Positions 1-28,738 of a DNA stretch of 28,738 bases are shown piece by piece. This DNA comes from a virus. The notes beneath the pieces are model-generated. The model ran no database searches and had not been told where the DNA came from. It saw only the letters and a list, made by a program, of their open reading frames with translations. Numbering within the stretch: position 1 is the stretch's first letter; each line of letters starts with the position of its first letter. The translations under genes were made by a program, and so were the position numbers. Where the stretch lies: IMG/VR virus record IMGVR_UViG_3300025132_000212, positions 1 to 28,738 of that record. One strand, written 5' to 3'.

Positions 1-2
1 TG

Positions 3-167
3 ATGGATGAACTTTTAACAACTGCATACGACTTAAAGCATCAGGTGGAAACCCTGCCTGATGTTTTTAAGCATGAGAAATATGTTGACCACTTTGATAC
101 TGGTGTGAGTATGATTAATCGTATTGATGAGATTATTCAGGAACTAGAGAAAAGGGGTAGAAAATGA
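3..167 (+). CDS. Small hypothetical protein, 54 aa
   Basis: I do not recognise this gene. The ATG at position 3 overlaps a TGA at 1-3, which is probably the stop of an upstream gene just outside the window, so this looks like an internal operon gene. The product is a small charged protein with a predicted-helical C-terminal half (INRIDEIIQELEKRGRK) that could form a short amphipathic or coiled helix. It ends in an ATGA overlap with the next gene, which implies translational coupling. No membrane segment or catalytic motif is visible. Confidence rests on the two tight overlaps, not on homology. Confidence 0.6.
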   Translation: MDELLTTAYDLKHQVETLPDVFKHEKYVDHFDTGVSMINRIDEIIQELEKRGRK

Positions 168-355
168 TTTATCGCAGTGTATCTTGGTCTTGTATTTTGT
201 TCGGGTTATTTTTGTTTTGGTCATCTTACCAAATTGTTCCGCTTCAGCAGACAGCACCTGAAATCATTTCCGTATTATTGTTCGGGTTGATGGGTGCTGT
301 GATTGCTGTAATGGGATTGTTCGGGTTATGGGAGATTAAGAAAAAACAACATTAA
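164..355 (+). CDS. Small two-helix membrane protein, 63 aa
   Basis: The product has two hydrophobic segments, roughly residues 8-27 and 35-55, followed by a basic tail (EIKKKQH). This is a small inner-membrane protein of holin-like or accessory type, but nothing identifies a specific role. It is coupled to the preceding gene by an ATGA overlap. The tetrapeptide LFGL occurs three times, each time with the same codons (TTG TTC GGG TTA or TTG). The resulting 11-mer TTGTTCGGGTT lies at 197-207, 278-288 and 317-327 and also occurs in the non-coding spacers at 1251-1261 and 2304-2314. It is the last gene before the iteron region. The two helices are clear; function is unknown. Confidence 0.65.
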   Translation: MIYRSVSWSCILFGLFLFWSSYQIVPLQQTAPEIISVLLFGLMGAVIAVMGLFGLWEIKKKQH

Positions 356-593
356 ATTGGTTAGCAGTTAGGAGGTTAGCAACCTAACCAAATTGCTGCT
401 AACTAAATTATTTAATTATATCAATGTTTTATGTTTTAGGTTAGCAAGGTTAGGTTTTAAAGTAAAATCTTACCTAACCTGTATTAAGTTATTGAAAAGA
501 TTTATGGTTAGCAAGGTTAGCAAGGTTTGTATATATATATATATACGGGGGTGCTAACTAACCCCCCGTATATTATTGTAAAAGGAGAGGCAA
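356..593 (+). repeat. GGTTAGCAA iterons and nested hairpins before the small terminase gene
   Basis: This gene-free leader holds direct copies of GGTTAGCAA at 374-382, 439-447, 506-514 and 515-523 (the last two in tandem), a variant GGTTAGCAG at 359-367, and reverse-orientation copies around 385-403 and 553-563. Some are paired as inverted repeats: GGTTAG/CTAACC at about 374-389, AGGTTAGGT/ACCTAACCT at 447-455 and 472-480, and a perfect 11-bp stem at 541-551/563-573 (ATATACGGGGG) whose 11-nt loop contains GCTAACTAAC. A TATA alternation precedes this last hairpin. Iterons next to a small terminase gene suggest a packaging-recognition site or an origin; this is inference. A purine-rich ribosome site (AAAAGGAGAGG) follows at about 581-591. 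Confidence 0.7.
541..573 (+). other. Perfect 11-bp stem-loop with iteron in the loop
   Basis: Left arm ATATACGGGGG at 541-551 and right arm CCCCCGTATAT at 563-573 pair perfectly, and the loop carries the iteron-type sequence GCTAACTAAC. There is no T-run after it, so it does not look like an intrinsic terminator. It lies 20 bp before the small terminase start and could be a binding site, a translation control hairpin or a processing site. Confidence 0.6.
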
Positions 594-1109
594 ATGCCAC
601 AAGTCGGAGAGACCTTAACAAAGGAACAAACGTCTATAGGTATGGAGCGTCTGAAGCCTCAACAGCAGACGTTCCTAAATAATTACTTCAATGGTGATAT
701 GACGCAGACTGCGGCAGCAAGAAAAGCAGGGTATAAAAACCCCACCGTTGCGGCTGTGAGGCTGTTGCGTAATCCTGTAGTGCAAGAGCGTCTCGAAGAG
801 ATGAGACTTGAAGCCAGAACAAAATATGGGGTTACTGTAGATAAGTCAGTGCGTGACTTAAAAAAGATGCGAGATCAGGCTTGGGAACTGGGTAGGTTCG
901 GGGAGGCTATTCGGGCTGAAGAGCTGAGATTGAAGGCAACTGGACTACTTGTGAACAAAAGCCACGTTATGCACGAGGATGTAAACGCGATGAACAGAGA
1001 GCAAGTGCTTGAGAAGCTTGATGAGTTTAAGCGTATGGCAGAGCGAAGAATGAAGAACGTAACGCCAGCATCAGATGATGTGGTTGAGATAGCAGAAGAT
1101 AATAAATAA
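594..1109 (+). CDS. terS: Terminase small subunit
   Basis: This is the DNA-recognition subunit of the packaging motor, which binds the phage packaging site and hands DNA to the large subunit. The N-terminal part (about residues 20-75) has the Terminase_2-like pattern: LKPQQQTFLNNYFNG, then TQTAAARKAGYKN as the helix-turn-helix, then VRLLRNPVVQERLEEMR. The C-terminal half is helical and charged, fitting the oligomerisation region. Its 171 aa is normal for TerS. A strong ribosome site (AAAGGAGAGG) lies 5 bp before the ATG. It is separated from the large subunit by about 6.5 kb of early genes, which is unusual because the two are commonly neighbours. A terminator follows at 1194-1222. Confidence 0.85.
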   Translation: MPQVGETLTKEQTSIGMERLKPQQQTFLNNYFNGDMTQTAAARKAGYKNPTVAAVRLLRNPVVQERLEEMRLEARTKYGVTVDKSVRDLKKMRDQAWELGRFGEAIRAEELRLKATGLLVNKSHVMHEDVNAMNREQVLEKLDEFKRMAERRMKNVTPASDDVVEIAEDNK

Positions 1110-1193
1110 AACCATAATCGGGCATATAACTCCGTTTTCTCGGGGAGGCGGGGCCTGCTGGCCTCGGGCTCGGGGAATTGTTCGGGGTATCGG

Positions 1194-1222
1194 GGCTCGG
1201 GCTGCTGCTCGGGCCTTTTTTT
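1194..1222 (+). terminator. Intrinsic terminator after terS
   Basis: GGCTCGGGC (1194-1202), loop TGCT, GCTCGGGCC (1207-1215), then seven T. The 9-bp stem is continuous in RNA with two G-U wobbles. It closes the terS transcript about 85 bp after the stop codon. Confidence 0.7.
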
Positions 1223-1371
1223 GCGTGCTGCGCCTGGGAATCGGGACAAATTGTTCGGGTTCGGGCCTCGGGGCTGCCTGGGGACCGGGGTAAACCCGTG
1301 CAATTGTTCGGGGCAAGGGGCCAGGCACCAGGCGAATCGGGGTTTGCCCCAGGCAGCAGGCAAAATAAGTA

Positions 1372-1383
1372 GAACAATTGTTC
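1372..1383. repeat. Palindrome GAACAATTGTTC, perfect copy
   Basis: A perfect 12-bp palindrome. It is the best of several copies in this spacer; further perfect copies are at 2353-2364 and 19957-19968. Confidence 0.85.
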
Positions 1384-1539
1384 GGTGAATCGGGCCAGGC
1401 AGTGAGTTGTTCCCAGGCTGCACGCTGTCCTGCCGTACAATTGTTCGTCTCAGCTCCGTGCCTGGCGATCCCCTGGGTTTAAGGCGAACAATTGTTTGCC
1501 TGCCTGGAGGACGCGCACCAGGCAGATGGCACTGATGGT

Positions 1540-1557
1540 GTGTCAAATCTTTGACAC
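1540..1557. promoter_or_regulatory. Operator-like palindrome Op1
   Basis: GTGTCAAATCTTTGACAC is a perfect inverted repeat (7-bp arms, 4-bp centre). It ends 19 bp before the -35 box of P1. The same arrangement at the same spacing is found at P2, which argues for a bound regulator. The XRE-type protein encoded at 5253-5627 is the obvious candidate in the window. Confidence 0.6.
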
Positions 1558-1576
1558 TAAAAAGTGAATTTTTTTC

Positions 1577-1605
1577 TTGATTGTGTGAAAACTGTTTCTT
1601 ATATT
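1577..1605 (+). promoter_or_regulatory. Promoter P1, sigma70-like
   Basis: -35 TTGATT (1577-1582), 17-bp spacer, -10 TATATT (1600-1605). The stretch TGTTTCTTATATTATA is shared with P2 at 2468-2483, and both are followed by a leader containing GTGAAA...CGAAA. It drives the gene at 1642. Confidence 0.7.
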
Positions 1606-1641
1606 ATATATATAGTGAAACGAAAATAAGGAAACAAAACG

Positions 1642-2088
1642 ATGACTGAAAGAACTTGTGCAGAACGCATTGAAGAACACTACAACAATACATTACAATA
1701 CATCCACACGGCTTCTGAATATTTCAATCTTGACAAGGAAGAAAGAGAGAGCCACCCAGAACACGCCAGCGAATACTGTAACTATGAAGATTTTTTCGAT
1801 TGTATCAATCAGTACGGCCTAAGCTGGGACTATGTATGTAAAGAGGACGACCCGAAAGGCTGGGGCTTCTACCGTTGGCAGTTATCTTGGGGTGGACCAT
1901 CTGATGAGTTCCGCATCTACACGAAAAACGAAGACACAAACGAGATTGATAAAATCGAATACAGGTTCCATGATTGGTTCGATGGAGCAGGTAAATGGTG
2001 CAGTGACAGTCTCGTGAAGCATTGCGCGGAAATGTTCCTTGAGTGTGAAATGAAAATGCCTTACGAGCATGAGCAGGAGGCAGCGTAA
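1642..2088 (+). CDS. Conserved phage hypothetical, WGGPSDEFR type, 148 aa
   Basis: This is a cytosolic acidic protein with several cysteines. The middle holds YRWQLSWGGPSDEFRIYT followed by IEYRFHDWFDGAG (about residues 77-117). I associate this pattern with a family of unknown function seen in phages and mobile elements: an aromatic-rich strand, an S-WGGPSDEFR turn, then a strand ending in DWFDGA. I do not know its activity. It is the first gene after P1, so probably early expressed. The ATG is preceded by AAGGAAAC. It overlaps the next small gene by TAATG. A host-takeover or anti-defence role is possible from position only. Confidence 0.7.
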   Translation: MTERTCAERIEEHYNNTLQYIHTASEYFNLDKEERESHPEHASEYCNYEDFFDCINQYGLSWDYVCKEDDPKGWGFYRWQLSWGGPSDEFRIYTKNEDTNEIDKIEYRFHDWFDGAGKWCSDSLVKHCAEMFLECEMKMPYEHEQEAA

Positions 2089-2231
2089 TGAGAAACTACC
2101 TTGTGACCCTAACCAAGACCCGGCGATCATATTTCGTAAACGCGAGCAGCGCCGAGTCTGCAAAGCAAATTGTTCTGGATTTTGAACCATACTATAACCC
2201 GGAGTGGGGACTTGAAGTCCGGGATGCGTAG
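2088..2231 (+). CDS. Small hypothetical protein, 47 aa
   Basis: The ATG overlaps the stop of the previous gene (TAATG) and is preceded by GAGCAGGAGG, a good ribosome site, so coupling is likely. The product begins MRNYLVTLTKTRRSYFVNAS and continues with an Ala/Ser-rich helix (SAESAKQIVLD). This beta-strand, strand, helix layout resembles small DpnD/PcfM-like proteins, but the match is weak. The gene is closed by the terminator at 2279-2305. Function is unknown. Confidence 0.65.
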   Translation: MRNYLVTLTKTRRSYFVNASSAESAKQIVLDFEPYYNPEWGLEVRDA

Positions 2232-2278
2232 AAATGTTCGGGTGCCGGGCCCGTAATCCCGGCGATCTCCAACCAACT

Positions 2279-2305
2279 GGGCTGCCTTCGGGCAGCCCTT
2301 TTTTT
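2279..2305 (+). terminator. Strong intrinsic terminator
   Basis: GGGCTGCC (2279-2286), TTCG tetraloop, GGCAGCCC (2291-2298), then seven T. A textbook UUCG-loop terminator that ends the P1 transcript. Confidence 0.92.
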
Positions 2306-2451
2306 GTTCGGGTTTCCGGCAGCACGCGCTTTCCTGCTGCGGGCTCGTAGCCGAACAATTGTTCTGGCAGCGTCGTCCCGCTGCCGGACTCGAGCTGAAT
2401 CTGCTGCCGGGATAGCGTCAAATTACTGACGCAGAAAACTGCATTTTTTTG
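2306..2451. repeat. GC-rich spacer with one GAACAATTGTTC copy
   Basis: This gene-free stretch between terminator and P2 holds the 11-mer TTGTTCGGGTT (2304-2314, overlapping the T-run), repeated GCTGC/CTGCCGG words, a perfect GAACAATTGTTC palindrome at 2353-2364 and the operator-like site at 2415-2432. It is compositionally like the spacer after terS. Confidence 0.75.
2415..2432. promoter_or_regulatory. Operator-like palindrome Op2
   Basis: GCGTCAAATTACTGACGC has 6-bp perfect arms. It ends 19 bp upstream of the -35 box of P2, the same distance as Op1 to P1, and is followed like Op1 by an A-rich stretch and a run of seven or more T. Confidence 0.6.
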
Positions 2452-2480
2452 TTGCTGTTGTGAAGTTTGTTTCTTATATT
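2452..2480 (+). promoter_or_regulatory. Promoter P2, sigma70-like
   Basis: -35 TTGCTG (2452-2457), 17-bp spacer, -10 TATATT (2475-2480). The spacer and -10 closely copy P1. It drives the three small genes at 2511-3117. Confidence 0.7.
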
Positions 2481-2510
2481 ATAAGAGTGAAAACGAAACA
2501 GGAGACTAAA

Positions 2511-2711
2511 ATGGAAAAGATTAAATTGCCAGTTCCAATCTGGGTAGAGTTATACGCAACTTTGGCAGGATATGTTGAGGAGTACGGCAGCATTGACAAC
2601 CGCTTTGATGGCGATGGCAATCGACTTGAAGAATATGAGGATGAGTTCTGCTCGATTGTCGATAATGTAGAGGATATTATGGGCAGGTTTTTTGTTAAGG
2701 AGGATATGTAA
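2511..2711 (+). CDS. Small acidic hypothetical protein, 66 aa
   Basis: I chose the ATG at 2511 because it lies 31 bp after the P2 -10 box and has AGGAGA 5-10 bp upstream. An in-frame GTG at 2460 would start inside the promoter spacer and is rejected. The product starts MEKIKLPVPIWVELYATLAG and is strongly acidic afterwards (DGDGNRLEEYEDEFCSIVD). It is soluble, with no known motif. It is the first of a three-gene P2 operon and its stop (2709-2711) is one base before the next ATG. An acidic DNA-mimic-like or host-modifying protein is possible but unproven. Confidence 0.65.
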   Translation: MEKIKLPVPIWVELYATLAGYVEEYGSIDNRFDGDGNRLEEYEDEFCSIVDNVEDIMGRFFVKEDM

Positions 2712-2712
2712 A

Positions 2713-2913
2713 ATGGTTATTGGTGGATATTCAATGGATGACGATGGCGTGCATGGCATCACGGTAAAACAACACGAAAGCGGTTGGTCGTTTTTCATGC
2801 AAGGTGATGATGCAGAAATTTTTCGCTGCGAATGGAAAGTGTGGCAACTGCGTACAGGAGAGAGTTTTGAAAATTTCCTATACGCGCATGACTACAACAC
2901 GCTACTAAACTAG
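2713..2913 (+). CDS. Small hypothetical protein, 66 aa
   Basis: The start is the ATG at 2713, with AAGGAGG at about 2698-2704. An upstream in-frame TTG at 2692 is less likely. The product (MVIGGYSMDDDGVHGITVKQ...) looks like a small beta-rich domain with alternating hydrophobic and polar strands and aromatic residues (GWSFFMQGDD, CEWKVWQLRTGE). It is second in the P2 operon, with a 1-bp gap to the gene before and 9 bp to the gene after. I do not recognise a family. Confidence 0.62.
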   Translation: MVIGGYSMDDDGVHGITVKQHESGWSFFMQGDDAEIFRCEWKVWQLRTGESFENFLYAHDYNTLLN

Positions 2914-2922
2914 GAGGCAATC

Positions 2923-3117
2923 ATGGTAAATGTAAAAGTATTCAAAATCAGAACGTATCAAAAGAACGGCGATGTTTGGGAAACAAAACGATACAGCAAA
3001 TTTGCGCTAGATGATTACATCGCTTGCATTCTGGCTTGTGACGATACGGAGAGATTTACTGTTGAAGAGGGGACGGAGTGGCAAGTAAATCCTCTTGTAC
3101 ATCCTCATATGTTATAA
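2923..3117 (+). CDS. Small hypothetical protein, 64 aa
   Basis: This is the last gene of the P2 operon, with ribosome site AGGAGG about 6 bp before the ATG. The sequence VKVFKIRTYQKNGDVWETKR then FALDDYIACILACDDTERFTV suggests strand, strand, helix, strand, a small alpha/beta fold like many early phage proteins. No active-site motif is visible. The terminator-like hairpin at 3124-3154 starts seven bases after the stop. Confidence 0.62.
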   Translation: MVNVKVFKIRTYQKNGDVWETKRYSKFALDDYIACILACDDTERFTVEEGTEWQVNPLVHPHML

Positions 3118-3123
3118 AAATTA

Positions 3124-3154
3124 CGGCGGGCAGCTCTGGCAGCTCGCCGGTTTT
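3124..3154 (+). terminator. Probable intrinsic terminator
   Basis: CGGCG...AGCT, loop CTGGC, AGCTCGCCG, then a G and four T. The stem is interrupted by a GGC bulge on the left arm. It is weaker than the others but correctly placed after the P2 operon. Confidence 0.55.
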
Positions 3155-3372
3155 CCGGGCCCGAGCCGTACAATTGTTCGGGCATCGGGCAGCACGGCGA
3201 CATCGGGCATCGGGGACATCGGGGATCTGATATATGGTATTGGTATCATTTAATACTTTGGTAATGGTAATGGTATATGTGTGGGTGCGCGTTCCATAAA
3301 TCCAGCGAAAATTTTTTTTGCGCGAAAATAAAAAACTTAATGTTTTCAATAAGATAACCTGAACAATTATTC

Positions 3373-3401
3373 TTGTTTGCAACTTGTTTCTCTGATATAA
3401 T
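3373..3401 (+). promoter_or_regulatory. Promoter P3 for the amidoligase gene
   Basis: -35 TTGTTT (3373-3378), 17-bp spacer, consensus -10 TATAAT (3396-3401). The word TTGTTTC is shared with P1/P2, and the leader again contains GTGAAACG (3429-3436). No TGTCAAA-type operator is seen upstream of this one. Confidence 0.72.
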
Positions 3402-3407
3402 CTGAGG

Positions 3408-3424
3408 GCAAGGGCTATCCTTGC
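3408..3424 (+). other. Hairpin in the amidoligase leader
   Basis: GCAAGG, loop GCTAT, CCTTGC: a perfect 6-bp stem within the first bases of the predicted transcript. It may protect the 5' end or tune translation. It has no T-run. Confidence 0.45.
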
Positions 3425-3455
3425 AGTGTGAAACGTAAAAAAGAGAGTAAAAACA

Positions 3456-4763
3456 ATGACTTACAATATACATACAGTCGAATATACTAAACCTATCTTT
3501 GGTATTGAGAATGAATTCAACGCTAGAGGCTTTTTAAGTCGATCCCGTGCGAGGGCTGGCGATGCTGTAGACCTTACCAAAGATGCATTAGACAGGGTTG
3601 GCATTGATTGGGTTAAAGTTGTTGAAGACGGAACAAGTGAAGTAGACGTTGAGCTTGTCTTTCCGCCTGCTGTTGATTGTCCTGAATTTTGGCAAGACTA
3701 TTCTAATGCTATGCAGGTATGTGTTGATCTAGGTTTACGCTATGTGCAGAAATGCGGTTTGCATGTTCATATAGGAACAAGGCGCACAATACCTGCTGTT
3801 AACTCTGTTGAATTTTGGGAAGCTTCAAAAGATAGGGCTAAGGCTGGTATCTTTAAACCTGCTAGCAGGTTTCTAATGGGTGATAACAATGTGATGTCCT
3901 TTCCATTAATAAAAGATATTGTGAGGTTTTACGCTTTAAACCAATCTTTTATTGACGATGCAATGCCATCTAGTCGCGCTAATCAACCTGCAAACAGTAT
4001 GATATCCAGCATAGCATGGATCAATGGCAGTGCTGAATTTGAGCAAACTTCTACTTTAGAAGAGTTAAGCCACCTTATCTACAGACATAACAGACAGAAT
4101 AATCCCGGCTGGACAGCCGATAGTGAATATGGGGGTGTCAAATTTAACGCTGTTAATGTGGGAAGCTTCCAAAGTGGAACTATTGAATTCAGACAGCATC
4201 CTGCCACAATGTCTAGCCAAAAGGCTAAAGATTGGGTGTCATTGCTCACAAACGCTATCGAAGTATGTGACAGGCAACGTCTAACTGATAGCGCGAATAT
4301 TGACCAAACGCCTGTTGTTAGTACTGAACCAGAAACAGTATCAACGCCTGTTTGTCCCTTTAGAGAGACTTCCAATATTGGACAGCTATACACCATGGCA
4401 AGACAAGAGGGCGGCGCTACAGTGCGCGACATGATGCATCAAACAGGCATGGGCAGAAACAACATCGTTGCTAGGTTTACTGATATCAGAAACCGAATAG
4501 GACAAGACGCTGTTTTGACCTATACTCAACAGCACTATAATCACAGATACGGTTCTAGTGGCGGAAGACATGATCTAGGCGGTTATGAAATCCTGACAGA
4601 ATACACTAGACAGGTGACAGTAGCGTCTGCCAATGGTGTCATCAACCGCCCTGAAGACAGCGTGACTGTCAGGGATGATGCACCAACTAGCATCACTCAC
4701 AATCTGTCCTACCAAGTCGCTAGAAATTTTATGCAAGGTCCGGTTACTAGGTTGCGTCACTAG
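3456..4763 (+). CDS. Putative amidoligase with C-terminal winged-helix-like region
   Basis: This 435-aa protein matches the putative amidoligase family (COOH-NH2 ligases related to glutamine synthetase and gamma-glutamyl-cysteine ligase), which use ATP to join a carboxylate to an amine. Visible motifs are FGIENEF (residues 15-21), EDGTSEVDVELVFPP (57-71), CGLHVHIG (100-107) and VKFNAVNVG...TIEFRQH (228-248); the acidic and His residues would hold metal and nucleotide. Residues about 310-355 (GATVRDMMHQTGMGRNNIVA...) read like a winged helix, which would be a fusion. It is alone between P3 and a strong terminator, with no glutamine amidotransferase or cyclotransferase partner beside it as in many amidoligase loci. 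The substrate is unknown: peptide, cell-wall precursor or a modified base are options. Confidence 0.82.
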   Translation: MTYNIHTVEYTKPIFGIENEFNARGFLSRSRARAGDAVDLTKDALDRVGIDWVKVVEDGTSEVDVELVFPPAVDCPEFWQDYSNAMQVCVDLGLRYVQKCGLHVHIGTRRTIPAVNSVEFWEASKDRAKAGIFKPASRFLMGDNNVMSFPLIKDIVRFYALNQSFIDDAMPSSRANQPANSMISSIAWINGSAEFEQTSTLEELSHLIYRHNRQNNPGWTADSEYGGVKFNAVNVGSFQSGTIEFRQHPATMSSQKAKDWVSLLTNAIEVCDRQRLTDSANIDQTPVVSTEPETVSTPVCPFRETSNIGQLYTMARQEGGATVRDMMHQTGMGRNNIVARFTDIRNRIGQDAVLTYTQQHYNHRYGSSGGRHDLGGYEILTEYTRQVTVASANGVINRPEDSVTVRDDAPTSITHNLSYQVARNFMQGPVTRLRH

Positions 4764-4770
4764 ACGCAAC
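4751..4770 (+). other. Hairpin spanning the amidoligase stop codon
   Basis: GTTGCGTC, loop ACTA, GACGCAAC: a perfect 8-bp stem whose loop and right arm contain the TAG stop (4761-4763). It lies just before the terminator and could affect termination or mRNA stability. Confidence 0.5.
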
Positions 4771-4784
4771 CTGAACAATTCCAG

Positions 4785-4814
4785 AATAGGGCGCAATCTG
4801 CGCCCTATTTTTTT
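4785..4814 (+). terminator. Strong intrinsic terminator after the amidoligase
   Basis: AATAGGGCGCA (4785-4795), loop ATC, TGCGCCCTATT (4799-4809), with a T-run at 4808-4814. The 11-bp stem is perfect. Confidence 0.93.
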
Positions 4815-4836
4815 GTCCGCGCCATAGGTTCCCTAC

Positions 4837-4990
4837 GAACAATTGTCAATTTTGATCGGGTGTCAAATTATTTACGCCACCCCCCGGACTTAGGGGGTTG
4901 ACTGTCAAAATTTTGACGCCAAGTTTTGCACTAACAATCGTCAATTTTTTGACGTTACCTCTTGACACACTGAAGCTTATTTCCTAAGTT
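4837..4990 (+). promoter_or_regulatory. Multi-operator control region and promoter P4
   Basis: This gene-free region starts with a degenerate GAACAATTGTTC copy (4837-4848). Three TGTCAAA-type sites follow: Op3 4860-4877 (GTGTCAAATTATTTACGC, imperfect), Op4 4904-4917 (GTCAAAATTTTGAC, perfect 14-bp palindrome) and Op5 4939-4954 (CGTCAATTTTTTGACG, perfect arms). A C-run/G-run hairpin lies at about 4880-4897. Promoter P4 has consensus -35 TTGACA (4962-4967), 17-bp spacer and -10 TAAGTT (4985-4990). It serves the two-gene unit with the XRE-type regulator, so autoregulation is likely, by inference. Confidence 0.65.
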
Positions 4991-5020
4991 AGAATAAACA
5001 ACTTGTCAAAGGAGGTTGAA

Positions 5021-5272
5021 ATGGCGAGATATACTATTAAGACATTGGAGAATTGTTCCTTCAATGCCAACACGGATTCTGAGTTTGTTCAGGGTCTGCG
5101 TGATAATCATGCAATGCCTATGGAAGATGACGCAGATATGCTTCGTTTGATGGCTGCTACTTACTGTGAGTACAAAGGGAGGTCATTTAGGTTTTCAAGC
5201 GTACAAGATTTTGTGTCGGATTGCGTAAAGCATGGTGTTATGGAGGTAGACTATGCAGAACGGGCGCGGTAA
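5021..5272 (+). CDS. Small hypothetical protein, 83 aa
   Basis: The ATG at 5021 is chosen because AAAGGAGG lies 6 bp upstream; the in-frame TTG at 5003 would put that site inside the gene. The product (MARYTIKTLENCSFNANTDS...) is soluble, with FVQGLRDNHAMPMEDDADML and later FRFSSVQDFVSDCVKHGVMEVD, a mix of strand and helix. It is the first gene after P4 and overlaps the downstream regulator gene by 20 bp, so the two are probably made together and may act together, for example as a small regulator or an antagonist of the XRE-type protein. No family is recognised. Confidence 0.68.
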   Translation: MARYTIKTLENCSFNANTDSEFVQGLRDNHAMPMEDDADMLRLMAATYCEYKGRSFRFSSVQDFVSDCVKHGVMEVDYAERAR

Positions 5273-5627
5273 GAGCAGGTATTCTGCCTGGAGTTCTGAT
5301 AATTTAGTCCAGTTTCGCACTGAGGCGGGTATAAGCCGCCGTGAGATGGCTGATAAGCTGGGTGTTTCGTACAGAATGTATTGTTATTATGAGAGCGGTC
5401 ATACAAAAATAGACTTGCCTCTTGAATATGCGGTGCGTTGGCTGTCTGTTGACCCGATGGTTAGAGAGAATAGCGCAGGTTCCCTGACAGATTTTCAAAA
5501 AGAGAGGATAAATCGTCTTTTGGGTGCTATTGAAAAGTACCCCGCGTCCAATTTAGACGAAAAAGGGCAGAAAATTTTACTACAATGCGTTGATGAGATT
5601 TCAACTTTAGTAGATGCGGTTGCCTGA
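5253..5627 (+). CDS. XRE-family helix-turn-helix regulator
   Basis: Residues about 17-62 form a Cro/CI-type helix-turn-helix: LVQFRTEAGISRREMADKLG, VSYRMYCYYESG, then a helix ending in VRWLSV. The C-terminal half (about 75-124) is helical and probably mediates dimerisation. Ribosome site TGGAGG lies 7 bp before the ATG, which sits inside the preceding gene. The TGTCAAA...TTTGACA palindromes in front of its own operon and of P1 and P2 are good candidate targets. I infer an early-gene repressor or switch. It is not necessarily a lysogeny repressor, since no integrase is seen. Confidence 0.78.
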   Translation: MQNGRGKSRYSAWSSDNLVQFRTEAGISRREMADKLGVSYRMYCYYESGHTKIDLPLEYAVRWLSVDPMVRENSAGSLTDFQKERINRLLGAIEKYPASNLDEKGQKILLQCVDEISTLVDAVA

Positions 5628-5648
5628 TACGTTAAATTAGCCTATGAT
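5620..5648 (+). promoter_or_regulatory. Candidate promoter for the morphogenesis operon
   Basis: -35-like TTGCCT (5620-5625), 17-bp spacer, -10-like TATGAT (5643-5648), about 30 bp before the next start codon. It overlaps the end of the regulator gene. Spacing is ideal but box quality is moderate. Read-through from P4 is also possible because no terminator separates them. Confidence 0.45.
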
Positions 5649-5678
5649 TGTCGCATCAACTAATTTTAGGCGGTGAAA

Positions 5679-7583
5679 ATGATGCAAAACAACCCAATGG
5701 GCGCTATGATGCCTCAAGGAGTAGCGCCCGCAGCCTCTACAGGCTTAAATTTTCAGAGTGACCCCTCTATGAGGGCTCAATTTAAGGGTTTTATGTCTGG
5801 AATGCAGGCAAAACAGCCTGCTCCAGCAGCTCCAATGATGCAACAACCGTTGCCGATGCCTTCTCCGATGCAAAATATAGATATTTTTCAGCCTTCTATG
5901 CCGATGCAGATGGCGATGGGTGGTTCTGTGCCTCGTTCTACGCAAATTGCAGGTCAGCCTCACATGTTATCGTATATTACTCCTGGTGAGGCTAATGTTT
6001 TGCAGTCTATGGGTGGTTCTGGCGCTCCTGGGCCAGGTGGTATTCCGTCATTTTTCTTTGACACCGCTGAATTTGGTGCTGGTGGTGGAGGTTACAGCGA
6101 CCCTTATGAAAGCCCCGGCACTGCTGGCACTACTAATTTCACTAGCGGCGGCGTTGACAACAGTCTTGAGTTTGGCGGTAGCGGTGATGGCAACAGGTAT
6201 GACAGTAGTGGCAACACAGTAAATTTTAGCACTACTACTACACCTGGCGCTGGGGCTGGGATGGACAGCCCTGAAGTTTATGCAAGGGATGCTTTATCTA
6301 ATTTAATGGCTCGTGAAGCTGCTCGTATTGATGCTCAGGATATTACTGCTCGTGGGGGAATGCCTGAAATTGAGGAGGGTTTTGGCCCCACTAGTAAGGT
6401 TATAGGCATGTCTCAGCAGCCTATGGAAGCTGAGTTTGCTAATTTGGGAGGTGCTGGAACTGGGGCTGCCTCTAATGTTCAGGCCATATCAAACATAGCA
6501 GATGTTTTGGGCGAAAATGCAAGGGCGCAGAGCAATTTATTAGATACCGTATTTGATTCAGACGACTACATGTCTACGCCTGACACTGTTTTTGATGTTG
6601 ACACCACTTTCACTGGCCCTATTGGGGTTCCCGATGCGATTAGGGAGCAAAGAGCGCAACTGCAAGCACGGCAGCAAGCTTCTCCTGATGTTCAAGCTAT
6701 GCAAAATCTTGTTAGTTCTGTTAATATCGCCACTCCGACATCTCGCCCTGACGGTCTTGGTTTTGGTTCTATAGCTGTTGAAGAAGCTAACCCAGCAGCG
6801 TTTGGGCGTGGGGGGCGTCAAGCTCCTGAACTAGGCTTTGATTTAGGCGGCATGGGCGCTGAAGGTGAGGCTGTTCCCTCCAGCGCAGTACAGCAGGCCA
6901 TTGATGAGGCTCGCGCCAAGGGAGGTGATACAACAACCGTTGAACTTGGTCCCAAGGGGAGCTATAGCACTCAATTTGAGCAGGTTAGAGATATTCCTGG
7001 GTACGACCCTAATGCGGAGGTTCCTGGGATATTTACTACTGCCAAAGGCAATGCTGCTATGGACAAGCTTTTAGATCGCGCCCAGAATTTTAAGGAAAGC
7101 GGTATTGGCGGGTTTCTGAACAAGATTACTGGTGGACGCGCAAACTTTGCGAATCGCATGGCTTCTGACATCATAAACAAGGGTTATACTCCGATTTTTG
7201 ACAGGGCTGGCAATATTGTTGCTACACGCAACCCTGAAACAGGCCAGTTGGGCGCTGGAAGTGTTGAGGCTCGTATTCCCGGCATGGCTGGCACCGGAGG
7301 AGGGGGCGGCGCTCCACAAATGTCTGTTGCTGACCAAGTTGCTGCGGCGTTGAAGCGCCTTGGAATTGGAGAAGATGATGAGGGTGAAAAAGCCCCACCA
7401 ATGATTAATCGGCCTCCTGAAGCTGGCCCTGGCGATCCCATTACTTTTCCTGTAAATCAACCGACAGAAGCGGCTCAAGTAGCTAATCCTTTAAAATTTG
7501 GCTACGGTCAGATAAGTGGTTTAACTCCTAATTTAAACAGCGCGGCTGATGATTTTTTAAAGTTGTTGGGCGGCGGCAGATAA
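5679..7583 (+). CDS. Large Met/Gly/Pro-rich protein, virion candidate
   Basis: This 634-aa protein has low-complexity character throughout. An N-terminal Met/Gln/Pro-rich stretch (1-80) is followed by a motif block at about 80-123, MAMGGSVPRSTQIAGQPHML then YITPGEANVLQSMGGSG and GPGGIPSFF, a block I associate with open-ocean phage proteins. A long Gly/Ala/Thr/Ser-rich region follows, then a Lys/Gly helix-poor part near 470-510 (GIGGFLNKITGGRANFANRM) and a Pro-rich tail. It has no enzyme motif. The start is ATG ATG at 5679/5682 after TAGGCGG; an in-frame GTG at 5673 overlaps that site. Being first in the structural operon, just before terL, fits a virion or ejected protein, but this is inference. 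Confidence 0.7.
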   Translation: MMQNNPMGAMMPQGVAPAASTGLNFQSDPSMRAQFKGFMSGMQAKQPAPAAPMMQQPLPMPSPMQNIDIFQPSMPMQMAMGGSVPRSTQIAGQPHMLSYITPGEANVLQSMGGSGAPGPGGIPSFFFDTAEFGAGGGGYSDPYESPGTAGTTNFTSGGVDNSLEFGGSGDGNRYDSSGNTVNFSTTTTPGAGAGMDSPEVYARDALSNLMAREAARIDAQDITARGGMPEIEEGFGPTSKVIGMSQQPMEAEFANLGGAGTGAASNVQAISNIADVLGENARAQSNLLDTVFDSDDYMSTPDTVFDVDTTFTGPIGVPDAIREQRAQLQARQQASPDVQAMQNLVSSVNIATPTSRPDGLGFGSIAVEEANPAAFGRGGRQAPELGFDLGGMGAEGEAVPSSAVQQAIDEARAKGGDTTTVELGPKGSYSTQFEQVRDIPGYDPNAEVPGIFTTAKGNAAMDKLLDRAQNFKESGIGGFLNKITGGRANFANRMASDIINKGYTPIFDRAGNIVATRNPETGQLGAGSVEARIPGMAGTGGGGGAPQMSVADQVAAALKRLGIGEDDEGEKAPPMINRPPEAGPGDPITFPVNQPTEAAQVANPLKFGYGQISGLTPNLNSAADDFLKLLGGGR

Positions 7584-7588
7584 GATGA

Positions 7589-9073
7589 ATGAACCAAAAC
7601 TTTGACATACCTCTTGAGTTTCTTACTGACGATGAGGTTCAAGAACTTAGTAAGTTTGTAGGCAGGCTAGAGGAAGTTTCTAAAAGGGATGAGTCGCAAA
7701 GCGATTTTATAACTTTTGTAAAACATGTCTGGCCTACATTTATTGAGGGCAATCATCACAAGATATACGCTGAAAAGCTACAGAAAGTGGCTGAAGGCAA
7801 GATAAAGCGGTTAATTATTAATATGCCGCCCAGACACACAAAGTCTGAGTTTGCGTCATATTTGTTTCCTGCATGGCTTATGGGACGCAATCCAAATACA
7901 AAGGTTATTCAGGCAACGCACACGGCTGAGTTAGCTGTTGGTTTTGGTCGTAAAGTTAAGAACCTTATCGACAGTGAAATATATCGTGACATATTTCCTG
8001 ATTTAGCGTTAGCTAGTGATGCGAAAGCATCTGGTCGTTGGTCTACATCCAAAGGGGGCGAGTATTATGCCGTGGGTGTCGGTGGTGCGCTCGCTGGTCG
8101 TGGTGCTGACTTGTGTATCATTGATGATCCTGTATCTGAACAGGATGCGTTATCACCTACCGCACTCGATAATATTTACGAATGGTACACATCAGGCCCA
8201 AGACAAAGACTCCAGCCAGGCGGGTCAATAATCATCGTGATGACACGGTGGAGTATACGGGATTTAACGGCGAAAGTGTTGCAGAAGCAGGCCGAGGGCG
8301 GGGCGGATCAATGGGATGTTGTGGAGTTCCCGGCGATATTTCCAGATTCAGACAACGTGTTGTGGCCCGAATACTGGAAACGAGAAGAATTAGACGCTGT
8401 TAAAGCATCTATTCCTGTTTCTAAATGGAACTCTCAGTATTTACAAAATCCAACAGCCGAAGAAGGGGCGATTATCAAGAGGGAGTGGTGGAATGTTTGG
8501 GATAGTGGTAGCCCGCCTGCCTGTTCGTACATCATACAATCATACGACACAGCCTTCTCTAAGTCAGAGAGGGCGGACTACTCTGCTATTACTACTTGGG
8601 GCATTTTTGAACCTGTGGATGGAGACGGCGAGGCCATCATCTTACTTGACGCGCAGCGAGGTCGATGGGATTTTCCAGAACTTAAAGACGCTGCCCAAGA
8701 TTTATATACAGAGTTTGAGCCAGACATGGTGCTTATTGAACAAAAGGCCAGTGGTATGCCCCTCACCCAAGAACTGCGGAGAATGGGGGTGCCTGTCACG
8801 CCCTTTACCCCTTCAAGAGGGGCGGATAAGTTCACACGGATGAATGCTTGTGCGCCTGTTTTTGAGTCTGGTATGGTGTGGCGACCTGATATGAATTTTG
8901 CTGAGGAAGTGGTTGAGGAATGTGCCTCATTTCCCAACGGTGAACATGATGACTTGGCTGATTCGATGACACAGGCTATACTCAGGTTCAGGCAGGGTGG
9001 ATTTATCATTACTCCCTCTGATTATGATGAAGACGATTACCGTGAATTTAATAGGAAACGGGAGTATTACTGA
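7589..9073 (+). CDS. terL: Terminase large subunit
   Basis: This is the ATPase and nuclease of the DNA-packaging motor, acting at the portal. The ATPase domain has a Walker A-type PPRHTKSE (residues 80-87) with the lysine in the atypical late position usual for TerL, Walker B LCIIDD (175-180), and a coupling-type segment IIIVMTRW (214-221). The C-terminal RNase H-like nuclease has the three acidic positions in SYDTAFS (Asp320), VLIEQKASG (Glu384) and EHDDLADS (Asp454/Asp455). Length (494 aa) is typical. The ATG at 7589 follows TAAG closely; an ATG at 7585 is out of frame and stops after six codons. It overlaps the next gene by TGATG. Confidence 0.96.
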   Translation: MNQNFDIPLEFLTDDEVQELSKFVGRLEEVSKRDESQSDFITFVKHVWPTFIEGNHHKIYAEKLQKVAEGKIKRLIINMPPRHTKSEFASYLFPAWLMGRNPNTKVIQATHTAELAVGFGRKVKNLIDSEIYRDIFPDLALASDAKASGRWSTSKGGEYYAVGVGGALAGRGADLCIIDDPVSEQDALSPTALDNIYEWYTSGPRQRLQPGGSIIIVMTRWSIRDLTAKVLQKQAEGGADQWDVVEFPAIFPDSDNVLWPEYWKREELDAVKASIPVSKWNSQYLQNPTAEEGAIIKREWWNVWDSGSPPACSYIIQSYDTAFSKSERADYSAITTWGIFEPVDGDGEAIILLDAQRGRWDFPELKDAAQDLYTEFEPDMVLIEQKASGMPLTQELRRMGVPVTPFTPSRGADKFTRMNACAPVFESGMVWRPDMNFAEEVVEECASFPNGEHDDLADSMTQAILRFRQGGFIITPSDYDEDDYREFNRKREYY

Positions 9074-9408
9074 TGGCAAAAGAAAAGTACCTTTTTACCC
9101 GCATGGAAAATGCTAAATCAGAACTTACAAAGGCTAAAAAAAGTGGTAGTCAAAACAGAATAAATGCCGCCGAAGAGAGAATAAAAAATCTTGAGGCAAT
9201 GGCTGAAGATGATTATGACTACGGGAAGTTTAAAGAAGGTGGCGAAGCTGTTCCTGCAAAATTTAAAGGATTTTCCAAGCTGCCTGAAGGCGTTCAGCAG
9301 AAAATGGACCCTGACCTTGCTCAGAAATATGAAGCGGGTGGTGCTGTTGGCAGTTGCCGTGGCATGGGTGCTGCTATGCGCGGTGGCAAGTTCTCTGGGG
9401 TAAAGTGA
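9073..9408 (+). CDS. Small tagged protein (GGAV...RGGKFSGVK tail), 111 aa
   Basis: The N-terminal 45 residues are a charged helix likely to form a coiled coil (MENAKSELTKAKKSGSQNRI). The middle is EDDYDYGKFKEGGEAVPAKF, and the C-terminus is EAGGAVGSCRGMGAAMRGGK then FSGVK. That Gly/Arg/Lys tail recurs in the next three or four proteins. A GACRGMGAAM-like motif is one I know from open-ocean phage proteins. It overlaps terL and the next gene by TGATG on both sides. Function is unknown; a virion or packaging accessory is likely from context. Confidence 0.72.
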   Translation: MAKEKYLFTRMENAKSELTKAKKSGSQNRINAAEERIKNLEAMAEDDYDYGKFKEGGEAVPAKFKGFSKLPEGVQQKMDPDLAQKYEAGGAVGSCRGMGAAMRGGKFSGVK

Positions 9409-9749
9409 TGAGCAATGAATACAATGAAGCAATTCTTGAAAACCTCTTTGAAGAAGGCTTAGAGCTTTATAAGGGTGACGAGAAAAAAGCAGAAAGATAC
9501 GCTAAAAAGAAATTTGAAGACTTGCCAGAGCCAGACTACAAAGCGGAGGGCGGAGATGTCAAAAGACCAACCCCAACATATAAGTCGATGGACATGGGTG
9601 GCGATATTCTTGATTCTTATCTTGCTGGCCTTGGAAACTCTAAGGACACTACTATAAAAGGTGGTGGGTCAAAGAAGCCAAAGCCTATTAAAAAAGCTAA
9701 AGGCGGGGCTGTTTCTCCTCGTAAAGCACAAGGTATGTATCGTGGCTGA
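9408..9749 (+). CDS. Small tagged protein (KGGAVSPRKAQGMYRG tail), 113 aa
   Basis: The start is the ATG at 9408 (TGATG overlap with the previous stop) rather than an in-frame ATG at 9354 inside the previous gene. The N-terminal helix is MSNEYNEAILENLFEEGLEL and is acidic. A Lys-rich segment with KAERYAKKKFEDLPEPDY follows, then MDMGGDILDSYLAGLG, then a Lys/Pro/Gly-rich stretch ending KGGAVSPRKAQGMYRG. The tail keeps KGGAV and a final Arg-Gly but lacks KFKG. The next gene's GTG start lies inside its last codons. Function is unknown. Confidence 0.7.
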   Translation: MSNEYNEAILENLFEEGLELYKGDEKKAERYAKKKFEDLPEPDYKAEGGDVKRPTPTYKSMDMGGDILDSYLAGLGNSKDTTIKGGGSKKPKPIKKAKGGAVSPRKAQGMYRG

Positions 9750-9951
9750 TATTCTGGATAAATTTACCAAAGCGGAGCTTAGAAGGATTTTGCGTGGTGA
9801 TTTAAAAAATCAGTATGGTGATGAGTATGATGCTCACATTAAGATGATAGATAATCAGCAAAAAGGCATTCAAAATTTTCCGATTACTAAAAAGCGCTAT
9901 GGTGGCGCTGTTCTTAACGGTCGTGGTGGTAAGTTTAAAGGGGTTTTATGA
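9742..9951 (+). CDS. Small tagged protein (GGAVLNGRGGKFKGVL tail), 69 aa
   Basis: The best start is the GTG at 9742, overlapping the previous stop by 8 bp; upstream in-frame starts (from 9661) give a stretch that reads as an out-of-frame copy of the previous gene. The product begins VADILDKFTKAELRRILRGD, a compact helical region, then KNQYGDEYDAHIKMIDNQQ, then PITKKRYGGAVLNGRGGKFK. The tail is nearly the same as that of the next protein. It ends in ATGA with the following gene. Function is unknown. Confidence 0.68.
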   Translation: MADILDKFTKAELRRILRGDLKNQYGDEYDAHIKMIDNQQKGIQNFPITKKRYGGAVLNGRGGKFKGVL

Positions 9952-10466
9952 TGGCAAATAAATTATTTAGAGGTTCTTTAAAGCCGCGCACAAAAGGCAC
10001 AAAAGATAACCCTTTAACGGATTATGAAAAGCAAATAATTCAAAAGAAGAAGGAGGCCAAGCAGAAAACAGAAGATGCTACTTTTGGAGTTTTAGCTGGA
10101 AAGTTTGGAGATAAGAGTAGCACGTTAAGCGACATTGCTAATTCTTTAGGTGTTACGTTAAAGTCTTTGAAAAAAGAAAACCCTCAAATTGAAGATTTAA
10201 ATAAAATCAGAAAAAACCAGCGTATTAATATTCCTGTAAGAAGACAAACATTTTTTGAAAAGTACATTGCTGGCACAAAAACTAAACCGTCAACTCGTAA
10301 ACTTGTAAATCAAGCTGGAACTGCAGAAGAGTTAGCTGTAAAAAAAGGCGCTGAAGGAAGTGTTTACGAAGGCATGTCAAAAAAAGAAATGAAGGCCATA
10401 TCAAATTTTCGTGGCGGCGGAGCTGTTATGCCTGGCCGTGGTGGTAAGTTTAAGGGTATTTCGTGA
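9948..10466 (+). CDS. LysM-domain protein with C-terminal RGGKFKG tail, 172 aa
   Basis: Residues about 56-97 form a LysM-like domain: SSTLSDIANSLGVTLKSLKK, then NPQIEDLNKIRKNQRINIPV. It shows the usual helix, helix, strand order and the ending 'I..Gq.i.IP', with Asn in place of Gly. LysM binds peptidoglycan N-acetylglucosamine chains. The N-terminus is basic, with helix YEKQIIQKKKEAKQKTED. The C-terminus is FRGGGAVMPGRGGKFKGIS. ATG starts at 9948 and 9951 are both possible. In a phage structural operon a LysM protein may be carried in the virion to contact the wall during entry, or act at lysis. No hydrolase domain is attached. Confidence 0.78.
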   Translation: MMANKLFRGSLKPRTKGTKDNPLTDYEKQIIQKKKEAKQKTEDATFGVLAGKFGDKSSTLSDIANSLGVTLKSLKKENPQIEDLNKIRKNQRINIPVRRQTFFEKYIAGTKTKPSTRKLVNQAGTAEELAVKKGAEGSVYEGMSKKEMKAISNFRGGGAVMPGRGGKFKGIS

Positions 10467-10579
10467 TGTTATTTGAGGTTGGGGCGAGCAATTTTAGCCA
10501 AGGTGAAGCCCTTCATTCTAGGCTTGGCGTGAGAGAACCCTCCACTCAGAGCGTCAGGTTGTTCGTTCCAACGCTGTAA
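10466..10579 (+). CDS. Possible micro-protein, 37 aa
   Basis: The ATG overlaps the previous stop (TGATG), and the frame runs 37 codons to a TAA that overlaps the ribosome site of the next gene. The product (MLFEVGASNFSQGEALHSRL...) has no recognisable feature. It fills most of the 126-bp gap between the LysM gene and the next. The overlap geometry matches real genes around it, but chance is possible at this length. Confidence 0.35.
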   Translation: MLFEVGASNFSQGEALHSRLGVREPSTQSVRLFVPTL

Positions 10580-10592
10580 AAGGAGGCATTAA

Positions 10593-11723
10593 GTGTCAAC
10601 AAAAGATGACATTTTAGAGCCGTTTGATTTTAAAAAATCACCAAGTATGAGCAGCCAGTTATTTAAAGCTGCTCCTGGTGTTTTTGGAGACGGTGACGGA
10701 TTGTCTTTTTTGCAAGGGGCGAACAGGGTTTTGGTTGGCGGCCCTCTTGATGTAATTGATGCGGTTGGCAGAGCTGGGGAGTCTGGGCTTCGCGCAGTTG
10801 CAGAGGGCGTAGAAGCTGCAACAGGCTTAACTGGTATCAAAAGAGATATCTATGGGCTGGGTCAAGCGGCTGGTCTGTTAGCAGGAGCAAGCCCTTCAGC
10901 TTTGTCTGGGGCGAGAGTGCCCTCCACTCGCCGCGCCGCCTCATCTGACTCAACGCCTTCATCTGGCATAATGAAGGTATTAGAAGGGCCACAAAAGCCT
11001 GCTGGTTTATTGCCTGCGCCAAAGCCTAGAAAAGCTTTGGAGGGCGAGATTGTTTCAGGCCCTTCTGATAACTTTCTTCAGGCTCGAGCAAAAAGAGACA
11101 AAGCAATCTCTAAACAGGGCCAAGAAGTATATCAAGAAGAAATGGATTACCTGGGTCTTGAGGACTCGTTTCAGACCATTCGCAATGACATTGAAGATGG
11201 CTTTGTTGGTGCGACTGACAACGGCTTCGAGCCTATGGACGCCGATGGATTTTTCGACACATTTCAGGACCGCATTATGTACGAGCGCATGAAGGCTCAA
11301 GAGCGTGGCGAAAAAGTGAATATGGGCGAGATTATCGCTCAAGAGTTGCCTGAAACCATTGAAGACTTTGAGCGCAGCTTTGGGCTTTTTGTTAGTTCCA
11401 ACGACATGGTTAACAAAATCTCAAAAACAGCAGACGATATTTATGAGTTTGGTGTTGGCGCTGCGAAGAAGCGCAGAGATGAAACCGCACAGGCTGTAAG
11501 CGATATGCGTACTGAGAGAAACCGCTTGGCTATGGATAACCGCAAAAAAGAATATTACAGAAGCATTGGCATTACTGATGATATGACAGATGACCAAATA
11601 AGAGATATACTGTACGAGCGTCAGACAGGAATGCAGCGTGATTTGGCAGGGGCAGGTATACCAAAGCCAAAACCAGAAGGCCCGAATTTGCGCGTTGTGA
11701 TTAATAATAAGGATTTAGACTAA
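10593..11723 (+). CDS. Hypothetical virion/internal protein candidate, 376 aa
   Basis: The GTG start is set by AAAAGGAGG at about 10577-10585; no ATG fits. Residues 40-110 contain Gly/Ala-rich amphipathic helices (FLQGANRVLVGGPLDVIDAV, GLGQAAGLLAGASPSALSG), followed by a Ser/Pro-rich linker and a long acidic, helical C-terminal region (MDYLGLEDSFQTIRNDIED and onward). It sits between TerL-linked small genes and the portal and overlaps the portal by TAATG. Hydrophobic-helix plus coiled layouts are common in ejected internal proteins and head-tail factors. I cannot name the family. Confidence 0.65.
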   Translation: MSTKDDILEPFDFKKSPSMSSQLFKAAPGVFGDGDGLSFLQGANRVLVGGPLDVIDAVGRAGESGLRAVAEGVEAATGLTGIKRDIYGLGQAAGLLAGASPSALSGARVPSTRRAASSDSTPSSGIMKVLEGPQKPAGLLPAPKPRKALEGEIVSGPSDNFLQARAKRDKAISKQGQEVYQEEMDYLGLEDSFQTIRNDIEDGFVGATDNGFEPMDADGFFDTFQDRIMYERMKAQERGEKVNMGEIIAQELPETIEDFERSFGLFVSSNDMVNKISKTADDIYEFGVGAAKKRRDETAQAVSDMRTERNRLAMDNRKKEYYRSIGITDDMTDDQIRDILYERQTGMQRDLAGAGIPKPKPEGPNLRVVINNKDLD

Positions 11724-14173
11724 TGGCAATTGAAAAAGGTATCGGTTCAGGCAACGATAATGTAGTGCCAATGAATCCTCAAGAGCAGGCTGAAATTGAT
11801 GTCATAGAAATGGCAATGCAGCCCGGTCAAGTAACAATGGACGATGGCTCTGTTATTGTTGGTAATATCACTGAAGAAATGATGGCAGCAGAAGTGCCAG
11901 TAGAGATACCTTTTAACTCTAACCTAGTTGATTTTATGGATGAGGCAGAAACCACAGCTATCGCCTCTGACTTGGTTGGTGAGATTGAAGATGACTTGTC
12001 ATCTCGTGAGGATTGGGAAGAAGTTTACAAAAGAGGCATTGATCTTCTTGGTATGAATTATGAAGACAGATCGCAGCCATTTGAAGGCGCGTCTGGTGTA
12101 GTTCATCCTCTTTTAGCCGAATCAGTTACACAGTTTCAAGCGCAGGCTTATCGTGAGTTATTGCCTGCTGGCGGACCTGTTCGCACACAGATAATTGGCG
12201 ATCAGAACAAAGAGGTCTTAGCGCAATCTGAACGTGTTAAGAACTATATGAATTATCAGATTACTTATGAAATGGAGGAGTATGATCCTGAACTGGACCA
12301 AATGCTTTTTTACCTTCCCATCATAGGTTCTACTTTTAAAAAGATTTACTTTGACCCTCTTTTGCAAAGAGCCGTATCTAAATTTGTTCACGCTGAAGAT
12401 CTCATTGTTCCTTACAGCGCAACTGATTTAGCATCAGCAACACGCATTACGCATGTTGTTAAGATGGATAAAAATGAGATAAGAAAGCTACAGCTTACAG
12501 GCTTTTACGCTGATATAGACCTGCCTGGAGATGGCTATGGAGATGAAGATTACTCTGATGTGAAAGAAACCATAGATGAAATACAGGGTATTTCTCCATC
12601 AGGGTCCAGTGAAGAAGTAACGCTGTATGAAGTTCACACAAATTTAGATTTATCTGGTTTTAAAGATGTGGATGCAAACGGTGAAGAGACTGAATTAAAG
12701 CTTCCATATATCGTAACAATTGTAGAAAAAAGTGGCAAAGTTCTGGCGATTCGCCGTAATTATGATGAGACAGATCCTTTGCGCCGTTCTAAGCCTTATT
12801 TTGTGCATTACAAGTTTTTGCCTGGTTTAGGTTTTTACGGATTTGGCCTTACACATATGATTGGCGGACTGTCTCAAGCAGCAACAAGCTTGTTAAGACA
12901 GCTAATTGATGCTGGCACCCTGTCCAACCTCCCTGCGGGGTTCAAGGCTCGTGGCGCTCGTATCCGCGATGAAGACGAACCACTAAATCCCGGTGAGTTT
13001 CGTGATATTGATGTCGCAGGTATGGACATCCGCCAATCGCTCATGACACTTCCGTTTAAAGAGCCTTCACAGACGCTTTATTCGCTTTTAGGAACGCTTG
13101 TTGATTCTGGTCGTAGATTTGCCTCTTTAGCTGACATGAAAGTAGCTGAGATGGGTGGAGAAACACCTGTAGGCACAACTATGGCGATTATGGAGCGCGG
13201 CACAAAAGTTATGTCTGCGATTCACAAGCGCTTGCATTATTCACAAAAGGTTGAATTTAAGCTTTTGGCTAATGTGTTCGCTAGGTTTATGGCCCCTATG
13301 TATCCATACGCGATACCAGGCGCACCTCCAGAGATTAAGGTTGCGGACTTTGATGATCGTATAGATGTTTTGCCTGTGTCAGATCCTAACATCTTTTCTA
13401 TGTCACAGCGTATTGCCTTAGCTCAGACAGAGCTGCAACTGGTTCAATCAAACCCAGAGATACATGGAAACGAACAGGGTTTGTATCAGGCCTACCGTAA
13501 AATGTATGAAGCATTAGGAGTTACCAATGTCGATGCAATCTTACCTCCACCTCCTGTTCCTCAACCTACGAATCCGGCTAAAGAAAACCAAGAGGCAATG
13601 CGTGGAAAGGCTTTACAAGCTTTTCCAGATCAAAATCATAAAGCTCATATTGAAGCGCATTTGGCAATCATTGCAACGCCTGTGGCGCAAGCTAACGCAG
13701 CGATAGTTATGACATTGCAGGGTCATGTTCAGGAGCATCTTGGATTTATGGCTGAAGCTATGGCTCAAGAAGAAATAATGAGAGAATTGTCTCCCGAAGA
13801 ACAAATGCAGATTCAGTCATCTCAAGAAGGCGTGATGGCATTTCAGACAGAGGTTGCATCACGTGCGGCAGATTTGATTGGAGAGCTTACAGAACAATAC
13901 GCTCAAGCCGTCACGCCACCACAACAGCCTGACCCGCTTGTTGCTATACGTCAGCAAGAATTAGCTCTGCGCGAGGCTGATATTCAACGTAAGGCGAAAG
14001 AGGCAGATGACCGCGCCCAGTTAGACCGCGAAAAAGAATTGAATGACCAAATGGCTGAAAGCGCTAGAATAAATATCCAAAAAGAGGCTTTGGATGAAAA
14101 AACCAGAGTGGCAGAGGAGCGTATTCAAACTCAAAGAGATATTGCCGCTCTTAATAACATGACGAAAGGTTGA
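11723..14173 (+). CDS. Portal protein
   Basis: This is the dodecameric head vertex ring through which DNA enters and leaves. Its 816 aa falls in the larger portal class, as in P22-like phages. The N-terminal segment has ASDLVGEIEDDLSSREDWEE, then YEDRSQPFEGASGVVHPLLA, followed by QAYRELLPAGGPVRTQIIGD, a pattern I recognise from portals of environmental podovirus-like phages. A core beta region (about 190-420) and a helical part (GAPPEIKVADFDD...) follow. The last 200 residues are Gln/Ala/Glu-rich coiled coil (QQELALREADIQRKAKEADD), fitting a barrel. It overlaps the gene before it by TAATG. Assignment rests on pattern recall and position near TerL and scaffold. Confidence 0.85.
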   Translation: MAIEKGIGSGNDNVVPMNPQEQAEIDVIEMAMQPGQVTMDDGSVIVGNITEEMMAAEVPVEIPFNSNLVDFMDEAETTAIASDLVGEIEDDLSSREDWEEVYKRGIDLLGMNYEDRSQPFEGASGVVHPLLAESVTQFQAQAYRELLPAGGPVRTQIIGDQNKEVLAQSERVKNYMNYQITYEMEEYDPELDQMLFYLPIIGSTFKKIYFDPLLQRAVSKFVHAEDLIVPYSATDLASATRITHVVKMDKNEIRKLQLTGFYADIDLPGDGYGDEDYSDVKETIDEIQGISPSGSSEEVTLYEVHTNLDLSGFKDVDANGEETELKLPYIVTIVEKSGKVLAIRRNYDETDPLRRSKPYFVHYKFLPGLGFYGFGLTHMIGGLSQAATSLLRQLIDAGTLSNLPAGFKARGARIRDEDEPLNPGEFRDIDVAGMDIRQSLMTLPFKEPSQTLYSLLGTLVDSGRRFASLADMKVAEMGGETPVGTTMAIMERGTKVMSAIHKRLHYSQKVEFKLLANVFARFMAPMYPYAIPGAPPEIKVADFDDRIDVLPVSDPNIFSMSQRIALAQTELQLVQSNPEIHGNEQGLYQAYRKMYEALGVTNVDAILPPPPVPQPTNPAKENQEAMRGKALQAFPDQNHKAHIEAHLAIIATPVAQANAAIVMTLQGHVQEHLGFMAEAMAQEEIMRELSPEEQMQIQSSQEGVMAFQTEVASRAADLIGELTEQYAQAVTPPQQPDPLVAIRQQELALREADIQRKAKEADDRAQLDREKELNDQMAESARINIQKEALDEKTRVAEERIQTQRDIAALNNMTKG

Positions 14174-14177
14174 TAAG

Positions 14178-14456
14178 ATGACAGCAAGTTCAGTAAGCAG
14201 AAAAGTAGCTGCAATAGAAAAAGCTAAAAAAGTGGAGCGTAGAAATGCCCTTATTGAAAGGCAAAAGCCAAAGGACGATATCGTCAAACATATCGAAACT
14301 GAGGTCAGAGGGATACCCGCAGAGACAAGCGGTAGCGATAGCGTTATCGACAGCGGGGAAATCAAAGTCAAAGCCGTCAAGAAAAAGTCCAGTGGGTCTA
14401 AAAAAGGGGGGAGTGGTAAAAAGGTTCTCTCCGATAGCAAGGCCGCAAAGATTTAA
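14178..14456 (+). CDS. Small charged protein overlapping the next gene out of frame, 92 aa
   Basis: The ATG lies 4 bp after the portal stop, with AAAGG about 8 bp upstream. The N-terminus ([20 protein letters not shown]) is a basic helix, then [15 protein letters not shown], an acidic middle and a Lys/Ser/Gly-rich end. About 212 bp (14245-14456) is also read in the +1 frame by the next gene. The frame stays open for all 92 codons, and its N-terminal 22 codons are the only candidate covering the gap after the portal. I think it is real but less certain than the overlapping gene. Confidence 0.5.
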
Positions 14457-14469
14457 AGGTATTTTCTAA
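14245..14469 (+). CDS. Small phage protein, [15 protein letters not shown] family, 74 aa
   Basis: The N-terminus [20 protein letters not shown] then [19 protein letters not shown] matches a widespread small phage protein family I recall as starting 'MPL.KGKS.KTIS.NI..L..EG.PQKQAVAIA'. Its function is unknown. The C-terminal part is [20 protein letters not shown] then IF, a version of the RGGKFKG tail of genes 9073-10466. GGAG lies 7 bp before the ATG. It overlaps the previous gene in another frame for 212 bp and the next by TAATG. The family match makes this the more secure of the two overlapping frames. Confidence 0.75.
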
Positions 14470-14675
14470 TGAGCGCAGAAGAAGTAGCAAGAAAGCTATT
14501 AGAACTTAAAATACTGCCTCGCTTTATGATGCTGTGCATGACAGGCGTGTATATACGTTGCATTGAATGGGCGCTTTCTCAGCCAGATTTAACAACACAA
14601 CAGGCTTCTCTGATATCAGTTGTTACAGGTGCGATGACAGGCTCGCTGGCAGTATGGCTAAATTCTGAAAAATGA
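14469..14675 (+). CDS. Small two-helix membrane protein, holin-like, 68 aa
   Basis: Two hydrophobic segments are visible: about residues 14-33 (ILPRFMMLCMTGVYIRCIEW) and 46-64 (SLISVVTGAMTGSLAVWLN), linked by SQPDLTTQQA. The pattern 'ILPR.MML.MT...C..W....PD.TTQQ...S.V.GAMTGS.A.W' is common in marine phages. Length and topology fit a small holin or pinholin, but function is inferred only. It overlaps both neighbours (TAATG before, ATGA after) within a run of small membrane proteins. Confidence 0.75.
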   Translation: MSAEEVARKLLELKILPRFMMLCMTGVYIRCIEWALSQPDLTTQQASLISVVTGAMTGSLAVWLNSEK

Positions 14676-14890
14676 AAGAGTTTGTCCTCGTTATATCTAT
14701 GTGGGGGCATACAGGAATTGAGTGGGTGTACACTGGAAACCAAATAGTTTTGCAACAATCTTTTACTCAAGAGCAATGTTACAGTTTGTTACAAAAAGAT
14801 ATGTGGAAGGCAAACTATAATAATGAATATTTTAGAATGAATGTTCAATGCTTTCCTAAAGATTGTGCTGGGAAAGAAGTGTGTGATTAA
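14672..14890 (+). CDS. Small Cys-containing hypothetical protein, 72 aa
   Basis: The product starts MKEFVLVISMWGHTGIEWVY and has GNQIVLQQSFTQEQCYSLLQ, with C-terminal cysteines in CFPKDCAGKEVC. The short hydrophobic N-terminus followed by Cys residues could be a weak export signal with a disulfide-bonded domain. It belongs to the coupled membrane-protein block (ATGA start overlap, TAATG end overlap). The pattern 'LV.S.WG..G..W.Y.GNQ....QS.T.EQC' is familiar from marine phages, without a known function. Confidence 0.65.
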   Translation: MKEFVLVISMWGHTGIEWVYTGNQIVLQQSFTQEQCYSLLQKDMWKANYNNEYFRMNVQCFPKDCAGKEVCD

Positions 14891-15288
14891 TGCCAGCAAA
14901 GTTGAATGAGAACACTGAAGTAGCACTGCCGCTACGCAATATCATATCTATGGTTGCAGCAGCATCACTAGCTACATGGGCCTATTTTGGGATTATAGAA
15001 CGCTTGAATCAGATTGAAACAAACATCACAATGATGGAATCTCATGTTAAGCATAACACAGAGTTCAGAATAAAGTGGCCGAGGGGAGAGATGGGCTCGC
15101 TCCCGGCTGATTCTGAACAGTACATGCTGATTGAGCATTTGGCTGGTGAGTTGGAAAAATTGCAAACAGATATAGAATCTGGCAAAGCTCCTTTTGATCA
15201 ACAACAAAAATTGACATTAGATTTTTATGAGCGCCGTATTACAAGTTTAGAAGAAAACTTAGAGAATATGAGAAATGGGGATAATTGA
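14890..15288 (+). CDS. Membrane-anchored coiled-coil protein, i-spanin-like, 132 aa
   Basis: One N-terminal membrane helix (about residues 14-34, PLRNIISMVAAASLATWAYF) is followed by a long helical domain: IERLNQIETNITMME, then EQYMLIEHLAGELEKLQTDI, then RITSLEENLENM. One TM helix plus a periplasmic coiled coil is the layout of inner-membrane spanins, and the next gene overlaps it by 14 bp, as spanin pairs often do. The family also occurs in marine phages without an assigned role, so the spanin call is inference. It starts in a TAATG overlap. Confidence 0.65.
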   Translation: MPAKLNENTEVALPLRNIISMVAAASLATWAYFGIIERLNQIETNITMMESHVKHNTEFRIKWPRGEMGSLPADSEQYMLIEHLAGELEKLQTDIESGKAPFDQQQKLTLDFYERRITSLEENLENMRNGDN

Positions 15289-15499
15289 AACCTCAATAAT
15301 TTTGATATTGTATATGTCAGGGTCTATCGTTGAACATGTAGGCTATGATAATATATCAATGTGTTTAAGGGCTAAAAGACACATTGAGCGCACTGGTTGG
15401 AAAGATAGTGAATACAAACGATATGCTTGTGAAAAGAGAACTGTAGAATTAAAGGAGGGGGTAGACGGAAAGCCGTATGTGCTGAAAATAGTGGAGTAG
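15275..15499 (+). CDS. Small protein with hydrophobic N-terminus, 74 aa
   Basis: The N-terminus MGIIETSIILILYMSGSIVE is hydrophobic and short, possibly a signal or anchor. The remainder has two cysteines (SMCLRAKRHIERTGW, RYACEKRTVELKEGV) that could pair. There is no clear lipobox, so it is not a confident o-spanin, although it overlaps the preceding spanin-like gene. SD-type sequence GAGAATATGAGAAATG lies at its start. Its own end supplies GGAG for the next gene. Confidence 0.65.
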   Translation: MGIIETSIILILYMSGSIVEHVGYDNISMCLRAKRHIERTGWKDSEYKRYACEKRTVELKEGVDGKPYVLKIVE

Positions 15500-15503
15500 T
15501 AAA

Positions 15504-15950
15504 TTGTTAGTCGAACTCGCTGCTGCAAATGCCGCCTTTAGTATTATTAAAAAGGCTGTCCAAAACACAGGCGATATAGCCAAAGCTGGACGAGCGATCT
15601 CAGATTTCGTAATAGCTAAAGAAGAGCTTCAGCGTAAAGGCAACAAAAAGAAAAAATCTGGCATCCGCTCTTCTGATTTAGAAGAGTTTATGGCTTTAGA
15701 AAGCATCCGACAGAAAGAACAACAGTTAAAACAGATAATGATATATACAGGCAGGCCTGGGCTTTGGCAGGATTGGCAAAAGTTTCAGGCAGATGCTAGA
15801 AAAGAAAGAAGAGTAAGAGAGGAACTTGCAAAGCGCAGAAGAGCTGAAATAATGGATGCTGTTGGAATAGGGGCAGTCGTATTATTAATAGCAGGTATGG
15901 TTGCTGGTTTAGTTGCTTGGATTGCTTGGTTAAAGGGAATGTTTGATTAA
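15504..15950 (+). CDS. Conserved marine-phage protein with C-terminal membrane helix, 148 aa
   Basis: The TTG start at 15504 is chosen because GGAG lies 7 bp upstream (inside the previous gene's end) and the family N-terminus is reproduced: LVELAAANAAFSIIKKAVQN. The middle is helical and basic (DLEEFMALESIRQKEQQLKQ, then MIYTGRPGLWQDWQKFQADA). The C-terminus has one membrane helix (about 123-142, GIGAVVLLIAGMVAGLVAWI). This combination is widespread in uncultured marine phages, with function unknown. It sits in the membrane-protein block between portal and scaffold. Confidence 0.75.
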   Translation: MLVELAAANAAFSIIKKAVQNTGDIAKAGRAISDFVIAKEELQRKGNKKKKSGIRSSDLEEFMALESIRQKEQQLKQIMIYTGRPGLWQDWQKFQADARKERRVREELAKRRRAEIMDAVGIGAVVLLIAGMVAGLVAWIAWLKGMFD

Positions 15951-15969
15951 AGGAAAAAGGGAGGGTGTT

Positions 15970-16350
15970 GTGTTTCAGGCGCTTATTGGACCTATCGCAT
16001 CGTTGGCAGGCTCATTTGTTGAGGGGCAAGTATCCAAGCAAAAGGCGAAAGCAACTCTTGCACAAACTGAGGCGGAAGCGAAAGCGGAGATAATGAAAAC
16101 CGCAGCTACCCACGACAGTAAGTGGGAGTTGATTATGGCTGAGTCTACAAAATCGTCCATCAAGGATGAAATAGTCACGGTGATTATACTCATTCCATTG
16201 ATACTAGTCTTCATTCCAGGCATGGAACAGATTGTTAAAAATGGTTTTGACCGTTTGAATGAGCTGCCAGAGTGGTATACATACCTAGTTTTCCTTACAA
16301 TATCTGCGGCACTAGGAATCAAAGGTGTAGACAAGTTTAGGAAAAAGTAA
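15970..16350 (+). CDS. Holin-like protein (GTA_holin_3TM type), 126 aa
   Basis: The GTG start at 15970 follows GGGAGGG closely and gives VFQALIGPIASLAGSFVEGQ, the expected N-terminus. An in-frame TTG at 15943 inside the previous gene is a worse choice. A central amphipathic basic helix (SKQKAKATLAQTEAEAKAEI) leads to SKWELIMAESTKSSIKDEIV, then two hydrophobic helices (about 73-92 and 106-121). The order 'weakly hydrophobic N-terminal helix, charged helix, W..M...S.KDE, two TM' matches the three-TM holin family first named from gene transfer agents. It would form lesions in the inner membrane at lysis. The family name is from recall. Confidence 0.68.
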   Translation: MFQALIGPIASLAGSFVEGQVSKQKAKATLAQTEAEAKAEIMKTAATHDSKWELIMAESTKSSIKDEIVTVIILIPLILVFIPGMEQIVKNGFDRLNELPEWYTYLVFLTISAALGIKGVDKFRKK

Positions 16351-16544
16351 TGGATGTTATTGCCTTAACAGAACATTTATTAAAGAACATACGTCAGCAA
16401 AAAGAGGACTATACGACAATGCTGGCGAATGGTGCGGTAGAAGATATGGAAAACTACCGATTTGTGGTGGGTCAAATACGCGGACTGACTTACTGTGAAG
16501 AAGAAATAAGAGCCGCGATGAAAGGTGTCATTGAAGATGGCTAA
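16350..16544 (+). CDS. Small conserved phage hypothetical protein, 64 aa
   Basis: The sequence MDVIALTEHLLKNIRQQKED followed by ENYRFVVGQIRGLTYCEEEI is a short, all-helical protein. The helix-turn-helix-like hairpin around VGQIRGL is part of a pattern I recall from many marine phages. The role is unknown; size and heptad-like spacing suggest a dimerising helical factor. It is coupled at both ends: TAATG overlap with the holin-like gene, and the co-chaperonin start lies inside its last codons. Confidence 0.68.
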   Translation: MDVIALTEHLLKNIRQQKEDYTTMLANGAVEDMENYRFVVGQIRGLTYCEEEIRAAMKGVIEDG

Positions 16545-17022
16545 AAAACTATTCGTACCTGAAAGGGTTGCGGCAAATATGAAGTCTGATACGCCACAGA
16601 CTAAAATCCCAACAGCGATTGAAAAAGCTCTACCAGAGCAGGAAGAAAACAAAAACACAGAAAATCCAGAAAATATGGATGTTTCTGCTCTTGATAGATT
16701 GCCAAATCCTGTAGGTTATAGGCTTTTGGTAATCCCATATTATCCCCCAGCTAAAACAAAAGGCGGTATTTATGTGCCAGATGCTACTCGTGACAGAGAG
16801 GCATTTGCAACAGTTGCAGCTTATGTCGTTAAGGTTGGCCCTGATGCATACAAAGATCAAGACAAGTTCCCTTCTGGCGCTTGGGCGCATGAGAAATCTT
16901 GGGTTCTTATGGGAAGATATGCTGGAAATAGGTTCAAAGTGGAAGGCCTTGAGGTTCGTCTCATAAATGACGATAATATTATCGCCACTATACTTGACCC
17001 AGCAGATATCTCGTATGTATAA
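16537..17022 (+). CDS. GroES-like co-chaperonin
   Basis: Residues about 55-161 form a GroES-type beta-barrel: VGYRLLVIPYYPPAKTKGGI starts with the first strand and enters the mobile loop, whose GGIYV corresponds to the hydrophobic tripeptide that binds GroEL. DATRDREAFATVAAYVVKVG, AGNRFKVEGLEVRLINDDNI and LDPADISYV follow. The N-terminal 50 residues (MAKKLFVPERVAANMKSDTP...) are an extension absent from bacterial GroES. Phage GroES-like proteins (T4 gp31 is the classic case) replace host GroES to fold capsid protein. Position just before the scaffold and capsid genes agrees. The ATG at 16537 is chosen over a GTG at 16525; it overlaps the previous stop. Confidence 0.85.
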   Translation: MAKKLFVPERVAANMKSDTPQTKIPTAIEKALPEQEENKNTENPENMDVSALDRLPNPVGYRLLVIPYYPPAKTKGGIYVPDATRDREAFATVAAYVVKVGPDAYKDQDKFPSGAWAHEKSWVLMGRYAGNRFKVEGLEVRLINDDNIIATILDPADISYV

Positions 17023-17039
17023 AAAGGTGGAGGGACATT

Positions 17040-17969
17040 ATGGAAGATGTAATGAATCAAGAGCAGCAAGTAAAAGAAGAAGAAACCATCACTGTTGATG
17101 TGGAAGATTCTCAAGAAAAAGTACGAATAAAAGAAGAGCCCGAACAATTGTTAGAATCTTCTGATAATTCAGAAGTTGATGGTGCTTCTGATGAAGAACT
17201 TGAGAATTACAGCGGTAACGTACAAAAGCGTATAAATCAGTTAACTGCTAAACGTAAGCAGGCTATGGAAGAAGCTGAAGCTGCTTATCAGTACGCTCAA
17301 CAGGTTCAACAGCAAAATGAGCAAATGAAAGCTCGTTTACAACAGTTAGACCAAGGCTACACAAATGAGTATGGGGCTCGTGTAGAGTCTCAAATGGATC
17401 AGGCCAAAAAGCTTATACGAGAAGCTCGTGACGTTGGTGATATAGACAAAGAGACAGAGGCCATGTCTCTGTTGCAGCGCTTGGCAATTGAACAAGAAAG
17501 AGTGCGTGTACAGAAGCAAAGATCAGAACAGCAAATTGATGTGCCGCAAGAAGCTCTAGCACAACAACCCCAACAAAAACAAGCGATTCCGCGTGAAGAA
17601 GATTTAGACCCTAAGCTGCGTTCTTGGATGTCTAAAAATGAAAGTTGGTTCAACAAAGATGCTGTAATGACAGGTGGGGTCAAAGCAATTCATGAACAAC
17701 TTGTTGGTGTTGAGGACTATGACCCAACAAGTGATGAGTATTATGCGGAAATTGATAAGCGTATGCGTAAAGAATTTCCTCACAAGTTTCAGGAGCAACG
17801 GCAGAACGCCCAAACTGTTGCGCCTGCGTCCGCTGGACGGTCTGTGAAATCAGGGCGGAAAAAGACGGTGGAATTAACACCAGGTCAGGTGGCTTTCGCC
17901 AAGAAGATGAATATTCCTCTTGAGCGGTATGCAAAAGAAGTCGCAAAATTAGATTCAAGGAGTGCATAA
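17040..17969 (+). CDS. Scaffold protein candidate
   Basis: This 309-aa protein is highly charged. An acidic N-terminus (about 1-60) precedes a long Gln/Glu/Lys-rich coiled coil (KRKQAMEEAEAAYQYAQQVQ through RLAIEQERVRVQKQRSEQQI), then a loop region and a basic C-terminal segment (AGRSVKSGRKKTVELTPGQV) like the capsid-binding tail of scaffolds. Order portal, co-chaperonin, scaffold, capsid supports it. It directs procapsid assembly and would be released or degraded later. Ribosome site GGTGGAGGG lies before the ATG at 17040. A GAACAATTGTTA word at 17142 encodes EQLL and is probably coincidental. Confidence 0.75.
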   Translation: MEDVMNQEQQVKEEETITVDVEDSQEKVRIKEEPEQLLESSDNSEVDGASDEELENYSGNVQKRINQLTAKRKQAMEEAEAAYQYAQQVQQQNEQMKARLQQLDQGYTNEYGARVESQMDQAKKLIREARDVGDIDKETEAMSLLQRLAIEQERVRVQKQRSEQQIDVPQEALAQQPQQKQAIPREEDLDPKLRSWMSKNESWFNKDAVMTGGVKAIHEQLVGVEDYDPTSDEYYAEIDKRMRKEFPHKFQEQRQNAQTVAPASAGRSVKSGRKKTVELTPGQVAFAKKMNIPLERYAKEVAKLDSRSA

Positions 17970-18424
17970 TGGTTGACCGCGCAAGCCGGGATTCGCAAAC
18001 CCGTGAAAAAACAGCGAGAGTAGAGGCGTGGCGGCCCCCATCAACACTTGAAGCTCCTGAAGCCCCTGTCGGTTACAAACACCGCTGGATTCGTGAGTCT
18101 GTCATGGAATATGACGACAAAAACAACGTCCATAAGCGCCGCCGTGAAGGTTGGGAGCTTGTACGGGCGGAAGATTACCCTGATTTCGATGCACCTGTCA
18201 TTGACGAAGGAAAAAACGCTGGCGTAATCGGCGTAGGTGGTTTGGTTTTAGCCAGAATACCTGAAGAGATTGTGGAACAGCGTGATGCACATTACCGTAG
18301 TGTCACAGAAAATCAAATGAATGCTGTAGATAGAGATTGGATGCGTGAGTCCAATGCGGCTATGCCCAAGCTCGCTCCACAGCGCTCAAGTAAAGTAACT
18401 TTTGGCTCAAAGGGCCAAAGCTAA
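17969..18424 (+). CDS. Conserved phage protein next to capsid genes, 151 aa
   Basis: The sequence contains VEAWRPPSTLEAPEAPVGYK, then HRWIRESVMEYDDKNNVHKR, REGWELVRAEDYPDFDAP, and AGVIGVGGLVLARIPEEIVE. I recognise this from marine phage structural operons but know no function. The charged helix after it (EQRDAHYRSVTENQMNAVDR) may mediate assembly. It overlaps the scaffold gene by TAATG and precedes the decoration-like gene by 20 bp, so a capsid-maturation or head role is plausible. No catalytic motif is visible. Confidence 0.72.
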   Translation: MVDRASRDSQTREKTARVEAWRPPSTLEAPEAPVGYKHRWIRESVMEYDDKNNVHKRRREGWELVRAEDYPDFDAPVIDEGKNAGVIGVGGLVLARIPEEIVEQRDAHYRSVTENQMNAVDRDWMRESNAAMPKLAPQRSSKVTFGSKGQS

Positions 18425-18444
18425 CCTCATAAGGAGAGTTCAAG

Positions 18445-19032
18445 ATGGCTAATAAAGATGCCTCTTTTGGTCTACGTCCTGCACGGATGATGAACGGCTC
18501 TGCTTTCATGAACCAACAAAACCGTTATCGTATTGCTTCTGGTGATAGCACAGCTATTTTCCAGGGTGATCTGGTAGAAGCCTTAACTGCTGGCGTTATC
18601 GCTCGCATGGCTGCTGGAGATGGTGGATTTGTTCTTGGTGTGTTCAATGGATGCCGTTACACAGACCCTACAACTGGGAAGGAAACCTTCTCAAACAGCT
18701 ACCCTGGTTCAATTTCAGCTTCAGATATTGAGGCTTTTATAATTGACTCACCAGACGTAGTTTACGAAATTCAAGGAGATGAGGCATTTCCCGTGGCTGA
18801 TCTTTTTGGCAATTTCGACATCATTGACCAATCACCTGTAGGTGACACAAGTTCAGGAATTTCCCGCGTGGAACTTGATGTTAGCACTGGCGCAACAACT
18901 GCAACACTGCCTCTGAAAGCGATTGATATTTCGCAAGACCCAGAGAACAGCGATGTAGCAAGCGCAAATACAAATGTGATGGTCGTTATCAATAACCACT
19001 TGCTGTCCGCTGGCACAACTGGCTTGGCATAA
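18445..19032 (+). CDS. Decoration-like head protein
   Basis: This 195-aa protein is mostly beta, with an N-terminus ASFGLRPARMMNGSAFMNQQ then NRYRIASGDSTAIFQGDLVE, typical of small head-stabilising or decoration proteins encoded just before the capsid gene. It has GVFNGCRYTDPTTGKETFSN in the middle and a hydrophobic strand-rich end. An excellent ribosome site (AAGGAGA) precedes the ATG, and the 12-bp gap to the capsid gene also holds AAGGAGA, so both should be strongly made. The decoration role is inferred from position and fold character. Confidence 0.68.
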   Translation: MANKDASFGLRPARMMNGSAFMNQQNRYRIASGDSTAIFQGDLVEALTAGVIARMAAGDGGFVLGVFNGCRYTDPTTGKETFSNSYPGSISASDIEAFIIDSPDVVYEIQGDEAFPVADLFGNFDIIDQSPVGDTSSGISRVELDVSTGATTATLPLKAIDISQDPENSDVASANTNVMVVINNHLLSAGTTGLA

Positions 19033-19044
19033 GGAGACTAGATA

Positions 19045-19953
19045 ATGGCTATTTCAAGAGCGCAACTAGTTAAAGAACTAGAGCCAGGCCTGAACGCCTT
19101 GTTCGGCATGGAATACGACCGCTACGATGCGGAACACGCAGAAATCTACGATACTGAATCATCAGACCGTGCGTTTGAAGAAGAAGTGATGCTCGTAGGT
19201 TTTGGTAACGCCCAGACCAAAGCAGAAGGTGCAGGCGTTTCTTTCGATAATGCTTCAGAAGCATACACAGCACGTTATACCCATGAGACAATCTCATTGG
19301 CATTCGCGCTGACTGAAGAGGCAATGGAAGATAACCTGTATGATCGCCTTGGCGCTCGTTACACAAGAGCATTGGCACGTTCAATGGCGCACACAAAGCA
19401 AGTAAAAGCGGCTGCAACGCTTAACAATGCGTTTGATAGCAGCTTTACTGGTGGTGACGGTAAGGAGCTTTGTGCTACTGACCACCCACTTGCTGGTGGT
19501 GGTACATTCCGCAACGAGCCTTCAACTGCTGCTGACCTTAACGAAACATCACTTGAGAATGCCTTAATTGACATCTCAACTTTCGTTGATGAGCGGAACA
19601 TGATCATTGCCTTGCGTGGCACAAAGATGATTGTTCCACCACAGCTTCAGTTTGTTGCTGATCGTCTGCTTGAGTCCACACTGCGTACAGGCACAGCCGA
19701 CAATGACATTAACGCAATCAATAACATGGGTATGTTGCCAGAGGGTTACACTGTTAACCACTTCTTGACAGACCCAGATGCGTTTTTCATTAAGACAGAT
19801 GCGCCAAACGGCTTTAAGCATTTTGAGCGTACTCCAATGTCTACTGGCATGGAAGCTGACTTTGATTCAGGCAACATGCGGTTTAAAGCCCGTGAGCGTT
19901 ACAGCTTCGGATTTTCTGACCCGCGTGCAGTGTTTGGCTCACCAGGAGCGTAA
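19045..19953 (+). CDS. Major capsid protein
   Basis: This 302-aa protein has the sequence character of Mu gpT-like (HK97-fold) major head subunits: MAISRAQLVKELEPGLNALF, FEEEVMLVGFGNAQTKAEGA, YTARYTHETISLAFALTEEA, then MEDNLYDRLGARYTRALARS (the spine helix), then the LCATDHPLAGGGTFRNEP loop, and an end with MRFKARERYSFGFSDPRAVF. There is no N-terminal delta domain, so a separate scaffold is expected and present. Codons look well adapted and the ribosome site is strong. It is followed by a palindrome and a strong terminator, which marks the end of the operon. Confidence 0.88.
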   Translation: MAISRAQLVKELEPGLNALFGMEYDRYDAEHAEIYDTESSDRAFEEEVMLVGFGNAQTKAEGAGVSFDNASEAYTARYTHETISLAFALTEEAMEDNLYDRLGARYTRALARSMAHTKQVKAAATLNNAFDSSFTGGDGKELCATDHPLAGGGTFRNEPSTAADLNETSLENALIDISTFVDERNMIIALRGTKMIVPPQLQFVADRLLESTLRTGTADNDINAINNMGMLPEGYTVNHFLTDPDAFFIKTDAPNGFKHFERTPMSTGMEADFDSGNMRFKARERYSFGFSDPRAVFGSPGA

Positions 19954-19956
19954 CAC

Positions 19957-19968
19957 GAACAATTGTTC
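19957..19968. repeat. Palindrome GAACAATTGTTC, perfect copy after the capsid gene
   Basis: A perfect 12-bp palindrome three bases after the capsid stop and one base before the terminator stem, about 16 kb from the other copies. Its placement at a transcription-unit boundary matches the early-region copies. Confidence 0.85.
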
Positions 19969-19969
19969 T

Positions 19970-19999
19970 AAAAGGGCGGCTTCCATGTCGCCCTTTTTT
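19970..19999 (+). terminator. Intrinsic terminator after the capsid gene
   Basis: AAAAGGGCG (19970-19978), a 10-nt loop whose outer bases can also pair, CGCCCTTTT (19989-19997), with T-run 19994-19999. Confidence 0.9.
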
Positions 20000-20066
20000 A
20001 TTGTATAGTTAAGCATCCCTGACAGTTGCATGGTGCGACTGACACTAGCCTAGACAGGAGATTAAA

Positions 20067-20549
20067 TTGGCTAATACTACTTTCAACGGTCCCGTCCGTT
20101 CAGAAAACGGTTTTAAAACTATTATTAAGAACTCCACAACTGGCGCTCTTACTAATGAAATGACTCTTTCCACTTACAGCACTTCTATCACAGTTGCAGC
20201 AACAGGAACCGCTCATAAAGAATCATCAATAGGAATACCTTCAAACTTTATTCCTATGGGCGTTGCTGTCACCGTAACAAGTGCAGCGGCAAATGCAGTT
20301 AACCTTGTCGATATTGGAACAGATGCTGATACAGATGGATTTGTAGACGGCATATCTGCTGCGATAAATTCAACAGGCTTTAAAGGATTTTTCCCCTGCA
20401 ATGGTGTTTTGGGAATGTCTGGTGGCACAACTACAGCCGCTACAGAAACAGCCGATGAAGTTGAATTAGTGGTTTCTGGAACAGCAGGTGCTGGTGGTGT
20501 AATTGCTCTAAAATTCTTTGGAATTTCTTCTGATTCACCAACTGCCTAA
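20067..20549 (+). CDS. Beta-rich virion-type protein, 160 aa
   Basis: The TTG start at 20067 is set by ACAGGAG 8 bp upstream. The product begins ANTTFNGPVRSENGFKTIIK and is Thr/Ala/Val-rich beta throughout (IPMGVAVTVTSAAANAVNLV, GTAGAGGVIALKFFGISS). This N-terminal pattern is familiar from marine phage structural proteins near the capsid gene. I infer a minor capsid or decoration protein. It is the first gene after the terminator at 19970-19999 and has a 67-bp upstream gap in which I see only weak promoter-like words, so how it is transcribed is not clear. Confidence 0.7.
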   Translation: MANTTFNGPVRSENGFKTIIKNSTTGALTNEMTLSTYSTSITVAATGTAHKESSIGIPSNFIPMGVAVTVTSAAANAVNLVDIGTDADTDGFVDGISAAINSTGFKGFFPCNGVLGMSGGTTTAATETADEVELVVSGTAGAGGVIALKFFGISSDSPTA

Positions 20550-20561
20550 TAGGAGAGTGAT

Positions 20562-20966
20562 ATGGCTGATGCCGTAACTTCACAAACGCTAATAGATGGC
20601 AATAAATCAGTAGTTATGAAATTCACTAACATTTCTGATGGTAGTGGCGAATCCGCTGTTACCAAAGTCGATGTAAGTGCGCTTTCAGCAGATACGCAAG
20701 GACGCACCTGCACAGGCGTAACTATTGAAAAAATATGGTGGCAGTGCATTGGCATGAAAGTTAGAATACTTTTTGATGCCACTTCAGATGTTATGGCTAT
20801 TGAGTTAGGAGAGAACCAAAGTGGACACCACGACTATACGTCTTTTGGGGGTCTTACTAACAACGCTGGCTCTGGGAAAACTGGAGATATTCAGTTTACC
20901 ACGATAGGTCACACATCTGCTGATACATACACCATTATACTCTATATGCGTAAAGAGTATTCATAG
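20562..20966 (+). CDS. Beta-rich virion-type protein, 134 aa
   Basis: The sequence MADAVTSQTLIDGNKSVVMK then FTNISDGSGESAVTKVDVSA, CTGVTIEKIWWQCIGMKVRI, and SFGGLTNNAGSGKTGDIQFT matches a conserved marine-phage protein pattern without a known function. It is all beta by appearance, with ordered alternating strands. A Gly-rich GSGKTGD word looks like a P-loop, but the context is a beta turn with no Walker B, so I do not call it an ATPase. AGGAGAG precedes the ATG. Likely a head or neck component. Confidence 0.7.
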   Translation: MADAVTSQTLIDGNKSVVMKFTNISDGSGESAVTKVDVSALSADTQGRTCTGVTIEKIWWQCIGMKVRILFDATSDVMAIELGENQSGHHDYTSFGGLTNNAGSGKTGDIQFTTIGHTSADTYTIILYMRKEYS

Positions 20967-20975
20967 GGGGTCTAA

Positions 20976-21260
20976 ATGGCTCGTAAAAGAGACAAGCAGC
21001 CGCCTAAAACTAAAAAGTATTTCCGCTCCACTAAAAGTGGGGCGGGGATGACTAAAGCTGGTGTTGCGCGATATAGGCGTGAAAACCCTGGCTCTAAGTT
21101 AAAAACAGCCGTTACAGGTAAAGTTAAAAAAGGTTCAAAGGCAGCGAAGCGGCGTAAATCATTTTGCGCTCGTAGCGCAGGCCAAATGAAAAAGTTTCCA
21201 AAGGCAGCAAAGAATCCTAATAGCCGTTTGCGCCAAGCAAGGCGGAGGTGGAAATGTTAA
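20976..21260 (+). CDS. Small Lys/Arg-rich protein, KRRKSFCARSAG type, 94 aa
   Basis: This is very basic. KYFRSTKSGAGMTKAGVARY, then RRENPGSKLKTAVTGK, then SKAAKRRKSFCARSAGQMKK, then NPNSRLRQARRRWKC. The KSFCAR...NPNSR.....WKC pattern, with two cysteines, occurs in many marine phages and some large viruses (I recall a domain of unknown function, DUF6321). Basic, Cys-containing and tiny, it could bind nucleic acid, possibly with metal. It is the first of a chain of such genes reaching 22791, mostly overlapping, and overlaps the next gene by 7 bp. Confidence 0.75.
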   Translation: MARKRDKQPPKTKKYFRSTKSGAGMTKAGVARYRRENPGSKLKTAVTGKVKKGSKAAKRRKSFCARSAGQMKKFPKAAKNPNSRLRQARRRWKC

Positions 21261-21505
21261 ATTTTAATACTTTGATTAGTGGTGCTACTTTAGCTTTTAT
21301 TGGCTGGATAGCGTTTTCTGTTGTTGAATTAAAAACAGAAACTGCCGTGATATCTGTTAAAGTAGACCAAAATCATAAACTTTTAGCAGAACTTTGGGAT
21401 TATTACCTACAGGAGAGGGTCAATGCCGATATCGCGTGGACAACTCGCAAGCCAAATTTCAAAACCCCCACAAAAGAAAAAGTGGAGCAAGAAGAGAAAA
21501 GCTAA
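21254..21505 (+). CDS. Small membrane protein, 83 aa
   Basis: The ATG at 21254 is chosen; the in-frame GTG at 21248 lies within the ribosome site GGCGGAGG. One N-terminal membrane helix (about residues 5-25, ISGATLAFIGWIAFSVVELK) is followed by a helical, charged region (QNHKLLAELWDYYLQE) and a basic tail. It overlaps the genes on both sides in other frames (by 7 bp and 83 bp). It is the only membrane protein in the basic-protein cluster. Function is unknown. Confidence 0.65.
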   Translation: MLNFNTLISGATLAFIGWIAFSVVELKTETAVISVKVDQNHKLLAELWDYYLQERVNADIAWTTRKPNFKTPTKEKVEQEEKS

Positions 21506-21578
21506 GATAAACTGCAAACGCCCCAAAGGTTTTAGTCAAAAAGCGTATTGCGCTGGTAAAAAGAAGAGAAAAAAATGA
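21423..21578 (+). CDS. Micro-protein, NCKRPKGFSQKAYCAGKKK type, 51 aa
   Basis: This runs from an ATG inside the previous gene (with AGGAGAGG 5 bp upstream) for 51 codons. The product starts MPISRGQLASQISKPPQKKK and has WSKKRKAKINCKRP then KGFSQKAYCAGKKKRKK. The 'W.....INC..PKGFSQKA.C..KKKR' pattern with two cysteines is one I recall from many marine phage genomes, so despite the 83-bp overlap I regard it as real. It ends in ATGA with the next micro-gene. Confidence 0.75.
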   Translation: MPISRGQLASQISKPPQKKKWSKKRKAKINCKRPKGFSQKAYCAGKKKRKK

Positions 21579-21700
21579 ACAAAAACAAAAGAGCAAAGTT
21601 AAAAAAAGTTGCAAAAGGTTTAACAAAAGCTTCAAAAACTCATGCAAAACAGGCTAAAGCTATAAAAAGTGTGTTAAATGGCAAAAAGAAAAGATCCTAA
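21575..21700 (+). CDS. Micro-protein, LTKASKTHAKQAKAIK type, 41 aa
   Basis: The start lies in an ATGA overlap with the gene before, and the stop lies 20 bp inside the gene after. The product is MNKNKRAKLKKVAKGLTKAS then KTHAKQAKAIKSVLNGKKK, a single basic amphipathic helix. 'L.KASK.HA.QAK.....L' is a motif I recall in small proteins of marine phages. It lacks cysteines, unlike its neighbours. Confidence 0.7.
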   Translation: MNKNKRAKLKKVAKGLTKASKTHAKQAKAIKSVLNGKKKRS

Positions 21701-21974
21701 AGTAGGCACAGGCAAAAAACCAAAAGGGAGCGGGAGAAGACTTTATACCGATGAAAACCCGAAAGATACTGTATCTATAAAGTTTGCTACTCCCGCTGAT
21801 GCTAGGGCTACAGTTTCTAAGGTTAAAAAGATAAACAAATCATTTGCTAGAAAGATACAAATATTAACAGTTGGTGAACAAAGAGCCAAAGTTATGGGCA
21901 AAGCGCAAGTGGCAAGTATATTTAAAAAAGGAAAAGAAAGTTTAAGAAAGGCTAGAAAAAATGCAAAAACGTAG
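21678..21974 (+). CDS. Basic protein, GTGKKPKGSGRRLYTDE type, 98 aa
   Basis: The N-terminus (MAKRKDPKVGTGKKPKGSGR then RLYTDENPKDTVSIKFATPA) matches a pattern conserved in many phages: a loop 'VGTGKKPKGS.RRLYTDE.P.DTV.VKF' followed by basic helices. Here the C-terminal half (KINKSFARKIQILTVGEQRA) is helical and Lys-rich and may differ from the common version. The role is unknown; nucleic-acid binding is plausible from charge. It overlaps the neighbours by 23 bp and 14 bp. Confidence 0.75.
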   Translation: MAKRKDPKVGTGKKPKGSGRRLYTDENPKDTVSIKFATPADARATVSKVKKINKSFARKIQILTVGEQRAKVMGKAQVASIFKKGKESLRKARKNAKT

Positions 21975-22185
21975 CGGAACACCAAAAGGCCTTACTTATT
22001 TTAGGAAGGGTGGGGCGGCTTCTAAAAAGTCAAAAGGCAGTAAAATATGCCCAGAAGGTAAAGCATGGGCAAAACGCACTTTTGATACATATCCAAGCGC
22101 ATATGCAAACCTTGCTGCATCAAAGTATTGCAAAGACCCTAATTACGCTAAGAAGGCCAAGGGCGGTAAAAGAAAGGGTAAGTAA
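21961..22185 (+). CDS. Basic protein, CPEGKAWAKRTFDTYPSAYAN type, 74 aa
   Basis: The conserved core is KICPEGKAWAKRTFDTYPSA followed by YANLAASKYCKDPNY, with two cysteines about 28 residues apart, a small helical domain I have seen in marine phage and some plastid-bearing-host virus proteins. It is flanked by Lys/Gly-rich arms (FRKGGAASKKSKGSK and a KGGKRKGK tail). It overlaps the preceding gene by 14 bp and the next by TAATG. Function is unknown; a DNA-associated or virion role is my inference. Confidence 0.75.
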   Translation: MQKRSGTPKGLTYFRKGGAASKKSKGSKICPEGKAWAKRTFDTYPSAYANLAASKYCKDPNYAKKAKGGKRKGK

Positions 22186-22553
22186 TGGGGGAGCTTAAAA
22201 AATGGCTAAAACAAAATTGGGTTCGCATTGGTACTGATGGAAGTATCAAGGGTAAATGCGGCACATCTAAAGACAAAAAAAACCCAGACCGCTGCCTACC
22301 AGCTTCAAAAGCTAGAAGCCTCTCAAAAGCTGAAAGAGCGTCTACAGCAAGAAAGAAAAAGAGAGCGGGAGCAAAAGGCAAGACAGTGGTATCTAATACA
22401 AAGCAAGCTAAGGTCAGAAACCTCGCAAAGGGAGGTCCAGCTAAACGTCCTTTCAAGGGCAAAAAGGTGGCTGGCACGGCTGTTGCTAGGGGATGCGGTG
22501 TGATAATGTCTAACCGTAGAAAACGCACAAAAGGTGCAGTAACTCAGTCATAA
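22185..22553 (+). CDS. Basic protein with CGTSKDKKNPDRCLP and ARGCG motifs, 122 aa
   Basis: It has two recognisable parts. The first is WVRIGTDGSIKGKCGTSKDK then KNPDRCLPASKARSLSKAER, a two-cysteine motif related in style to the KSFCAR proteins. The second is a C-terminal ARGCGVIMSNRRKRTKGAVT, the 'ARGCGAVM..RRK.T' motif of many marine phage proteins. A Lys-rich linker with GGPAKRPFKGKK joins them and resembles the tail motif of genes 9073-10466. No enzyme motif is visible. It may be a fusion of two of the small basic modules. Confidence 0.75.
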   Translation: MGELKKWLKQNWVRIGTDGSIKGKCGTSKDKKNPDRCLPASKARSLSKAERASTARKKKRAGAKGKTVVSNTKQAKVRNLAKGGPAKRPFKGKKVAGTAVARGCGVIMSNRRKRTKGAVTQS

Positions 22554-22563
22554 GGAGACTTAA

Positions 22564-22791
22564 ATGGCTATGAAGAAAAAAGGCTACCGTGCTGGTGGTA
22601 AAGTTAAAAAAATGGCTAAAGGCGGAGCCGCTGGTGGCAAAAAAATAAGAAGAATGTCCAAGGGCGGTGCTATGGGCGGTAAAAAAATGCGAATGATGAA
22701 AAAGGGCGGTGCTGCTGGCGGCGCAAGAATGACTGTCGCACAACTTCGTGCTGCTGCTAAAAAGCTAGGATACAAAGTATCTAAAGCTTAA
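22564..22791 (+). CDS. Lys/Gly-repeat protein (KGGAAGGKK repeats), 75 aa
   Basis: Residues about 10-55 carry three tandem copies of an approximately 16-residue unit (AKGGAAGGKKIRRM, SKGGAMGGKKMRMM, KKGGAAGGARM), followed by a short helical end TVAQLRAAAKKLGYKV. The ATG at 22564 follows AAGGAG; ATG 22570 is an alternative. Such Lys/Gly arms resemble histone-tail or collagen-binding low-complexity sequence. It might condense DNA or RNA in the virion or host, but there is no direct evidence. It ends with a TAATG overlap to the next gene. Confidence 0.7.
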   Translation: MAMKKKGYRAGGKVKKMAKGGAAGGKKIRRMSKGGAMGGKKMRMMKKGGAAGGARMTVAQLRAAAKKLGYKVSKA

Positions 22792-23468
22792 TGCCATATT
22801 TATATAGCAATGTTCCCTACTTTAAGGCATGGGTGCGGCGCGAATATACTCATAACCATGAAGACTATTATGGTGAGTTTTTGCACGCGATGGTCGTTGG
22901 GGTAACGTCCATGCCTAACAGATGTCTGAGTTTCCAAGTTATATTTACTGGAAGTGAAGCAGAAGGTGAGGAAGAAGATACGGTACATGGAGGTGCAATG
23001 TGGGCTAGAATGCCTATAACCGCTCTAGTTGCTGATATACCTTTAGAGGAATGGCCTGAACCAATGAACACATATGACGCTCAACCTTGGGATTGTTCAT
23101 CACATAACCATGCTGTTTATGTGATAGATAGAGCTACGCCCTGCCCTTGGTTGGCTAAAATAGACAGTGAGTTTTTTCCTGCAAAATATCTTTTTACAGT
23201 AGATTACTCCGAATCTGAGATAGCAGATGATCCAGCGCAGCATAAACAAAGTCATGTTTTGCAACTTCTTGATGCTGGTGAATGGACAGGAAACATCGTT
23301 GCTTTGCCTAACAATCGTGTAAGAGTTACACACCCTGCTTGGTTTGAAACAGGTGAAGGTGCGCCACACTTCAAGCCTTCTCAGCATATACACTATTCAA
23401 AAAGTGATTTAGACTATACACTAGATGTAAATAGGATATTTGATAACCTTTACAATGAGGAAGAGTGA
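22791..23468 (+). CDS. Conserved phage hypothetical protein, 225 aa
   Basis: The sequence begins MPYLYSNVPYFKAWVRREYT, with GEFLHAMVVGVTSMPNRCLS, FQVIFTG, HGGAMWARMPITALV and DAQPWDCSSHNHAVYVIDRA. It is soluble and rich in aromatic and His residues. I recall this protein as conserved in marine phages next to the connector genes but know no function. It is coupled by TAATG to the repeat protein and by TGATG to the gp4-like protein. A role in head completion or as a small enzyme is possible; the His/Cys content is suggestive, not conclusive. Confidence 0.65.
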   Translation: MPYLYSNVPYFKAWVRREYTHNHEDYYGEFLHAMVVGVTSMPNRCLSFQVIFTGSEAEGEEEDTVHGGAMWARMPITALVADIPLEEWPEPMNTYDAQPWDCSSHNHAVYVIDRATPCPWLAKIDSEFFPAKYLFTVDYSESEIADDPAQHKQSHVLQLLDAGEWTGNIVALPNNRVRVTHPAWFETGEGAPHFKPSQHIHYSKSDLDYTLDVNRIFDNLYNEEE

Positions 23469-24136
23469 TGGCTGTATCAGGCTCAACCGATTTTGAATTA
23501 GATGTATCTGATTACATTGAAGAAGCCTTCGAGCGCTGTGGTTTAGAGGTTAAGACAGGTTACGACCTTAAAACAGCCAAGCGCTCGATGAACCTCATGT
23601 TTGCAGAGTGGGCAAACAGAGGCCTTAACCAATGGACCATAGTTCAAAGAACAATATCACTTACCGCAGGAACCAGCAGTTATACGCTTGGATCTGACGT
23701 TATTGATGTTTTGTCTGCTATTGTTCGCAGAAGCGGGACAGACATTAGTATGTCTAAAATTAGTCGTGATGAATATTTGAACATTCCAGAAAAAACCACT
23801 CAAGGCAGGCCAACACAGTTCTTTATTGACAGGCAAGTAACGCCCACAATAAAAATATGGCCTGCCCCTGAGAATGCTACTGATGTTATCTACTATGATA
23901 CGTTAACTAGAATTGATGATGCGGATACTTTCATTAATACTGTTGATGTTCCATTTAGATTTTATCCATGTTTAGCTGCTGGTTTGGCATACTATTTATC
24001 TATAAAACGTGCGCCAGACCGTATTCAGATGTTAAAAGCTGTTTATGAAGAAGAGTTTGATAGAGCTTTAACAGAAGATAGAGATAGAGCTTCTTTTAAT
24101 GTAGCCCCTAGTTTAAGTTTCTACAGGGTGTCGTGA
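23468..24136 (+). CDS. Head-tail connector / tail accessory factor (gp4-like)
   Basis: This 222-aa helical-then-beta protein resembles P22 gp4-like tail accessory factors. Its opening helices are DYIEEAFERCGLEVKTGYDL then KTAKRSMNLMFAEWANRGLN. Then come a beta region (SYTLGSDVIDVLSAIVRRSG), the IPEKTTQGRPTQFFIDRQ loop, and a C-terminal amphipathic helix (RIQMLKAVYEEEFDRALTED). In P22 this protein binds below the portal and seals packaged DNA. The ATG at 23468 (TGATG) is chosen over GTG 23465. The next gene starts in its stop. Confidence 0.75.
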   Translation: MAVSGSTDFELDVSDYIEEAFERCGLEVKTGYDLKTAKRSMNLMFAEWANRGLNQWTIVQRTISLTAGTSSYTLGSDVIDVLSAIVRRSGTDISMSKISRDEYLNIPEKTTQGRPTQFFIDRQVTPTIKIWPAPENATDVIYYDTLTRIDDADTFINTVDVPFRFYPCLAAGLAYYLSIKRAPDRIQMLKAVYEEEFDRALTEDRDRASFNVAPSLSFYRVS

Positions 24137-24867
24137 TGCCTAAATATGCGGCTGGAAAATACGCATATGGAATATCAGATCGTTCTGGTTTTCGTTATCG
24201 TTTAAGAGACATGCGAAAAGAATGGAACGGATTTCTCGTGGGCAAAGACGAGTATGAGGAGAAGCACCCTCAATTAGAACCTCGTAGACACCCAACAGAT
24301 GCAGAGGCTTTAAGAGATCCGAGGCCAGATACAAATAACATCATTCCTATAACAGCAGCTATACCTTCTTTTAATTTAGAGACATTAGAATTTATCCCTG
24401 TGCCACTTTTATTGGGAAAGGTTGGCACAGTTAGTTTTGGTGGCACTGTTGTAACGCCTACAGACGCTACTGTAAGTGGTGTGTTAGCCACCGCTTCTGT
24501 GGGTACAGTTTCAGTATCTGTAAGCGGGGCTATAGCTCAAACATTTACTGTTACTGTTCAGTCTTACTATGGCGCTAATAAATATTACATTGATGGCTCT
24601 CGTCAAGCTACGGTCACTTTATCTGAAGGCAGCACATATCGTTTTGATCAGTCAGATTCCAGTAATTCAGGGCATCCTTTAAGGCTATCTGCCACATCTG
24701 ATGGCACACATGCTGGCGGCTCAGAGTATACAACAGGAGTTACTACAAATGGCACCCCAGGCTCCTCTGGAGCTTACACACAAATAACTGTGGCCTCTGG
24801 AGCGCCAACTCTTTATTATTACTGCACAAACCACTCTGGTATGGGCGGACAGGCGGATACACCATGA
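24136..24867 (+). CDS. Tail protein with cupredoxin-like domain
   Basis: The N-terminal part (AAGKYAYGISDRSGFRYRLR then DMRKEWNGFLVGKDEYEEKH) is a short structural motif I recall from marine phage connector/tail proteins. A linker with Val/Thr-rich repeats (GTVSFGG, GTVSVSVSG) follows. Residues about 145-243 look like a cupredoxin domain: KYYIDGSRQATVTLSEG, YRFDQSDSSNSGHPLRLSAT, and YYYCTNHSGMGG. His180, Cys230, His233 and Met236 sit as in a type I copper site. Copper binding is not shown. The TGATG start overlap and the ATGA end overlap place it in the connector/tail operon. Confidence 0.72.
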   Translation: MPKYAAGKYAYGISDRSGFRYRLRDMRKEWNGFLVGKDEYEEKHPQLEPRRHPTDAEALRDPRPDTNNIIPITAAIPSFNLETLEFIPVPLLLGKVGTVSFGGTVVTPTDATVSGVLATASVGTVSVSVSGAIAQTFTVTVQSYYGANKYYIDGSRQATVTLSEGSTYRFDQSDSSNSGHPLRLSATSDGTHAGGSEYTTGVTTNGTPGSSGAYTQITVASGAPTLYYYCTNHSGMGGQADTP

Positions 24868-25505
24868 CATATACATTAACAACATTGAAACAAGCAATTC
24901 AAGATTATACAGAAAACAGTGAGACTACTTTTGTTAATAATCTTGATAACTTCATAAAGAACACAGAAGAACGGTTACTGAAACTTATAGATCTTGATTT
25001 TTTTAGAAAAAACGCCACTGCTGCAACCAGTTCAGGTAATAAGTTTTTAGCTATTCCTTCAGATTATTTAGCTTCGTTCTCTCTTTCTTTAATAAAAAAT
25101 AATGAAAATATTTTTCTACTACAAAAGGATGTCAACTTCTTACAAGAGTATACACCAAACCCAGCAACCACAGGAACACCAAAATATTATGGTATTTTTG
25201 ATGTAGATAATTTTATACTAGCCCCGACTCCTGATGCGGCTTACACATGTGAACTTCATTACTACTATAGGCCAGCATCTATTACAGGCAGTGCAGGAAC
25301 TTCTTGGTTTGGGGAAAATGCTCCAGACGCACTTTTATATGGTTGTTTAACTGAGGCTTATGTATTTATGAAGGGTGAACCTGCTTTAAGCCAACAATAT
25401 GAAAAGCGTTTTGTTGAAGCTGTTACTCGTTTAAAGAACTATGGAGAAGGTGTAGAGAACACGGATGCGTATAGAACGGGCTTAGTTAGAACCGCAAGAA
25501 CATAG
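24864..25505 (+). CDS. Tail adaptor-like protein
   Basis: This 213-aa protein has helices TLTTLKQAIQDYTENSETTF and NNLDNFIKNTEERLLKLIDL, then a beta sandwich part (FLAIPSDYLASFSLSLI, YYGIFDVDNFILAPTPDA, YTCELHYYYRPASIT) and a C-terminal helix (PALSQQYEKRFVEAVTRLKN). That order matches connector/adaptor proteins such as the SU10 adaptor or P22 gp4 group. It would sit between portal and tail. Together with the gene at 23468 it gives two connector-like proteins. The exact family is from recall. Confidence 0.75.
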   Translation: MTYTLTTLKQAIQDYTENSETTFVNNLDNFIKNTEERLLKLIDLDFFRKNATAATSSGNKFLAIPSDYLASFSLSLIKNNENIFLLQKDVNFLQEYTPNPATTGTPKYYGIFDVDNFILAPTPDAAYTCELHYYYRPASITGSAGTSWFGENAPDALLYGCLTEAYVFMKGEPALSQQYEKRFVEAVTRLKNYGEGVENTDAYRTGLVRTART

Positions 25506-25515
25506 AAGGGTAGTC

Positions 25516-26280
25516 ATGTTAAAAAAGCTGGAGGGCAAAGAAGTCGCTATTGTAGCGATGGGGGGTAGTTTTAGTGACTACGTTTTACACAGGATAAATT
25601 CTAAAAAATTTGATGAAGTATGGGGCATAAACAGTTTGGGTGCGGTTTTACATGTTGATCGTACCTTTATGATGGACCCTGCAAGTAGGTTTTTGGACGA
25701 TGTAAAGGCAGGTCTTCAAACAGGAGTTGCTAGAGAGTTTTTGTTAGAAACTCAAAACAAAGGGCCAATTTACTCTTGTGAATTAGACAAAAGAGTTCCA
25801 GAGATAGTTGAGTACCCTTTAGAAGATGTTATTAAAGAAGTCTCTTTTTGTTACTTTAATAACACCGTAGCGTATGCTTTGGCGTTTGCCATCTACTCAA
25901 AAGTAGCAAAACTTTACTTGTATGGCATAGATTTTAGCTACAAACAAAATCTACATTTTGGAGAGGCAGGCCGTTCATGTGTAGAATTCTGGTGTTCTGT
26001 TGCATTATCTAGAGGCATTCCAGTTGAAGTAGCACCTAGATCCGGTTTGCTTGACACAAACGTGCCAGAAGAAGAAAAATTGTATGGATACCATAGATTA
26101 GATGATCCTTTAGTGCAAAGGATGGTAGACGGTCAGCTTATCATATCAAAAAAAAGTAAAATATCTGAATACATGAAAGAAGAAGAACTCTCTCCACCAG
26201 AACCGCTAGACTGTAAAGAGCCTGTGTTAATAGGCAGGCATGACGTTCCAAACGTAAGTTATGAGGAAAAAAATGATTAG
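25516..26280 (+). CDS. MptE/DUF115-like Rossmann protein
   Basis: The N-terminus LEGKEVAIVAMGGSFSDYVL is a beta-loop-helix with a Gly-rich loop. It is followed by EVWGINSLGAVLHVDRTFMM then DPASRF. A second block has LYLYGIDFSYKQNLHFGEAG then CVEFWCSVALSRGIPVEVAP. This matches DUF115/MptE-like proteins, which include glycosyltransferase-related and pterin-pyrophosphokinase-related members. It may modify a sugar or nucleotide; a virion-glycosylation or tail-decoration role is possible given its place between adaptor and tail genes. The last 70 residues are a charged tail. It overlaps the next gene by 8 bp. Confidence 0.65.
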   Translation: MLKKLEGKEVAIVAMGGSFSDYVLHRINSKKFDEVWGINSLGAVLHVDRTFMMDPASRFLDDVKAGLQTGVAREFLLETQNKGPIYSCELDKRVPEIVEYPLEDVIKEVSFCYFNNTVAYALAFAIYSKVAKLYLYGIDFSYKQNLHFGEAGRSCVEFWCSVALSRGIPVEVAPRSGLLDTNVPEEEKLYGYHRLDDPLVQRMVDGQLIISKKSKISEYMKEEELSPPEPLDCKEPVLIGRHDVPNVSYEEKND

Positions 26281-26563
26281 TTTTGAAACAGGTGTTCAGG
26301 TAAATTCTGTTAATGTTATGACCTCTGATGAAGGTGGGCACAGCACAGAGCAGCTTGTTGAATTAGCTATGGATAAAATTTTGCGTGTGTCGGATACCGC
26401 GCCGCCAGTGATAAAAGAACAGGCAGAAGTTTTTCAAAACAATATACGTCATGTATTGTATCACTACCTAGAGTTGGCAAGAAAAGAAGAACGTGCTAGT
26501 ATCGCACATAAGATGGCAAAAGCTGGGAACAGCGAAATGGCGGAACTAGTCAGGAGAATATAG
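26273..26563 (+). CDS. Small conserved helical phage protein, 96 aa
   Basis: The ATG at 26273 is chosen because GAGG lies six bases upstream; the in-frame ATG at 26261 overlaps that site. The protein has GGHSTEQLVELAMDKILRVS then DTAPPVIKEQAEVFQNNIRH, VLYHYLELARKEERASIAHK and MAKAGNSEMAELVRRI. This helix-rich pattern, with the APP.I..QA..F turn, occurs next to tail genes in many marine phages. Function is unknown; a tail-assembly factor is likely from context. Confidence 0.72.
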   Translation: MISFETGVQVNSVNVMTSDEGGHSTEQLVELAMDKILRVSDTAPPVIKEQAEVFQNNIRHVLYHYLELARKEERASIAHKMAKAGNSEMAELVRRI

Positions 26564-26565
26564 AC

Positions 26566-27021
26566 ATGGCTATAGCACAAGCTATGTGTACCTCTTTTAA
26601 GAAAGAACTTTTAGAAGGTGTTCACAACTTTAAAAACTCAGGCGGCGGAACATTTAAATTGGCTCTGTACGCTGAGAGTTCTGGTGGTAAATCTTCCACA
26701 ACTGCAACATTAGGTGCTGCGACAACAGTATTTACAACCACGGGTGAGGTTGCTTCTAGTGGCACATACACAACAGGTGGCGGAAGCCTAACCAGAGTTG
26801 ACCCAACATCATCTGGAACAACTGGGTTTACAGATTTTGCGGATTTTAGTTTTACCACAGCTACAATTACTGCTATGGGTGCGTTGATTTACAACAGTTC
26901 TCAAAGTAATAAGGCTGTTGCAGTTTTGGACTTTGGATCTAATAAAACATCAACATCTGGCACTTTTACCATTCAGTTTCCAACAGCAAACGCTTCTAGT
27001 GCTATTATACGCATAGCTTAG
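26566..27021 (+). CDS. Conserved marine-phage tail-region protein, 151 aa
   Basis: The N-terminus MAIAQAMCTSFKKELLEGVH then NFKNSGGGTFKLALYAESSG, with TGFTDFADFSFTTATITAMG, ALIYNSSQSNKAVAVLDFGS and GTFTIQFPTANASSAIIRIA, follows a pattern I recall closely from tail-region proteins of open-ocean phages. It has beta structure with Thr/Ser/Gly repeats. It starts three bases after the previous stop, so SD signals lie in that gene's end (AGGAG). I infer a virion tail component. Confidence 0.75.
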   Translation: MAIAQAMCTSFKKELLEGVHNFKNSGGGTFKLALYAESSGGKSSTTATLGAATTVFTTTGEVASSGTYTTGGGSLTRVDPTSSGTTGFTDFADFSFTTATITAMGALIYNSSQSNKAVAVLDFGSNKTSTSGTFTIQFPTANASSAIIRIA

Positions 27022-27032
27022 TGGAGTAATCC

Positions 27033-27536
27033 ATGAGCGCGGCTAATGTAACTGGCTGGGGTAGAGGCACTTGGGGCGCAGGTGCGTGGAACCAAGAAGT
27101 TCCTGTTGAACTGACAGGTCTTGCTGGAACAAGCGCACTCGGAACTTTAACAATTGCAACAACAGGTAACATTTCTGTTGGCCTTACTGGTGCTGCTGGA
27201 ACAGCGGCTGTTGGTAGTGCTTTAGCTGGTGCTGGCGCAAGTGTTACTGAGACAGGATTACAGGCAACAGTTAGCTTTGGTGATGAATCAGTTGTGGGAA
27301 CAGCCCTTGTATCACCAACAGGACTTGCTGGAACCAGTGCTGTAGGAACCTCCGTAATAACTACAATTACGGGGGTTGTGGTCACGAGTTCCGAAATGGT
27401 TAGTTTTGTTGGCAATGTTTCAATTCCTGTAGATATTCCTGTAGGATTGTCTGCAACAGGAAATATTGGTACAGTGACCATATGGCAAGAGGTTGTTCCT
27501 GGCGTAACAACAAACTGGATTGAGGTAGCAGCGTAA
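27033..27536 (+). CDS. Gly/Thr/Val repeat tail protein, 167 aa
   Basis: The N-terminus WGRGTWGAGAWNQ is followed by repeats built on GLAGTSALGTLTI, GAAGTAAVGSAL, GLAGTSAVGTSVI, a beta-repeat of about 35-45 residues. This is typical of small tail or fibre-associated proteins with repeated strands. The similarity to the Val/Thr repeats in the cupredoxin-like gene (KVGTVSFGGTVVTPT) suggests shared modules. It is coupled to the fibre gene by a TAATG overlap. No catalytic features are visible. Function is probably structural. Confidence 0.7.
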   Translation: MSAANVTGWGRGTWGAGAWNQEVPVELTGLAGTSALGTLTIATTGNISVGLTGAAGTAAVGSALAGAGASVTETGLQATVSFGDESVVGTALVSPTGLAGTSAVGTSVITTITGVVVTSSEMVSFVGNVSIPVDIPVGLSATGNIGTVTIWQEVVPGVTTNWIEVAA

Positions 27537-28627
27537 TGGCAAGTTCATATACTTTAAACACAGGCATAGAAAAACCAGCTACTGGTGAACAGGCTGGCAC
27601 CTGGGGTACAACCACAAACACTAATTTTGATATTATTGACCGCGCTTTGAACGGCGTTGGCACAGTAACGCTATCTGGAACAACGCACACGTTGACTACA
27701 TCAGACGGTTCTTTGTCTGACGGCATGTTTAAGGTATTGGTGCTGAGTGGTTCACCGTCTGGAACAAACACGATAACAGTTTCTCCCAACGATGCAGACA
27801 AACTGTACTTTGTGCTAAACAGTTCTGGTCAGTCTGCTATTTTTAGCCAAGGCAGCGGTGCAAATGTTACAGTTGCTAACGGCAAAAGTGCAATTATATC
27901 TTGTGATGGCGCAGGATCAGGAGCCGCTGTAACTGATTTAACTTCTACTTTTGTCCCTGAATTAGCTAACGATGCTAGCCCTGTTCTTGGTGGAACATTA
28001 ACAACTAACGGCAATCTTATACAGGTTGGGGACAGTGGTTCCGCTTCTGATGACCGCCTACAGTTTGGTGCGAGTCAAGATTTAGAATTGTACCACAATG
28101 GTTCTGCCAGCTACGTAGACAACAATACTGGTCATCTTTATCTAAGAAACAACGTGGATGACGATGATGGCGGCAATATCTACATACAGGCTAAAAGTGG
28201 TGAAGACGGTATCGTTGTTAACGATGATGGTGCAGTTCAGCTTTACAATGATAACTCATTAAAGGCGGCTACTTCTTCTACAGGCTTTTCTGTTACTGGC
28301 ACTGTTCTTGCTACCACTGATACAGACACAAGCAACACAGGGACTGTAACACTAGACTTTCAAGCAAACCAAAATTTTATTTTGACGCTAACAGGCAACG
28401 TGACTTTGGCAAATCCGTCTACTGAACAGACAGGTCAATCTGGGTTTATTATCTTTATCCAAGACGGAACTGGCTCAAGAACAGTTACTTTGGGAACTGA
28501 TTATGAAACGGCAGGTGCAGGGGGTTTAACTCTATCTACTGCGGCAAGTTCTGTAGATATTGTGCCGTATGTTGTACAAAGTTCTGGAAACATTTTGCTG
28601 GGTACACCGCAACTTGCTTTTGCATAG
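27536..28627 (+). CDS. Tail fibre protein
   Basis: This 363-aa protein is beta-rich and repetitive. The N-terminal attachment block YTLNTGIEKPATGEQAGTWG then TTTNTNFDIIDRALNGVGTV is common in marine phage fibres. The middle carries LQFGASQDLELYHNGSASYV then DNNTGHLYLRNN, and GGNIYIQAKSGEDGIVVNDD, a repeat style seen in trimeric fibres. The C-terminal region (GFIIFIQDGTGSRTVTLGTD) resembles a receptor-binding or capping domain. It is followed by the next tail gene. The receptor is unknown. Confidence 0.8.
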   Translation: MASSYTLNTGIEKPATGEQAGTWGTTTNTNFDIIDRALNGVGTVTLSGTTHTLTTSDGSLSDGMFKVLVLSGSPSGTNTITVSPNDADKLYFVLNSSGQSAIFSQGSGANVTVANGKSAIISCDGAGSGAAVTDLTSTFVPELANDASPVLGGTLTTNGNLIQVGDSGSASDDRLQFGASQDLELYHNGSASYVDNNTGHLYLRNNVDDDDGGNIYIQAKSGEDGIVVNDDGAVQLYNDNSLKAATSSTGFSVTGTVLATTDTDTSNTGTVTLDFQANQNFILTLTGNVTLANPSTEQTGQSGFIIFIQDGTGSRTVTLGTDYETAGAGGLTLSTAASSVDIVPYVVQSSGNILLGTPQLAFA

Positions 28628-28635
28628 GGGTTAAC

Positions 28636-28738
28636 ATGTCAGGTCCATTTGGTGCAGGTGCTTTACAGTTTTTTGGCGGTGCAGATGATTTCTATTCGCA
28701 TAAAATAAATCAATCTCTGCGTTTTGAGGATGGTGATA
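28636..28738 (+). CDS. Tail protein, SGPFG type, N-terminal fragment
   Basis: The gene starts at ATG 28636, eight bases after the fibre stop, with GGGG as a weak ribosome site, and continues beyond the window. Residues MSGPFGAGALQFFGGADDFY then SHKINQSLRFEDGD match the opening of marine phage tail proteins that read 'SGPFG...FYD..I.QSLRF.D', which often continue into a concanavalin-like lectin domain. Only 34 codons are visible, so that domain is expected but not seen. Confidence 0.72.
   Translation, partial: MSGPFGAGALQFFGGADDFYSHKINQSLRFEDGD

Follow-up and report, generated by a model that had tools for sequence, protein, structure and literature searches.

A C-terminal peptide on unrelated small proteins of one phage head lineage is a candidate virion-loading tag

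Results

The window analyzed here, a virus record from IMG/VR with a length of 28,738 bases, contains an island of small genes bracketed by the terminase large subunit (TerL) and an SU10-type portal (Table 1). Proteins are named by the first position of their genes. The first-pass annotation of this DNA noted near-identical tails on the 9073, 9742, and 9948 proteins and a related tail on the 14245 protein, and all four tails are present. The first three proteins terminate in RGGKFSGVK, RGGKFKGVL, and RGGKFKGIS, respectively, and these four proteins are the only plus strand ORFs of at least 40 residues in the window with an F-x-G-x-x ending. The 9408 protein had been grouped with them. It does have the GGAV spacer in common, but it ends GGAVSPRKAQGMYRG, its relatives end SPRKAQGMM... 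or SPRKAMGYMCGGHVKGT, and it is not a member of the tag group. The bodies that carry the tails differ as described: a coiled coil, a 69-residue protein of no known family, a LysM protein, and a PHROG 2423 protein. The LysM match (Pfam PF01476) scored 22.3 bits against a gathering cutoff of 20.9, and the PHROG 2423 profile aligned with the 14245 protein over family positions 1–47 of 52. An ORF in another frame across the 14245 gene (14178–14456) was rejected as spurious; it matched the relatives less well than the 14245 ORF did. The window belongs to the same lineage as the HTVC023P-type pelagiphages, with TerL and portal identities of 56–60% and 48–52%, respectively, and its major capsid protein (MCP) is 68–71% identical to theirs; with DSL-LC04 included, the MCP range is 68–74%. 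A scaffold-like protein is encoded at 17040–17969.

Table 1. Genes and tags of the island and its borders in the window
Feature	Position	Strand	Remarks
Terminase large subunit (TerL)	7589..9073	+	Borders the island on the left
Protein of 111 aa with T3-class tag; its coiled-coil body contains a FSKLPEGVQQKMDP module	9073..9408	+	
T3 tag VGSCRGMGAAMRGGKFSGVK	9346..9405	+	T3 class also on other bodies
Untagged neighbor, C terminus GGAVSPRKAQGMYRG, only the GGAV spacer in common	9408..9749	+	
Tagged protein, 69 aa, GTG start, body of no known family	9742..9951	+	Ends GGAVLNGRGGKFKGVL
T1 tag RGGKFKGVL (9742 protein)	9922..9948	+	
Tagged protein, 172 aa, LysM domain at residues 59–96	9948..10466	+	Ends GGGAVMPGRGGKFKGIS
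T1 tag RGGKFKGIS (9948 LysM protein)	10437..10463	+	Homology to four relatives resumes here or just upstream
Untagged acidic protein, pI 4.8	10593..11723	+	
Portal protein, SU10-type	11723..14173	+	Borders the island on the right
Tagged protein, 74 aa, PHROG 2423 body, just after the portal	14245..14469	+	PHROG profile E = 5.1e-17
T2 tag of the 14245 protein	14425..14466	+	
Major capsid protein (MCP) of the tag-bearing head lineage	19045..19953	+	One candidate receptor

The tag core is [R/K]-x-x-x-F-[K/R/S]-G-[V/I/T]-x-COOH, and it is preceded by a spacer, GG[AC]V, that is flexible and rich in Gly. The consensus of class T1 is GG[AC]VMxGRGGKFKGVx, T2 is the second main class, and the related T3 class has the consensus CRGxGAAxRGTKFRGVK. 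IMG/VR viral contigs were scanned for DNA encoding RGGKFKG at any position within an ORF; at least 120 stretches matched, and the counts are lower bounds. Among the matches listed, RGGKFKG was located exactly two residues before the stop codon in 90/105 distinct ORFs, and any other distance to the stop was seen at most twice. The same two-residue spacing was found for ARPQRFKG (40/44 distinct ORFs) and RGGSFKG (27/37) in IMG/VR. A search of 257 Gb of cellular genomes for the same codons followed by an immediate stop returned four matches, all of them in leftover ORFs no longer than 52 residues. A tblastn search of annotated phages with a 20-residue tail gave no match, the query being too short. 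These data show that the C-terminal recurrence of the tail is far beyond chance.

The tag is confined to one phage lineage and largely to one place in its genomes. C-terminal RGGKFKG matches were on contigs that carry structural genes of this phage, such as TerL, portal, or MCP, and internal matches were not (among the matches listed, 88/1/1/14 for C-terminal with, C-terminal without, internal with, and internal without such genes; p = 3e-15). The corresponding counts were 40/0/0/4 for ARPQRFKG and 26/1/0/10 for RGGSFKG. The few internal occurrences of the motifs serve as a control for the C-terminal ones. The first-pass annotation had regarded related motifs as frequent in marine phages generally; instead, all matches listed fall within a single head lineage of the HTVC023P type, whose members have homologous TerL, portal, and MCP genes in the same order and GroES between portal and MCP. 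In loci fetched by TerL similarity only, with the tail ignored in their choice, an F-x-G-x-x end was found on 75/143 distinct ORFs between TerL and portal compared to 9/987 elsewhere (Fisher p = 4e-66). When all loci are counted, the TerL–portal interval holds at least 354/417 tagged ORFs; the rest are mostly between portal and MCP, and nearly all of them are in adjoining structural genes. A wider pattern, applied to 19 records that were whole or large, turned up no more than two times in any one of them. TerL directly adjoins the portal, leaving no island, in CRP-901, QDWS535, MinM2, and RW; only a tRNA is annotated in the RW gap, and no tag was seen when the C termini of CRP-901 were read. 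Island proteins without the tag also exist, namely the type encoded at 10593–11723 and a family of about 136 residues. The 10593–11723 interval is missing between conserved flanks in three loci (L008, L010, and L011).

The tags and the bodies that carry them behave as separate modules. The tagged proteins form at least 70 body clusters by BLAST and 119 under stricter coverage, although their small size may hide remote homology and short modules in common link the members of one large cluster into a chain. Different tag classes occur on homologous bodies. Loci L257 (RGGKFKGVS, T1) and L148 (T2) encode near-identical bodies, and further tag-swap pairs are L099/L037 versus L224 and L094/L182 versus L209/L267. 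Most homologues initially scored as untagged have tails that the search expression missed, for example GYGAATSGTKFKGIF. Exchange is also visible in the window itself. Compared to four relatives with 94–99% TerL identity, homology breaks off inside the tagged genes and returns at or just before the tail of the LysM gene, at window positions 10392, 10403, 10416, and 10434; the body in the relatives is a different one. These data show that the body is replaced upstream while the resident tail stays.

Profile scans of 94 representative tagged proteins against Pfam, PHROGs, and NCBIfam detected only EF-hand-like, LysM, and PHROG 2423 domains and isolated weak matches. Most bodies gave no family match in these scans, and for none of them was there a match to a known anti-defense or ejection protein. 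A PDB sequence search with the LysM protein gave no match, and a Foldseek search with the model of the 14245 protein gave no significant match. In the AF2 model of the 14245 protein (35 sequences), two N-terminal helices form a domain predicted with confidence, whereas the tail is extended and has low confidence, and the single-sequence AF2 model of the 9948 protein has low pLDDT over its last 20 residues. The tails are not confidently folded alone in these models, a weak indication that they may be flexible peptides that need a partner. The bodies are mostly basic, with a median pI near 9.9, but 62% of the small proteins of these phages have a pI above 8.5, so the charge of the bodies gives only weak support to a loading function.

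The conservation of the tag is at the level of protein. The 89 distinct RGGKFKG tails among the matches listed are encoded by 54 different 21-mers. The synonymous difference between tails is 0.55 within a genome and 0.54 between genomes, and 0/49 were identical. Since the two values are equal, recent copying does not account for the similarity of the tails, and gene conversion was ruled out as the source of their similarity within a genome. When each T1 body cluster is represented by a single protein, R-9, G-8, and G-3 do not vary and F-5 hardly does; several of these positions were partly prescribed by the search expression, and the position-free DNA scan is the cleaner evidence. Selection is on the amino acids, not the DNA. 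Tails that vary freely among relatives were named by the first-pass annotation as the outcome that speaks against a tag; the comparison was made, and the tails do not vary in this way. The terminal codons have a second feature. In 194/213 T1 genes, the end overlaps the next start codon, and in these genes codon -3 prefers GGA or GGG over GGC. The overlap and the codon bias indicate that the last codons probably double as a ribosome-binding site. Among untagged genes that overlap their neighbor in this way, only 4% encode [KR]G and 4% encode F-x-G.

One position of the tag varies by clade. In the clade with less than 60% portal identity to the window, position -6 is T (RGGTFKG) in 10/10 body clusters with RGGxFKG. 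Equally sampled loci of the other clade show K or N at -6 and T in 0/3 (p = 0.0035 versus 10/10). In the TerL-fetched loci the residue at -6 is S in 10, K in 9, M in 4, and T in 0/23. Overall tail identity shows no excess within genomes (0.81 within versus 0.84 between), and it is therefore the K/T position that carries the clade effect. A joint change on unrelated bodies without copying of DNA would be expected from a clade-specific binding partner. Portal, MCP, and TerL are linked, and the data therefore do not separate them as the partner.

Discussion

The C-terminal position, the restriction to one head lineage, the swapping of bodies and tags, the conservation of protein with free synonymous change, and the clade variant lead us to describe the tag as a selected, interchangeable C-terminal recognition peptide. 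The first-pass proposal of a short sorting tag on different proteins thus stands. Virion loading is the best of the three roles put forward there, and we infer both the virion location and the receptor. On balance, we favor a recognition tag through which a partner in the phage head would load the tagged proteins, probably for delivery with the DNA. The Gly-rich spacer would display the short peptide at the free C terminus of unrelated small, mostly basic proteins. A structural partner common to the tagged proteins of a genome, which may be the portal, the major capsid protein, or a scaffold, would bind the peptide during assembly, and the tagged proteins would be built into or onto the head as hypervariable accessory cargo. 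The loaded proteins would then probably be delivered with the DNA at infection. The literature searched contained no virion proteomics for tagged proteins.

Alternatives to head loading must account for the same features. The tag might recruit accessory factors to the assembly machinery by binding TerL, the portal, or the chaperonin system, with the factors acting in the cell and leaving no virion residence. The tagged genes adjoin TerL and portal, the lineage has its own GroES, and the data point to a shared partner rather than to virion residence itself. However, bodies as diverse and fast-changing as these are easier to reconcile with swappable cargo for delivery than with components of a conserved machine, and we regard recruitment as unlikely but worth keeping in mind. 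The second role suggested by the first-pass annotation was a DNA-binding tail in the capsid interior; the basic peptide would hold the packaged DNA through its charge and need no protein receptor of its own. The tail does contain two to four basic residues and most bodies are basic, but charge requires neither the fixed two-residue distance to the stop nor the invariant Phe and Gly, and the clade-wide change from K to T lowers the charge on ten unrelated bodies. A plain DNA-binding tail leaves these features and the clade-specific variants unexplained, and we judge it improbable. The third role, insertion of the tagged proteins into the host membrane, is scarcely credible. Nothing was found in its favor beyond the original suggestion; the tail is rich in Gly, Arg, and Lys, and no tag class contains a hydrophobic stretch.

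Two further explanations concern the origin of the tail rather than its partner. The tagged proteins could be diverged paralogues of one tagged ancestor that duplicated and changed very fast with the tail alone constrained, an idea that is compatible with a tag. Some bodies do have short modules in common (FSKLPE..., FPDLTGDGKVT...) and the clusters chain, but the different tag classes on homologous bodies, the recombination joints at the tail, and the LysM body argue for modular joining and not divergence alone; we hold descent from a single ancestor to be doubtful to a similar degree as DNA binding. The tail could also be a translation element, if the terminal codons served the next, overlapping gene as its ribosome-binding site and the peptide were a by-product. 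The frequent T1 overlaps and the GGA/GGG bias at codon -3 fit this, and the K-G codons probably do double duty. Overlapping genes without the tag rarely encode the motif, however, and two features are left unexplained, the R-G-G-x-F upstream and the synonymous codons that change freely in the rest of the tail. The untagged overlapping genes refute a ribosome-binding site as the main cause and leave it a possible secondary role; as the sole explanation it is very improbable.

Head loading by a short terminal peptide has counterparts in known systems. The capsid-targeting sequence (CTS) of T4 is N-terminal and is cut off by the prohead protease. The internal proteins of the T-even phages have diverse bodies and one conserved targeting sequence; one of them, T4 IPI*, acts after injection as a block of the GmrS/GmrD nuclease, and the CTS can also be used to load foreign proteins (PMC3012670). 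The tag resembles the CTS in that one short terminal peptide is placed on unrelated small proteins, here in at least 70 body clusters, but unlike the CTS it is strictly C-terminal and has a different sequence. The N-terminal signal of P1 DarB suffices to bring a reporter into the phage head, its cargo protects against host restriction, and BLAST gave no consensus among the N termini of the Dar proteins (PMC9024508). Unlike the DarB signal, the tag is C-terminal and common to many proteins. Encapsulin cargo is recognized by a short C-terminal peptide carried by unrelated proteins within a shell of the HK97 fold (PMC8346489). The tag is like the encapsulin cargo-loading peptide in its C-terminal place on unrelated proteins, but its consensus (GGAVMxGRGGKFKGVx or T2) is unrelated to the family 1 consensus SDGSLGIGSLKRS. 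Encapsulins enclose enzymes in a nanocompartment, whereas the tag occurs in phages with TerL and portal, where shell binding would be its putative role. Neither system's defining features are all present, and the tag was therefore assigned to neither. The motif strings are not mentioned in the literature searched, which was mostly open-access, and no description of the tag was found in the lineage papers on HTVC023P-type phages. By analogy, the motif appears to follow a logic akin to that of the T4 CTS from the opposite terminus, and no earlier description of it was found in that literature.

If the tag is a loading signal, it can be read from sequence, and dozens of unknown proteins become candidate virion cargo at once. 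It would point to proteins that are possibly injected at infection, and it would supply a C-terminal loading peptide for phage heads, the known examples of T4 and P1 being N-terminal. The loading claim is directly testable in cultured HTVC023P, in which gp32, accession QGZ17661.1, ends RGVGAAIRGHKFIGVK and gp51, accession QGZ17680.1, ends RGGGAAVRGMGFKGVF; the two bodies are unrelated and both are tagged. We also put forward, more tentatively, a plug-in delivery system in one of the most abundant phage groups of the ocean. The C-terminal peptide would be an address read by the phage's own head proteins, recombination would add bodies to it, and each genome would thereby acquire its own set of injected proteins, for example for anti-defense, with tag and receptor co-evolving by clade.

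The HTVC023P-type pelagiphages have other tag classes than the window, and the protein after TerL in psg01 ends GGLATMFTRRR. This peptide is C-terminal in 45/46 occurrences, and a locus has a single copy of it, on a large acidic protein. It is possibly a separate tag and was kept apart from the main one.

Recurrent C-termini in relatives of the window

The peptide GGLATMFTRRR forms the exact C-terminal end of 45 of 46 distinct ORFs. The proteins that carry it are large, acidic, and mostly unlike one another, and their genes follow TerL in the clade of phages resembling psg01. This end is possibly a second tag, or else the constrained end of a single fast-changing gene.

Another recurring tail, GGxVxxMT[RK]SxxINPxTGE, occurs in the island of small genes between TerL and portal (relatives L054, L057, L061, L065, L074, L075, and L076). 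After the portal of phage DSL-LC04, two consecutive small proteins have the common C-terminus KKT[KR]I[YC]; at its N-terminus, the first of the two resembles PHROG 2423. The Lys-rich product of window 22185-22553, one among several small, very basic proteins, ends in RGCGVIMSNRRKRTKGAVTQS, which may be another shared tail. Within the bodies of F-x-G-x-x tagged proteins, an EF-hand or dockerin-like stretch, FPDLTGDGKVTKKDILRGRGV, is recurrent (L089, L058, L163, and L292).

Repeats and a cassette in the window

Counting both strands, the palindrome-like repeat has 11 matches in the window compared to 0.1 expected. Most copies lie in GC-rich intergenic stretches, often with GGG after them, and the repeat could be an operator, a terminator, or a mobile repeat. 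The direct repeat ends in TTTCTTATATTATA with small genes downstream, and its appearance is that of a phage promoter or leader present in duplicate.

Coordinates of repeats and C-termini
Feature	Location	Detail
Palindrome-like repeat GAACAATTGT(TC)	window 1372, 1437, 1486, 2353, 3170, 4837, 17142, 19957	
Direct repeat, 67 nt	window 1542-1608 and 2417-2483	copies 78% identical
GGLATMFTRRR proteins	L323-L380; L002 19471-21318	
KKT[KR]I[YC] proteins	L004 (DSL-LC04) 26333-26584 and 26594-26938	

The window gene at 10593-11723 (376 aa) is absent from L008, L010, and L011, where homology is lost near 10583 and returns at the portal start, 11723. Judged from these sequence boundaries, the gene is a precise presence/absence cassette.

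Follow-up and report, generated by a model that had tools for sequence, protein, structure and literature searches.

A mobile cupredoxin domain with predicted type 1 copper ligands in neck-associated genes of marine phages

The window analysed here, a stretch of 28,738 nucleotides (28.7 kb), is a virus record with terminase, SU10-type portal and capsid genes. Between two genes for SU10-type adaptors lies an open reading frame of 243 codons (ATG at 24136, in-frame GTG at 24133, stop codon ending at 24867), whose product combines an N-terminal module, a flexible linker and a C-terminal domain that resembles copper proteins. The features that concern us, all on the forward strand, are as follows.

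23465..24136, + strand: upstream SU10-type adaptor gene (Pfam PF24175, E=3e-17)
24136..24867, + strand: whole gene P0001, 243 aa (N-terminal module, flexible linker, predicted C-terminal cupredoxin domain)
24136..24360, + strand: N-terminal module, residues 1-75, phrog_28581 (function not assigned; PHROGs E=4e-16)
24361..24534, + strand: linker, residues 76-133, Thr/Gly/Val-rich, low confidence in the full-length AF2 model
24535..24864, + strand: predicted cupredoxin domain, residues 134-243 (AF2, PDB profile search, Foldseek, VIA)
24673..24675, + strand: His180 (GHPL), predicted N-terminal copper ligand, aligned with the plastocyanin ligand His
24823..24825, + strand: Cys230, predicted thiolate copper ligand (profile alignment, conservation, only Cys)
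24832..24834, + strand: His233, predicted copper ligand (profile alignment, conservation)
24841..24843, + strand: Met236, predicted axial ligand, Gln in a sister clade (ligand count in relatives)
24864..25505, + strand: downstream SU10-type adaptor gene (Pfam PF24175, E=1.5e-25)

Because two SU10-type adaptor genes flank the gene, its neighbourhood is a neck block. A preliminary description had placed the domain in a phage tail gene; "tail" claims more than a position between two adaptors supports, and the gene is better called neck-associated. Gene context and annotation are in keeping with a predicted virion structural role. Elsewhere in the window, the gene at 22791-23468 matches phrog_3704, labelled 'ferredoxin' (E=5e-25), a doubtful label given only three cysteines and no Pfam match. 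Between the capsid and neck genes, 20976-22791 holds a series of short ORFs that are very rich in Lys and Arg (94, 98, 74, 122 and 75 aa), possibly encoding DNA-binding or packaged proteins, together with one ordinary 85-aa ORF. An amidoligase-family gene (3456-4763; PF12224, E=2.5e-13) lies upstream of the large terminase gene.

The full-length AF2 model of the protein shows two ordered modules joined by a linker whose residues 91-130 fall below a pLDDT of 50, and this whole architecture is retained by most close relatives. In the N-terminal module, about one third of the aligned relatives (among them L031, L036, L047 and L058) carry two CxxC-type pairs that look like a zinc ribbon, at positions where the window protein has SDRS and VGKD; within the same protein these pairs would be a second metal site that has been gained or lost.

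Residues 134-243 were modelled by AF2 with high confidence (pLDDT 96.4, pTM 0.88), and the fold is similar to that of cupredoxins in both Foldseek and VIA comparisons. The two methods ranked copper nitrite reductase (CuNIR), rusticyanin, amicyanin, pseudoazurin, plastocyanin and laccase domains; Foldseek gave probabilities near 1.0, at E values of only 1e-3, and the best VIA match was 2dv6 with a moderate Z of 8.9 (rmsd 2.5 A over 95 residues), the listed rows being all copper proteins. Fold matches included the azurin loop variants 3fsa and 2fta, whose loops CAAHAAM and CTPHPFM share the C-x2-H-x2-M spacing of the phage CTNHSGM, as well as an amicyanin M98Q variant that parallels a phage clade with Gln at the axial position. 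The same fold was found in two BFVD entries (A0A481Z6J5 and A0A481YVH3), short 'beta-sandwich proteins' from pithovirus/marseillevirus metagenomic genomes.

Sequence comparison required a profile. Searched against the PDB with phmmer, the single sequence gave chance matches only, to antibody heavy chains (E>1), while the matches of a profile built from 71 phage relatives were nearly all to copper proteins: copper nitrite reductase 6hbe was best (E=1.5e-7), plastocyanin 1b3i followed at E=1.5e-4, and pseudoazurin, rusticyanin, auracyanin and amicyanin were also matched. None of the PDB matches listed was a solved phage protein. Against the Pfam model PF00127 (Copper-bind) the window member scored 14.1 bits, under the gathering cut-off of 21.2; 14 of the 71 relatives matched it at E<0.1 (best E=5e-4), and individual relatives gave weak matches to the NCBIfam amicyanin and plastocyanin models. 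Readings as a carbohydrate-binding domain (CBM_4_9) or an Ig-type domain were set aside, their Pfam matches being weak and below cut-off. In the plastocyanin alignment from the profile search, all four copper ligands of plastocyanin stand opposite the phage residues that the preliminary description had read from the letters as a type I set, in the order His...Cys-x-x-His-x-x-Met; the positions it gave, H180 (GHPL) and C230, H233 and M236 (CTNHSGMGG), are exact in the translation, and the confident model with plastocyanin among both profile and fold matches bears out the cupredoxin fold it had proposed. Shuffling the protein 200,000 times produced the C-x2-H-x2-M motif in 0.026% of cases, and the six frames of the window contain it just twice. 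Together, the alignment with type 1 copper proteins, the conservation of the ligands and the confident fold place the motif well beyond chance. The C-terminal part thus looks like a genuine cupredoxin domain with an intact predicted mononuclear type 1 copper ligand set, as judged from sequence and model.

Conservation among relatives had been named at the outset as a check, and the ligands are indeed kept in close homologues, the losses in distant ones being mostly joint. H-C-H-M is present in 278 of 298 distinct domains and H-C-H-Q in another 10. The equivalent of His180 is kept in 291, and the axial residue is Met in 282 and Gln in 10. Seven of the remaining 10 domains lack both Cys and the second His, and six of those seven also lack the first His. 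When the domains are clustered at 80% identity, 96 clusters have Cys together with the second His and 6 have neither; retention or loss is linked across the three residues H, C and H (Fisher p from 4e-7 to 7e-10 on these clusters, in a test that ignores shared ancestry), and the tree calls for about three separate changes. In one further domain (L026), the first His and the Met were altered together (H->D, M->L). Some of the search patterns contained the Cys-His motif, and domains that had not been used to fetch their locus were therefore counted apart: 94 of these 98 are HCHM or HCHQ. Synonymous codons vary freely at the ligand His and Cys. Cys230 is the sole cysteine of the window protein, and many proteins of this architecture likewise have a single Cys, which excludes a disulphide role there. 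The Gln-for-Met clade, which is stellacyanin-like in this respect (L182, L180, L183, L191, L194, L201, L222, L229, L230 and L237), consists mostly of third domains in cyanophage-type proteins of about 1780 residues. PSS2-like phages have cupredoxin proteins that are short or stand alone (L090 and L253-L255), in which His, Cys and His were lost together, and cyanophage PSS2 itself has a stand-alone 112-residue copy, gp080, without the ligands. The high retention of H-C-H-M, the Gln replacements and the joint losses point strongly to selection on the predicted site as a metal site, a conclusion drawn from sequence that falls short of proving copper.

The domain is also mobile. Four relatives (L044, L047, L050 and L058) carry a second cupredoxin domain inserted in one loop of their homologue of the downstream adaptor, and phage 023Pt_psg01 (L082) has the domain fused to its homologue of the upstream adaptor. 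At other loci it is found in repeat proteins related to the window gene at 27033-27536, and long cyanophage proteins contain up to four copies each. A tblastn search of 50,697 phage records matched 325, all marine phages by name, with labels or hosts that include Synechococcus, Prochlorococcus, Pelagibacter, Methylophilales, Roseobacter, and marine or uncultured viruses. Many of these isolate records bear the names of tail fibre, baseplate or virion structural proteins, which supports the occurrence of the same pattern in other marine phage tail proteins, as the preliminary description had it. Genomes were scanned with a profile from an 11-row alignment, the 71-row alignment being too diverse for this purpose. 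All 25 loci recovered lie on marine MAG/SAG contigs, judging by their titles, and nine of the 25 contigs carry the same neck genes, so that no cellular parent gene was identified among them. Plasmids gave no match to the module.

The best reading of these data is a promiscuous decoration or adhesion module of the virion surface with a real type 1-like predicted copper site. On balance we consider it probable that this is a true cupredoxin with type 1 ligands, used as a mobile surface module whose copper site aids virion stability and host contact. Joined at one end or through a loop to proteins of the neck, the baseplate and the fibres, the compact sandwich of beta-strands would project from the particle; it is the architecture that suggests surface exposure and a part in host contact. 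The apo-domain would be assembled in the host cytoplasm. Since cytoplasm is kept free of loose copper, the domain would presumably acquire its copper once the cell has lysed, either from seawater or at the envelope of a host. A Cu-thiolate site could then lock and shape the loop end of the sandwich, and the locked end would serve both the stability of the virion and its contact with the host surface.

The main competing explanation, which we regard as rather unlikely, is that a metal, copper or zinc, does nothing but stiffen the domain; the module would then be a structural element that spaces or stabilises, and neither host contact nor redox chemistry would involve the metal. The modules do sit midway in long structural proteins and inside adaptors, and degenerate copies without ligands persist (for example PSS2 gp080 and S-CREM2 ORF130), which indicates that the fold alone has a use. 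Among the relatives, ORF130 alone could be linked to a published virion proteome, with 24 unique peptides in purified S-CREM2 virions (PMC10665884); as it lacks the ligands, a virion can make use of the fold with no metal bound. Conservation of the site in more than 90% of copies suggests, on the other side, that the metal matters, and the only common axial residues are Met and Gln. Axial Met or Gln marks a preference for copper rather than zinc.

Electron transfer of the plastocyanin kind, in which the module would for example oxidise or reduce a partner on the host surface or in the periplasm during infection, is a weaker reading than that of a decoration or adhesion module with a copper site, and one to which we give little credence. 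The complete type 1 ligand set and the amicyanin-like loop speak for it, as do the photosynthetic hosts of several carriers. Against it, SAR11, Methylophilales and Roseobacter are also among the hosts of carriers, the module is anchored within structural proteins and often present in several copies, and none of the window genes scanned looked like a redox partner. It is equally improbable that packing or a protein-binding role maintains the four residues and that no metal is bound in vivo, in the manner of the ephrins, which use the cupredoxin fold as a copper-free adhesion module: ligand-less family members exist, but His, Cys and His are lost jointly, Gln is the only common replacement of the axial Met, and synonymous codons vary beneath the fixed ligands.

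A broader proposal, which we put forward tentatively and hold to be rather doubtful, is that copper-loaded blue-copper modules are widespread on the exterior of marine tailed phages and that the bound copper takes part in infection. Such copper may act in host contact, in hardening the particle as it leaves the copper-poor cytoplasm, or in redox chemistry at the cell surface, and surface-ocean virions would then hold a store of copper bound to protein that has so far gone unrecognised.

In the open-access literature we found no description of a cupredoxin or type I copper module in a phage virion; papers that combine plastocyanin with tail fibres are, by their titles and abstracts, reviews, genome reports and accounts of host-derived metabolic genes. 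We rate the finding as a known fold and predicted site in a new and widespread setting, the nearest published idea being HxH iron in fibres. If the domain binds copper, it is a metal-dependent virion module distinct from those iron sites, and phage attachment or stability would be tied to trace-metal chemistry. Even without copper, a promiscuous cupredoxin module missed by annotation libraries is now identified. Because the type 1 copper site is well understood and easily assayed, ocean-phage domains now labelled 'hypothetical' or 'tail fibre' could be put to the test with one purified domain.

Among known systems, the phage domain shares with amicyanin, pseudoazurin and plastocyanin (PF00127) its fold, the ligand order His...Cys-x2-His...Met and similarity at the level of sequence profiles. 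The phage loop, C-x2-H-x2-M, is equal in length to that of amicyanin, the shortest natural one. Those proteins are soluble electron carriers of the periplasm or lumen, whereas the phage domain is a tethered part of a structural protein. In the phage domain the first ligand His is followed by Pro and not by the Asn that is usual in plastocyanin and azurin; His-Pro also occurs at this ligand in multicopper oxidases, against the His-Asn of plastocyanin. In this respect the domain resembles the type 1 domains of CuNIR and laccases, which are also its best fold and profile matches, but the phage gene has neither type 2/type 3 copper ligands nor a second enzymatic domain. As beta-sandwich modules that move among the ends and loops of virion proteins, the phage Ig-like and other promiscuous decoration domains are a close parallel; they differ in fold, and the cupredoxin module has a predicted metal site and is essentially confined to marine phages. 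The HxH iron sites of T4 gp37 and of marine phage tail fibres, which underlie the 'Ferrojan horse' idea (PMC11705849), place a metal in a marine phage fibre with a proposed role in host attachment, as the cupredoxin module may do. Those sites are made of His only, bind iron and lie within the fibre, whereas the phage cupredoxin is a one-domain module with a Cys-containing predicted site of the copper type.
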